A stretch of DNA of 47,172 bases from a virus. A program made the translations under genes and the position numbers. The number at the start of each line of letters is the position of its first letter. Positions within the stretch are counted from its first letter, which is position 1. Shown in pieces: positions 1 through 47,172 of the stretch. The notes below the pieces were generated by a model. The model did no database searches. It was not told the DNA's origin and saw nothing but the letters and a program-made list of their open reading frames with translations. The stretch spans positions 1 to 47,172 of the IMG/VR virus record IMGVR_UViG_3300047172_000014; one strand, given 5' to 3'.

Positions 1-127
1 CAATCTGCCTGAAACCGCTGAAAAGCTGCCTTTCTCCCTCGTTCTGGACACGAAGGAGAACATTAAGAAGGGCCAGGACGCCATTCGCGTCACTGTCCTT
101 CAATTGGATCTCGCGATCCATAACAAC
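1..127. repeat. Terminal redundancy of the contig, left copy
   Basis: Bases 1-127 are identical to 47046-47172. The reading frame that begins at 47035 continues through the join without a break, so the contig is circular or circularly permuted, about 47,045 bases long. A 127-base overlap is also a common assembler k-mer length, so it is more likely an assembly overlap than a biological direct terminal repeat. Confidence 0.95.
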
Positions 128-682
128 GCCCTCCAGTGTATGATGCATGCGGAAAAGCACGGCGACACGTCTCTAATGCGCCGCCTCCTGGTTGAGATAA
201 TTGACGCCAAAACCGGTTATCGGCGCCAGGGTCTCATCAATTGGATGAGGAAGTTCAGCCCAATGGAGCTTTCCGTCGACAATATCAATCTGTCCGGCAC
301 GCTGGAAAATGGTGCTCGTCGGCCGTTCCGCATCGAAGAGGCGCACAATACGCCTTTTTGGACCGACAGTGCCAACGCTGAGCGGGTGGCCAAGCCTGTG
401 TATCAGGACACGCTACTGTCCGGTGTCAATCGTGCCGTAAAAGCGATTATCGACGCCATTGACAACACCATCGACGGCAAGCCTATCGACACGGGGAAGC
501 CGTATTTCGACGGTATTCACGGCTCCAAGGTTGTGGATTTCGCCAGGCGTGTCCGCGAAATGGCGGAAGAAATTCCGCAAGACGCTACCATGATCGTGCG
601 TAAGGCCGCCAAGGATCGTGAACAGGCTCAGCGGATCATCGACGAAGAAGATTTCAAGATCGCCGGTACAAAAACTGCCTAA
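1..682 (+). CDS. Early protein of unknown function, 3' part of a gene that crosses the contig ends
   Basis: The frame is open from base 2. It joins the ATG at 47035 at the other end of the contig, giving a full protein of about 230 residues that starts MTKINLPETAEK. No signal peptide or membrane segment is visible; the protein is mixed alpha/beta with a charged C-terminal third. Its codons are GC-rich compared with the AT-rich genes from about 2900 on. The complete gene has an AAAGGG ribosome site near 47020. It is the first sizeable rightward gene after the candidate structured RNA and overlaps the KTSC gene at its 3' end. I do not recognise the family; its position suggests an early gene. 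Confidence 0.85.
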   Translation, partial: NLPETAEKLPFSLVLDTKENIKKGQDAIRVTVLQLDLAIHNNALQCMMHAEKHGDTSLMRRLLVEIIDAKTGYRRQGLINWMRKFSPMELSVDNINLSGTLENGARRPFRIEEAHNTPFWTDSANAERVAKPVYQDTLLSGVNRAVKAIIDAIDNTIDGKPIDTGKPYFDGIHGSKVVDFARRVREMAEEIPQDATMIVRKAAKDREQAQRIIDEEDFKIAGTKTA

Positions 683-941
683 CTCCACTAACTTTATCGA
701 ATGGCAACACGTTGACAGTTCAAATGTTCAACGTGTTGCCTATCATGAGCCGTCTCGCCGTTTGTGTGTGCAATTCCAGAATGGCTATCTGTACACGTAC
801 GACGACACGTCTTTCGACGAGTACCGAAATCTTGTCGGTGCTAATAGTGTTGGCAAATATCTTAACAGCGTCATAAAAGCGTTGCACCCTTGCCAGAGAT
901 TTTACAGTGAAGACGAACTTTTATCGTCTCTTTCTAGCTAA
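618..941 (+). CDS. KTSC-domain protein
   Basis: The protein is up to 107 residues. Its core, from about residue 32, reads VDSSNVQRVAYHEPSRRLCV and continues with the NGYLYTYDD and FDEYRNL strands typical of the KTSC domain, a small fold common in phages and plasmids and often annotated next to RNA-processing proteins. Its biochemical role is not established. The start is uncertain: GTG at 618 is the only conventional start upstream of the domain and costs a 65-base overlap with the previous gene. CTG at 675 would remove nearly all of that overlap. The GTG has an AAGGA only two bases upstream, which is too close to be ideal. Confidence 0.75.
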   Translation: MNRLSGSSTKKISRSPVQKLPNSTNFIEWQHVDSSNVQRVAYHEPSRRLCVQFQNGYLYTYDDTSFDEYRNLVGANSVGKYLNSVIKALHPCQRFYSEDELLSSLSS

Positions 942-975
942 ACGCTTAGCTTAACCGTAGCTAGCGGTTCTTTTG
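936..975 (+). terminator. Two consecutive hairpins, possible weak terminator
   Basis: AGCTAA (936-941) pairs with TTAGCT (946-951) around a four-base loop. AACCG (953-957) then pairs with CGGTT (965-969) and is followed by CTTTTG. The pair lies directly after the KTSC stop codon and before the next gene. The T tract is short, so attenuation or 3'-end protection is as likely as full termination. Confidence 0.45.
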
Positions 976-1033
976 TCCTAACCAATATATAAATTATTGG
1001 ATTGTCTATAACCTCATCAAAGGACTTCTAATC

Positions 1034-1360
1034 ATGGCCAAGCAAGTCAACTCCCAATCTACCAAAACCGCTCTCGTTTCGACGGACGAGGTTGCGAATG
1101 TAAACAACAAGAATCTGTTCGTGCTTGTTACCACGCGCGACGGTCAAACGCCCGACACCATCGTCGGTAGCCGAATCGTGGACATGTACCACTTCGGAAC
1201 GCGCAATTGGCTTCAGAACCATATGTGGTGGGCGACGCACAACGGTCACGTAGTGGTTCTCGAACTGGCCACGGCTGAAGAGATTCAGGATCATATCGCC
1301 GCCCTGACCGCTCAACTCGCCGCCAAGTTCAATTCTGTGCCCGTCGCCGCCGTCAACTAA
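1034..1360 (+). CDS. Early protein of unknown function, 108 aa
   Basis: ATG at 1034 follows an AAAGGA at 1018-1023. The protein starts MAKQVNSQSTKTALVSTDE and has a hydrophilic N-terminus, a central part with several aromatic and histidine residues (RNWLQNHMWWATHNGH), and an amphipathic C-terminal helix rich in Ala and Leu. Codons are GC-rich, as in the first gene. A reverse-strand frame covers most of the same bases, but it has no ribosome site and points against the local transcription. I do not recognise the family. Confidence 0.7.
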   Translation: MAKQVNSQSTKTALVSTDEVANVNNKNLFVLVTTRDGQTPDTIVGSRIVDMYHFGTRNWLQNHMWWATHNGHVVVLELATAEEIQDHIAALTAQLAAKFNSVPVAAVN

Positions 1361-1383
1361 GCCACTGAATCGACGTCTGATAT

Positions 1384-1468
1384 GGGGACGTGGCGAAATG
1401 GTATACGCAGCGGACTTAAAATCCGTTGGCCGCTGGCTGTGTGGGTTCGAGTCCCACCGTCCCTACCA
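1384..1468 (+). tRNA. tRNA-Leu, anticodon UAA
   Basis: The acceptor stem pairs GGGGACG (1384-1390) with CGTCCCT (1458-1464), with a G-U first pair. The D stem is GCG/CGC. The anticodon stem GCGGA/TCCGT encloses loop CTTAAAA with anticodon TAA at 1417-1419. There is a long variable arm as in class II tRNAs, and the T arm is GTGGG-TTCGAGT-CCCAC. The discriminator is A1465 and the CCA end is encoded at 1466-1468. A UAA leucine tRNA would help translate the AT-rich phage genes, which use TTA often. Confidence 0.95.
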
Positions 1469-1536
1469 TTGCTAAAACCTAATCAAATTCTAAAAAGGCT
1501 CAACTCCATTCAACAATTTGATTGGAAAGATTCCAA

Positions 1537-1620
1537 ATGTTTGATTTGTTTTGGTTAACACTGCTTTTCGTCGGTCTTTATGCTATCTACATGATATGGA
1601 GGACTAATTTCCGCAAATGA
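1537..1620 (+). CDS. Small single-span membrane protein, 27 aa
   Basis: ATG at 1537 opens a 27-residue frame: a hydrophobic stretch (FDLFWLTLLFVGLYAIYMIW) followed by a basic tail RTNFRK. A GGAAAG lies about 6-11 bases upstream, inside a small inverted repeat TTGGAA-AGA-TTCCAA next to the start. The stop overlaps the next start as ATGA, which supports translation. Its function is unknown; small membrane peptides like this are common in early phage regions. Confidence 0.55.
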   Translation: MFDLFWLTLLFVGLYAIYMIWRTNFRK

Positions 1621-1739
1621 ACATTTTCGCGCTTGATGAAAAACAGATTTATAGGTTGCATAGCATGTTGATCGGCTTAGGAAAACAAAACTCCACAAGT
1701 GGTCGTGCCGAATGGTGCTACGAATCAGATGGAGTTTAA
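1617..1739 (+). CDS. Small protein of unknown function, 40 aa
   Basis: The start overlaps the upstream stop as ATGA (1617-1620), and the 3' end overlaps the start of the next gene by 11 bases. The product starts MNIFALDEKQIYRLHSMLIG, an amphipathic, probably helical segment. No domain is recognisable. The chain of tight overlaps is the main evidence that it is real. Confidence 0.5.
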   Translation: MNIFALDEKQIYRLHSMLIGLGKQNSTSGRAEWCYESDGV

Positions 1740-1959
1740 GGTCAGTAAATACTTTGTGAACAATCTTTGGTCGGCTTATTTTGATCAATCTAAGAATTTA
1801 AAAACGTTTAAGGTTTTTGCTATGAATAAGAAGACAGCTAAAACTGTTATCATTCTAGAAGGTAAAAATTCTGATTTCACTCTTAACGAAATGAAACGCG
1901 CAAGAGATTTGACTTATCGTTTTGTTGACGTAATGAATATCGTCGAAACTAGTAAGTAA
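1729..1959 (+). CDS. Small protein of unknown function, 76 aa
   Basis: I chose ATG at 1729 (MEFKVSKYFVNNLWSAYFDQ) over the in-frame GTG at 1699, because it keeps only an 11-base overlap with the previous gene. The protein is basic with alternating beta and helical segments and ends VMNIVETSK. There is no membrane segment and no recognisable family. Confidence 0.6.
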   Translation: MEFKVSKYFVNNLWSAYFDQSKNLKTFKVFAMNKKTAKTVIILEGKNSDFTLNEMKRARDLTYRFVDVMNIVETSK

Positions 1960-1964
1960 ATTCG

Positions 1965-2075
1965 ATGATAATCTTTTGTACTGAAAACATTCCATATAGC
2001 CATTTTTTTGGTTTTAGCTACTACCCTACTGGAGACCCTCACAAACACTCTGTAACGTCAAAAAAGGGGGCTTAG
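1965..2075 (+). CDS. Small protein of unknown function, 36 aa
   Basis: This frame is too short for routine gene calling. ATG at 1965 follows the previous stop by five bases, and the stop TAG (2073-2075) ends one base before the next start. The product starts MIIFCTENIPYSHFFGFSYY. Near-perfect packing between neighbours is the main support; no domain is visible. Confidence 0.45.
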   Translation: MIIFCTENIPYSHFFGFSYYPTGDPHKHSVTSKKGA

Positions 2076-2076
2076 C

Positions 2077-2370
2077 GTGGCTTTCGACAGACAAATCTGT
2101 ATGTGTCCTATTGAAGTGGACGAAACAGAGATTTTTCCATATGCAAATAATATTGTCAAGTTTAAACAAAATACTGATTACGGAATTACACTAGTTAAGG
2201 CTGGTGTCTTTCCGTCAATCAGGAGTGCTTGGTCTTACGGCTACAAAGGAAATATTCCTGTTGGCTGGAGTGACATTGTTATAGCCAACATTAATATCTG
2301 TATTTATAACCCTCCTGAATTAAACGACAATAATAACAGTCCATGGTGGGGAACAGTGTACAGCCCTTAA
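2077..2370 (+). CDS. Protein of unknown function, 97 aa
   Basis: GTG at 2077 follows an AAAAAGGGGG ribosome site. The protein starts MAFDRQICMCPIEVDETEIF, has a probable beta-rich core with many Tyr and Trp residues, and an Asn-rich C-terminus ending SPWWGTVYSP. It is the last gene before the promoter at 2367. Its family is not recognised. Confidence 0.6.
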   Translation: MAFDRQICMCPIEVDETEIFPYANNIVKFKQNTDYGITLVKAGVFPSIRSAWSYGYKGNIPVGWSDIVIANINICIYNPPELNDNNNSPWWGTVYSP

Positions 2371-2394
2371 CAGAATTGGTTTTTATGATATAAT
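2367..2394 (+). promoter_or_regulatory. Sigma70-type promoter driving the accessory operon
   Basis: TTAACA (2367-2372), a 16-base spacer and a perfect TATAAT (2389-2394). The predicted start site lies at the first bases of a 26-base element that is repeated in inverted orientation at 14595-14620. The stretch from -10 to +1, TATAATATCTCTCATAAGG, closely resembles the strong late promoter read leftward at 45503 (TATAATATCTCTATAAGG), so this looks like one promoter family. Confidence 0.7.
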
Positions 2395-2401
2395 ATCTCT
2401 C

Positions 2402-2440
2402 ATAAGGTTGGTAAATAGGATAGTAAAAGAACACCCTGCC
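2402..2440 (+). repeat. Inverted repeat copy 1 in the 5' leader
   Basis: The first 26 bases, beginning ATAAGGTTGGTAAATAGGAT, match 14595-14620 perfectly in reverse complement. Similarity continues at lower identity to about 2440 (CACCCTGCC here, CACCCCGCC there). The copy begins where transcription from the 2367 promoter should start. In this copy GGTTGG (2406-2411) can pair with CCAGCC (2439-2444), so the leader may fold. It could be an operator or an RNA leader element. Confidence 0.8.
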
Positions 2441-2487
2441 AGCCACCCCAGTGCGTTGATGCAACATCATCTGCAATCAAAATCCAA

Positions 2488-2925
2488 ATGAAAGACAGGG
2501 AAATGGATAAAAAGCAGTTTGGCAGTAATGACACGCAATATCCGTTTGAAATGCGAAATCAATTGTGGCCGCTGTGTTGCGGTGCGCAAATCCTTTCAGG
2601 CTTCAAAGACGTCGGCAGGATGACTCATACAAATCTCGTTAATAAGATTAATGAGATTTGTACTGATTATGTTCCTGATCATCAGGTCTATATTGGCGAA
2701 AATATGAAGCCGACTGTCGTGTTTTTGACTTTGAATAGTGATCAGATGTCCAGTCAGAAGATCATCAAGGCTGTTCTCGAAGCTGGCTTTAAACTTTTTG
2801 CTTACGGAACTGACAGGAACCTTGATCAAGGTTTCTTTGTAAGAAACGAAAGCGGTAATTTCAAGATTGTTGCTGACACTGACGTTCCCATTAAGAAGGC
2901 TAATCCGGCTCATAAGGCTGCTTAA
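2488..2925 (+). CDS. Protein of unknown function, 145 aa, first gene of the accessory operon
   Basis: It is the first frame after the leader. The start could be ATG at 2488 or the in-frame ATG at 2503 (MDKKQFGSNDTQ), which is directly preceded by AGGGAA. The middle reads ILSGFKDVGRMTHTNLVNKI and the C-terminal half has an alpha/beta look, with PTVVFLTLNSDQ then IIKAVLEAGFKLFAYG. The sequence ends IKKANPAHKAA. The stop overlaps the next start as TAATG. No named domain is recognised. Confidence 0.65.
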   Translation: MKDREMDKKQFGSNDTQYPFEMRNQLWPLCCGAQILSGFKDVGRMTHTNLVNKINEICTDYVPDHQVYIGENMKPTVVFLTLNSDQMSSQKIIKAVLEAGFKLFAYGTDRNLDQGFFVRNESGNFKIVADTDVPIKKANPAHKAA

Positions 2926-3635
2926 TGGAGGAGTTACTTTTAAAAGTTACTGATTTTTGTTATAGAGGATTGATATTTAAGTGTTCTTTTGGTGTTCTTA
3001 ATAAAGAAAAGACTCTTTATAAAATTAATATTAATAAACCTTGTCATCTCGCTTTAACTTATTGTCAATATAATATATATGACACTCTAATAACTTCATA
3101 TCCTGCTGAAAGCGAACTCGACAAAGAATTCTTCAATTTTATGAAGAACACACTTTATCATAAATTTAAAGATCATTTCCATCTCAAGTATTATAACTCA
3201 AAACCGTATATTGAGGTGACAGATCTTGACAAAATTCCCGCAAATGTCCTTTACAACTTCTGTATAACGTCCAGATTCATAGTTGAGTTTCAAAAAGAAC
3301 TTAAAATTTGGGCGAAGTACAATGATACCGGTTTACATCAACTTGTGTCTTTCATGTGCATGGGTTCTAATGTTTGTCCAGTGACTGGAAAACTTAATCG
3401 GTTGTTTAATGAATATATAAACACCCATCACTGGCCATTCGATCAAAACTCCTGTCCTGCTGTAATTATGTCTGGTGGTTTAGTCTCAAACTTCAATACA
3501 TCGTTCAAATCAAAGCCTACTTCATGCACACCCTCAAATATAATTTGGGGTGATCAATATGCAGCTATGCGATGTTTAATTGGTAAAACACCGAAAGAAA
3601 TCAATGACGAATTTGCAATTCACGCGAAGGCTTGA
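2925..3635 (+). CDS. Protein of unknown function, 236 aa
   Basis: ATG at 2925 overlaps the previous stop (TAATG). The gene is AT-rich. The protein begins MEELLLKVTDFCYRGLIFKC and has many Cys, Tyr and Phe residues. Its C-terminal third contains CMGSNVCPVTGKLNRLFNEY and IIWGDQYAAMRCLIGKTPKE. Two short Cys pairs could bind metal, but the spacing fits no pattern I know. It precedes the class I amidotransferase with a TGATG overlap, so it probably belongs to the same pathway. Function unknown. Confidence 0.65.
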   Translation: MEELLLKVTDFCYRGLIFKCSFGVLNKEKTLYKININKPCHLALTYCQYNIYDTLITSYPAESELDKEFFNFMKNTLYHKFKDHFHLKYYNSKPYIEVTDLDKIPANVLYNFCITSRFIVEFQKELKIWAKYNDTGLHQLVSFMCMGSNVCPVTGKLNRLFNEYINTHHWPFDQNSCPAVIMSGGLVSNFNTSFKSKPTSCTPSNIIWGDQYAAMRCLIGKTPKEINDEFAIHAKA

Positions 3636-4306
3636 TGGAGCTTAAAACGTATTACAGCCACCTTTTTGATTACCCTAAAGGTGCGATGGAACACCTATTT
3701 TCAGAAGTTTATGGTCTAACTAGGGTTACAGATCCGAAAGATGCTCAAATCATCATCTGGAATGGTGGCGCTGACATCGGTACTGAGATTTATAATGCTC
3801 AGACAATTGTTCCAGGTGTGCCTTTCAAAATGTCAAGTCGTGACGAGGAAGAAATCGAGCTTTTTAATCGTTTTAAGAACTCTCCTGACATCCTCAAGCT
3901 CGGTATTTGTCGCGGTGCTCAGCTTCTTTGCTGTCTTAATGGTGGCAGACTTTGGCAAGATGTTAATAAGCACGGTTATGATCATGAAATGATTGATCTA
4001 ACAACTAATGAAGTTTTGACTGTTACATCTACACACCATCAACAAATGTATGTGGACCACTGCGAAAATGGAAAAATTATCGGCATAGCTAATTGCTCTA
4101 CTATAAAATATGGTTTTCCTATCGGTCGTTATAATGTTACAAATTCAGAAAAAATAAGTCGTGGAACTGACGTTGAAATTGTGTGGTACAAAGACACTAC
4201 CACTCTTTGCATTCAGGGACATCCTGAATACGTACCCAATTCTCGTTTTGCAGATTACACTTTTGAACTCATTGAAAGGTGTTGGAATGACAGACAGACT
4301 ACCTGA
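3635..4306 (+). CDS. Class I glutamine amidotransferase-like hydrolase (peptidase C26/PuuD type)
   Basis: The 223-residue protein matches the class I amidotransferase fold. The nucleophile elbow reads LGICRGAQLLCCLNGGRLWQ with Cys92, and the His-Glu part of the triad is in GHPEY (His196, Glu198). The context after the elbow (GGRLWQDVNKHG) resembles gamma-glutamyl-GABA hydrolases, which cleave gamma-glutamyl amides. In this operon it could release ammonia from glutamine or trim gamma-glutamyl-linked intermediates. I chose ATG at 3635 over the TTG at 3632 because TGATG is the local junction style. Activity is inferred from family; the substrate is unknown. Confidence 0.88.
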   Translation: MELKTYYSHLFDYPKGAMEHLFSEVYGLTRVTDPKDAQIIIWNGGADIGTEIYNAQTIVPGVPFKMSSRDEEEIELFNRFKNSPDILKLGICRGAQLLCCLNGGRLWQDVNKHGYDHEMIDLTTNEVLTVTSTHHQQMYVDHCENGKIIGIANCSTIKYGFPIGRYNVTNSEKISRGTDVEIVWYKDTTTLCIQGHPEYVPNSRFADYTFELIERCWNDRQTT

Positions 4307-4628
4307 AATAGGTGACACAGTTATAATTCGTGGTATTGTTATAGATGATAGATCGATTAAAACGAATTTTCCTGACAGCATCAAGATTGTTTGTTTAGAC
4401 GCTACGATTTCAGATGATTCAACTTTTTGGGTTAATCGTAAAAATATTATGGAAGTAATACCAAAGCCTTGGGAGCCTAAACCAGGCGATGTAGTTTTTC
4501 ACAAAGATTATTCAACACCTTATGTTTTAATTCATATTTTTCAACATTTTGCATTTATTATATCAAATACACCTAATGCCGTTCCTTATGTTGTGTTCAC
4601 TTCTGATTTAAGAAAAGAAAAGATTTAA
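4287..4628 (+). CDS. Protein of unknown function, 113 aa, in the amidoligase operon
   Basis: I chose ATG at 4287 (MTDRLPEIGDTVIIRGIVID) because AAAGGTG lies just upstream; it overlaps the previous gene by 20 bases. The frame extends further upstream, but only inside the amidotransferase gene. The pattern of short beta strands with Gly-Asp turns (IGDTVIIRG, KPGDVVFHKD) suggests a small beta-barrel. The stop overlaps the next start as TAATG, which ties it to the class II amidotransferase. No family is recognised. Confidence 0.7.
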   Translation: MTDRLPEIGDTVIIRGIVIDDRSIKTNFPDSIKIVCLDATISDDSTFWVNRKNIMEVIPKPWEPKPGDVVFHKDYSTPYVLIHIFQHFAFIISNTPNAVPYVVFTSDLRKEKI

Positions 4629-5695
4629 TGTGCGGCCTTATTGGTGCTGCTGGCACAATCACCGACGATGTTCGAAATGCTTTTACCGAACTTTTGTTGA
4701 TTGATGTTGTTCGCGGTCATCACTCAACTGGTGTTGCAGCCATCAAACGATTTGATAACAGCTTTGATGTACGTAAGGCGCCCATTGCATCACCAATCTT
4801 CATTGGAACCAGTCTTTATCAAGAATGGGTTCAAATGACAGATACCAAGGTTCTTATAGGCCACAATCGATACGCAACTGTTGGTGACAAGACTGTTGAG
4901 AATGCGCACCCGTTCGAATTTCCTGAACTAGTTGGTGCTCACAACGGCACCATTGACAAGTGGTCCCTGAAGAAGCTTCCGAATTATGCAAAGTTTGATA
5001 CAGACAGCCAAGCAATTTATGCCAATATCTCTGACACCAGTCTTAAAGAGACACTTTCGCATTTGACTGGTGCGTGGGCTTTGACTTGGTTCGACAAGAA
5101 GAACAACACAATAAATCTGATTCGCAACAAAGAACGTCCGCTTTTCTATGCATACTCAGAAGACCGCAAGACTCTTTTCTGGTCCAGCGAGTCGGACATG
5201 CTTGAGTGGATTACTACTCGACACAACTTCAAGCTTTACGGCGACGGAGTGTTCTCTTGTGAAGAAGATTTACATCATCGTTGGACAGTTCCTGAATTTG
5301 ACGAAGTGTTTGAGAAACCTGTTTGTTCAATGGTTGAAGGTTATAAATTCGAATCCATTGTGACTAAAAGTAGCAATAGCTACGGAGTCACATATCATTG
5401 TGACACCGGAACTTTAAATTCACTGCCTTTTAAGTCTCAAAACACTAATAAAACGGATAAAATTGACACGTCTAAATTTCGTCCGCCTTACAAAAACGCT
5501 TACAACAAGGTTCTTTCAAAGTCGGAGTTTATTAGTCTGGTCAATCACGGCTGTGTTTTTTGTGAGGATTGTAGTTCTGAGTGGGGCGACTTTATCTTTC
5601 CCTTGAAAGATGACCTAAGTGGTCGTAGTCTTTATATTTGTGAAGATTGTTATAATGACGACGACGTTTACGAACTCGTTAAGCAATCACTCTAG
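4628..5695 (+). CDS. Class II glutamine amidotransferase with a C-terminal cysteine cluster
   Basis: The 355-residue protein begins MCGLIGAAG, the N-terminal nucleophile class: after methionine removal Cys2 attacks glutamine and releases ammonia. The Ntn fold is supported by GHNRYATVGD and VGAHNGTID, the usual substrate-binding motifs. The last 50 residues carry Cys309, Cys312, Cys315, Cys338 and Cys341 (CVFCEDC and ICEDC), probably a zinc ribbon, which is unusual for this family. No synthase domain is fused, so ammonia would pass to a partner, most likely one of the ligases downstream. Function is strong by motif; the partner is inferred. Confidence 0.92.
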   Translation: MCGLIGAAGTITDDVRNAFTELLLIDVVRGHHSTGVAAIKRFDNSFDVRKAPIASPIFIGTSLYQEWVQMTDTKVLIGHNRYATVGDKTVENAHPFEFPELVGAHNGTIDKWSLKKLPNYAKFDTDSQAIYANISDTSLKETLSHLTGAWALTWFDKKNNTINLIRNKERPLFYAYSEDRKTLFWSSESDMLEWITTRHNFKLYGDGVFSCEEDLHHRWTVPEFDEVFEKPVCSMVEGYKFESIVTKSSNSYGVTYHCDTGTLNSLPFKSQNTNKTDKIDTSKFRPPYKNAYNKVLSKSEFISLVNHGCVFCEDCSSEWGDFIFPLKDDLSGRSLYICEDCYNDDDVYELVKQSL

Positions 5696-5710
5696 AAGGA
5701 ATGTAGAATA

Positions 5711-6535
5711 TTGAATATTATGATTGGAGCTGACCCTGAACTTTTTATGAAGCACCCCGACACCGGAGACTTTGTGTCTGCTCACGACCGGATTCCGGGA
5801 ACCAAAAAGGAACCACATAAGGTTCCATTCGGTGCAATCCAAGTAGACGGAACTGCTTTGGAGTTCAACATTGATCCGGCAAATTCCGCCGACGAATTTA
5901 CTCGGAACATCCTTAATGTTAAGGAAACAATTACAAACTATGTTCCCGGCTACAATGTTGTTGCTGAGCCTGTTGCCACTTTCAAACCGGACTATTTCGA
6001 CTGGGACATTCCCCCTATTGCCAAGGAGTTGGGATGCGACCCCGACTACAATGCGTACACTTTGATGGTCAATCCGCGACCCAATCCGGGAAATCGTCCA
6101 ATTCGTACTGGTGCGGGTCACATTCACATTGGCTGGACTGAAAATGAGGATGTTTTTGACGACAAGCACTTCGCTGTGGCGGCAAAAGTCGCCCGTCAAA
6201 TGGACTATTATTTAGGCATTCACAGCCTTTTGTGGGATTCCGACACTACTCGACGTAAACTGTATGGTCAAGCGGGTGCGTTCCGCCCGAAACCGTACGG
6301 AGTGGAGTACAGAACACTGTCCAATCGGTGGCTATCAGATCCTCATCTGATTCGTTGGGTCTACAATCAAGCTTTCTACGGCACTAAGATTGGTTTTATG
6401 TTCAATCTCTGGGCTGAAAATACCTGGGCTGAAACAGCCAAGAATATAATCAATAATAATCTTCTTGATTGGGAAAAGAGCTATCCGGCTCTTTCCAACT
6501 ACGCAAATTACGCGGAATCAATGGAGGTCGCATAG
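5711..6535 (+). CDS. Carboxylate-amine ligase, phiEco32-like COOH-NH2 ligase type 2
   Basis: The 274-residue protein contains GADPELF near the N-terminus, DGTALEFNID, the metal-binding-type strand GAGHIHIGW and VEYRTLSNRW. These are the landmarks of the glutamine-synthetase-fold amidoligases first noted in phiEco32-like phages. Such enzymes join a carboxylate to an amine using ATP. I favour the TTG at 5711, 10 bases after AAGGA (5696-5700); the in-frame ATG at 5720 is 19 bases away. It follows the class II amidotransferase by 15 bases. Substrates are unknown. Confidence 0.88.
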   Translation: MNIMIGADPELFMKHPDTGDFVSAHDRIPGTKKEPHKVPFGAIQVDGTALEFNIDPANSADEFTRNILNVKETITNYVPGYNVVAEPVATFKPDYFDWDIPPIAKELGCDPDYNAYTLMVNPRPNPGNRPIRTGAGHIHIGWTENEDVFDDKHFAVAAKVARQMDYYLGIHSLLWDSDTTRRKLYGQAGAFRPKPYGVEYRTLSNRWLSDPHLIRWVYNQAFYGTKIGFMFNLWAENTWAETAKNIINNNLLDWEKSYPALSNYANYAESMEVA

Positions 6536-6538
6536 TAA

Positions 6539-7174
6539 ATGGCACGTCTTAAATTAGGTTATGATAATATTACAGACGCTAGAAGCAAACTTGAAGGTAC
6601 ATATTGTTTATATCGGAATAAGGCTGTTTGTATTAGAATGATCTATCATACTGGAGGAGAAGAAAATCTTGACAATGGTGATTATATAGCTAAAGCTACT
6701 TACATTGAAAGTGGAAAATCGGCTATATTTCCTATAAATGATCCAGAGTTTAATTGCTCTGATTATAATCTTGGTTATTATAGTCGGAGTGGTAAAGCTG
6801 CTTGGTTTTTTAGATCTCCCGCTAAACAGTGGCAGCAAGGTTTAAAGACTAATCAACTGTCTTCTATTTCTAGTAAGTATGGTAAAGACGCTTTTGTAGT
6901 TAATATTAATGTAGGTCTGGCCCAAATGTTAGAGAATCGTTATGATTATATAGCACCTTCACTAGAGTTTCTTAAGTCTGGGGCACTAGAAACCGTTCCA
7001 TTTCATCGTAACTTTGCAATGAGTTATGAACCGATTCATGAAGACTATCTTCTTGAGTACAAAGGCGCTATCTTCGGGTTTACTAAAGATTTTGAAAACA
7101 TTGAAATAAAATCAGGTTTTCAACATCTTAGAGAGTCTTTAAACGAGGTTATTCGAATGAGGATGGCTGAATGA
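6539..7174 (+). CDS. Protein of unknown function, 211 aa, between two ligases
   Basis: ATG at 6539 follows a GGAGG about 11 bases upstream. The protein starts MARLKLGYDNITDARSKLEG, is soluble and rich in Tyr, Phe and Ser, and has an internal SGKAAWFFRSPAKQWQQGLK segment. The C-terminus is helical and charged (FQHLRESLNEVIRMRMAE). Its stop overlaps the next start (ATGATG). It is fixed between two amidoligases, so it may be an acceptor or accessory protein. No family is recognised. Confidence 0.7.
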   Translation: MARLKLGYDNITDARSKLEGTYCLYRNKAVCIRMIYHTGGEENLDNGDYIAKATYIESGKSAIFPINDPEFNCSDYNLGYYSRSGKAAWFFRSPAKQWQQGLKTNQLSSISSKYGKDAFVVNINVGLAQMLENRYDYIAPSLEFLKSGALETVPFHRNFAMSYEPIHEDYLLEYKGAIFGFTKDFENIEIKSGFQHLRESLNEVIRMRMAE

Positions 7175-8214
7175 TGCAGTTAAAAGCGTTTCCTGGTGTT
7201 AAACTTGAAGAACAATTAGTAAATCAAGTTGGAAACCATTTTGAACTGAAAGATAAAGATTACTTTGGTGTTGAAGTGGAACTTGAAGGCTATAATATTA
7301 TCACAAAAGCGATCGATATTTACAAATATTGGTCGCCTCATAATGATAATTCTTTACGAGCTTTAAAGCCAAACTCTCAAGCCGTTGAGTACGTTTTGAC
7401 TAAGCCTTTAAATTTAGTTAAAACTCGAACGGCTGTCAGGGAACTTTACAAATTTCTAAACAGTCCAGATGTTAAAGTTGTTCCGTCTTACAGAACTTCA
7501 ATACATGTTCATGTAAACTGTTTAATGGAGACTGTACGAACAATTTCTAATTACATTACACTTTGTGTTATATTCGACGAGCTTTTCGTCTCTCAGAATG
7601 GTTCAACCCGAATTGGTAATAATTTTTGTCTCAGGTCTCGTGACGCTGAGGGACAGATCATCAATGCTATCTCTTCAATTAAGTCGTATGGTAATTTCAA
7701 CAACTTGCATTCAAAATATCGGTACAGTTCAGTTAATCTTGCTAGCCTCAATAAATATGGTACTATTGAGTTCAGATCTCTTGAATGTACAACAAATTAT
7801 AAAAGAGTTATCAACTGGATTGAACTTCTTCAGCAATTGAAGGAAAATGCACGAAACTACGCTGATCCTCGTGAAATTATTGCTGAATTCAGCCAATTAG
7901 GCGTTGTACAATTCACTATGAGGCATTTAAAGTCTTTTGCTTATAAGTACATTTTAGTTCCTGAGTTTGACGTTATGATTCACAATGGTATGAGGCTCGC
8001 TCAAGATTTTGCGTACTGCTCTGACTGGACACCTTATAAAATTGGTACCAGATCAACTATTAATCCTATGAACCCACCAGCACCTTTAACTTGGGATGAA
8101 CTTTTAGTGAATGCTCAACAACCTAACATTCAACCCGATTATCCTGAAATCGACCATAACGATTTTTTTGAAGAAGATGAGAATCTTGAAGAAGATGAAG
8201 AGTATAATGAATAA
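7171..8214 (+). CDS. Putative amidoligase (Amidoligase_2 type)
   Basis: The 347-residue protein has the core motifs of the amidoligase family: FGVEVELEGYN (Glu35, Glu37), HVHVNC (His112, His114, Asn116) and IEFRSLEC. These map to the glutamine-synthetase-like metal and nucleotide site. It is only distantly similar to the ligase at 5711, so the operon holds two separate COOH-NH2 ligases. The C-terminal 30 residues are strongly acidic (EEDENLEEDEEYNE), which could mediate docking. Either of the two ATG codons at 7171 and 7174 could be used. Confidence 0.85.
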   Translation: MMQLKAFPGVKLEEQLVNQVGNHFELKDKDYFGVEVELEGYNIITKAIDIYKYWSPHNDNSLRALKPNSQAVEYVLTKPLNLVKTRTAVRELYKFLNSPDVKVVPSYRTSIHVHVNCLMETVRTISNYITLCVIFDELFVSQNGSTRIGNNFCLRSRDAEGQIINAISSIKSYGNFNNLHSKYRYSSVNLASLNKYGTIEFRSLECTTNYKRVINWIELLQQLKENARNYADPREIIAEFSQLGVVQFTMRHLKSFAYKYILVPEFDVMIHNGMRLAQDFAYCSDWTPYKIGTRSTINPMNPPAPLTWDELLVNAQQPNIQPDYPEIDHNDFFEEDENLEEDEEYNE

Positions 8215-8944
8215 ACAAATTTGGATCTACACTGGTGGTCGCCTTTCAAATGGTGCTAAGGCTCTTTGCAGTTTTCCAGGATTCCTGCGATTAAAGTCTA
8301 ATAAATTTTATAAGGTTTTAGAAAAAGACATTGTTGTAAATTGGGGGGTTACATCACATTTTATGGTGGGGAAAAATATCAAAAACCTTTCATCTGAGGT
8401 AAAAATTGCTTGTAATAAGTTAGAAACTTTTAAAACTTTGGCATTTTCAAATATTAGTACAGTTGACTGGACAACTAAGCCTGAATTTGCTAAGAACTGG
8501 AATAGCACTGTTGTTGTTCGAAATAAGTTGACCGGCCACTCAGGTGACGGTATCGTGATTGTGGAAAAAGATGAGCCAATTCCAATTGCACCTCTTTACA
8601 CTCGATACATATACAAAGTGGTTGAATATCGTGTTCATGTTGTTAATGGAAAGGTAATTGACACCTGCAAGAAAATTCGTGATCCAGCTCGTACACCTAC
8701 AGATTGGAAAGTTAGATCACATAAGAATGGTTTTATATTCACTCGTAATAGTGTGATTCCTAATATCGGAAGAAATCAAATAGCTATTAACACTATTGAA
8801 GCTTTAGATTTAGATTTCGGTGCTGTTGACATTATAGAAGACAAAAACGGTAAATTTTATGTTCTCGAAGTAAACACCGCGCCGGGTCTTGAAGGTAAGA
8901 CCGTTGAACTGTACGCGGAGGCGTTTCGTGGTCTTGCCGTCTAA
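8207..8944 (+). CDS. ATP-grasp ligase (RimK-like)
   Basis: The 245-residue protein carries the ATP-grasp signature. The strand-and-loop RNKLTGHSGDGIVIV (about residues 105-119) forms the nucleotide lid, and the Mg-binding C-terminal motif is FGAVDIIED followed by VLEVNTAPGLEG. Enzymes of this fold activate a carboxylate as acyl phosphate and ligate an amine, thiol or amino acid. I chose ATG at 8207 (MNKQIWIYTGGR), which overlaps the amidoligase stop. The N-terminal pre-ATP-grasp domain is short. With the two amidoligases and two amidotransferases it suggests a peptide or amide product. Confidence 0.9.
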   Translation: MNKQIWIYTGGRLSNGAKALCSFPGFLRLKSNKFYKVLEKDIVVNWGVTSHFMVGKNIKNLSSEVKIACNKLETFKTLAFSNISTVDWTTKPEFAKNWNSTVVVRNKLTGHSGDGIVIVEKDEPIPIAPLYTRYIYKVVEYRVHVVNGKVIDTCKKIRDPARTPTDWKVRSHKNGFIFTRNSVIPNIGRNQIAINTIEALDLDFGAVDIIEDKNGKFYVLEVNTAPGLEGKTVELYAEAFRGLAV

Positions 8945-9275
8945 AGTCGCCCTCAGATTCAAAGGCGACATGACTTGGGCTCTCGAAAACAAACTTGTGT
9001 CTAAATTCAAGTTTGTAGTTGTTCGTAGAGCTGGCAGGGAATGGGTTGAAGTTGAAAAGTCTTACATACCTAAAAAGCGAGAAAAATCCAGTTTGTTTGA
9101 AGAAAAGAGTAACTATTTAATCAAGCGTTGTAATCACATCGTGAATTGCTTTGAAAATCCTGAAGCTAACCGCAAGACTATTCGAAAAAGACTCCATAAT
9201 CTTGCCCAAACTCTACCATACAGAGAAGCACTATTCGTCCACAATTGGAAAGATAGGTATTACAAAGATGATTGA
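8928..9275 (+). CDS. Basic protein of unknown function, 115 aa
   Basis: GTG at 8928 has a near-ideal ribosome site GGAGG (8917-8921) six bases upstream; this decides the start although the frame is open further back. It overlaps the ATP-grasp gene by 17 bases. The protein is highly basic (KKREKSSLFEEK, NRKTIRKRLHNL) and probably mostly helical in its second half. Nucleic-acid binding, or acting as an acceptor protein for the ligases, are both possible. No family is recognised. Confidence 0.75.
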   Translation: MVLPSKVALRFKGDMTWALENKLVSKFKFVVVRRAGREWVEVEKSYIPKKREKSSLFEEKSNYLIKRCNHIVNCFENPEANRKTIRKRLHNLAQTLPYREALFVHNWKDRYYKDD

Positions 9276-9281
9276 TTATTA

Positions 9282-9443
9282 ATGAGATGCGCTATTTGTG
9301 ACATTGACAGTGACACAGTTACACTAACTGAAGACTGTGCCAAGTGCCAGGAAGCTATTTTTGAATGTTTGATGGGTTACTCGTCTGTGGATGACAATCT
9401 TGAAAACACTCTACTCGAATCGGAATTCGACAATGACGGATGA
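9282..9443 (+). CDS. Small zinc-ribbon-like protein, 53 aa
   Basis: ATG at 9282 opens a 53-residue frame with MRCAICDIDSD and then EDCAKCQEAIFEC. The two CxxC pairs 14 residues apart form a classic zinc knuckle. The C-terminal half is acidic (SVDDNLENTLLESEFDND). It overlaps the next gene by 11 bases. Small zinc-ribbon proteins of this type are frequent in phages and may bind DNA or a protein partner. Confidence 0.65.
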   Translation: MRCAICDIDSDTVTLTEDCAKCQEAIFECLMGYSSVDDNLENTLLESEFDNDG

Positions 9444-9663
9444 TGTAAATGGAAGAAACAAAGATTTCTTTGGAGTCGGAGCCCCAATCAACATATATGA
9501 ATACTATTATCTTAAGGGCGACAAAGACTATTGGCCCTGCTGGGGCGCTGCATATGCTATGTGTTCTGAATGGTGTAAATCCCGAGGTTATGGCACGTTT
9601 GGCAATCCAACAACAGCTGGCAATGCGAGGATGACTGAGTACGAACGTGACCACAAACTCTAA
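9433..9663 (+). CDS. Protein of unknown function, 76 aa
   Basis: ATG at 9433 (MTDDVNGRNKDFFGVG) keeps an 11-base overlap with the upstream gene. The middle is aromatic and contains three Cys (YWPCWGAAYAMCSEWCKSRG). A second frame at 9449-9634 covers the same bases, but I prefer this one for its fit to both neighbours. It overlaps the HAD gene by 17 bases. Function unknown. Confidence 0.55.
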   Translation: MTDDVNGRNKDFFGVGAPINIYEYYYLKGDKDYWPCWGAAYAMCSEWCKSRGYGTFGNPTTAGNARMTEYERDHKL

Positions 9664-10117
9664 AATCATCTTTCTTGACATCGACGGCCCGATGATTCCT
9701 TATAGATGTATGTTTTTACCAGGCCAGACAATCCCTTGGTCTGTTTTTGACCCTGTTGCTGTCAGTCTGATCAATAATATTTGTCAGAGAACTGACGCTA
9801 AGATTGTCCTACACTCATCTTGGGTTCGTATTCTCGGAGGTGAGAACACATTTAATCATTGTATTTCTCAAGGTATCAACCCTGAATATTTTCATGACAC
9901 TGACCTTTATTGTAAAGATTTAAATTCTCGCTATAGTCGTATTGAAGACTGGTTAACACATCATCATGAAGTTGAAAAGTTTTGTATTATTGATGATGAA
10001 CCGCCTGAAGAAGGTGATGAATTTGAATTCAAATTTACACCACATCTTGTACTCGTTAATTATTATATTGGATTACTTTTTAAAGAATATAATGATATAC
10101 TTAGCAAACTGAAGTAG
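9647..10117 (+). CDS. HAD-superfamily-like phosphatase or phosphotransferase
   Basis: The 156-residue protein has HAD motif I, IFLDIDGPM (Asp11, Asp13), a motif II-type Ser in KIVLHSSW, and an acidic motif IV-like IIDDEPPEEGDE. The arrangement resembles the small HAD proteins found in phages, which act on phosphorylated nucleotides or nucleic-acid ends. GTG at 9647 is the start that fits best. It closes the accessory operon, so it might process a phosphorylated intermediate of the pathway or belong to nucleic-acid metabolism downstream. Confidence 0.75.
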   Translation: MTTNSKIIFLDIDGPMIPYRCMFLPGQTIPWSVFDPVAVSLINNICQRTDAKIVLHSSWVRILGGENTFNHCISQGINPEYFHDTDLYCKDLNSRYSRIEDWLTHHHEVEKFCIIDDEPPEEGDEFEFKFTPHLVLVNYYIGLLFKEYNDILSKLK

Positions 10118-10124
10118 GTTTGAA

Positions 10125-10355
10125 ATGCTATTAGCAGCAATCTACATAATCGGAGTTTTTAGTCTTAGTATTATTATAACATTTTTATCAAGGTCTAAAA
10201 CATTTAAAATTCGCAATCTTGATGATGCAAATATATTTATGATATGTTTCTTTTGGCCGCTGTTTCTAACAATTCTATTATCTGTGATTCTATATAAATT
10301 ATCTTACATATTAGGAGATTACTTTTTCAATAAACATGTAAGAAAGAAGGTGTGA
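10125..10355 (+). CDS. Two-span membrane protein, 76 aa
   Basis: ATG at 10125 follows the previous stop by seven bases. Residues about 2-21 (LLAAIYIIGVFSLSIIITFL) and about 37-58 (IFMICFFWPLFLTILLSVIL) are hydrophobic, separated by a basic loop, with a basic C-terminus (FFNKHVRKKV). It predicts a small inner-membrane protein with two spans. Function unknown. Its stop lies one base upstream of an unusual ATT start for the next gene. Confidence 0.7.
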   Translation: MLLAAIYIIGVFSLSIIITFLSRSKTFKIRNLDDANIFMICFFWPLFLTILLSVILYKLSYILGDYFFNKHVRKKV

Positions 10356-10356
10356 T

Positions 10357-10884
10357 ATTTCTAAAACATGGGTTGCAGCTGATCATCACTTTGGACATAG
10401 TAATATTCTTACTTTTAAAGACAATGACGGCAATCTTATTCGGGGTTCTGTCTTTAAAGACATAGAGGAGCATGACAATGAACTGGTTGAAAGACACAAT
10501 GCAATCGTTGATAACATGGATCGAGTATATATTTTGGGTGACGTTGCTATTAACCGTCGTAGCATCAGCTGCGTCAGCCGTCTCAACGGGCGTTTAGTTT
10601 TAGTTAAAGGTAACCATGACATTTTTAAAATTAACGACTATCTTCCTTTTTTCGACGACATTCGATCGTGTGTTGTTCAAAAAGACGCCGAAGGTAATAA
10701 AGTAATCTTAAGCCATATCCCCATCCATCCCGACTGTCTGGGTCGGTTTGGTACAAATATTCATGGACATCTTCATCAGAATAAACTCGATGATTCGAAC
10801 TATGTATGTGTAAGTCTGGAACACATCAGTTATGCCCCTATCGAACTACATGAAGCACTTAAGTTGCGAGGAGTGCGGGTCTAG
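10357..10884 (+). CDS. Calcineurin-like metallophosphoesterase with an apparent ATT start
   Basis: The 175-residue frame holds every metal-binding motif in order: ADHHFGH (Asp9, His11), ILGDVA (Asp62), KGNHD (85-88), SHIPIH and IHGHLH. Such enzymes hydrolyse phosphodiesters or phosphomonoesters with two metals. The first motif lies upstream of the first ATG (10516), so the gene must start earlier. Between the in-frame stop at 10339 and motif I there is no ATG, GTG, TTG or CTG. ATT at 10357 sits six bases after AAGAAGG (10344-10350) and right after the upstream stop, so I take it as the start. It overlaps the primase gene by up to 53 bases. Confidence 0.85.
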   Translation: MSKTWVAADHHFGHSNILTFKDNDGNLIRGSVFKDIEEHDNELVERHNAIVDNMDRVYILGDVAINRRSISCVSRLNGRLVLVKGNHDIFKINDYLPFFDDIRSCVVQKDAEGNKVILSHIPIHPDCLGRFGTNIHGHLHQNKLDDSNYVCVSLEHISYAPIELHEALKLRGVRV

Positions 10885-12463
10885 CGATGCTAATAGTCTG
10901 TACGATGACGGACATACACATTGTTTCAGCTGCGGAATAACGAAATTTCTTAATCAAAAGAGGAATAGTACGACGACAAGTACACTCACACCTATCAATT
11001 TCAAACAAATTAATACACTTCTTGATAGACATATTTCAAAGTCAAGTGCTGAAAAATATCAAATATGGAGAGATCCTGAAAATGGCACGACATATTTTCC
11101 GTACTACGAAGGGGATGGACGGACACACTTTTCTAATAAGGTGCGATACTCAGACAAGAAATTTTCTGTTGAAGGAGACATTGCACATTCTGGGCTATTT
11201 GGACAGCAACTTTTTCCTCCAGGAAGTGCGAAATTCATCACCCTCGTTGAAGGTGAGTATGACGCTCCAGCGGCATATGAGCTCATGGGGTCGCGGTGGC
11301 CTGTCGTCTCTGTCCGAAACGGAGCTGATGGAGCTGCTCGTGATGTCGCGTACTGTTTTGAATACCTTAACTCGTTCCCAAACATCGTCATCTGTTTCGA
11401 CAAGGATGAGCCAAAAGTAAATGAGAAGACTGGTCAAATCCGTTATCCGGGACAGGAAGCGGCCATCACCGTGGCTGGAATGTTCCCCATCGGAAAGGTC
11501 AAGATTCTTACTCTTGCAGAAGGCAAAGACCCGAACGAGTATCTTAAGGCTGGTAAACGCGAAGCCTTTAATCGTGAGTGGTGGAGCGCACCAGTATTTA
11601 CACCTTCTGGTCTTAAGCTTGGCCGTGAAATGTGGGACGAAATCAGCACACCCAAAAATTATGATACCATACCATATCCTTGGAATGGACTTAACAGTCA
11701 GACTTATGGGATCAGGTTGTCTGAGCTTGTCGTTGTCACAGCGGAGACTGGTGTTGGGAAAACTTCGATCCTCAAAGAGATTGAGTTTCACATCCTAAAA
11801 ACTAAACCTGAGGCTGGTATTGGACTTCTTCATCTTGAAGAGCCCAACTCGGACACCGCTTTAGGTTTAATGTCAATTGAAGCAAACCGACCTCTTCACC
11901 TCCCTGACGTCCGAGAAGGAACATCCAAGGAGGAGTTGCGTGATTTCTTTGATGCTATCATTAATACCGATAAGCTTGTTATCTATGATCATTTTGGAAG
12001 TAATTCAATCCAAGAGATCCTTAATAAGGTTCGTCATATGCACAATCTTGGTTGCAATTATATTATCCTTGATCACCTTTCTATCGTGGTGTCAGATCAG
12101 TCTGGAGACGAACGAAAGCAACTGGACGAAATTGCTACAAAGCTCAAGACATTGTGCATGGAGCTCAATATTGCAGTAATCGCTGTTATTCATCTCAACA
12201 GACAGGGCCAAATTAGGGGCACTGCTGGTGTTGAACAGCTGGCTAACATAGTACTCAAGCTACATAGAGAACGCCTCTCAGAAGACCCCTGGAGGCGCAA
12301 CGTGACGAAGGTTATCGTCGAGAAGAACCGTTTCTGTGGTCGTACAGGCCCAGGTGCATATTTACATTACAACGAGTTCACAGGTCGTCTCAATGAACTA
12401 ACAGAAGAGCAGGTAAAAGCGTACAATCAAGGTCTTAGCGCTGATGTTGAGGTTTGGGCATAA
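10832..12463 (+). CDS. T7 gp4-like DNA primase-helicase
   Basis: The 543-residue protein combines an N-terminal zinc ribbon (CEECGSSDANSLYDDGHTHC, then FSCG), a TOPRIM region (VEGEYDAPAA, then ICFDKDEP) and a RecA-type DnaB/gp4 helicase. The helicase has Walker A TAETGVGKTS (Lys310) and Walker B YIILDHLSIV, followed by the HLNRQGQIRGTAG arginine-loop region. It would unwind DNA and make primers at the fork for the polymerase that follows. The start may be ATG 10832 or ATG 10850; neither has a good ribosome site, and both overlap the phosphoesterase. Confidence 0.95.
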   Translation: MPLSNYMKHLSCEECGSSDANSLYDDGHTHCFSCGITKFLNQKRNSTTTSTLTPINFKQINTLLDRHISKSSAEKYQIWRDPENGTTYFPYYEGDGRTHFSNKVRYSDKKFSVEGDIAHSGLFGQQLFPPGSAKFITLVEGEYDAPAAYELMGSRWPVVSVRNGADGAARDVAYCFEYLNSFPNIVICFDKDEPKVNEKTGQIRYPGQEAAITVAGMFPIGKVKILTLAEGKDPNEYLKAGKREAFNREWWSAPVFTPSGLKLGREMWDEISTPKNYDTIPYPWNGLNSQTYGIRLSELVVVTAETGVGKTSILKEIEFHILKTKPEAGIGLLHLEEPNSDTALGLMSIEANRPLHLPDVREGTSKEELRDFFDAIINTDKLVIYDHFGSNSIQEILNKVRHMHNLGCNYIILDHLSIVVSDQSGDERKQLDEIATKLKTLCMELNIAVIAVIHLNRQGQIRGTAGVEQLANIVLKLHRERLSEDPWRRNVTKVIVEKNRFCGRTGPGAYLHYNEFTGRLNELTEEQVKAYNQGLSADVEVWA

Positions 12464-14341
12464 TTGAAGTATCTACCGACACTTGATCAATTTCATAATT
12501 ATTGGTATGTCGATCTTGAAACTGAACTAATCCCCAAGGCTGGCGTCAAACACATCAAAAAGATCTGGATGATGTGTGTGTCCCGGTTAGACTCTAACGA
12601 TGTAAGGTCACTAGTTGGTCACGAAGCCATATCTGAATGGATTAAACAGAATGTTACGGAAGAGACTAAATTGGTGGGGCATAACGCTCTTAGCTTTGAT
12701 GTTATTGTCCTCAACAGTGTCCTTGATTGTGTTATCCCTCTATCTCAAGTGGTTGACACACTCGTTCTGTCTTATCTTTACGATCCTGGGATGCCGGGTG
12801 GGCACTCACTAGAAGCCTGGGGCGAACGTCTAAAAGACCTTAAAGGTAAGTTTAACGACTTCTCAAGTTACTCACTTGAAATGGACAAGTATTGCCAACA
12901 AGACGTAAGGCTCGGCAAGAAAGTCTTTAAGGCTCTTGTGGCTCGTCTTCGTAAGATAGGTGTTACAGAGCTTGCTTGTGAGATCGAACACGACATTCGT
13001 GTGGTTATTGACGAACAACAAGACAACGGTTGGTACTTTGACATACCGAAAGCTCAAACCCTTTTATCTGAACTACGTGCTCGTCAAGTTGAACTCGAAG
13101 GACCTATTAGAGAACTTTTTCCTCCACATCTTGTTCCCTGCGGAACTTACAAAAGACGGAAGAAAAAAGATGGAACTGAGTTTTCATCCTATGAAAAACA
13201 TCTTCAAGAATTTTCCGAGATTCACGAAAATGACGACGGAACGTACACAGTTTATGACTATCAGGAATTTAACATTGGTTCGCCTAAACAGCGGCTAGAA
13301 CGTCTTTTAGAACTTGGGTGGAAACCTGTTACATTCAACGCTGTAACTGACGCAGCAAAAGCTCGTGGTGAGAAACAAGGTTCACCTAAAGTTGATGAAG
13401 AAAGTATTTTAGCGTACGCAGAAGAAAGTAATCAACCTACTGTAAAGACCATTGCTGAGTGGCTTGTTCTTCAAGGTCGTGCAACAATGGTTGAAGGTTG
13501 GTTAAACAATGTTAATTATGATGATCACTGTATGCACGGTAAAGTGTTAACCTGTGCTGCAACAACCCGTCGAATGATACACAGTAGTCCGAACACAGCC
13601 AACATTCCGAAAGCTAAGGCTAAAGTTCCATATGGCATTCGTTGTAGGAAGCTTTGGACTGTTCGTCCCGGTCGAGTACAGGTTGGTGGTGACGCTAATG
13701 GTTTAGAAATGCGGATGTTCGCTGAGTATCTTGCAACAGATGAAGCAATCAAGCTTTTTACTGAAGGCGATCCGCATATAAATAATACTCGTAACCTTGG
13801 CCTTCCTGACCATATGCGTGATCTTACTGTAAAGAATGGCTTTTATGCGTATCTTTACGGTGCTGGTGATCCAAAGCTCGGTAAAACACTTAAACCTGAA
13901 TTACAGGGACGAGAAGCGGGTGAGTATGGTAAGTGGGCTCGAAGTGTTCTTGAACAAGGAACACCCGGACTTGCTAAGTTAATCGCTGACATTGAAGACG
14001 AGTTCAACCATAACGGTGGTGTCTTAAAAACTATTGACGGCGGGTTTGTCCGCTGTAATGCTAAAAGCGCTGCGCTTAATTACAAATTGCAAAGTGCTGG
14101 TGCAATTGTCATGAAAAAAGCTGCTATTATAGCTAGACAGAAGTTTATCGAATTTGGTCTAGACGCTTTACTAATAGGTACTATTCATGATGAAAATCAG
14201 TACGATGTTTTGCCAGAACATGCACAGCAAGTTGGTGAAGTTTATGTTCAGTCTATCCGGGACGCCGGGATAGCACTTGGTTTTAAGTGTCCGCTCGACG
14301 GAGCATTCAAAATTGGAGCTAATTGGGCAGAATGCCACTGA
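12464..14341 (+). CDS. Family A DNA polymerase, T7-like
   Basis: The 625-residue protein has an N-terminal 3'-5' exonuclease domain (VDLETE with Asp17 and Glu19; LVGHNALSFD; YCQQDVRLG). The polymerase domain has motif A GGDANGLEMRM (Asp410), motif B KNGFYAYLYG (Lys457-Gly466) and motif C IHDEN (His575, Asp576, Glu577). It is slightly shorter than T7 gp5 (704 residues). TTG at 12464 directly follows the primase stop (TAATTG). No separate RNA polymerase gene is seen, unlike T7. Confidence 0.96.
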   Translation: MKYLPTLDQFHNYWYVDLETELIPKAGVKHIKKIWMMCVSRLDSNDVRSLVGHEAISEWIKQNVTEETKLVGHNALSFDVIVLNSVLDCVIPLSQVVDTLVLSYLYDPGMPGGHSLEAWGERLKDLKGKFNDFSSYSLEMDKYCQQDVRLGKKVFKALVARLRKIGVTELACEIEHDIRVVIDEQQDNGWYFDIPKAQTLLSELRARQVELEGPIRELFPPHLVPCGTYKRRKKKDGTEFSSYEKHLQEFSEIHENDDGTYTVYDYQEFNIGSPKQRLERLLELGWKPVTFNAVTDAAKARGEKQGSPKVDEESILAYAEESNQPTVKTIAEWLVLQGRATMVEGWLNNVNYDDHCMHGKVLTCAATTRRMIHSSPNTANIPKAKAKVPYGIRCRKLWTVRPGRVQVGGDANGLEMRMFAEYLATDEAIKLFTEGDPHINNTRNLGLPDHMRDLTVKNGFYAYLYGAGDPKLGKTLKPELQGREAGEYGKWARSVLEQGTPGLAKLIADIEDEFNHNGGVLKTIDGGFVRCNAKSAALNYKLQSAGAIVMKKAAIIARQKFIEFGLDALLIGTIHDENQYDVLPEHAQQVGEVYVQSIRDAGIALGFKCPLDGAFKIGANWAECH

Positions 14342-14397
14342 TAGTGATAATCATAATTATATGGGTACTTTGTGCCATCAGCACGGACTGTTCGTAA
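14332..14397 (+). CDS. Possible 21-residue hydrophobic peptide
   Basis: An overlapping frame starts at ATG 14332 inside the polymerase 3' end and ends TAATG at 14395-14399, coupled to the start I favour for the MazG-like gene. It would encode MPLIVIIIIIWVLCAISTDC plus one serine, a membrane peptide. It may be no more than a coincidence of an ATA/ATT-rich spacer; the coupling is the only support. Confidence 0.2.
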   Translation: MPLIVIIIIIWVLCAISTDCS

Positions 14398-14591
14398 TGA
14401 GTCCTGATCATCTACCTATGACAAAAGACCTCAAGTTAGATCATTTAATCGAGGAAGCAAGTGAAGTGATTAAGGCTGCCATTAAAATTAAACGTTTTGG
14501 AGCCACAAAAACTAACCTTCGCAACCTTCGTGAAGAGGTACTTGACGTTAGGACCGCCTACAAGCGTTATATTAAACATCCGGCGGGGTGA
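14397..14591 (+). CDS. MazG-like nucleotide pyrophosphohydrolase, short form
   Basis: The key segment LIEEASEVIKAAIKIKRFG followed by LREEVLDV matches the EExxE...ExxD helical motif of all-alpha NTP pyrophosphohydrolases (MazG/dUTPase-like). Those enzymes hydrolyse NTPs or dNTPs to monophosphates with Mg. Starting at ATG 14397 the protein has 64 residues, about one four-helix-bundle half, and would need to dimerise. ATG 14361 would add 12 residues. It ends at the divergent promoter region. Confidence 0.72.
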   Translation: MSPDHLPMTKDLKLDHLIEEASEVIKAAIKIKRFGATKTNLRNLREEVLDVRTAYKRYIKHPAG

Positions 14592-14620
14592 TCATTTACT
14601 ATCCTATTTACCAACCTTAT
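14582..14620 (-). repeat. Inverted repeat copy 2 at the divergent promoter region
   Basis: Read leftward, 14620-14595 is identical to 2402-2427 (26 of 26 bases), and similarity weakens down to 14582. As in copy 1, it begins 6-8 bases after a -10 hexamer, here TATTAT on the minus strand. The end of the MazG-like gene overlaps its degenerate part. An operator or a shared leader element is plausible. Confidence 0.8.
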
Positions 14621-14626
14621 AAGAAT

Positions 14627-14654
14627 ATAATAACACAGAAATAAATTCTGTCAA
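14627..14654 (-). promoter_or_regulatory. Leftward sigma70-type promoter, antisense to the polymerase gene
   Basis: On the minus strand: a perfect TTGACA (14654-14649), a 16-base spacer and TATTAT (14632-14627). Transcription would begin near 14620, at the first base of the inverted repeat, and run leftward into the MazG-like and polymerase genes, where I see no leftward gene. The -35 overlaps a small palindrome ACAGAA-ATAAA-TTCTGT (14636-14652). Confidence 0.6.
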
Positions 14655-14669
14655 GTTTACCAAATTTAG

Positions 14670-14697
14670 TTGACATATAATCCCAATGTGGTATTAT
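14670..14697 (+). promoter_or_regulatory. Rightward sigma70-type promoter for the SSB-RNR gene block
   Basis: TTGACA (14670-14675), a 16-base spacer and TATTAT (14692-14697), followed by an AT-rich leader to the gene at 14761. Its -35 faces the leftward -35 at 14649-14654 across only 15 bases. It is the only clear promoter in the 169-base gap 14592-14760; the rest of the gap holds the inverted repeat and the leader. Confidence 0.65.
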
Positions 14698-14760
14698 ATA
14701 GTATAGTTGAGTACAATGAACACAAACAACAAAGACAAGAAACGGAAGAAATAAGAACGA

Positions 14761-15201
14761 ATGCTAATTCAAGGCAAGGCTAAGTGGGCTAAGGTACTTG
14801 GTGATCCGTCCTGGGGTTATGAGAATAAGTTCAAGGAATGGTCTATCGATGTTTATATCGATGAAGACACAGTTAAAAAGCTGGTCAACGAAGGCCTTAA
14901 AGAAAAGATTAAGGACAAAGGTAACGGCAAGTACATTACGTTTAAGCGTAAAGAATTGAAAGCTGACGGTTCTCTTAATCAGCCTATTCGTGTTGTTGAC
15001 CATCATGGGGAACCGTGGGACGTCAAGAAAAAGATCGGTAACGGTAGCACAGTTAATATTAATTTTGTGATCAATGAGTACAAGCCTAAGCAATTTGCCG
15101 TAAATATTCTCTCTATGCAGGTTTGGGACTATGTGCCCTACGAGGGCGGGGAATTCCCCACACGTGAAGACAATGAAGATTGGAGCAAGGACGCAGAATG
15201 A
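14761..15201 (+). CDS. Probable single-stranded DNA-binding protein
   Basis: The 146-residue protein has the layout of phage OB-fold ssDNA-binding proteins such as T7 gp2.5. There are alternating basic and aromatic strands (KWAKVLGDPSWGYENKFKEW; NGKYITFKRKE), a WDVKKKIGNGSTVNINF strand and an acidic tail (TREDNEDWSKDAE), the usual site for contacting polymerase and helicase. It sits among replication genes behind its own promoter. The call rests on architecture and position rather than a sharp motif. Confidence 0.75.
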   Translation: MLIQGKAKWAKVLGDPSWGYENKFKEWSIDVYIDEDTVKKLVNEGLKEKIKDKGNGKYITFKRKELKADGSLNQPIRVVDHHGEPWDVKKKIGNGSTVNINFVINEYKPKQFAVNILSMQVWDYVPYEGGEFPTREDNEDWSKDAE

Positions 15202-15383
15202 TTCATGTATTAATTGATCTAGTTATTTCATTGGGAATTTTTGTTGGTGGAGTTATTGTTGGTGCTAATAATTCGGTTAGTGTTGAAAAGGCTATTGCAA
15301 CTTTAAAGGCTGAGGAAGCTAAGGCACTAATGACCTTACAGAAGATTGGGGGGATTAAGAACACCCCGCCAGCGGCCCAATAA
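15198..15383 (+). CDS. Small membrane-anchored protein, 61 aa
   Basis: ATG at 15198 overlaps the SSB stop as ATGA. Residues about 4-25 (VLIDLVISLGIFVGGVIVGA) form a single membrane span, followed by a helical, probably coiled-coil segment (VEKAIATLKAEEAKALMTLQ). Its 3' end contains AGAACACCCCGCCAGC, matching 15 of 16 bases of the leader at 2428-2443. Function unknown; its placement suggests membrane tethering of replication proteins or a structural spacer gene. Confidence 0.65.
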   Translation: MIHVLIDLVISLGIFVGGVIVGANNSVSVEKAIATLKAEEAKALMTLQKIGGIKNTPPAAQ

Positions 15384-16219
15384 CACATCCTTTAATTGAG
15401 GACATCTACAAACTCGTAAAACACGGTAAAGAAATTGACGAGAAGGAAACAGCCAAGTTCGGCGAAATTCTTTCTCGTCTCATTTCAGACCGACTTGCAG
15501 AGTCAACACGTGAACGCAAGTTTACACTGCGGATGTCTAATATCGGTAAGGGTGCCAGACAACTTTGGTACGACAAGAATTACGGACGCGAAGAAAACTT
15601 AGACGGTAAGACTCTTTTAAAGTTTATTATTGGTGATATTACAGAGCAAGTTTTATTGTTTCTCGCTGAACAGTCAGGCCACAAAGTAACAGCACTTCAA
15701 AAAGAAGTTAGTCTCAACGGTATCAAAGGGCATATCGATGCTGATATTGATAACGTTACTGTTGATGTTAAGTCTGCTGCACCCTATAGTTTTTTAAAGT
15801 TTAAGAACGGCACATTGATTGAGAATGATAGTTTTGGCTACATTGAACAAGGTGCTGCGTATTCTAAAGCACGTGACACAGACTTTGCTTTTCTAGCCAT
15901 GGACAAAGTGTCAGGAGAACTTGCTTATCTTCCTTTTACCAAAGAGGAAATGAAAGTCTTTAAGGTTGAGGAGCGAATAGAGTTTGTTAAGAAAGCTTTA
16001 GACTCTGAAAACGTTCCTGAGCGTTGCTATGAAGACGAAGCAATGGGGGCTTCTGGTAATAGGAAGCTGAGTATAAACTGTTCTTATTGTGATCATAAAT
16101 TCCGCTGCTGGAAAGACGCCAATAATGGAATTGGATTGAGAACATTCATCTATTCAAATGGGCCTGTATTCCTTACTAAGGTTGTTAGTGAGCCTAAAGT
16201 GTATGAAAAGACGTTCTGA
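15380..16219 (+). CDS. Cas4-like PD-(D/E)XK exonuclease with an apparent ATA start
   Basis: The conserved LRMSNIGKGARQLWYDK, the nuclease core GHIDADID followed by VTVDVKSAAP (Asp, Asp-x-Lys) and the C-terminal cysteines CSYCDHKFRCW identify a Cas4/RecB-like exonuclease, the probable counterpart of T7 gp6. The first ATG (15533) lies inside the conserved LRMSNIG block, and about 50 coding-like codons precede it (DIYKLVKHGKEIDEKE and on). From the in-frame stop at 15356 onward there is no ATG, GTG or TTG before 15533. ATA at 15380 overlaps the previous stop as ATAA; ATT at 15395 is the alternative. I see no ribosome site. Confidence 0.82.
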   Translation: MTHPLIEDIYKLVKHGKEIDEKETAKFGEILSRLISDRLAESTRERKFTLRMSNIGKGARQLWYDKNYGREENLDGKTLLKFIIGDITEQVLLFLAEQSGHKVTALQKEVSLNGIKGHIDADIDNVTVDVKSAAPYSFLKFKNGTLIENDSFGYIEQGAAYSKARDTDFAFLAMDKVSGELAYLPFTKEEMKVFKVEERIEFVKKALDSENVPERCYEDEAMGASGNRKLSINCSYCDHKFRCWKDANNGIGLRTFIYSNGPVFLTKVVSEPKVYEKTF

Positions 16220-16234
16220 TAAGAAGGATAATAA

Positions 16235-16492
16235 ATGAACGACAACATCGTGTCCCTGGTTCCTGGTAGTAAGGAACAATCAATCCCTGAAAGTCCATAT
16301 GTCATTGTTGATAATGAAGACATCGAACATTATGGTAATGGTTTTCTGATTTTCACGTCTCATCACATTGCAATCATGAAAGAGTTACCCGGTCTGGGTG
16401 CTCTACCGATTGCCTTGGTTCCAATTGGTAATGTTAAGTACGCGGAACGACTCGAAGATGATGAAGATGCAACTGGAGATTCTTTCGAATAA
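16235..16492 (+). CDS. Protein of unknown function, 85 aa
   Basis: ATG at 16235 follows AGAAGGATAAT. The protein starts MNDNIVSLVPGSKEQSIPES and has a beta-rich core (YVIVDNEDIEHYGNGFLIFT; LPIALVPIGNVKYAERL) with an acidic C-terminus (EDDEDATGDSFE). It lies between the exonuclease and endonuclease I, and similar small proteins occur in T7-like replication regions. The stop overlaps the next gene as ATAA. Confidence 0.7.
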   Translation: MNDNIVSLVPGSKEQSIPESPYVIVDNEDIEHYGNGFLIFTSHHIAIMKELPGLGALPIALVPIGNVKYAERLEDDEDATGDSFE

Positions 16493-16851
16493 ATAACTTT
16501 AATTTTAAGAGCGGCTTCGAGAGAACGCTTGCGGCCGCTCTTACACTCAAAGGTGTACGATTCAATTATGAAGACACAGAACTGCCGTACAGACTTGAGC
16601 GTACGTACAACCCAGACTTTCACATACTTGACAAGTGTTTCTTTATCGAAGCTAAGGGTTTATTAGATAGAGATAGTAAAGCTAAGATGATTGCTGTTAA
16701 AAACCAACATCCTGAAATTGACATCCGCTTCGTCTTCATGGACGCCAACAAGAGAATACCTGGAAGTAAACAAACTCATGGTCAGTGGGCAGAAAAAAAC
16801 GGTTTCAAGTGGGCCGACGGGGAGATACCTGCAGAGTGGTTAAGTGAGTAA
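16489..16851 (+). CDS. T7 gp3-like endonuclease I (Holliday-junction resolvase) with an apparent ATA start
   Basis: The 120-residue frame matches T7 endonuclease I in order: NFKSGFE (Glu11), TYNPDFHIL (Asp43), FFIEAKGL (Glu54, Lys56), NQHPEIDIRFVF and EIPAEWLSE. These are counterparts of T7 Glu20, Asp55, Glu65 and Lys67. The enzyme cuts branched DNA, resolving recombination junctions and degrading host DNA. No ATG, GTG or TTG occurs between the in-frame stop at 16462 and Glu11. ATA at 16489 overlaps the preceding TAA, and a GGAG (16475-16478) lies ten bases upstream. Conventional gene callers would miss this gene. Confidence 0.88.
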   Translation: MNNFNFKSGFERTLAAALTLKGVRFNYEDTELPYRLERTYNPDFHILDKCFFIEAKGLLDRDSKAKMIAVKNQHPEIDIRFVFMDANKRIPGSKQTHGQWAEKNGFKWADGEIPAEWLSE

Positions 16852-17548
16852 GATATTATATATAGATATTGAATGGGCTCCAGCTAAGGCGTACGTCTGG
16901 CGAATGTACGACGAGAATATTAGTCCAGCACAATTAATCGACGAAGGTGGCTTACTTTGTTTCTGTGCTCATTGGCACGGCACCAAAGAATTTATGTTTT
17001 ACAGTAAGTGGGAACATGGTATAAATGGTATGGCTGAAGCGGCTCTTGCTCTCTTGAATCAGGCAGACGCGGTAATTACCTACAACGGCGACAAATACGA
17101 TCTACCCAAGCTTCGAGGAACCATTATTCTAGTTGGTCTTTCTCCTCCCGGTCCCATAACATCTATCGACCTTATCAAAGTCGTTAAACGTTTTGGCTTC
17201 GTTATGAATAGACTTGAGTACATCGGACCACTTCTTGAAGTCGGTAGTAAGATGAAACATGAAGGCTTTAAACTCTGGCGTCTAGTAGATGAGGGAGACA
17301 AGAAAGCTGAAGTACGGATGCGTAAATACTGTATTCAAGACGTCAAAGTTCTTGTCGCACTTTACAATCGCATCAAGCCTTATATTGAAAATCACCCGCA
17401 CCTCGGTGAGAACGCTGGTGAGTGTGGTAATTGCGGGGGTGACCATATGCAGTCTCGTGGTTATCGTAGGTCGAAGTTCTTTAAAACTCAACGACTTCAA
17501 TGTCAAACGTGTGGATCGTGGCAACTTGGTAAACGTGTTAAAGTGTAA
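16844..17548 (+). CDS. DnaQ-like 3'-5' exonuclease with a C-terminal zinc ribbon
   Basis: GTG at 16844 overlaps endonuclease I by eight bases. The 234-residue protein has DEDD-type motifs (LYIDIEWAP; VITYNGDKYDLPKLR; KYCIQDVKVLVALY). It then has a two-pair cysteine ribbon (CGNCGGDHMQSRGY and LQCQTCGSW) like those in transposases and nucleic-acid-binding proteins. Because the polymerase already has an exonuclease domain, this is a second RNase-H-fold nuclease, probably used in recombination or end processing. Confidence 0.85.
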   Translation: MSKILYIDIEWAPAKAYVWRMYDENISPAQLIDEGGLLCFCAHWHGTKEFMFYSKWEHGINGMAEAALALLNQADAVITYNGDKYDLPKLRGTIILVGLSPPGPITSIDLIKVVKRFGFVMNRLEYIGPLLEVGSKMKHEGFKLWRLVDEGDKKAEVRMRKYCIQDVKVLVALYNRIKPYIENHPHLGENAGECGNCGGDHMQSRGYRRSKFFKTQRLQCQTCGSWQLGKRVKV

Positions 17549-17703
17549 TGATTGACGATACTAAACTTACAGAATTAAGAAATATTCTGTGTGATAGATT
17601 TTCTGCTGAAGAGTTAGTTGAACTTCTCGGTCTTTCTACATTTGAAGTGTTTGATCGTTTTACAGACGAATGTATGGAGATTGATATAAAGGACATTCTG
17701 TGA
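17548..17703 (+). CDS. Small acidic protein, 51 aa
   Basis: ATG at 17548 overlaps the previous stop (TAATG), and the stop overlaps the next start (GTGA). The product MIDDTKLTELRNILCDRFSA continues EELVELLGLSTFEVFDRFTD. It is acidic and helical, like small proteins seen in many podovirus replication regions. Function unknown; it could be a protein-protein adaptor. Confidence 0.65.
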   Translation: MIDDTKLTELRNILCDRFSAEELVELLGLSTFEVFDRFTDECMEIDIKDIL

Positions 17704-18014
17704 TTGGACCTTGTGCAAAGACAAAAGTCAAATGTACAATCATTACACGAGATGGTGAACGTTTTGTCGGGGAAAATTTATGTGGCAATGCACAGTCTGT
17801 TTGTCCTCGTCTTCCCGGAGAAGGGTATGAGAAGTGTAAATCAATCTGTCAGACAATTGGACATGCTGAAGAGGTTGCCTTAATAAAGGCTGGTAGCAAA
17901 GCTAAAGGCGCTCGCGCTTATATTGAAGGTCATACATGGGCTTGTCAAAGTTGTCAGATACTTATGTTCAGTAAAGGTATTGAAGCATTTACAGTAGGAG
18001 TACCACCTAATTAG
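17700..18014 (+). CDS. Deoxycytidylate deaminase-like protein
   Basis: The 104-residue protein has the zinc site of the cytidine deaminase fold: GHAEEVAL (His55, catalytic Glu57) and WACQSCQ (Cys82, Cys85). A cysteine-rich loop (VCPRLPGEGYEKCKSICQTI) precedes it, as in phage dCMP deaminases. It would convert dCMP to dUMP and feed dTMP synthesis; no thymidylate synthase is seen here, so the host must supply it. GTG at 17700 follows AAAGGA. Confidence 0.82.
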   Translation: MIGPCAKTKVKCTIITRDGERFVGENLCGNAQSVCPRLPGEGYEKCKSICQTIGHAEEVALIKAGSKAKGARAYIEGHTWACQSCQILMFSKGIEAFTVGVPPN

Positions 18015-18354
18015 CGAAAACATTCCTGGAGCGGTAAAATATGATCAAGGCAAACCAAAACTCTTTAAAGGTGGACTTGACTACTTTCCAAATGCAATTG
18101 GCCTCGTTTCTGCCATCAGTCATTTCGGATCAACTAAGTACGCTTGGAAGGGATGGCGTTTCGTTCCTGACGGATTCGATAGATACACTGAAGCAATGGT
18201 ACGACACCTTGTCGCCGAAGGAAAAGATGATTTTCTGGACCCTGATAGTGGACTTCCTCACATTGGACACACCGCTTGGAACTCCCTCGCGAGGTGTGAA
18301 CTCTGGTTAGAAAATGAAAAAAAGAAATTGGATAGTCAAGGATCTAAAGTCTAA
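18010..18354 (+). CDS. dATP/dGTP diphosphohydrolase-like protein (DUF5664 family) with an apparent ATT start
   Basis: The 114-residue frame reads KYDQGKPKLFKGGLDYFP, FGSTKYAWKGWRFVPDGFDR, RYTEAMVRHLVAEG and GHTAWNSLARCELWLENE. This is the well-conserved phage family annotated as dATP/dGTP diphosphohydrolase. The only canonical-start frame here is a different one (18041), which is a shadow. Between the in-frame stop at 17995 and the conserved block there is no ATG, GTG, TTG or CTG. ATT at 18010 overlaps the previous TAG and lies nine bases after a perfect AGGAG (17996-18000). It would adjust dNTP pools with the MazG-like and RNR proteins. Confidence 0.85.
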   Translation: MSENIPGAVKYDQGKPKLFKGGLDYFPNAIGLVSAISHFGSTKYAWKGWRFVPDGFDRYTEAMVRHLVAEGKDDFLDPDSGLPHIGHTAWNSLARCELWLENEKKKLDSQGSKV

Positions 18355-18390
18355 TAAATACAGGCAACGAACAATACCAAACAAAAAGAA

Positions 18391-18430
18391 AAATCCTCCA
18401 GAGGACATCAAAAAGTCTCTGGAGGATTTT
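18391..18430 (+). terminator. Strong Rho-independent terminator
   Basis: A perfect 13-bp stem, AAATCCTCCAGAG (18391-18403) with CTCTGGAGGATTT (18417-18429), has a 13-base loop and is followed by TTTTATT. A-rich bases precede it, so it may work in both directions. It ends the replication block after the diphosphohydrolase; genes from 18447 may depend on read-through. Confidence 0.88.
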
Positions 18431-18446
18431 TATTCTGAGGTGAATG

Positions 18447-18851
18447 ATGATTGAATGTCTTATTTTAGGTGACAGTATTGCAGTCGGAGTGTCAAAGTTC
18501 ACACCAACTGAATGTAAAACTTATGCTCATGTAGGAATTAACTCTCGCGAGTTCAATCACCTTTATGGCACATACGATTTTGCAGCACGAGCTGTTGTAA
18601 TTAGCTTAGGGTCTAATGACTCTAAAACGCTCCACACTCAAGCTGAACTCAGACGTTTGAGGGGTCGTGTTATTAGTGGTAAAGTCTTTTGGATCCTTCC
18701 ACATAATTCAGAAAAGATTGATATGATTATTCAGTCTATTGCTAAAGAATATGGTGACTATATCTTACCTATTCATCGGACAGGTTCCGATGATGTACAC
18801 CCAACAATAACAGAATACAGAGAGTTGGCAAAGGAGATATTCCAACAATGA
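18447..18851 (+). CDS. SGNH-hydrolase-fold protein
   Basis: The 134-residue protein shows block I LGDSIAVG (Ser nucleophile), block III VISLGSNDSK (Gly-x-Asn) and block V DDVHPTITEY (Asp and His), the signature of SGNH/GDSL esterases. It has no signal peptide, so it would act in the cytoplasm or in the virion. ATG 18447, six bases after GAGG, suits translation better than ATG 18444. Known phage SGNH proteins deacetylate or de-esterify surface sugars, but the substrate here is not evident. Confidence 0.85.
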   Translation: MIECLILGDSIAVGVSKFTPTECKTYAHVGINSREFNHLYGTYDFAARAVVISLGSNDSKTLHTQAELRRLRGRVISGKVFWILPHNSEKIDMIIQSIAKEYGDYILPIHRTGSDDVHPTITEYRELAKEIFQQ

Positions 18852-19036
18852 TTCTTCTAATCGCATTCATTACATTTCTTAGTAGTACAAAGATAGAGCC
18901 AATGCATTTGATGGGTATCGCACCGTCCATGGAAATTTGTCAAGATCAAGTGAATAAGTTAACTGCCAAGGCAGAAGCTGACCCTCAAGTTGAAGGTTAC
19001 GTGTTTCAATGTATTGTAGTGCCCACTAAAACCTAA
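18848..19036 (+). CDS. Small secreted or membrane-anchored protein, 62 aa
   Basis: It overlaps its neighbours at both ends (ATGA and TAATG). The N-terminus MILLIAFITFLSSTKIEP is a signal peptide or anchor. The mature part holds two cysteines (MEICQDQ and YVFQCIVV) that could form a disulfide in the periplasm. Function unknown; small secreted phage proteins of this shape occur in many genomes. Confidence 0.65.
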   Translation: MILLIAFITFLSSTKIEPMHLMGIAPSMEICQDQVNKLTAKAEADPQVEGYVFQCIVVPTKT

Positions 19037-20904
19037 TGAATGATTATCAAAAATACATCGCTTACAGTCGATACTCTCGATGGCTTGATTCTGAAAAACG
19101 AAGGGAAACTTGGGAAGAGGTAGTTAAACGCTACTGTGACTGGATGTTTAATCATGTTGGTGCAGAAGTACCGATTGATTGGGCTGAGTTAGAGAAGGCA
19201 ATTGTTGATCTAGAAGTAATGCCTTCTATGCGTTGTTTAATGACTGCTGGTCCCGCACTTGATCGAACACATGTTGCTGGTTATAATTGTGCGTACTTGC
19301 CAATTGACAGCACACGGGCATTCGATGAAACTATGTACATCTTGCTCTGTGGTACTGGTGTTGGATTTAGTGTCGAACGTAAATACATCGATCAATTACC
19401 AGTCATCGGAAACACTCTTAAAGAGACACCAGTTGAAATTGTAGTCCCCGATTCAAAAGAAGGTTGGGCAATTAGTCTCAGGCATCTTATCGATCACCTA
19501 TATGAGGGTCGAGTTGTCAAATGGGACTTGTCTAGACTTAGACCTGCGGGAGCCAGACTCAAGACTTTCGGAGGACGAGCGAGTGGACCTCAACCACTTG
19601 ATGAATTATTTACATTCATTAGTACTTGCTTCAACAAAGCTCAAGGACGAAAACTAACATCTTTAGAGTGCCATGACATTATGTGCAAGATTGCTGACGT
19701 TGTTGTCAGTGGTGGTGTTAGGCGGTCAGCAATGATTTCATTGTCTGATTTTGAAGACTCCAAGATGAGAGACGCAAAACATGGAGAATGGTATGTCAAC
19801 AATCCCCAGCGAGCACTATCTAATAACAGCGCTGTGTACTTGGGACGACCCGATAACGGAGACTTTCTTCGAGAGTGGCTCGCATTGTACGAAAGCAAAA
19901 GTGGGGAAAGAGGCTTATTTAATCGCGAAGCATCTCGCTCCCAAGCTGGTCAAAATGGACGTCGCAACACAGATTTTGACTTTGGCACAAATCCATGTTC
20001 TGAAATTATTCTTCGACCAAATCAATTCTGTAATCTTTCAGAAGTCATCGTGCGAGCTGGAGATAATTTTCAGACCTTGGCAAGAAAAGTTCGACTTGCT
20101 ACAATACTCGGAAGTGTTCAGTCCACGCTCACTAACTTTAAATATCTTCGCTCCTGCTGGAAGCGCAATACAGAAGAAGAGCGCTTACTGGGAGTCAGTC
20201 TCACCGGACTTTACGATAACGAAATAATTTTAAACGCTAAAATTTTAGGTGACTTAAAGGAGATAGCAATTGCTACAAATAAAAAGTACGCTGAGTTGCT
20301 TGGGATTCAACCTTCTGTCGCTATCACTTGTGTTAAACCTTCCGGTACTGTCAGCCAGTTGGTGGACAGTGCTAGCGGCCTTCATCCTCGCCACAGTAGT
20401 TACTACATTAGAACTGTACGAGGTGATAAAAAAGATCCGATCACCCAGTTCTTGATCAATCAAGGTGTTCCTAATGAACCTGATGTAATGAAACCAGACC
20501 ATACTGTTGTCTTTTCTTTCCCTCAAAAGAGTCCTAAAAAGTCTGTACTTAGGTCTGAACTAACAGCCATCAGTCATTTAATGGATTGGAATTTAATTCA
20601 AGAGTACTGGTGTGAACACAAGCCTAGCGTAACGATTAGTGTTCGTGAAGACGAGTGGATGGGTGTTGGTGCTTATGTGTACGATCACTTTGACATATTG
20701 TCTGGTGTGAGTTTTCTTCCTTACAGCGAACATACTTATCGTCAAGCACCTTATCAAGAGTGTACGGAGGATGAGTACAATGACTTTGTTAATCGAAGCC
20801 CTAAGTTCATCGATTGGTCTAAGTTTAAAGAGTACGAAACTGATGACACAACCACAGGAAGCCAAGAATACGCCTGCTCAGCAGGATTCTGTGAAATCAT
20901 TTGA
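19036..20904 (+). CDS. nrdJ: Class II (adenosylcobalamin-dependent) ribonucleotide reductase
   Basis: The 622-residue protein follows the monomeric B12-dependent RTPR pattern. It has SMRCLMTAGPALDRTHVAGY, NCAYLPIDSTRAFDE, CGTGVGFSVE, the radical-site strand NPCSEIILRP with NQFCNLSEV, KPSGTVSQLVDSASGLHPR and a C-terminal redox pair (YACSAGFCEII). It makes deoxynucleotides from ribonucleotides without an oxygen-dependent subunit and needs a host cobalamin supply. It is shorter than the Lactobacillus enzyme (739 residues). ATG 19036 overlaps the previous stop. Confidence 0.93.
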   Translation: MNDYQKYIAYSRYSRWLDSEKRRETWEEVVKRYCDWMFNHVGAEVPIDWAELEKAIVDLEVMPSMRCLMTAGPALDRTHVAGYNCAYLPIDSTRAFDETMYILLCGTGVGFSVERKYIDQLPVIGNTLKETPVEIVVPDSKEGWAISLRHLIDHLYEGRVVKWDLSRLRPAGARLKTFGGRASGPQPLDELFTFISTCFNKAQGRKLTSLECHDIMCKIADVVVSGGVRRSAMISLSDFEDSKMRDAKHGEWYVNNPQRALSNNSAVYLGRPDNGDFLREWLALYESKSGERGLFNREASRSQAGQNGRRNTDFDFGTNPCSEIILRPNQFCNLSEVIVRAGDNFQTLARKVRLATILGSVQSTLTNFKYLRSCWKRNTEEERLLGVSLTGLYDNEIILNAKILGDLKEIAIATNKKYAELLGIQPSVAITCVKPSGTVSQLVDSASGLHPRHSSYYIRTVRGDKKDPITQFLINQGVPNEPDVMKPDHTVVFSFPQKSPKKSVLRSELTAISHLMDWNLIQEYWCEHKPSVTISVREDEWMGVGAYVYDHFDILSGVSFLPYSEHTYRQAPYQECTEDEYNDFVNRSPKFIDWSKFKEYETDDTTTGSQEYACSAGFCEII

Positions 20905-21037
20905 GCTCGCAGTTGAAAAAGATATTGTTATGCTTGAAGATGGTGATTGGTATTATTGGCCTGTAAATAATAACGGTGCTTATTCTGCACGTACTTTAAA
21001 AGCAATTGCTACTTTGTTAGACAGAAAAAATACATAA
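20891..21037 (+). CDS. Small protein of unknown function, 48-64 aa
   Basis: GTG at 20891 has an AGGA four bases upstream and overlaps the reductase by 14 bases. ATG at 20843 (MTQPQEAKNTPAQQDS) would add 16 residues at the cost of a 62-base overlap. The core is VEKDIVMLEDGDWYYWPVNN and it ends RTLKAIATLLDRKNT, resembling small acidic-aromatic phage proteins. It is the last rightward gene. Confidence 0.6.
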   Translation: MKSFELAVEKDIVMLEDGDWYYWPVNNNGAYSARTLKAIATLLDRKNT

Positions 21038-21042
21038 TAAAA

Positions 21043-21074
21043 AACCCCCGCCGGGATTTCTCCTAGCGGGGGTT
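21043..21074. terminator. Bidirectional terminator between converging gene blocks
   Basis: AACCCCCGC (21043-21051) pairs perfectly with GCGGGGGTT (21066-21074) around a 14-base loop. On the minus strand the stem is followed by a T run (TTTTTTATTATG), making it a good terminator for the late genes. In the plus direction it lacks a T run but still stands directly after the last rightward gene. Confidence 0.85.
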
Positions 21075-21080
21075 AACTAT

Positions 21081-21317
21081 TTAAGCCGCAGGCGGTGCGG
21101 GTGGCGTCGGTACGGGCGGAGCACTGACACTATCGAGAGCGTTCGATAGCGCTTGAGTGTCCTCAGCGTCCTTGGCCGCAACAGCGCCGGTCAGACCATT
21201 CACATAGGTAGTAAGGCGATCCAGTTGAGCTTGGAATGCAGTAGAAACAGCCATGAGTTTTTGTATCTCCTCTTCTAATTGATTAAGTTTTCTGGAAGTG
21301 ATAATCCTAAACATCAT
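21081..21317 (-). CDS. Small coiled-coil protein with a proline-rich tail, 78 aa
   Basis: The product starts MMFRIITSRKLNQLEEEIQK and continues as a helix with heptad character. It ends in an Ala/Pro tail (SAPPVPTPPAPPAA). It is the last late gene before the terminator and overlaps the gene upstream by four bases. It may be a minor virion or lysis-associated protein; no family is recognised. Confidence 0.6.
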   Translation of the reverse strand: MMFRIITSRKLNQLEEEIQKLMAVSTAFQAQLDRLTTYVNGLTGAVAAKDAEDTQALSNALDSVSAPPVPTPPAPPAA

Positions 21318-21544
21318 TTAATCACAGGATAGTTAGGATACCCCGCACTTTTCTTTGCACCCCGTGCGGCTGGGGGTCTCGCGTCACTAAAAGCATTGTG
21401 GTTAATTAGAAAACCATTCCCACCGGGTGCTTTTGGTTGTGACATTTGTAAGTCCGCTTGAGGGGTCGCAAAACCGCCACCCCCCGGTTCGAGTTCTGAA
21501 AACGAAACTGGTTGCAAAGCCTTAGGTTTACTTGCTCTGATCAT
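21314..21544 (-). CDS. Low-complexity protein of unknown function, 76 aa
   Basis: The protein is rich in Gly, Pro, Ala and Lys (ELEPGGGGFATPQADLQM; RPPAARGAKKSAGYPNY) and looks disordered. It overlaps the spanin gene by 17 bases and the next gene by four. I looked for an outer spanin with a lipobox here and saw none. Function unknown. Confidence 0.55.
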   Translation of the reverse strand: MIRASKPKALQPVSFSELEPGGGGFATPQADLQMSQPKAPGGNGFLINHNAFSDARPPAARGAKKSAGYPNYPVIK

Positions 21545-22112
21545 TTGTCTTTCCTATCTCTACTGCCCAGTTATGAGCAGCTTGAAGTCGTGCTGTATTA
21601 ATAGCGCAAATTTGTGCATCATCCATTGTTATAGTTATGGTTGAAGAAACTTCGGTATTTGTACTGGATCCGTCAGCGATTTGGGTGGTGTTGGAACTGC
21701 CACTACCACTGGCTGCGCGGATGTTACCTTGAGTGGTTTGGAGGCGCAAGAGATTAGCACGATAGGTAGCAAGCAGATTACTGTAGTTCTTGTCAGCTTT
21801 GATAGCTTCATCTTTTGCCTTATTAAGTAAGTCGGCTTTCAGGTCTTTTGCTTGTTTATTAGCAGCGTCCTGAGCAGCTTTATACGCTTTAATATCAGCA
21901 GCATGGGCCGCCCTTTCAATATTCAACTTGTCAGAAGTATGTCTCCACTCGTAACTAGTTAAAGTGAGTGTTGAAACCAATAACCCAACAAGACATTGTT
22001 TCCAATACTTTTCAAAGAAAGGAAGCGATGATTGAAAAACGGGAGCAATATTAGAGAGTAAAGGGCCGATAGAATTAAGTAGTACTATTAATGGATTTAG
22101 AAACGGGAACAT
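21528..22112 (-). CDS. Probable inner-membrane spanin (Rz-like)
   Basis: The 194-residue protein has an N-terminal hydrophobic region and a membrane span around residues 35-53 (KQCLVGLLVSTLTLTSYEW). A long periplasmic coiled coil follows (AADIKAYKAAQDAANKQAKD and on) and then a Ser/Thr linker. The C-terminus MDDAQICAINTARLQAAHNW is typical of Rz proteins of several proteobacterial phages. It would bridge to an outer-membrane partner to complete lysis. It follows the endolysin with a 38-base overlap; the partner was not found. Confidence 0.78.
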   Translation of the reverse strand: MFPFLNPLIVLLNSIGPLLSNIAPVFQSSLPFFEKYWKQCLVGLLVSTLTLTSYEWRHTSDKLNIERAAHAADIKAYKAAQDAANKQAKDLKADLLNKAKDEAIKADKNYSNLLATYRANLLRLQTTQGNIRAASGSGSSNTTQIADGSSTNTEVSSTITITMDDAQICAINTARLQAAHNWAVEIGKTNDQSK

Positions 22113-22623
22113 CCGCTAATCCTTTTGGTGTTATTGTAGAGAGACATAAATCTTTCTCTCTCTGTCTTCTAAACTCAAGACCTTTGTTAAATTTACCATT
22201 AGTGTATGTGTATTTCATTAGGTCATTACAACCCTGAACGAAGTTACCAGAATTAAATTCACGAGCTACTGAACTCTTATCGTAAGTACCTACACCTACA
22301 TTATAACTGAAACTGATCGCAGATGCAAGTACATAAGGATGATAAATTAAATGTGGACTAACCTTTAGTACACCACTAGCAGCCTTCTCAGCGTCTTGTT
22401 GTGTCAACTGAGAGCATTGTTGATCGCTGTACACTTTGCCAACAACAACATCAGGACCAGTGTGTCCAGTACAAACAGTAAGAACTTTTACCTGATCGTA
22501 ATAAGGTACATTACGCGTTCCTTCGGAAGTCTGAATTGATGGAATAGAAACCCCCATGACTATACCCATCAACGCAGAACCAACTCCCGTAACTACGTTT
22601 GTAACTCTAGGGTTGTTGTTCAA
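22075..22623 (-). CDS. SAR-type endolysin, GH24 lysozyme
   Basis: The 182-residue protein has an N-terminal weakly hydrophobic signal-anchor-release segment (VVTGVGSALMGIVMGVSIP). The T4/P21-type muramidase core follows: SEGTRNVPYYDQVKVLTVCT carries Glu34, Asp43 and Thr49 with spacing as in T4 lysozyme. ISFSYNVGVGTYDKSSVARE and EFRRQREKDLC complete the fold. It cleaves peptidoglycan and is held inactive on the membrane until the membrane is depolarised. It sits directly behind the holin-like gene. Confidence 0.93.
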   Translation of the reverse strand: MNNNPRVTNVVTGVGSALMGIVMGVSIPSIQTSEGTRNVPYYDQVKVLTVCTGHTGPDVVVGKVYSDQQCSQLTQQDAEKAASGVLKVSPHLIYHPYVLASAISFSYNVGVGTYDKSSVAREFNSGNFVQGCNDLMKYTYTNGKFNKGLEFRRQREKDLCLSTITPKGLADVPVSKSINSTT

Positions 22624-22847
22624 AGGTGAACCCCATTTTTAAGTAAAGCAAAGACAGTAGTAATAAGACCGAGAACACCAGAGCCAACCAGGATAGAGAC
22701 TAAAGTAATTGCACCCATTCCTTGGTGTTTAAGTTGAATTAATTCATCCAACTTTTCCCTAATCTCCTTTAGTTCTTCCATTTGATTCTCTAGAACAGCA
22801 ATACGCTCTAGAGGTGTTGATATGTTATGGTGCGGTATTTGATCCAC
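22620..22847 (-). CDS. Holin-like membrane protein, 75 aa
   Basis: A charged coiled coil (LERIAVLENQMEELKEIREK) is followed by one membrane span (GAITLVSILVGSGVLGLITT) and a short tail. This is the layout of XhlA-like lysis accessory proteins or pinholins. It is the first gene of the lysis cassette and overlaps the endolysin by four bases and the large virion gene by 23. With a SAR endolysin, a small pinholin-type partner is expected. Confidence 0.75.
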   Translation of the reverse strand: MDQIPHHNISTPLERIAVLENQMEELKEIREKLDELIQLKHQGMGAITLVSILVGSGVLGLITTVFALLKNGVHL

Positions 22848-25800
22848 TAATCTGGCTCCTTAAAGTATTGAGTTGATCTTCATTAAGCCAGCCAGGTTGT
22901 TGCAATAGAGTATCTCTGACTTGCTTTTTAGCTTGAGTTTGAACGGACCGAATGTAATTGATTCGATCCTGTTCTTTCATAGAGTTCCATTGACCATTCT
23001 CCATTTGAGATCTAACCGCTTGAACAATAGTCTGACCCGCGTACTTTTGATAGTCTTCAATTTGTGAAGGTGTTAACTTCAGATGCTGACCTTCAATTGT
23101 AACAGTATGCGAAGTCGGTGTAACGATTGCAGCTTTGGTTAGACCAGCCAAGCGAGAGAGCTCTTTTTCAGCCGGGTCTGTTACTTCATTCTGTCCATTC
23201 CCTGGATCAACCCAAGTGTGAATACCAGTAATCGACGTTCCAGTTTTAACGGGTTGTCCATAAACATTGTACCTGATAGGGAGATTATTAGTAGCACCAG
23301 GAATGTTTGACTCAACAGTATTGCCGATTGTTCCACTTACCGTGTCTGATGTAGTGTCATGACGATTAAGATCGATCTGGTGAGCCAACTGATTAGTTAC
23401 ATTAGGTAAGAAGGACTTAGCGATATTAGCGCCAACCTTACCTAATTTCTGTCCGCCTGTGTCATGTCGATCAGTAAGACTGTCAACGAGACTAGAAATG
23501 TCCTCAAGCCAAGTTTGATTAGACAGTTGATGTAACATCGTCACAGAAGCCAGTTTAAGACCAACAGCAATCTTTCCAGAGTCCGCCCCCGACTCGTACG
23601 CTTCTCGAAGACCAGCGACCATCGTAGCGATGTTGTTGTGGACATCAAGAGGGTTAAGACTGATGTTCAGATTGGACGTCTGGTTGTACCTACCATTCTC
23701 ATGAATGGAGTTCGGGGAGTACCCGCCAGCTTCCTTCTCTAACAACTTGTCACGGTTGTCAGGACCTTCACCTTCAATCTTGTCTTTTTTTGGATTGGAC
23801 TGATTCCAGTAATAACCAAGCAGCGCTGTACCCATTGCAATACGAGCAACAGCAATGTCAGATCGCGCACCACCAGCTTGAAAGTCAGCCCGAGTTACCG
23901 GGTCTAAGAAAGCTAGAGGTGACTTACGAATGAACTGATTCATCACAGCGTTCGATCCAACACGAATAAAAGGTGTGAACAAATTAGTAAAGAAACTAGT
24001 AGCTTGCTCACCAACATTCATCCCAGGAACAATTTTACGTGCTTTGTCAATCGTGGTGTTCAACGGAGATTTATTCAAAAGAATAGTATTTTCTGTCAGT
24101 TCACGAGCATGATCGATCATTTCAGGACTAGGGCTTCGAGCAATAGCAGCACCATTGGTCATCACGTCGTCCCAGCTAACTTTATTGTCCAGGGCTTTCA
24201 ACTTCTCGTACGCCATTCGGGCACCGAGAGCATGAAGGTTCTGGTTCATTAGGAAAGACCGGAAGAATGTGTCCTGAGCACTAATGAGATCGCTTACCTT
24301 AGATACCCCCGGAATGCGAGGGGGTTCAATAGTAGAACCACTGTTGGCCCATTGGTTCTGTCCCTGAGGTGTACCGTTCTTCAATGCTCTCCAGGTGTCA
24401 GCGTACGTCTTCGCCTCCAAGGCAGCACGAGTAAGACCCCAGAGTTTTGCAGCAAGTTCGGTGGGGTGTGCACCCGGCTTGATGTTTGTGGCACCAAGGG
24501 ACCGAAGAGTTTCCCGTACAGCGGACCCAGGAAGAGCTAGAGTACTTTCCTGAAGTTCACGACCAATCATTGTGCCCATGTCCATCGTACTCTTAAGGTG
24601 AGTACTGAGAGCACTGAGCATCATGTTCTGACGAAAAGACAAAAGATACTGCCACCAGTAAGGTTGAGTAACACCTTTGAGTAGATTGGCAGCACCGTTT
24701 GGATTACCCTTACCAGCCATTTCCTGATACTGCTTGAGAAACTTTAGCATCGTGTCAGGATCGGTAAGTGCGTCCATATTAGTGTCAGACGAGGCGAGAG
24801 CGTTTTTCAATCTTAACAAGTTGTTACGACTAAAGTTAACCGCTTTAAGAGCATTAAGACCACGAGCAATCTGACGAGCATCATTCTCAATACGACCGAG
24901 AACATAGTTGAAGTGTGCGGCTGTTTCTAATGCAGCCACATGATCTTCAGCACTAAGTGGGCCATCTGTCTTCAAAGACATGAGCTTTGCATTAGCTTCT
25001 TTAGCAGCGTTGTCGTAAACAAAAAGCTTACGGTCAAGGTTACCGACAGCACGAGACTCTCGAATTGCTTCAGGGCTTAAGGCTGTGTCCTTGGCAAGAG
25101 CTTGAGCTTGTTCCCAAGTACGCCCAGTTGGCTTGTACTCACGGTCTAGACGTTGGTACGCTTCATCAGCAATGTCCTTAGGTTCAAGATCACCACGTCG
25201 CATGAAAACAGGACGATTATTGATCCGATCAACAGCGCCCATCTTTGCACGATCTTCAGTTGCAAAGGCTTCATGTTCTAGTGGATTATTATCATAACCA
25301 TTATTATTGGTGCCATCTTTTACACCTGGAATGCCTTCTATGTCTTGAATAGCGTGCTGAGTTTCATGTAATAACGTCTTATAGACTTCCACATTAGTAG
25401 CCGTATTTAATACAATCTTTGGTGTAGTTCTACCAAATGCGCCGTCTTTAGCGGGTAAGTAATATCCTTGATAGTGTTCCGGTAAAGACCTACCACGAAT
25501 TTGCAACTCTTTAAGTTGAGGGTAAGCTTCGTAAAGACGTGGATGATCTAAAATCTCTCCGAGAGTTTTTGGAGCACCGTCTTTTAAACTCTCCATAAAG
25601 TCATATGGATGTTGCTTAAGGCTACTGCTCTGATCACTGATTTCATTACGAGTAATACCGTCCTTAGCGGTGTACGCCATCGGGTGGTTCTCGTCAAAAC
25701 CTTGTGCTTTTGGACCAGCAAACATAAACTTATTTGAGTTCTGTGTAGCAAACCCATTAGCGCGAACGTCACGACCCTTGCCATTGATCACAGCTTGATG

Positions 25801-27483
25801 AGCCATATTAAGGATTTGACGGACTTCAGCATCGCTGTAAGACAACTTGAGACCCATCTTACGACCAAATCCACGAACATGACTAGTAAGTGCGTCAGCA
25901 AGACTCGGCTTGAGTGTTCCATTATTAGACATGTTGGCAAGAACTTCTTCACCAGCACGAATACGGTCACCATTATACGCACCTGGATTTTTCTTTATCC
26001 AAGTGTTTACATCAGCACCAAACTGCCCAACATTACGATTGAGCAAATTACCAATCATACTATCAAGACGAGCACCAAACAGTTGTTGAAGACCGTAGTG
26101 ACCCAAACTTTCGTGATATAGAATTGCATTCAGGGTCTCAGGACTATCAATCTTATTGGCAAAAATACGAACCTTCCCGTCGCCACCCAAAAATCCTAAA
26201 GCGTCTGGGTTGTCCGCACCCTCTTTAACAGCAGACTCTTGAATAGCAGGATCAGCAATCTCATCAGTGTGGTTGATAATCTCGAAGTCCGGTTTGTTCT
26301 TCCAACTTGCTGTTTGCTTATCTATATGATTCTGAACAGCTTCCCTGAGGTCAGGTGGACCAGGAACTATATCATCGACTAGTTGATCTGTACTCTTACC
26401 TTCAGCGCCAGTCTGATCAAATAGATCCTGCTGACCACTTTGATCACGCCTTTTTACCCATTCATGAATATCAGTATGCGTCGGTGGTATGATATTCTTA
26501 TCATTAAAGAAGTTATGAATATCACTCTCGTTACCATCACGAAGAACATTATGGTACTGTAAGAGTTGATCTCTTGTCATCCCCTGAGCACCGGAGAATG
26601 GATTTGTAGTCCCTTCTGGTGTGGGTGGGGGTGTGGTGTCTAAGCCATTGCGCTGTTCAAATAAAGACCGAACGAAAGGACTGGCAGCTTGGCCTAAACC
26701 ACCGAGAACACCAGTCGCTTCGGCAGCATGAAGAGTCCGATCAACATCAAACTTTTTTTGAATACCATCAACAATGTCAGCACCTTGATACGCAGCGTCT
26801 GAAGCGGCTCCGTACGCAGCATGGGCAGCAGTACTTACAGCAACTTTAGCTGCGTAATTAGCGACACCCTTAGATGCAATTCGACCAGCGACTGCACCAA
26901 TCCCCGGAATGGGGATAGCTAAAGTCGGGTCAGCACCACCAAGAAATCCATATGTTGCCGCAACTGGATCAATATCAAATCCAGACTTCTTCTTGCCGGT
27001 AACGAGATTAGTTAGATTCTGTCCATTATCAAAGGGATTAGGAATGTGTACATTAATAGCATTTTGTTGTTCCTCTTCACCAGCTTTTTGACGAGCAGTG
27101 ATTAGTGCATTATTGACAACTTGCTTGTACATGTCTTGATACCACTGGTCTGTGTGACCAGGATATTCCTGTCTTAACCTTGTCGGTCCAGCATTAAATG
27201 CGTCACCTAAGCTAGGTATCCACTCGAACGCCTTTCGAGCGACAAGACCACCAAAGCCATTTAAAGCGCCATTAAGATACGCGCCATGAATATCGTGGGC
27301 AAGACGATCCACTCCAGTTCGTTCAGGCGGACTAGAATTGAATAGTGCATTCTCATCGGGAGGTGGGGGAATACTGCCTGTGGTCTGCCGTCCCCCATAA
27401 AGTTGTTCCTCAGGAGGTGGCGGCGGAGGAGTGTTTCCACCACCATACAGAGAGTTCTCATCGGGAGGTGGGGGGATGGCCAT
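22825..27483 (-). CDS. Giant polyvalent ejection/internal virion protein with two metallopeptidase-like motifs
   Basis: This is the largest protein, 1552 residues. The N-terminus has three copies of a proline-rich motif (PPPPDENSLYGG, PPPPPEEQLYGG, IPPPPDENALF). Then come Ala/Gly-rich helices near residues 160-260, a HESLGHYG motif (His457-His462), an HETQH motif (His706-His710), and a long helical region with LPD-like segments (LLSFRQNMMLSALSTHLKST). It ends with a structured C-terminal domain. Its place between the ejection-type gene and the lysis genes matches T7 gp16 or P22 ejection proteins, which enter the cell with DNA. The peptidase activity is inferred from short motifs only. Confidence 0.85.
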   Translation of the reverse strand: MAIPPPPDENSLYGGGNTPPPPPPEEQLYGGRQTTGSIPPPPDENALFNSSPPERTGVDRLAHDIHGAYLNGALNGFGGLVARKAFEWIPSLGDAFNAGPTRLRQEYPGHTDQWYQDMYKQVVNNALITARQKAGEEEQQNAINVHIPNPFDNGQNLTNLVTGKKKSGFDIDPVAATYGFLGGADPTLAIPIPGIGAVAGRIASKGVANYAAKVAVSTAAHAAYGAASDAAYQGADIVDGIQKKFDVDRTLHAAEATGVLGGLGQAASPFVRSLFEQRNGLDTTPPPTPEGTTNPFSGAQGMTRDQLLQYHNVLRDGNESDIHNFFNDKNIIPPTHTDIHEWVKRRDQSGQQDLFDQTGAEGKSTDQLVDDIVPGPPDLREAVQNHIDKQTASWKNKPDFEIINHTDEIADPAIQESAVKEGADNPDALGFLGGDGKVRIFANKIDSPETLNAILYHESLGHYGLQQLFGARLDSMIGNLLNRNVGQFGADVNTWIKKNPGAYNGDRIRAGEEVLANMSNNGTLKPSLADALTSHVRGFGRKMGLKLSYSDAEVRQILNMAHQAVINGKGRDVRANGFATQNSNKFMFAGPKAQGFDENHPMAYTAKDGITRNEISDQSSSLKQHPYDFMESLKDGAPKTLGEILDHPRLYEAYPQLKELQIRGRSLPEHYQGYYLPAKDGAFGRTTPKIVLNTATNVEVYKTLLHETQHAIQDIEGIPGVKDGTNNNGYDNNPLEHEAFATEDRAKMGAVDRINNRPVFMRRGDLEPKDIADEAYQRLDREYKPTGRTWEQAQALAKDTALSPEAIRESRAVGNLDRKLFVYDNAAKEANAKLMSLKTDGPLSAEDHVAALETAAHFNYVLGRIENDARQIARGLNALKAVNFSRNNLLRLKNALASSDTNMDALTDPDTMLKFLKQYQEMAGKGNPNGAANLLKGVTQPYWWQYLLSFRQNMMLSALSTHLKSTMDMGTMIGRELQESTLALPGSAVRETLRSLGATNIKPGAHPTELAAKLWGLTRAALEAKTYADTWRALKNGTPQGQNQWANSGSTIEPPRIPGVSKVSDLISAQDTFFRSFLMNQNLHALGARMAYEKLKALDNKVSWDDVMTNGAAIARSPSPEMIDHARELTENTILLNKSPLNTTIDKARKIVPGMNVGEQATSFFTNLFTPFIRVGSNAVMNQFIRKSPLAFLDPVTRADFQAGGARSDIAVARIAMGTALLGYYWNQSNPKKDKIEGEGPDNRDKLLEKEAGGYSPNSIHENGRYNQTSNLNISLNPLDVHNNIATMVAGLREAYESGADSGKIAVGLKLASVTMLHQLSNQTWLEDISSLVDSLTDRHDTGGQKLGKVGANIAKSFLPNVTNQLAHQIDLNRHDTTSDTVSGTIGNTVESNIPGATNNLPIRYNVYGQPVKTGTSITGIHTWVDPGNGQNEVTDPAEKELSRLAGLTKAAIVTPTSHTVTIEGQHLKLTPSQIEDYQKYAGQTIVQAVRSQMENGQWNSMKEQDRINYIRSVQTQAKKQVRDTLLQQPGWLNEDQLNTLRSQISGSNTAP

Positions 27484-28598
27484 TATTTAAGTGGTACCCA
27501 TTGTCTACCATTCCACTGAGCTTTCCGTCCAGAAGGATAGACATGAATGGGATTAAGTTGTGTATTATTGTTAGTACCAGATCCCTGAGGTGTCAAACCA
27601 GGAATAACTAGGCGATTGTTGCGAAGATCTTGACCACGATGACGATCCTGTGAAACCTGAGCAGCAATAGCAGCCCGTTGAGCAATAGCAGCCTGACGAT
27701 CAAAAGAAGACTGACCAGCAGCATGAGCTCTTTCAGCAATCGAATCTTCAGACACTTGATTACGACCGTACTGATTAGCGGTCAGACCGTAACCAGCATT
27801 GAAATCTTTTAGGTCTTCTGGATACTCATTTGGGTCAATGTGAGAGTTTGGACCAATACGTGCAAGAGCAGCAGCACGAGCAGAAGCGTACATTTTTGGG
27901 TCACCAGTTTTAGCAGCAGCGGCAAGAATACCGCCATTCAAAGTTCTGATGCGGTCGTCGTTTTTTTGTTGTAGTGAGTCGATCTGAGCATTATGATAGT
28001 TTTCACGATCACTAAGAACACCTTCCCGATATGCTTGAGTGTTCTCAATAGTAGCTTCTCGAAGTTTACGTTGCTCATTAATATCGAATAACTTATTTGC
28101 GTCTTCAAATGAACCGGGAGCACCAGTTGCAGCAATACGACTAGCAGCACCACCAGGATCATTCTCAAACCCAGCACTAGCGTCCGAGATTTGCTGATTG
28201 TATTTTTGTTGTGCGTACGCAGGTTGATGACCACTTTGAACTAAGAATGCGTCACCAAGTGTGCCGAGAAGGTTTCTTAGAACTTGTCTACCCGGTAAAT
28301 GGGCAGGGATCATATTCACTAAACCAGTACCAGAACCATTCTGATGTCCTTGGTCAGCTTGCAAATATTGATCCTGAATATGATGAATAGCATTTAATTC
28401 AGCAAGGTTGTTGTAACCAGCACCAGAAATAGGTGTGCGCTTAGGTGCAACTACATCCAAATCACTGACAGTTGTCTGTGCAGGAGGTGCGAGAGAAGAC
28501 GCACTAGGGTCAGCACTGGGCGGCGGAAGTTGGTTGGTGTTACTTGAAAGAGCACCACCACTCAATCCACCTAGCAACATGTCTAAAATGCCTGCCAT
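27483..28598 (-). CDS. Probable ejection/internal virion protein, 371 aa
   Basis: The N-terminus (MAGILDMLLGGLSGGALSSN) is Gly/Leu-rich and hydrophobic. It is followed by a Pro/Ser stretch and then a long Ala/Gln/Arg helical region (AERAHAAGQSSFDRQAAIAQ). The C-terminus has a small beta segment (IHVYPSGRKAQWNGRQWVPL). Composition and position between the small DNA-transfer-like protein and the giant protein fit an ejection protein. Its stop overlaps the start of the giant gene. No enzymatic motif is seen. Confidence 0.7.
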   Translation of the reverse strand: MAGILDMLLGGLSGGALSSNTNQLPPPSADPSASSLAPPAQTTVSDLDVVAPKRTPISGAGYNNLAELNAIHHIQDQYLQADQGHQNGSGTGLVNMIPAHLPGRQVLRNLLGTLGDAFLVQSGHQPAYAQQKYNQQISDASAGFENDPGGAASRIAATGAPGSFEDANKLFDINEQRKLREATIENTQAYREGVLSDRENYHNAQIDSLQQKNDDRIRTLNGGILAAAAKTGDPKMYASARAAALARIGPNSHIDPNEYPEDLKDFNAGYGLTANQYGRNQVSEDSIAERAHAAGQSSFDRQAAIAQRAAIAAQVSQDRHRGQDLRNNRLVIPGLTPQGSGTNNNTQLNPIHVYPSGRKAQWNGRQWVPLK

Positions 28599-28599
28599 A

Positions 28600-29073
28600 T
28601 TAGTGCCCGCTCAATATCTGGCCTAGAAATGCACCAATACCAGGTTTCGAAGTAGAAGTGCCTTGTGAAACTTGACCAGCATTAGCGAGAACACCAGCGG
28701 CTTGATTTCCAGAGTTAGTCAATCCTTGGAGTTGGTTAAAGTAATTACCATACTGCGTGTTGGCATAATTTGTGCCGTACGTCTGTAAGGCTTTAGCTGT
28801 TGCGCCACTATCGAGTAAACCCCTACTGGCAGCGTTTTGCGTAATTGCTTGGCTGCCTTGGTCTAAACCGAACTGATACCCAGTGCTATTTCGCCAGTTG
28901 GAAAAAGCCTGTTGTTGTTTAGCCGGATCGCCACCAATACCCAAAAGAGCAGCAAGACCATTAGATGCTGAGGTACTATTATTTACTTGTGGAGTTAGGG
29001 CAGTATTAAGACCTTGATAAGCTAGATTGCCCGACGATCTTTGTTCGTTTGAGCCACCGAAGATACTACTCAT
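28600..29073 (-). CDS. DNA-transfer-like ejection protein, 157 aa
   Basis: I chose ATG at 29073 (MSSIFGGSNEQRSSGN), which overlaps the upstream gene by eight bases; the frame itself extends to 29142. The central part FSNWRNSTGYQFGLDQGSQA continues into ASRGLLDSGATAKALQTYG and YANTQYGNYFNQLQGLTNSG. This is the repeat-like helical pattern of short DNA-transfer proteins found beside ejection genes in many podoviruses. The C-terminal GIGAFLGQILSGH could insert into membranes. Confidence 0.78.
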   Translation of the reverse strand: MSSIFGGSNEQRSSGNLAYQGLNTALTPQVNNSTSASNGLAALLGIGGDPAKQQQAFSNWRNSTGYQFGLDQGSQAITQNAASRGLLDSGATAKALQTYGTNYANTQYGNYFNQLQGLTNSGNQAAGVLANAGQVSQGTSTSKPGIGAFLGQILSGH

Positions 29074-29470
29074 GTCGGTTGTGTTCCGATCTGTGTTTTG
29101 TAAAGAATTCATATGGAGTATTTTGAACGTACATGACGCCATGCGATGTAAACCCCAACTGTCTACTCATCCAGCGGGCACCGAGGTTAGTGAGAGGTGT
29201 CATTCCTTGAATTAATTGAACACCCTCGTCGAACACCTCATTGAGGAACTTACGTCCGACATTAATTGCTTGTCTTCCACGAGACTGAAAATAGTAGTGA
29301 CCGGCTACAATACCCGGCTTCTGACACTCAAATAGCGCTAGATCTTTACCTTCTTGAAGGATAATGTTATGATGATTAGCAACCCAATCAATAGCATCAA
29401 AATCCCTCGGCTCACCCTTTAAAAAGAAAGCCACAGCTTCTGCAACTAGTTTAGTGTCGTACACTCTCAT
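29066..29470 (-). CDS. GNAT-fold-like virion or accessory protein, 134 aa
   Basis: The segment GIVAGHYYFQSRGRQAINVG followed by LTNLGARWMSRQLGFTSHGV resembles the acetyl-CoA-binding half of GNAT acetyltransferases, as found in small phage proteins placed beside ejection genes. A complete P-loop-like QxxGxG/A motif is not clear (the closest is NVGRKFLNEV), so catalysis is doubtful. It sits between the tail gene upstream and the DNA-transfer-like gene, with overlaps on both sides. Confidence 0.65.
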   Translation of the reverse strand: MRVYDTKLVAEAVAFFLKGEPRDFDAIDWVANHHNIILQEGKDLALFECQKPGIVAGHYYFQSRGRQAINVGRKFLNEVFDEGVQLIQGMTPLTNLGARWMSRQLGFTSHGVMYVQNTPYEFFTKHRSEHNRHE

Positions 29471-30015
29471 TAGGTACTAAATAACCATCCTCTAATACCA
29501 CCGATTAGTATTTGTTGTGGTATGTATTGCTCCTCGTACAAGGGCCATCTCTTTAATTGATAGTTAAACTCAGTATATGTCTTTCCAGGTGGTAAGGATA
29601 TTGTACCATGAAAAGCAACATTTGTCCAGCTATAATCTTTAAGTCTGCGATTATTTTGTGGAATAGAGAGAGACGTGTCACCAACTGGTAATGGTGGTAC
29701 TGGAATTAAATCCGGCGGCGGATAATAGATCCATGTATAGTCCGGTAACCTTTTAGGTCTAAGAGGATTGGGCCACTCTTCTAGAAACTTTCTAGGTAAT
29801 AGTGGCGTGTCAGTAATGACAGCGTAACCTAGAAACTTAGAAACATTTACACTATTAGTAGGAGGACCAACAACAGCATAGCCTAGAAATTTAGAACTAG
29901 CCACATAGCCTTGTGTAGCGGGAGTCAGTGACTGAGAATTGAGTGCAACTTTACGATCCAGTCTATTTGAAAAAACAGGAAAGTTTGTGTTGTTAAATGG
30001 TCCTCCGGGTATCAT
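29470..30015 (-). CDS. Tail-associated protein with internal repeats, 181 aa
   Basis: The N-terminal half contains the peptide SKFLGYAV twice (SSKFLGYAVVGPPTN and SKFLGYAVITDTP). Later RLPDYTWIYYPPP is echoed by RLKDYSWTNV. The rest is rich in Pro, Tyr and Trp. It is likely a short adaptor made of repeated beta elements in the tail fibre or appendage region. No family is recognised. Its stop overlaps the GNAT-like gene start. Confidence 0.6.
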   Translation of the reverse strand: MIPGGPFNNTNFPVFSNRLDRKVALNSQSLTPATQGYVASSKFLGYAVVGPPTNSVNVSKFLGYAVITDTPLLPRKFLEEWPNPLRPKRLPDYTWIYYPPPDLIPVPPLPVGDTSLSIPQNNRRLKDYSWTNVAFHGTISLPPGKTYTEFNYQLKRWPLYEEQYIPQQILIGGIRGWLFST

Positions 30016-30024
30016 GTCTAACCT

Positions 30025-31011
30025 TTATGCAACAGATTCTATTCCGATATTAACTGGTAGTGCCGCCCACGGACTACTTGTATTTGGATCGTTTGACCAC
30101 CAATTAGAGTATGTACTCCATCCAGTCATTAGTGATTGATTTGGTGATGTGTAGTCTGTTGAACCTGATCTCAAAACTAGTTGAGCTTTTGTTGGCCCTG
30201 TAGCACCTTTAATCATTCTAGCGCTAACACCTACAGCTAATATACTATAAGTACCACCGACTAATGATGGAATTGTGTACTCGTCTATTTGACCTGCCAC
30301 ACTAGACCCATCAAGTGTTCCATCATTAAGAAAAATTTCATTAACATTACTAGCAGAAGGACTACCTGTGTCAAAATTATGTGTATTACCATTTGCAACT
30401 GGGGCTAAAGTTTGAAGAAACATAGGTCTAGTGTCACTATCACTTACAATAACTTCAGACCAAAAACCTGAACTACCAGCACCAGCTGTAAATGAGTATA
30501 GTTGAAATCCGGTTAATGATGTAATACCATCATCACTTGTTGTGTCACCAGTAAAACTGCCCAGTAGCGCACCATTTAAGTACACATAAACATATCCTGT
30601 GGTACTATAATTTACACTGATGTCCCACTTATCTATCGTACTAAGACTAAGAGTCAAATTAAAAGTAAAAAGAGTTGTGGCTACTCCGGCAGCAGTTAAT
30701 TTTTGAAAACTAGCTGTTGTATTAGTAGTGTATAAAATTCTTAACCTTACTTTACCGTTTATGTCAGTAAAATTAATAGGTGCTTGAGAAACAGATACTA
30801 CACTTGTCTGATAACTTCTTCCGGTAAACCAAAACGTACTAGTATTAAATGAAGTAGCATTTTTTATATTTGCAACAGAGCTAAATCCAGGTATATAGAT
30901 ACTACATCTAGCATTGGGTGTTCTATAAGACCCACTTGTATTACTTGAACCAGCACCACCACTCAAATTAAAATCTATATCTTCACCACCTGCAAAATAA
31001 ATAGTAGTCAC
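30025..31011 (-). CDS. Beta-rich tail appendage protein, 328 aa
   Basis: The protein is Ser/Thr/Gly-rich with strands typical of a concanavalin-like lectin fold (STIDKWDISVNYSTTGYVYV; YLNGALLGSF; SGFWSEVIVSDSD). This resembles the first half of the LamG protein at 33338-35557. Its C-terminal part (IPSLVGGTYSILAVGVSARM) looks like a second beta domain often found in such appendages. It is probably exposed on the tail and binds glycans or serves as an adhesin; binding is inferred. Confidence 0.7.
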   Translation of the reverse strand: MTTIYFAGGEDIDFNLSGGAGSSNTSGSYRTPNARCSIYIPGFSSVANIKNATSFNTSTFWFTGRSYQTSVVSVSQAPINFTDINGKVRLRILYTTNTTASFQKLTAAGVATTLFTFNLTLSLSTIDKWDISVNYSTTGYVYVYLNGALLGSFTGDTTSDDGITSLTGFQLYSFTAGAGSSGFWSEVIVSDSDTRPMFLQTLAPVANGNTHNFDTGSPSASNVNEIFLNDGTLDGSSVAGQIDEYTIPSLVGGTYSILAVGVSARMIKGATGPTKAQLVLRSGSTDYTSPNQSLMTGWSTYSNWWSNDPNTSSPWAALPVNIGIESVA

Positions 31012-31022
31012 AACTAAAAACC

Positions 31023-31526
31023 TTAGAGCGGTTCGTAAATAATGTGTGCGCCGACGTTTGCTGCAGTTGAACCAGTATAAGCCGAAAGACTGACTTCACC
31101 AAGACTGGCAGTATTACCTAATAGAATGAACTCTGCGTACGGTGCAGCAACCCATCGAATAACACCTCCATAAGCATTAAAGGTAAAGTTAGCTAGACCG
31201 GCCGTAGCAGATCGCTGTGGCTTGGTGGTTGACTGTGTAAATACTCCAACAGGTGCAGCTAGAGCAGCCGTGGATGCGTCAATTGAGGTGTCGCTCTCAC
31301 CAGTAGTAAGAGCAGTTAAAGTGGCACCAACAATACTGTCACGCGAAAAGACCATGATAGACGGAGACGAGGTACTAGCCTGTCCACCAATCATAATTTC
31401 ACTGACCATAACACGTTGAGTTGAAGAGCCGCCTTGCAGGGCCATAAACTGCTGGTTGGTCATATTAGTCGTGTCAGCAACAGCCGTGGCAGACCACGAA
31501 TTAGATTTAAAGGATCGCTTAGCCAT
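31023..31526 (-). CDS. Beta-rich structural protein, 167 aa
   Basis: The product starts MAKRSFKSNSWSATAVADTT and is rich in Ser, Thr, Ala and Gly. Alternating strands (QRVMVSEIMIGGQASTSSPS; GVIRWVAAPYAEFILLGN) resemble decoration proteins or fibre-base proteins. There is no Cys and no charge cluster. It lies among tail genes and overlaps the zinc-ribbon gene upstream by eight bases. Confidence 0.65.
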   Translation of the reverse strand: MAKRSFKSNSWSATAVADTTNMTNQQFMALQGGSSTQRVMVSEIMIGGQASTSSPSIMVFSRDSIVGATLTALTTGESDTSIDASTAALAAPVGVFTQSTTKPQRSATAGLANFTFNAYGGVIRWVAAPYAEFILLGNTASLGEVSLSAYTGSTAANVGAHIIYEPL

Positions 31527-31815
31527 GAATTATTCCTCCTTGAATAATAGTCTCGGCAACTTCATCGATTTGTTTGTTTATGTTACAGCACGGTTCATTT
31601 AATGTAGATACTTTGTAAGCGCAACCGTCACAGATGTACTCATCACAAGAATAACACCAAGGTCGTTCACGAACTCGATTAGGGTTTAGGACAACAAGAT
31701 ATTGACAATGAGCACAAGTTAGTGTCATCCTCTCTTCAATAGACCCATCGTGCCCTAAAAGACCTGGGCTATTTCGGTGGTCTATTAATAAAGCACCTTC
31801 TCTTAGTTTTCTCAT
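31519..31815 (-). CDS. Zinc-binding tail-region protein, 98 aa
   Basis: Cysteine pairs in TCAHCQYLVVLNPNRVRERP, WCYSCDEYICDGCAYK and EPCCNI indicate one or two zinc ribbons. This VVLNPNRVRERPWC pattern is seen in small proteins encoded in tail modules of podoviruses. It may be an assembly factor. It overlaps the tail fibre gene by four bases. Confidence 0.75.
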   Translation of the reverse strand: MRKLREGALLIDHRNSPGLLGHDGSIEERMTLTCAHCQYLVVLNPNRVRERPWCYSCDEYICDGCAYKVSTLNEPCCNINKQIDEVAETIIQGGIIHG

Positions 31816-32510
31816 ACGTTTGTCCTAGTTCCTAACCATGTGTACGTTAGTCCAGCTAGTGTTGGATCTTGTGGTGTCGGCGCGATAAACGCTAACTTAT
31901 CTTTAGAAGCGGCCGTGTAACCGGAAGAAAGAGTGTAAGTTGTTACCGATCCACCTGCTGAAATAGTTGCGTTACCGACAGTAGAGCCATTGACTTTAAT
32001 AGGCAGTGTCACTAAGTTTGTATTAGCAACGTCAAATCCTAGTAAAGACCCCGTAAGGTTAACTGGAAAGGTTTCGTCACCAAACATGTCAATCTCAAAT
32101 AAAGTTTGGCTAGCGGGTGGTTTTCCCGGAAAGCCTCCATAAAGACGTAAAGTCAAATTGCTATAAACTAAACCAGTTGCAGTTGAATTAACCTCAACAA
32201 GTTTGTTATTTGAACCGGTGTAGGATGAAGGAACATCGGACAGATCAGTAAACTTATGAACCCCAATCAGCTGCCACACACCATTGTGACCGGCATAAAC
32301 ATTCCATGGTGTTGTAGAGTAATCTACGTAAAGTGCGCCTTCGTCTGGAATTCCTGTAGGTGAACCACTGCCAGTTAAGACAGTCCCAATTAACTTGTCA
32401 TTACCTCGACTAGTGTTCCACCTACGTTGGAATTCTGGGCTAGGTCTCCCGTCTTTATCTACAATTGATACTCGCCAGTCTAATGGACCAATATCAGTAG
32501 ATAACGTCAT
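31812..32510 (-). CDS. Tail fibre-like protein, 232 aa
   Basis: The N-terminus WRVSIVDKDGRPSPEFQRRW is the short virion-anchor motif shared by many podovirus fibres. It is followed by GALYVDYSTTPWNVYAGHNG and LIGVHKFTDLSDVPSSYTGS, typical fibre repeats, and a beta-rich C-terminal domain. It is short for a receptor-binding fibre, so it may act as an adaptor for other appendages. It overlaps its upstream neighbour by four bases. Confidence 0.75.
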   Translation of the reverse strand: MTLSTDIGPLDWRVSIVDKDGRPSPEFQRRWNTSRGNDKLIGTVLTGSGSPTGIPDEGALYVDYSTTPWNVYAGHNGVWQLIGVHKFTDLSDVPSSYTGSNNKLVEVNSTATGLVYSNLTLRLYGGFPGKPPASQTLFEIDMFGDETFPVNLTGSLLGFDVANTNLVTLPIKVNGSTVGNATISAGGSVTTYTLSSGYTAASKDKLAFIAPTPQDPTLAGLTYTWLGTRTNV

Positions 32511-33331
32511 GAGTTCTGTTCCACTCCACTATCTGCCCCATCACCAATTGTAAGAACCACATCCGCTCCGTCTAGTCGAACAGGACCAGCGTAATCAGTT
32601 AATCTGAAAACACGTCCAGGAGCGGCAAAACTACCGAGAGAGTTCCAGATCAAGGATTGAGACCCAATGTTGGTCAAAGGTAAATCAAACTCTTTAGAGT
32701 ACGTTACACCATTATCATCACTAAAAGAAAGTGAAATTGGCATTGTAATAGATTGATCGTCTCCAGTAGAGGCGGTTAGTGTAAAGTTTGCAACACCAAT
32801 TGCATGACGACCACGAGTAGCAACACCACCCGTAACAATATGTTCTACAGGTCTAAACCCATCATCCAATGATTGGTCGGGATCAAGTTCGAGAACTGTC
32901 TGATTAGTAGTGTCACCACCAATAATCCTAACACCCCACATGGTTCCATAATTAAAGTTTATACCATTAAAACCTTGAGTCTGAAATTGACACCATTCAT
33001 GAGTGGTTGTGTCAAATGCCCATGTACCTTCCTCTCCAAGAGGTAAGACGTAGAAACGATGCCCGTCAAGAATGAATGTCCAAGCAGTTAACCTACTTCC
33101 ATCGGGTGTGTCCGCTTTGTATGCAATTTGAAAAGCTGCTTGTGATATTTGCGCAGACACGTTAGCACCAGCCGTTCTTGATATTTGAATATGTTGCTGA
33201 CTGGTTTCCGCAAACTTGCTGGCTGGTGGACCATAGGACACTGAAAGACCGATCTGAGTTGCAATCGGAACGCTTTGAGCGGCCTTGACTGTTGCAATTA
33301 GACCGAGTTGAGAAGATTTTGCTATAGTCAT
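32507..33331 (-). CDS. C-terminal part of a split P22 gp10-like packaged-DNA stabilisation protein
   Basis: The segment DGHRFYVLPLGEEGTWAFDT followed by THEWCQFQTQGFNGINFN is the usual C-terminal propeller part of gp10-like tail hub proteins, in which it normally follows the GIEERVRR segment in one chain. Here that segment ends another gene (35554-37089), and a 2.2-kb LamG gene lies between. This half has its own start and about 80 extra N-terminal residues (ASKFAETSQQHIQISRTAGA), so the split looks stable rather than a recent frameshift. Confidence 0.8.
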   Translation of the reverse strand: MTIAKSSQLGLIATVKAAQSVPIATQIGLSVSYGPPASKFAETSQQHIQISRTAGANVSAQISQAAFQIAYKADTPDGSRLTAWTFILDGHRFYVLPLGEEGTWAFDTTTHEWCQFQTQGFNGINFNYGTMWGVRIIGGDTTNQTVLELDPDQSLDDGFRPVEHIVTGGVATRGRHAIGVANFTLTASTGDDQSITMPISLSFSDDNGVTYSKEFDLPLTNIGSQSLIWNSLGSFAAPGRVFRLTDYAGPVRLDGADVVLTIGDGADSGVEQNS

Positions 33332-33337
33332 TCACGA

Positions 33338-35557
33338 TCATGCCGTTCTATTTACTTGGAGTTTACCGCTCACAACAGTTGACGGGGTTACCTGTAGTCC
33401 GGTGTCTGGATCAAGTTCAATGATGTCCGCATAGAAGTCAGGACTTAACGCGAGATTATGGATAGCACCATTAGTCACACCGCCAAGAGGACCGATCAAA
33501 GACATTTGAATGTTGGCCGTACCGCTGTCACTTTTCGCCGCTCTCACTGTCGCTTGTAAAGCTGAGATAATCGTGGTGTTGGGCGGCGGGCGATTAATCT
33601 TAAACGCACTAGGACCAGGGATATTAGCGCCACCAGACAGAGTTGTTCCACCCCAGGACGCAGCGGTTCCAGTTGCAGACGTTGCCACTGAGTTTCCAGC
33701 TGTACCTGGTGTAACTGCTACTGCTTGGATCTGTCCAACAGGAAGTTGAGTAGCAGTAACGTCATAGTTAGCTATTGTTCCAGTTCCATACTTAGTACCA
33801 GCACCAGCACCACCATTGATAGCATTGTACAGGTTAAGAAGACTGTTCTCAGCTGTCGTATCTATTAAGACATCAAATGCAGTCGAGAGTGCATTCTTCC
33901 AAGTGTAAACAGCAGCAGTGCTACCATTCTTAGTACCAACAGTAACTGTGTCTCCATTTGCTGGTTGTGTCGTCATAGTTAAAACACCCGTTGCATTCAA
34001 CAGACCAGCAGAAATAAATGTATTGTCGTCAGGAATAGCTTTGTTTATAGTGCTGTACGTACCCACAGCAGGTCCGTCAGTCGGAAGAAAGATAAATGCT
34101 TGTGGTGAGGTTGACATTGGAGTAACATTCTGATTAAAACTACTCTCATCAATAATACTCGTATCATATGAAGCAATGAAGACAACATCACTCCAGTAAG
34201 CGTCTGAACCATTACCTCTTGGAAGCGCTGCCACTGGTGGTGAGAATGGAGCTACATATCGTGCGTATCCATTCGTAAACCGAGTTTCATCAAACATACC
34301 AACAACACCGGTATTACTTACAGGTGTTCCAGCTGTACCTTTTTCTGCCCCGATACAAAATGGACTGGTAGTACCACCGAAAATTGAAGCTGTGATTGAA
34401 ATAGGCACACCCATTTGTTGACCATTAATGAATAGTAATAATTCATTAGACGCTCTAACAATTGCAATGTGATACCACTGATTTAAAACAGGAATGAATG
34501 GAAACTGTAAAGGTGTTACAACAGTTGTACCATCTATAGTATAGTCAAATTGAAATGAGTTATTGTTGAAAGACGGGCCACCATACACAAACCGATATGA
34601 TTTGTAATTATTTGCAGCGTCCCACCTACTAAATAGGGTAGCGTATGTAGATCTAGCCGGAAGTTGTTCAAACCTGACAAAAGTTTCCATAGTGAAATCA
34701 GATGAACCGACATCTACAGAACTATTACCCGGAAAACTAATACCTGTATTAACAGAACTTGGTAATGGTGTATTAGTATTAGTTGCAAGTGTAGAGCAAG
34801 CTAAAACACCAGTCCCAAACTTTTTGTAGAAGCTCGGTGTCCATCCAGCAGTTAATGTGTCAGCATCGACTAATAGAAGTGCAACCCGACGATCTCCAAG
34901 CCATGAGTTATTAATTGTTCCAGCGTCTGAACGAATGAAAACATCATCATAGTAACAGTTACCGTAGATTGACCCAGCTGTGCTACTCCAAGTGGCTGCC
35001 CAAATACTATTAACAAGACCGGTGCTAATAACTTCTGTAAGTGCGGGAGAACCTGTTCCTTGAGCATCGTCAACTCGGACAGTAAATGTTCCAGCGGTGT
35101 AGTTGCAATTAAGTTCAATGAAATGCCATGTTTGAGCTCTAATAACAGGACCAGTTGTAGTTCCAATTAATGTACCGCTTACTCCAGCTCCACTATAAAG
35201 AGACAGAGATCCAGTAGGATTAAGGACTAGGCTGTACTGCGGGTTGTTGGAATTATCTCTTGTTTCCCAAATTGATAGAATTGTACCAGGCGGTAAGCTG
35301 TCAACAGCAAAGCCAAAAGACATAAACAGATTGGCAGGTGTTGTTGGAATTACATAACGCAATTCATTCTGAACACCTCTCCCGATACTAAATGGAGTCA
35401 TAATCAAACAGTTTGGACCGGTTCTAGCTGGCCCCCAATATGGCACACCTACAGTAAACGCAGTACCTAGGTTAGCGTAAATACCATCTAACATATTTGC
35501 TTGACCAGCACTACCAGAACCATACTGATCGAAGCTGTCCATAAACAGCGTACTCAT
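33338..35557 (-). CDS. LamG/concanavalin-like tail appendage protein, 739 aa
   Basis: Two lectin-like beta domains are visible. An N-terminal one spans about residues 1-220 (MSTLFMDSFDQYGSGSAGQA; AQTWHFIELNCNYTAGTFTV). A clear LamG domain spans about 260-450 (FTMETFVRFEQLPARSTYAT; QWYHIAIVRASNELLLFING; MFDETRFTNGYARYVAPFSP). A further beta region follows (WKNALSTAFDVLIDTTAENS) with a short domain at the C-terminus. Such domains bind glycans or mediate trimeric contacts. It is inserted between the two halves of the gp10-like protein. Confidence 0.82.
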   Translation of the reverse strand: MSTLFMDSFDQYGSGSAGQANMLDGIYANLGTAFTVGVPYWGPARTGPNCLIMTPFSIGRGVQNELRYVIPTTPANLFMSFGFAVDSLPPGTILSIWETRDNSNNPQYSLVLNPTGSLSLYSGAGVSGTLIGTTTGPVIRAQTWHFIELNCNYTAGTFTVRVDDAQGTGSPALTEVISTGLVNSIWAATWSSTAGSIYGNCYYDDVFIRSDAGTINNSWLGDRRVALLLVDADTLTAGWTPSFYKKFGTGVLACSTLATNTNTPLPSSVNTGISFPGNSSVDVGSSDFTMETFVRFEQLPARSTYATLFSRWDAANNYKSYRFVYGGPSFNNNSFQFDYTIDGTTVVTPLQFPFIPVLNQWYHIAIVRASNELLLFINGQQMGVPISITASIFGGTTSPFCIGAEKGTAGTPVSNTGVVGMFDETRFTNGYARYVAPFSPPVAALPRGNGSDAYWSDVVFIASYDTSIIDESSFNQNVTPMSTSPQAFIFLPTDGPAVGTYSTINKAIPDDNTFISAGLLNATGVLTMTTQPANGDTVTVGTKNGSTAAVYTWKNALSTAFDVLIDTTAENSLLNLYNAINGGAGAGTKYGTGTIANYDVTATQLPVGQIQAVAVTPGTAGNSVATSATGTAASWGGTTLSGGANIPGPSAFKINRPPPNTTIISALQATVRAAKSDSGTANIQMSLIGPLGGVTNGAIHNLALSPDFYADIIELDPDTGLQVTPSTVVSGKLQVNRTA

Positions 35558-37089
35558 GGTGTTAATCCTTGTTCACGACGTACCTGACGTCTAACCCGTT
35601 CTTCAATTCCGTTATCGGAAATTCTGTTTACACCCCACTGAACATCAGTAGAGTCACCATATTGATAACCAATACTGTACACACGACCATCATTACCAAC
35701 AAGAATAATCGCATCGTCAATGACGACAGCTGTTCCGTCTAATGTCCCTCGTTCGTACACACGACCTTCAATTGGTGCAAAAGGACTTAGACTATTACCA
35801 GTGGCGTACCAGTTCTCAAAAGACTTACTGCCAATAACACCTACCTGATCTCCGATAGTTCTCAGAGCAATGATGGGGTCAGGTGAACTTTCTTTTGAGG
35901 CAAAGTTAAGTGGGTCAATTGTTACTTCACCAGGATTAATCCAATAGAACTGTTGAGTTCCAGCTATAGACACAAGTATATAACTAGACACCTGTGTTAG
36001 ACTAAGTGGCACTCCAACAGGAACTATACAACCTTGAAGGACATCAATACCGCCATTAGCAAGATAAGCACCAGAAACACTGAGTGCAGTACCACCAGTT
36101 ACAGAAAGACTAATAGAATTACCACTAGTTCCCTGAACTCTTGCAGTTAACACTACAGTCGTTGTAGTTGTAGGGGTGCCGACTGTTGCTGTTGCGGCCG
36201 CTCCAGTGCCAGTACCAGATATTGTAACTGTTGGATTAGCGCTGTAGTTAAATCCTTGAGTGTCCACAACGATAGTACCGATAGTACCACCAGAAAGAAC
36301 AGCGTGTGCAGTTGCACTAGAGCCGAGTGGATCTGTAATGGTCACTGTTGGCGTTCCAGTGTACCCTGTACCGCCATTTGTGATTGTGATGGCCGTGATA
36401 CCATTTAAAGCAGCAGAGCCGCTCACGAGTGTGTTTTGGCCACCTATCGTTGAACTATAATCGATCCCCTGAGTTCCAGCCGCATTAAGCGCTAAAATTA
36501 ACTGCCCCATAGGATCTAACGGTCCTGTCTGAGTATTTGGATTAATCTTAAAAGGGTGAGAAACTGTACCTGCATCAGATGAACTGAAAGACGTTCCCCA
36601 CGTGTAGTACACACCACCGACTTGAAAGACATCAGTGCCTGGAGTCACGGGCGGATTTAGTGTAATCGAACCTTTAGCTGCTGTAGTACCATCATAGAAC
36701 TGTAAGAGGGTTCCGTCAGAAATCCAGAGACGTTCATAGCCAGCACCCTTCTGCCAAGCAACTTCAGGATGACCATAACCATTAACAATACCTGAGATCG
36801 GGGTAACTGACATGTCTTGATTAATACGATATAGGTTCTGACCGCTAACCACAAACAAACTGTCATTAAACAGACCATCGAGACTGTAATTACCTCTAAT
36901 AACTGGAATTCCGGTAAAACTACCGGGGTTCAGTTGAAGTAAGGGGGTCGTTCCTGGTCTAGCTAAGACTGAAGTGTGTTCACGGAGGTTCGCGGGGTTG
37001 GCTTCTAGCCACCTGTTTAACAGAATCACCTCTGGTGTTCCTGCATAAAGACGACGGTAAGCACCTTGTCCTAATGGTACAGCAGTCAT
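35554..37089 (-). CDS. N-terminal part of a split P22 gp10-like stabilisation protein, with an inserted repeat domain
   Basis: I chose ATG at 37089 (MTAVPLGQGAYRRLYAGTPE), which overlaps the previous stop as ATGA. The N-terminal part and VGVIGSKSFENWYATGN, IILVGNDGRVYSIGYQYG and the final ISDNGIEERVRRQVRREQ match gp10-like tail hub proteins. An insert of roughly 150-180 residues carries repeated strands (ITNGGTGYTGTPTVTITDP; VVDTQGFNYSANPTVTISG) and looks like a surface-exposed beta domain. The protein ends just after the GIEERVRR motif; its normal continuation is at 32507-33331. Confidence 0.85.
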   Translation of the reverse strand: MTAVPLGQGAYRRLYAGTPEVILLNRWLEANPANLREHTSVLARPGTTPLLQLNPGSFTGIPVIRGNYSLDGLFNDSLFVVSGQNLYRINQDMSVTPISGIVNGYGHPEVAWQKGAGYERLWISDGTLLQFYDGTTAAKGSITLNPPVTPGTDVFQVGGVYYTWGTSFSSSDAGTVSHPFKINPNTQTGPLDPMGQLILALNAAGTQGIDYSSTIGGQNTLVSGSAALNGITAITITNGGTGYTGTPTVTITDPLGSSATAHAVLSGGTIGTIVVDTQGFNYSANPTVTISGTGTGAAATATVGTPTTTTTVVLTARVQGTSGNSISLSVTGGTALSVSGAYLANGGIDVLQGCIVPVGVPLSLTQVSSYILVSIAGTQQFYWINPGEVTIDPLNFASKESSPDPIIALRTIGDQVGVIGSKSFENWYATGNSLSPFAPIEGRVYERGTLDGTAVVIDDAIILVGNDGRVYSIGYQYGDSTDVQWGVNRISDNGIEERVRRQVRREQGLTP

Positions 37090-37346
37090 TCTAACATATC
37101 CTTCATATAACGTGTTGACCACCAACCAACAGGTTCAATACCTTTTTTTCGAAGATTTTCGGCAAGTGTTTGGCGATCAACATGAACTGGTTCGGATTTT
37201 GGAGTAAATATCTCACCGGGTTTTTTAGTCCAGCCAAATGGAACTTCACTTTCAGATTGAAATATCTGACCCTCTCCGTTCGGACCATAACGCCAAGAGG
37301 GCCAATGTTCTCTAACAATACGCTTGCTAGGTCCAGGTATTGCCAT
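37086..37346 (-). CDS. Small tail/connector-region protein, 86 aa
   Basis: The protein starts MAIPGPSKRIVREHWPSWRY and contains FGWTKKPGEIF and a helical segment (DRQTLAENLRKKGIEPVGWW) that looks like a small folded end domain. It is overlapped tightly by the gp4-like and gp10-like genes. Small proteins in this position are common in P22-like tails and may be assembly factors. Confidence 0.7.
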   Translation of the reverse strand: MAIPGPSKRIVREHWPSWRYGPNGEGQIFQSESEVPFGWTKKPGEIFTPKSEPVHVDRQTLAENLRKKGIEPVGWWSTRYMKDMLE

Positions 37347-38125
37347 TAGTACGGGAAACCAGCATTAAAATACGCATTAGGGTCACCAACAACTCGATTG
37401 AAAGCACGACCGTAAAAACGATTGTACATGGTGAGAAACAGGAGTCCATCTTCAGAAGGTTGAACAGACCAAGCTTGCTTGTACCGAGCGCTGAACTTCC
37501 TCATAGCTTCTCTTAAAGTCTGTACAGAAGCTGGATGCATGATCTGACCGTAACGAGGATTGAGACGAGTTGCCAAAGTAATAATAAACATGTCGTCAAA
37601 CTCAGGTGGGAATGGCATATCACCAGCAATGTCTAGTGGTAAGACAACAACCCAATTACCAAGGTCCTCGCGGTACATCCACTCACGGATTTCTCCGTCA
37701 GTGTTGTAGATCATGCTTTCATTACCTTCAATCATCCTACCGTTACCATTTATGGTAAAGTTATTCTGAGAGAGGTTTTTACTGACATCTACAAGACCGA
37801 TACGAGCACCATCATGAGGGTGAGGGTCTAAATTAACAGTACCAGCAGCAGTAAGATTCAACATCAATCGAACATTAGATGGAATGTACATATTACCAGG
37901 AAGTTCATTAGCCCACCAAGGATAACCTTGAGGACTGTTAATCCCCTCCTGTCCTAGTGGAAACGGGATGATATTCTCACCAGCTTCGTTTCCCAAAACA
38001 CCAGCCACAATCGTACTTAACAGACCGAAGCCTTCATTCATTTGATCAGTATTAGGAGTTACACCTAAAGGAATTAGATTGGTTTCACGAAGAGCTGAGT
38101 TTATGATTGAGGCTACAGCAGTCAT
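37346..38125 (-). CDS. P22 gp4-like tail accessory factor (head-tail connector)
   Basis: The 259-residue protein begins MTAVASIINSALRETNLIPL, the helical start of gp4-type connectors. It continues with SKNLSQNNFTINGNGRMIEG, a conserved beta segment, and FDDMFIITLATRLNPRYGQI with a final helical region. It would bind under the portal ring and close the head after packaging. It is longer than P22 gp4 (166 residues). It lies directly upstream of the gp10-like gene, as in P22. Confidence 0.85.
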   Translation of the reverse strand: MTAVASIINSALRETNLIPLGVTPNTDQMNEGFGLLSTIVAGVLGNEAGENIIPFPLGQEGINSPQGYPWWANELPGNMYIPSNVRLMLNLTAAGTVNLDPHPHDGARIGLVDVSKNLSQNNFTINGNGRMIEGNESMIYNTDGEIREWMYREDLGNWVVVLPLDIAGDMPFPPEFDDMFIITLATRLNPRYGQIMHPASVQTLREAMRKFSARYKQAWSVQPSEDGLLFLTMYNRFYGRAFNRVVGDPNAYFNAGFPY

Positions 38126-38460
38126 TACTGAAGAACACCCCCATCGGCGTACACATCGATACGGAGCTTGCCGTTAGATTGTTGACTATTTTGTACAGGG
38201 TTAACAACACGAATCCAAAATTTAGACGCATTGTTGTTGCTATAGTTAGCAATCTTGAAAGGGTGATGACACACGTAAACACCCGCGTCAACTCCGAGAG
38301 TCGGTGCAGATGTGTTACTATAAACATAGAATGGGTGAGTATGAGGAACAGCGGTCATACGAAGGAAGACTAGATTAGTAGTCGTCGCGTCAATGATTTG
38401 GAACCAGCCGTCTTGAGGACCAACAAAGTAGGTCTTAGTTTTAGAAACAGTAGCAGCCAT
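38125..38460 (-). CDS. Probable capsid decoration or structural protein, 111 aa
   Basis: The protein starts MAATVSKTKTYFVGPQDGWF and is beta-rich (IIDATTTNLVFLRMTAVPHT; FWIRVVNPVQNSQQSNGKLR), without Cys or a signal peptide. AAGGGA precedes it. It is the first gene after the terminator at 38487-38519. Position and fold suggest a head decoration or connector-associated protein; no family is recognised. Confidence 0.65.
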   Translation of the reverse strand: MAATVSKTKTYFVGPQDGWFQIIDATTTNLVFLRMTAVPHTHPFYVYSNTSAPTLGVDAGVYVCHHPFKIANYSNNNASKFWIRVVNPVQNSQQSNGKLRIDVYADGGVLQ

Positions 38461-38486
38461 TGATTTCTATATCCCTTGGCGATTAG

Positions 38487-38519
38487 AAAAAAGGGGAGAG
38501 ACCACAATTGACCTCTCCC
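38487..38519 (-). terminator. Rho-independent terminator after the coat genes
   Basis: On the minus strand GGGAGAG (38519-38513) pairs with CTCTCCC (38500-38494) around a 12-base loop and is followed by C and six T (38492-38487). It lies after the coat gene and the small 67-residue gene, and before the connector genes. It would give coat transcripts in excess over tail transcripts. Confidence 0.82.
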
Positions 38520-38528
38520 AAAATGGTC

Positions 38529-38732
38529 TTATTGAATGATGCCTCTAGTTTTAAGGTCTTGAGCTAAAGCCATAACATAACCAGCAAGTGTAGCAAGAGT
38601 TACAGAACTGGTAACATAAGTGGCTCGACTGGGGGTACCAGTAGGTTGAGCCACCGATGCAATTGCACCAACCTTAAGCTTAGCTTCGCCCCAAGGACGA
38701 GCACCAGTTTTAATGGTAGGATTATATACCAT
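38529..38732 (-). CDS. Small head protein, 67 aa
   Basis: AGGGAAGGA precedes the ATG at 38732. The product starts MVYNPTIKTGARPWGEAKLK and ends in a helical segment (VMALAQDLKTRGIIQ). It is transcribed with the coat gene and upstream of a terminator, so it is probably made in large amounts; a capsid decoration or stabilising role is likely but inferred. Confidence 0.7.
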   Translation of the reverse strand: MVYNPTIKTGARPWGEAKLKVGAIASVAQPTGTPSRATYVTSSVTLATLAGYVMALAQDLKTRGIIQ

Positions 38733-38749
38733 TCAGTCGTCCTTCCCTA

Positions 38750-40066
38750 TTAAGAACCGTTAATACGTACGATACGCCTACGATCCACTACGTTAGCAGA
38801 CAGAGCCACGTCAAATCGCACTTGGTGTTCCCCAGTATTAAACACGGAGTTCTGCCACATACGAACAGACAGCGGAACCTTGGTCAACGCCTTACGCGAA
38901 CCAATACCCGTGGCGGGCATGATCAGATCAGCGGTGCTAACCACAATGGCATCCTTATTCAGGATGGCACGGGGTTTGACATTGGAGCTGGCGGGGGTGA
39001 TCCAAGTAATACTAGCACCATCAGTCGGAGCAACAGAAACAGTAGCGTGAGCCGTGTTGTTGTTGATCACCGGATTACCAGTATTAAACGCAGACGGGAT
39101 GATCATCGCCGGGAAGATGCGAATATTGGTAACAGCACCAGCAGTAGCGGTGTAGTTGCCAATAACACGGAATTCCTGAAGATAGTCTAACGGAGCTTGC
39201 AACCGATTGTCGTACGCGTACACATTAGCAATAGTGAACACTTCGCCGTCATTGATAGTCTGAGTGCCAGAACCAATAGACATGCTGACAGTCTGAGTCA
39301 TGAAGTTACCTGGAGCAGAGCTAATGCAAACGTCTTGATAGTTGACATTAGTGCCGCCGGAAGCGGTGAAGGTAGACGTACCGTGAGAACCGGTAGCAAG
39401 GGTAGGCAGTTGCTGGGTAAACAGAGTCGGAATACCAGCGATCATACCGTCCCAACCATTGCGGTAGATACCACTACCAATGGTTTGCAGAGACGCGTTG
39501 TCAGCCACAACGGCAGAACCGAGAGCTTGCTTGTCACTATAAGTGAGAACAGCTCGCATGTCGCCGTCCATCACACCTTCAGCTTTGAGGCGGGTGTAAC
39601 CAGACGCAACGTCGTCGTAAGCTTGAACGGTATTACCCGCAGTACCAAGCCAGTTATTGGAAGCATTAACAGCGTAAGCAAGAATGTACGCGTCAATTTG
39701 TTCTGCAAGATTGAGAGCGACACCACGGAGAGCTTCGCTTTCACGAGCAGCTCCGATATCGCGGATCTTAACGAAGTCTTGCCAGCCCATGGACGAACCG
39801 AACACGTCTTGAACTTTAAATTGTTCAGAGCCGAACACGGTGTTTTGAGTGCCAGCGGTGGTCAAATCCTGTACACCAGCGGTCGTATGAGTTACAACAT
39901 AGCGGGGAGTGACCTGCTCCACAACGGTCAAGGCGTTACGGTCATTCATTTCACCGTCAAATTTACGCCAAGTTACGAGCGGAGCCGAAGTCAGATTATT
40001 TTGGAAGATCGAAGCAAACGAATTGAGAACCAGTTTTGCCTGATCAACGGTAACAGTACCAGCCAT
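38750..40066 (-). CDS. P22-like major capsid (coat) protein
   Basis: The 438-residue protein is close in length to P22 gp5 (430). It begins MAGTVTVDQAKLVLNSFASI and carries conserved segments LVTWRKFDGEMNDRNALTVV, SMGWQDFVKIRDIGAARESE and IDAYILAYAVNASNNWLG. It builds the icosahedral shell around the scaffold. AAAGGAAAG lies upstream. Codons are more GC-rich and even than in the AT-rich replication genes, as expected for a highly expressed gene. Confidence 0.93.
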   Translation of the reverse strand: MAGTVTVDQAKLVLNSFASIFQNNLTSAPLVTWRKFDGEMNDRNALTVVEQVTPRYVVTHTTAGVQDLTTAGTQNTVFGSEQFKVQDVFGSSMGWQDFVKIRDIGAARESEALRGVALNLAEQIDAYILAYAVNASNNWLGTAGNTVQAYDDVASGYTRLKAEGVMDGDMRAVLTYSDKQALGSAVVADNASLQTIGSGIYRNGWDGMIAGIPTLFTQQLPTLATGSHGTSTFTASGGTNVNYQDVCISSAPGNFMTQTVSMSIGSGTQTINDGEVFTIANVYAYDNRLQAPLDYLQEFRVIGNYTATAGAVTNIRIFPAMIIPSAFNTGNPVINNNTAHATVSVAPTDGASITWITPASSNVKPRAILNKDAIVVSTADLIMPATGIGSRKALTKVPLSVRMWQNSVFNTGEHQVRFDVALSANVVDRRRIVRINGS

Positions 40067-40095
40067 TGATTAGCTTTCCTTTATGAGTGTTTTAT

Positions 40096-41097
40096 TTATT
40101 TTCGTTTTAAATAGAAAATTGAATCAAAGTCGTCAAGATTGTCAGTGTCTGGAGGAATGATTTTAGATCCACCCGCAGTACCGCGAGCCTGAACTGGCGG
40201 CGGTGGTGGAGCTTTAGACACCTTCGGCTTTGCTACAATTTTCTGTGCGGCAGCCTCAAGAAACTTCGCTTCAATTCGACCCAGTGCGATGGTCGCTTTT
40301 TGAGCACCACTGTTTACAATTGTACGGGCTTCTGTGGGGTTGTCAGAGAGATAGTTAAGCACGTCAGGTCCATAGTCCATACTCATAAGTACGGTGGCAA
40401 GGTAAGCTGCATAATTTGGATCCAAGTTGCTGAAACCGTCTAGAAGAACTTGACCCTTCTCACGAAGATCAGGGTAGCTCTCTAAGCTTGCTTCAAGCTT
40501 CTCATTCCAAGTTGATTGAAGACCAGCTAAACGGGCTGTCTCCGCTTCTTGCTGTCGTTGAGCTTCCGCTTTAGCATTAGTCTCATTTCGCTCTTGTTCA
40601 AGAGTGAAGCGCGTGAGGTCGCGGATGTAAGCAGGATCAAACTCGCCAAGGGCGTATTTTGGGTTTCCAACTTCGTCTAATGCGTCCGGTGTCGGCTCAG
40701 CAGTCTTTTGTACCGGTTGAGTAGGCTTAACTGCCTGAAGTTGACGTTCGAACTCAGCTTTCTGTTCGTCCAGTTGCCTTTGAAACTCTCGCTTTTGCTC
40801 TTCACGTTGCCTTACTAACTCATCAATACGATCCTGAACAGTCTTCTTCTTCGGCGGAGCTTCTTTATACTCAGCGTTAGGGTCTTCATTAGGATCGTTT
40901 TCAGTCTCTTGAGCTTCAGTTTCAACAGCCTCGGTTGCTTCACCATCTTGATTCGCATCAACACCCTCTTCAGGGTTTGCTTCCGACTTGGCGGTCGGCT
41001 CAGCTTGTTTCTTCTCGCCAAAGAAGTCGCTAGCAAAGGCGTCAAGATCGTCTGTGTCTACGACCTGGGTTTCAGTTGTTACTTGAGTCTCACTCAT
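40096..41097 (-). CDS. Scaffolding protein, 333 aa
   Basis: The N-terminal 100 residues are strongly acidic (ATEAVETEAQETENDPNEDP). A charged coiled coil follows (DRIDELVRQREEQKREFQRQ; QAKFERQ-type heptads), then a helical C-terminal region ending SKIIPPDTDNLDDFDSIFYL. Length (P22 gp8 is 303), composition and place between portal and coat identify it. It guides coat assembly and leaves the shell during packaging. Confidence 0.88.
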   Translation of the reverse strand: MSETQVTTETQVVDTDDLDAFASDFFGEKKQAEPTAKSEANPEEGVDANQDGEATEAVETEAQETENDPNEDPNAEYKEAPPKKKTVQDRIDELVRQREEQKREFQRQLDEQKAEFERQLQAVKPTQPVQKTAEPTPDALDEVGNPKYALGEFDPAYIRDLTRFTLEQERNETNAKAEAQRQQEAETARLAGLQSTWNEKLEASLESYPDLREKGQVLLDGFSNLDPNYAAYLATVLMSMDYGPDVLNYLSDNPTEARTIVNSGAQKATIALGRIEAKFLEAAAQKIVAKPKVSKAPPPPPVQARGTAGGSKIIPPDTDNLDDFDSIFYLKRK

Positions 41098-41132
41098 TTA
41101 GGTTTTGCGGTCCTTTAACCGATTGCTACCAT

Positions 41133-43409
41133 TTATTGCGATGATTGTTGACTAGCTGGTTTAGCTGTACTAGTCTTCATCGAGAGTCCCTTGAGGGCAA
41201 TTTGTTGTTGTCCCTCAATTTGTTGTTGCTTTTGTGCATGAGTTGCAACGCTCATCGCTGCTTGATGATGGTCCATTTCGATCTGATGAGCATTCATTCG
41301 AGCTTGATGTTGTAATTGAGCGCGCTGAATGTCATGCTCATCAAGTTTAGTTGCCCCATTAAGTATCGTTTTTAAAGCTTCAAGATCATTAGGACCTTCT
41401 GTCCCACGGTCTTGGTTAAGGGCAGTAATACGTTTTGTTTCTGCATCATAGGATTGAATTTCAAGCTTCTTAAACTCAAGAGTCTTGTCCATCTTCAGTT
41501 GTTGATTTTCCATCTGAAGTTGTTGAATAACCTGTTGAGCTTGAGCAGCTTGTTGCTGAACGGTAGCAAGCGGAACTTGCGGATTGTCTTTGTCAGACAG
41601 AAGTTGAGGAGGGATAGTCTTTTTAAGACGTTCAGAAAGTTCGTCCGCACCGGGCCAGTCTTGAGCTTTAACAACAAGGTCACCGGCAATCTGCATCAAT
41701 TCAGGAAACACTTGGATGGCGTCCATCATCGCTTCAGCAGCCTCAACCCTACGGGTCGTGTAAGACGTACCAGTAGAGAGTGCAACGTCAAACATTCCCG
41801 CTCCCAGGTCAATTGATTTCGGGTCCATCGGATCATTGATACGCTGGAACTTGATGCTTTCGTCAGCCCCAATGAGACGAACCACACGAGTACCATCATA
41901 AATCTGCGGAATGAGTTGATTGATAACGTCACCCGCTTCCAGCAACGCAGAATCAGCATTGTCATAGTACGTCTGAGAGGCGATGTCGCCTTCGTGTTGA
42001 CGTGACATGATAGCCTTACCGGAGGTCTCGTTTGACCTAATACCCAAGCTCGCGTCCTGAATACCAGACACGTCTTTCATGTCTTGAGTATTCATCTGGA
42101 CCTCAGAAAAGATTGCCTGCTGAGGAGCTGGGGGTTCAATTCGCTGAATGTTCTGGCCAATGACAGCTTCGTCATTAACAATCAGCAAGGGATCTCTAGT
42201 GAGGTGCGCCCTTCGGAACGCCTCCTGTCTCCCTTCGACAGCCGACTGAGTTGCAAGCCACTGAGCTTTCGGGGCGTACCCCAGTTGCTCCGCTGCAATA
42301 CTACGCCAGAAGTTCTTCAGTCGGGCAGGGTCTTTCATAAACCTCACAAGACCGTAACGAACTCGACGGCCAGCAATGTTCACAATACGACCAGACATAC
42401 GAATAATAGGTAAGCGGTTCATACGATACTCGTACGGACCAGCTAGAATCTGCGTGCCAGTGCAATAATGCATCTGGGCAAAACGACACCAGACAACACG
42501 AGTTTTGGTGGGTGCACCGTTTTCTTGAGTGATCTGATCGATATTGGTGTCGTCGATTTCGTAGAGTCTACCGTTTTCAAACAGTGCAAGAGTCTTCTGG
42601 CGTTCAATCATACGCCAGTACTCAGTTACGCGATAGCTTTCCTCATCTTGCCAACCAGCAAGAGTAATGCGATCAATCTTGTCGTCTTCATAAAGACCTG
42701 AACCTCCACGTGCTTCAGGCCATTTACGTTCTAGTTCGTCCTTAGGAATTCGGTCGTCAACAAATACACGCTTAGCGTCACGCCCCGTGGGGTCAACAGA
42801 AAAGCGATCCCAGACAACCGCGAGAGCGTCTTCAATAGGACGGATAAAGATGTCCTGATCAAAAACGTCATCTTTACCGTACTCGACAGTAACCTTGAAA
42901 GACGCGTCACCACATTGAATCATGCTTTCAAATGCTTGGTCGTACGCACGATCAGCACGAGACTGCATTTCAATATTGCGAACTAAGTCTTCCCGAACAG
43001 ACGCGACATCAGTGTCCTCATCATTAGACGGAACGACTTTAATTGCTTTTCGACTTTCACGCCAGTCACCAACAAGTTGCGCCGTAAATTGCGGAATTGT
43101 GTTGATGACAAGACAGGGAAGAGACTTACGCTGAGCAAGAACCACGGGATCCCACTGCTCGCCAGCTGCAAAGCGAAGGTCATCAATGGCTTCGTATCGA
43201 TTGATTCGGTCAAAGTCAACATCCCGTTGGTATTGGAGCCGCATGTCATTTAAAAAATCTTCCTGACTGTCGAAACCTTCAGGTACGTAGTTTTTCTTAA
43301 CTGCCGTTGCTTCAATGTAATCGGGACGTCGAAGCTTCTGTGTCTTTTCGTCAACCTTCTCTTGACCGGACGGTAGATTACCAGTGTTGTCAGCTATCAC
43401 GCCATCCAT
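41133..43409 (-). CDS. P22-like portal protein
   Basis: The 758-residue protein (P22 gp1 has 725) has the core FAAGEQWDPVVLAQRKSLPC, the stem and wing region MKDVSGIQDASLGIRSNETS and AIMSRQHEGDIASQTYYDNA, and a Gln-rich coiled coil near the end (LATVQQQAAQAQQVIQQLQM). The last part would form the long barrel inside the head. Twelve copies form the DNA channel that docks the terminase. It overlaps the terminase gene by 13 bases. Confidence 0.93.
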   Translation of the reverse strand: MDGVIADNTGNLPSGQEKVDEKTQKLRRPDYIEATAVKKNYVPEGFDSQEDFLNDMRLQYQRDVDFDRINRYEAIDDLRFAAGEQWDPVVLAQRKSLPCLVINTIPQFTAQLVGDWRESRKAIKVVPSNDEDTDVASVREDLVRNIEMQSRADRAYDQAFESMIQCGDASFKVTVEYGKDDVFDQDIFIRPIEDALAVVWDRFSVDPTGRDAKRVFVDDRIPKDELERKWPEARGGSGLYEDDKIDRITLAGWQDEESYRVTEYWRMIERQKTLALFENGRLYEIDDTNIDQITQENGAPTKTRVVWCRFAQMHYCTGTQILAGPYEYRMNRLPIIRMSGRIVNIAGRRVRYGLVRFMKDPARLKNFWRSIAAEQLGYAPKAQWLATQSAVEGRQEAFRRAHLTRDPLLIVNDEAVIGQNIQRIEPPAPQQAIFSEVQMNTQDMKDVSGIQDASLGIRSNETSGKAIMSRQHEGDIASQTYYDNADSALLEAGDVINQLIPQIYDGTRVVRLIGADESIKFQRINDPMDPKSIDLGAGMFDVALSTGTSYTTRRVEAAEAMMDAIQVFPELMQIAGDLVVKAQDWPGADELSERLKKTIPPQLLSDKDNPQVPLATVQQQAAQAQQVIQQLQMENQQLKMDKTLEFKKLEIQSYDAETKRITALNQDRGTEGPNDLEALKTILNGATKLDEHDIQRAQLQHQARMNAHQIEMDHHQAAMSVATHAQKQQQIEGQQQIALKGLSMKTSTAKPASQQSSQ

Positions 43410-44824
43410 CCTGTTGAAGTTTCACGAACAATCTCAAACTGATCGTATTCCCTTTTTGTTTTGTCAGTTATACCGTTATTCTCATCGATCAAACGACGAC
43501 CAGTAATCTTGTCGAAAATCTTGGTAAGACCCCAGACAAGAGCGTCAACTCGGTCGGGAGACCCATTAGAGATTGATCGAATGTTGTCAATGCTGAACAT
43601 GCACATTTGATCTTCTAATTTGTCAAAAGTGCCACAATGATGTACACGACCCTGCTCGTAGAGAGCTGAAATGGGTTCCGCTCGAACGATCTTCCCGCGA
43701 CTGGCGTGAACCAGTTCAACAGGAACAGCTCGATCAACAGCCTTTAAAGTGCTCATCACCATGTCACCGCCTTGATTCTTTTCAGCGATGATTTTGTCTG
43801 CTGACCACTTACGATAAAGACTTATTGCCTTTCGGGCCCAATCTTCAGGTGATCCACGAACTGTTCCATCTTCAAGAACATACCCGCGTGCGTAGCCATC
43901 TTTGTCGCGAGCTAGACCGACAACAACAATTCCATGTTCGTCTGAACCTTCGTTATTGCTGACGGCGGGGTCAACAGCGACAAAAACGCGTTCGAGATCT
44001 TTTGGAGGTTCTCGAAGTCTACTAGAGTCAATCGCTTCACGGTTCCACAAAGCTCCTGGGATGTCACCGAGTATTTCACCTTCAAGCTCTTGTCGGCCAA
44101 GTCTCGTTCCCCCGTACCTGTCGTACAGTTGCTTTACTGTGTTTGAAGCAAGGTTGGCTTTATTGTCTAGTGTACTTCCACGCGTTACGAATGTGTCCGA
44201 GTCTGACATTAGTTTCTTGATTAGTGGAACTGGTCGCGGGGTTGTGGTCACAAGCGCCTGCGGGTGAAGACCGAGACGAAGACCAAATTGAAGCTGGTCC
44301 CACGTTTCCTGCATATAGCGAAACTTTGCCAACTCGTCCACCCAGGCAGCATGATGCTGAGGACCGCGAAGCTGATCCGGCTCCGTTGCATTGTACACCC
44401 AGGCTTCAACACCGTTAGGCCAAGTTAGACGACGGTTGGTCGGGCTCCACTCGGGACGGAACTCTTTGGGATGACAAGCAAGAATACCGCTGTCACCAAG
44501 AACCATAACGTCCCGTGCATCAGCAGCAGTCTCGGCCACCAGTGCAAGTCGTTTCCAACCACTCGGCGGTGATGCTAAAGGACTGGACCCAGTGACGTTC
44601 TCACGAATCCACTCAGACCCCATTCGTGTTTTACCGAAACCACGCCCCGCCAAAACCAACCAGGTGTTCCAGTTGCCTTGTGGTGCCCGTTGATTTTCTC
44701 TAGCCCAAAATGCCCAGTGCCATCTAAGTTCAGCTAGCTCCGCCTCCGTTAGGGAAGCTAACAACGTTGTCCGTTCCTGTTCGTTTAGCGAGGCTAGATA
44801 TTCTGCTGGTGAAATCGGCAACAC
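43397..44824 (-). CDS. Terminase large subunit
   Basis: The 475-residue protein has an ATPase domain with Walker A VLAGRGFGKTRMG (about residues 57-69) and a Walker B-like AAWVDELAKF. Its RNase-H-type nuclease domain has acidic residues in FVAVDPAVSNNEGSDEHGIV, a helper IIAEKNQGGDMVM and the final Asp in SPDRVDALVWGLTKIF. It packages DNA through the portal and cuts concatemers. It overlaps the small-subunit gene by 95 bases. Confidence 0.94.
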   Translation of the reverse strand: MLPISPAEYLASLNEQERTTLLASLTEAELAELRWHWAFWARENQRAPQGNWNTWLVLAGRGFGKTRMGSEWIRENVTGSSPLASPPSGWKRLALVAETAADARDVMVLGDSGILACHPKEFRPEWSPTNRRLTWPNGVEAWVYNATEPDQLRGPQHHAAWVDELAKFRYMQETWDQLQFGLRLGLHPQALVTTTPRPVPLIKKLMSDSDTFVTRGSTLDNKANLASNTVKQLYDRYGGTRLGRQELEGEILGDIPGALWNREAIDSSRLREPPKDLERVFVAVDPAVSNNEGSDEHGIVVVGLARDKDGYARGYVLEDGTVRGSPEDWARKAISLYRKWSADKIIAEKNQGGDMVMSTLKAVDRAVPVELVHASRGKIVRAEPISALYEQGRVHHCGTFDKLEDQMCMFSIDNIRSISNGSPDRVDALVWGLTKIFDKITGRRLIDENNGITDKTKREYDQFEIVRETSTGWMA

Positions 44825-45251
44825 TTTCCTTTATATTCTGTTCATGTCGTATTGCTTCACCGTCGGGACCACTAATCTCTTGTCGTTCCCGCCAGAGTGC
44901 AATTGACTTACCTGCAAGCTCGATAGCTTTGAGACATGCGTTAGGGTTGTCTTGTTGAGTTTCCTCGATTATTGTCATCAACTTGCTAAGCAGATAATCA
45001 GCCTTGACTTCCAACTTTTTTGTTCTTTCTGCTAAACGATGAGAAATTTCCGCCACCACAAGAGGATGATCCATCAACTCAATTGCTTGGCGTCTTGGAT
45101 CTTTACATTTGTATAAAGATGCCTTTACCGCTTCGGTTGCATTTCCTGTGACCATGAAGTGGTCAACAAAGCTGGACATCTTTGCGGTAAGTTTAATTCC
45201 TTTATTATTGTCGCCCGGAACCAAATGTCCGCGTCTTTTAGATAAGTACAA
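44730..45251 (-). CDS. Terminase small subunit
   Basis: The 173-residue protein has an N-terminal helix-turn-helix-type region (LTAKMSSFVDHFMVTGNATE, then AVKASLYKCKDPRRQAIELM and HPLVVAEIS), as in many small terminases that recognise the packaging site. Helical and disordered parts follow. The start is TTG at 45251, five bases after GGGGTG; the only later in-frame ATG, at 45179, falls inside the conserved segment. It is the first gene behind the late promoters. Confidence 0.85.
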   Translation of the reverse strand: MYLSKRRGHLVPGDNNKGIKLTAKMSSFVDHFMVTGNATEAVKASLYKCKDPRRQAIELMDHPLVVAEISHRLAERTKKLEVKADYLLSKLMTIIEETQQDNPNACLKAIELAGKSIALWRERQEISGPDGEAIRHEQNIKESVADFTSRISSLAKRTGTDNVVSFPNGGGAS

Positions 45252-45321
45252 CGTGACACCCCAGCTGCGTGGCGGGTTTGAAAGACAGAAGAAAACAGTT
45301 CATATCCACCTCCATTATGTT

Positions 45322-45350
45322 ATTATAACATTTATCTAGACAGAAGTCAA
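45322..45350 (-). promoter_or_regulatory. Late sigma70-type promoter, proximal
   Basis: On the minus strand: TTGACT (45350-45345), a 17-base spacer and TATAAT (45327-45322) in the context AAATGTTATAAT. Transcription would begin near 45315 and reach the terminase genes after a leader of about 65 bases that includes GGAGG (45313-45309). The -10 context is shared with the distal promoter. Confidence 0.8.
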
Positions 45351-45497
45351 TTTAATAATTTAAGGTGAGTATATGTTACATTTAAATGTTCTATTAAGGT
45401 AACTACTTTAGATGTATAACACTTGATTGTTTAATACAACTTAGTTTCGTCTCAAGCTGTTACACTCAAGTACCTTATCTGTATTCCTTATAGAGAT

Positions 45498-45526
45498 ATT
45501 ATAACATTTCCCCGACTCCATGTCAA
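45498..45526 (-). promoter_or_regulatory. Late sigma70-type promoter, distal, full consensus
   Basis: On the minus strand: TTGACA (45526-45521), exactly 17 bases and TATAAT (45503-45498), a complete match to the sigma70 consensus, again within AAATGTTATAAT. Followed by ATCTCTATAAGG, nearly the same as downstream of the promoter at 2389. A perfect consensus promoter would be strong from the start of infection unless repressed. Confidence 0.85.
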
Positions 45527-45560
45527 TTAAAAAGAGACATTTCCATGTAATTATTTTATG

Positions 45561-45590
45561 TTACACCCCGCTTCCTTGATTTTTTATAAA
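45561..45590 (+). promoter_or_regulatory. Possible rightward promoter for the structured RNA
   Basis: TTACAC (45561-45566), an 18-base spacer and TATAAA (45585-45590, overlapping an alternative TAAAAT at 45587). Transcription would begin around 45598, exactly where composition changes from about one-third to about 60% GC. A 9-bp inverted repeat TTATTTTAT/ATAAAATAA (45551-45559, 45586-45594) flanks it and could be an operator. Match to consensus is modest. Confidence 0.35.
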
Positions 45591-45599
45591 ATAACCAAG

Positions 45600-46540
45600 A
45601 TCGCTCAGGTCACGTCAAGCCTCACGCGCGATACATGGTCCCCCCATACCACCCCAGGAAATCTAATAGGGCTGATAGAATTACTGAATTGAGCGGAAAG
45701 CTGGAGCCGAGTGGTATACCCGGTGGTCAGTGAGGCGCTGCCTGGCTGGCTCCACACCGATCAGAGGAGAGCTCCGTGAGTAGGAAAAACCCTAGGCGTC
45801 GGCGCATGGCCGCACAGGCGGCACTACTCCGCCGCATCATCGCAGAGCATGGCCCTGCGCATGACGACAGCCACCTGCTCCAGCAGGGGCGAGTCGGCTC
45901 TAGCATGAGATCGATCGACTTCCTGCCGCCGTCTATTGCGCGGTCCATCGCGTATCGATCAAGCACCTCTCCACCGGGGTTTGATTCCTCCCCGAATGTA
46001 CCCATCCCTGGCCGTGTGTACGAGGGTCGCGCGAAGGGCAAGGAGATCATCACGCGCGAGTAGGTGCTTGACGGGGGCTAGTGCTCCCGATACAGACGAC
46101 AGACATAGCTAACTAGGTGTCCGAAAGGACCCGACCGAGGTGCAGTCACCGTCAGGTGACAGTCCGCAACCATCGGTGTCACGCGCGGGCCAGTACCCGA
46201 CCGCTCAACGGACACGGCAACGTGGTCATTGGGTCTAGGCAACAACCTACCTATCGCGTGGCACTATTGGGCCTCGGTGTCAGACAGACCGACGGGAAAG
46301 TGCAAGTCAGGGGAAGCCTGAAAGCGCCAGGATACGTCGGCATGTCATGCGTGCCATATAGGTGACGTTTAGGTCTAGCACACCCGAACCAATCATCTTA
46401 TGGGCGACCACGCATGGCTTGCAGGAAGCTGTCGGAAAACACTCCTCAGATATACAGGCCTTTGTGGCTCGGGGGTGTCTGCAATGGGCCCTAAGCTCCC
46501 CGTTGCGGTTGTGACACGTTAGTGTTGCGATAGGCGGCCT
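45600..46540 (+). ncRNA. Candidate large structured noncoding RNA (GOLLD/ROOL-like)
   Basis: This stretch is about 60% GC between AT-rich flanks and folds extensively. Helices seen by eye: GCCTCAC/GTGAGGC (45619-25, 45730-36); ATACCAC/GTGGTAT (45646-52, 45711-17); TGGAGCC/GGCTCCA (45702-08, 45748-54); CCTGC/GCAGG (45874-78, 45883-87); perfect 10-bp TCAAGCACCT/AGGTGCTTGA (45959-68, 46062-71) enclosing TCGCGCG/CGCGCGA (46027-33, 46053-59); CGGGGGC/GCTCCCG (46072-78, 46083-89); GTCC-GAAA-GGAC (46119-30); GTCACC/GGTGAC (46145-50, 46155-60); an 11-bp helix (46175-85, 46255-65) enclosing CGGG/CCCG, CACG-GCAA-CGTG and TAGG/CCTA hairpins; and CGGGGG/TCCCCG (46470-75, 46497-502). Some helices imply pseudoknots. 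A phage-borne, tRNA-proximal RNA of this size recalls GOLLD and ROOL; exact ends and family are not proven. Confidence 0.6.
45776..46063 (+). CDS. Questionable GC-rich open frame within the structured RNA, 95 aa
   Basis: GTG at 45776 lies five bases after AGGAGA, an excellent ribosome site, and the frame starts MSRKNPRRRRMAAQAALLRR. Third positions are GC-rich, unlike most phage genes. Against it, the frame lies inside a region with long-range RNA helices, its stop codon is part of the 10-bp helix (46062-46071), and no domain is seen. It could be a real small basic protein, possibly encoded within the RNA, or an accident of composition. Confidence 0.3.
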   Translation: MSRKNPRRRRMAAQAALLRRIIAEHGPAHDDSHLLQQGRVGSSMRSIDFLPPSIARSIAYRSSTSPPGFDSSPNVPIPGRVYEGRAKGKEIITRE

Positions 46541-46542
46541 TC
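46517..46542. repeat. Flanking inverted repeat, left arm
   Basis: Matches 46958-46983 in reverse complement at 25 of 26 positions. Together the arms enclose 415 bases with two small genes. The arm also contains GCGGCCTTC (46534-46542), which can pair locally with GAAGGCCGC at 46556-46564. Confidence 0.9.
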
Positions 46543-46564
46543 GACCAACAAAGGAGAAGGCCGC
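46534..46564 (+). promoter_or_regulatory. Hairpin carrying the ribosome binding site of the next gene
   Basis: GCGGCCTTC (46534-46542) pairs perfectly with GAAGGCCGC (46556-46564). The 13-base loop exposes AAGGA, while the final G of AAGGAG is in the stem, and the ATG begins at the very next base (46565). The same 5' strand can pair instead with the distal arm at 46958-46966. This suggests translation control by alternative RNA pairing. Confidence 0.6.
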
Positions 46565-46687
46565 ATGATTTTGCTCAACACATATAATGACGTTCAAGTG
46601 TGGAGGATCAAATCTAACTACAAACTCAGTTTTGAGAATGCTTACTGGGCTTTTCGCTCAGTCGAGCTATATCAGACGGGGTTTTGA
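46565..46687 (+). CDS. Small early protein, 40 aa
   Basis: ATG at 46565 follows AAGGAG (46551-46556). The product begins MILLNTYNDVQVWRIKSNYK and ends ENAYWAFRSVELYQTGF. No membrane span or domain is visible. It was identified by its strong ribosome site and the spacing to the next gene, and it is the first gene of the rightward block. Confidence 0.6.
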   Translation: MILLNTYNDVQVWRIKSNYKLSFENAYWAFRSVELYQTGF

Positions 46688-46691
46688 AAAG

Positions 46692-46910
46692 ATGACTATT
46701 TTCCGCTCCATCGTGCTGTACAAAGACAGCACCAACGCTCGGATACAATGCTATGGACCATTTGTGTGCCCTGACACAGCCACTGAATTTATGGATAGGC
46801 TGCCTGTACCCCTGAAAGGCGGCAGAAAAGTATTGCGTACTTTGGTGTCCTATACAGGTGATAAATCCGCGCTCGCGAGCGAAACCATCTTGCGGGAGCG
46901 TCGTACGTAA
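46692..46910 (+). CDS. Small early protein, 72 aa
   Basis: I chose ATG at 46692 (MTIFRSIVLYKDSTNARIQC), which follows the previous stop by four bases; the frame extends upstream only through the preceding gene. The protein is basic (PLKGGRKVLRTLVSY; ETILRERRT) and probably forms a small alpha/beta fold. Its codons include the 12-base palindrome CGCTCGCGAGCG at 46870. Function unknown; early host-takeover proteins are often of this kind. Confidence 0.6.
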   Translation: MTIFRSIVLYKDSTNARIQCYGPFVCPDTATEFMDRLPVPLKGGRKVLRTLVSYTGDKSALASETILRERRT

Positions 46911-46920
46911 TCGCTACCTA

Positions 46921-46941
46921 ATGTCGCTCCAAACGCGACAT
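46921..46941 (+). other. Intergenic hairpin after the 72-residue gene
   Basis: ATGTCGC (46921-46927) pairs perfectly with GCGACAT (46935-46941) around a seven-base loop. No T run follows, so it is not a classic terminator; RNA processing or 3'-end protection is possible. It lies in the 124-base gap before the gene that crosses the contig ends, with the inverted-repeat arm and tandem hairpins. Confidence 0.6.
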
Positions 46942-46957
46942 AAACATCAATCACCCT

Positions 46958-46983
46958 GAAGGCCGCCTATCGCAGCACTAACG
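46958..46983. repeat. Flanking inverted repeat, right arm
   Basis: Reverse complement of 46517-46542 with one mismatch. It begins with GAAGGCCGC, the same 9-mer found in the ribosome-site hairpin at 46556-46564, and runs into the tandem repeat at 46968. Confidence 0.9.
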
Positions 46984-47009
46984 CTGCGTATCGCAGCACT
47001 AACGCTGCG
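46968..47009 (+). repeat. Two tandem 21-base hairpin units
   Basis: The 21-base unit, TATCGCAGCACTAACGCTGC plus a final G, occurs twice head to tail. Each unit folds as CGCAGC-ACTAAC-GCTGCG. The pair stands 25 bases upstream of the ATG at 47035, in the leader of the first large early gene. It may be a binding site, a processing signal or an RNA stability element. Confidence 0.9.
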
Positions 47010-47034
47010 TATGGAACCTAAAGGGAACCTAGTT

Positions 47035-47172
47035 ATGACCAAGATCAATCTGCCTGAAACCGCTGAAAAGCTGCCTTTCTCCCTCGTTCTGGACACGAAG
47101 GAGAACATTAAGAAGGGCCAGGACGCCATTCGCGTCACTGTCCTTCAATTGGATCTCGCGATCCATAACAAC
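47035..47172 (+). CDS. 5' part of the early gene that continues at base 1
   Basis: ATG at 47035 (MTKINLPETAEKLPFSLVLD) follows AAAGGG (47021-47026). The frame stays open to the end of the contig and continues without interruption from base 128 of the start region, because the last 127 bases repeat bases 1-127. The full product is about 230 residues; its function is unknown. Confidence 0.85.
   Translation, partial: MTKINLPETAEKLPFSLVLDTKENIKKGQDAIRVTVLQLDLAIHNN
47046..47172. repeat. Terminal redundancy of the contig, right copy
   Basis: Identical to bases 1-127. See the left copy for interpretation. Confidence 0.95.

Follow-up and report, generated by a model that had tools for sequence, protein, structure and literature searches.

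The DNA analyzed here, referred to as the window, is a virus record of 47,172 bases with direct repeats of 127 bp at both ends, indicating a circular phage assembly. The region of interest (45600-46540) is bordered by the small terminase gene terS (44730-45251, minus strand; PF03592) on one side and by plus-strand genes on the other, where a gene spanning the circle junction (47035-682) corresponds to phrog_1448. No isolated phage was matched in blastn searches that used the window, L010 and L024 as queries, and the most similar large terminase of an isolate shares 53% identity. Relatives were collected as 80 viral contigs with related terminases and a further 41 found by a small-terminase profile. 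About 18 of the fetched contigs carry the same arrangement at the same place, in the order two minus-strand TTGACA/T-17-TATAAT promoters, leader, Arg-rich ORF, structured stretch, GUUA hairpin and small gene. The GTDB species genomes searched contained no bacterial match, and scanning viral contigs for strict motifs of the core or the leader brought up no contig beyond those already known. Elsewhere in the genome, a peptide- or protein-modifying set is clustered at 3632-8944 on the plus strand, with glutamine amidotransferases, a COOH-NH2 ligase, an amidoligase and an S6-glutaminyl-transferase-like gene, and a B12-dependent (class II) ribonucleotide reductase gene lies at 19036-20904 (plus strand).

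The 5′ side of the locus contains the following features:

45322-45350, minus strand: second copy of the terS promoter, TTGACT-17-TATAAT, from the sequence
45498-45526, minus strand: consensus sigma70-type promoter to terS, TTGACA-17-TATAAT with TG before the -10 box, from the sequence
45576-45609, plus strand: conserved 5′ element TTGATTTTTTATAAAATAACCAAGATCGCTCAGG, where the rightward transcript presumably starts, from an alignment of about three dozen relatives
45634-45647, plus strand: conserved C-run hairpin element CATGGTCCCCCCAT, in a TTCATG.nCCCCCC context in most relatives
45776-46063, plus strand: gene for a small Arg-rich protein of 95 amino acids, GTG start with AGAGGAG upstream, from homologues and codon pattern

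One or both minus-strand promoter copies are found in nearly all close relatives, and these two near-perfect sigma70 promoters are predicted to drive the terminase operon. In the distal one, the spacer includes a conserved GGGGCGGGGGAAATG-like stretch. Many relatives have a similar motif, TCCCGCC, ahead of the rightward 5′ element, and its presence in both places suggests a common regulator. The leader (45576-45775) is conserved in sequence, and its folding is not unusual. Its 5′ element, for which a promoter role appears plausible, has the family consensus AAAATnCTGATTTTTTATRWARY..AGGYGACC. Across 45576-45647 the T6 run of this consensus is joined by a C6 run (TTCATGnnCCCCCC) in about three dozen phages, a wider spread than that of the RNA core described below. 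This longer element, which lacks a -35 box of the sigma70 type, is a candidate phage-specific promoter.

Homologues of the Arg-rich protein occur at the identical location in about 16 relatives, with the consensus MARLNPKRRR; conservation is poor past the N-terminal part (RRR..KQA), and the protein matches no family in Pfam, PHROG, NCBIfam or PDB. Substitutions are in excess at third codon positions: over the first 38 codons, the window and L003 differ at 15, 7 and 28 sites in positions 1, 2 and 3, respectively. The original prediction had named coding conservation of this frame, with no conserved base pairing, as one of the signs against an RNA. Judged by its codon pattern and homologues, 45776-46063 is clearly a real protein-coding gene, and strong paired-base conservation adjoins it. 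More distant phages (L102, L104, L106 and L109) show a related layout upstream of terS in which the Arg-rich ORF is another one (M..TRNERRKRAKAR); they carry longer GC-rich stretches, which are possibly a second RNA family.

The region had drawn attention as a putative giant RNA of about 0.9 kb, structured throughout. The underlying jump in GC content was confirmed, from 33.3% (45421-45480) to 63.3% (45781-45840) and 65.0% (46141-46200), with 43.3% for the whole genome. Structure across the entire stretch did not hold up: compared with dinucleotide shuffles, the mean plus-strand folding z in 14-15 phages was strong for the 3′ part alone (-4.6), and weak for the leader (-1.2) and the ORF (-2.0). 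The window itself gave -4.3, +0.8 and -0.1 for these parts, and the 3′ part ranged from -2.5 to -7.0 in 15 of 15 phages. Thus, the 0.94 kb of 45600-46540 are three parts, and a single RNA of this length was ruled out by the coding gene in the middle and the leader without unusual folding. A perfect 10-bp helix noted earlier is present (45959-45968 with 46062-46071, 93 nt apart) and has no counterpart in relatives; since its 5′ arm also lies inside the conserved protein gene, it reads as chance or as private to the window phage.

The 3′ part contains the following elements, all on the plus strand:

46103-46531, plus strand: structured non-coding RNA with approximate ends, from the conserved CATAGCUAAC to the 3′ hairpin; from folding z, tetraloop bias, covariation and covariance model match
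46119-46130, plus strand: P2 hairpin GUCC-GAAA-GGAC, in 15 phages, with a U-A / G-C double change
46134-46140, plus strand: P3 5′ strand ACCGAGG, with two partners; from covariation and folding
46173-46177, plus strand: local P3 partner UCGGU (hairpin state); from covariation and folding, not significant in the 8-sequence subset
46177-46185, plus strand: P4 5′ strand UGUCACGCG; 14 of 14 phages, z 7.9
46255-46263, plus strand: P4 3′ strand CGCGUGGCA, pairing with the P4 5′ strand
46272-46278, plus strand: distal P3 partner CCUCGGU (long-range state); from covariation and folding, model probability 0.96 in the window
46372-46384, plus strand: P9 hairpin, family loop UAGCAA; 18 phages, z 8.6, with unsupervised loop enrichment
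46439-46478, plus strand: 3′ domain stem ACACUCC...GGGGUGU, by eye
46508-46531, plus strand: 3′ hairpin with GUUA core; 13 phages, z 2.9

Several stems of the original prediction reappear here, namely the GAAA-capped P2, a GCAA-capped stem (CACG-GCAA-CGUG, 46213-46224) and the long helix that encloses hairpins, whose strict core is P4 and which covaries in all 14 relatives scored. P2, P3, P4 and P9 are kept across 14-18 related phages through many compensatory changes. The helices were picked by eye before the statistics, and the cross-phage shuffles used to score them leave shared ancestry in; with this in mind, none of 3000 shuffles matched the P4 pairing and none of 2000 that of P9, where differing stems pair around the UAGCAA loop in 18 phages even though the wrong copy taken in L026 lowered the score. 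In the window, P9 is degenerate, with the loop CUAGCAC and just 3 bp beside it. The 3′ domain stem reads ACAACCC...GGGUUGU in L003, and the z of the 3′ hairpin is only 2.9 because its arms are alike. An AAAU-loop hairpin (P6) is weakly supported (7 phages, z 3.4). As MAFFT over the full 3′ part misaligns the variable middle, the helices were tested singly. For distal P3 and P4 in an 8-phage MAFFT alignment, 94.4% of cells were paired, a share that fell to 25-51% with an offset of 1-3 columns. Changes on both sides affected 7 pairs vs 2.4 in shuffles. A shifted gap in the alignment kept P2 from being counted.

When hairpin loops were scanned for enrichment with no motif set in advance, UAGCA turned up in 15 phages, where 1.1 were expected, and UUCG, GCAA and GAAA tetraloops were enriched on the plus strand. 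GNRA/UNCG hairpins numbered 27 on the plus and 4 on the minus strand, and the tallied helices contained 43 G.U positions vs 5 A.C on the plus strand, where a minus-strand RNA would give the reverse. The RNA lies on the plus strand, a call made mainly from the G.U and tetraloop counts: minus-strand folding z was also negative (mean -3.05). Single-sequence folding of the window with fold_strand yielded a z of -2.9 over 46064-46545, and the stretch as a whole scored -2.7. On these sequence comparisons, 46103-46531 is a structured plus-strand phage RNA of about 430 nt.

A first covariance model (R1), with poor structure and all members in training, served solely to list members. A model built from eight phages recovered held-out L012 (4.7e-9), L026 (3.9e-4), L048 (2.9e-3) and the window (0.1), all at syntenic sites, and missed held-out L003, L036 and L013. 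Over 378 kb at E<=5 it found nothing besides syntenic sites.

The P3 5′ strand is complementary to two strands at the outer ends of P4, so the two pairings are mutually exclusive. Elsewhere in the family it reads GCCAAGG, GCCAAUC, ACUUUGG, ACCUAGU or GCCGGAG. The partners are near-identical, typically CCUUGGU followed by GA and ending in a G.U or A-U pair, with the distal one about 80-125 nt beyond the local one. Both pairings follow the changes of the strand, each matched in 0 of 5000 cross-phage shuffles. For the local pairing, double-sided changes are absent from the subset of the 8 most similar phages, so its covariation rests on the divergent members. When either fold was forced in ViennaRNA, the hairpin and long-range states lay 0.4-5.5 kcal/mol apart; the distal state is preferred in the window (probability 0.96), L010, L012, L018 and L001, and the local state in most others. 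The distant L100 shows the same pattern, CCAAGC with two GCUUGG partners, a triple that is not unlikely by chance in such a scan. This strand swap would make the RNA look like a molecular switch.

Transcription and the surroundings of the 3′ end were examined through the following features:

46068-46096, plus strand: probable promoter of the RNA, TTGACG-17-TACAGA, right behind the ORF stop; from TTGAC enrichment among relatives
46692-46910, plus strand: downstream small gene of 72 amino acids, ‘FGPFVS’ family; from homologues at the same place in relatives
46971-47009, minus strand: two inverted GUUAGUG hairpin copies before the next gene; about 10 relatives have such copies ahead of the homologous gene

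Of 18 phages, 9 have TTGAC within 110 nt past the ORF, compared with a mean of 1.7 and a maximum of 8 in 2000 shuffles, and 6 of these 9 have TA at exactly 17 nt spacing; the -10 boxes of these promoter-like sites are poor. From the window site, transcription is predicted to begin near 46103, where conservation of the RNA sets in, and the site is probably the RNA's own promoter. There is no intrinsic terminator nearby and no U-run behind the 3′ hairpin. The 3′ end is therefore set by conservation only, and the RNA could belong to a longer mRNA. Within the region of the inverted hairpin copies (46958-47010), positions 46958-46983 form a 26-nt inverted repeat with 46517-46542, at 96% complementarity. 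The 72-amino-acid protein gave no match to family models.

Next, we compared the RNA with known classes. The original prediction allowed either a divergent GOLLD- or ROOL-type RNA or a new class. Rfam searches on 45300-47172 at E<=5 gave no match to GOLLD, ROOL, OLE or HEARO, and in six relatives at E<=1 the sole match was one chance miRNA family, again with none of these four. GOLLD or ROOL identity is thus not borne out, and what stands is the new class: a covarying, ornate phage RNA without an Rfam counterpart, but of only about 430 nt. No match for this RNA or the Arg-rich protein came from Rfam, Pfam, PHROG, PDB or isolate phages. Proximity to a tRNA had been offered as an argument for GOLLD or ROOL, and in the window a tRNA-Leu (1384-1468) does lie about 1.9 kb downstream on the circle; tRNAs were found in 0 of 28 related loci, which extend just a few kb downstream, and the argument was dropped as not conserved. 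A separate idea, that the P3 strand is a group I intron guide strand (one strand, two targets ending in G.U), was rejected for lack of a core match; the Rfam group I intron model gave none at E<=5 in the window or at E<=1 in the six relatives.

Like GOLLD, the RNA is elaborate, large, phage-borne and without known function; unlike GOLLD, many of which are longer than 800 nt (PMC12286853), it is about half as long, lacks an Rfam match at E<=5 and a conserved tRNA linkage, and has a protein gene as neighbor and a two-partner P3 strand. ROOL, often found by tRNA islands and in prophages (PMC12286853), is likewise a complex phage-borne RNA of several hundred nt without known function, whereas the present RNA has no Rfam match and comes from uncultivated phages only, with none in the GTDB species genomes searched. 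The resemblance to the remaining systems concerns single traits. OLE and HEARO are large structured RNAs with an associated ORF, a combination also seen here, but there is no Rfam match and the Arg-rich protein matches no family model. Lambda N/nut and HK022 put share the small Arg-rich protein and RNA hairpins heading a presumed early operon, and differ in having a far smaller RNA and no detectable homology; by eye, no boxA was recognized here. Riboswitch and attenuator helices also use one strand with two mutually exclusive partners; here, however, neither state holds a terminator or RBS, and the switch sits inside a multi-helix RNA with an apparent promoter of its own.

The explanation that we favor, at somewhat better than even confidence, is that 46103-46531 represents a new family of two-state structured phage RNA with its own promoter, probably acting in trans; the promoter, trans action, two-state function and protein partner are inferred. 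Transcription of the RNA would start just behind the Arg-rich gene, ahead of the other rightward genes (presumed early) and in the direction opposite to the terminase operon. The P3 strand would pair either locally or with the distal strand across P4. Because the predicted energies are nearly equal, binding of a partner could select the state; this partner might be a second molecule of the RNA or a protein, for which the neighboring Arg-rich product is a possibility. The RNA might then act in trans as an RNP or decoy and, early in infection, alter the expression of host or phage genes.

A cis-acting intercistronic element is a possible but less probable explanation. The RNA would then be part of an early mRNA, and its alternative P3 helices would control message stability or translation for the flanking Arg-rich gene or for the two genes that follow. 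Its position between two small plus-strand genes with no terminator behind, the order of the downstream genes kept in relatives and a two-partner strand typical of leader regulators all fit. However, the partner strands are both clear of any RBS or terminator, more than 100 nt separate the end of the RNA from the next conserved gene, a promoter-like site directly precedes the RNA, and the hairpins with UAGCAA loops or tetraloops point to a globular fold.

A bolder proposal, which we consider rather unlikely, is a new class of RNA machine, in which a guide-like strand would exchange between the two near-identical partners at the P4 ends in a large two-state RNP of early infection, driven by the Arg-rich protein or by RNA-RNA assembly. 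Antitermination appears quite unlikely. Here the Arg-rich protein would be lambda-N-like, reading the UAGCAA and GUUA/ACUAAC hairpins as boxB-like sites and modifying RNA polymerase. A small basic protein (N-terminal RRR..KQA) does head the presumed early operon, and boxB-like hairpins with conserved loops and variable stems are seen; but the protein matches no family, lambda-N profiles included, an ornate RNA of 430 nt is far above any known nut or put site, no boxA was recognized by eye, and no terminators were found nearby. We find it improbable that P3 mediates domain swapping between copies in an RNA nanocage or homo-oligomer. GOLLD and ROOL do form RNA-only homo-oligomers, GOLLD a 14-mer nanocage (PMC12286853), and this large, elaborate, phage-encoded RNA has a strand whose two near-identical partners would allow pairing in trans, but no Rfam model matches, the RNA is shorter and it has no tRNA linkage. 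A DNA element (pac/cos site, origin or protein operators) adjoining the small terminase gene, with inverted repeats in both orientations, is scarcely credible and for 46103-46531 is contradicted by the strand asymmetry (G.U vs A.C, tetraloops) and by compensatory changes despite unrelated stem sequences, whereas for the GUUAGUG repeats and the leader it could still apply.

To our knowledge, large structured phage RNAs such as GOLLD and ROOL are few and of unknown function. Our results add an RNA family absent from Rfam 15, present in at least 14-18 phages, in which the letters have widely diverged and the pairing is kept. It brings a prediction open to test, namely that one strand adopts two exclusive states, and the gene beside the RNA encodes an obvious candidate for a protein partner. 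The two-state core would thus offer a direct handle for mutational tests.
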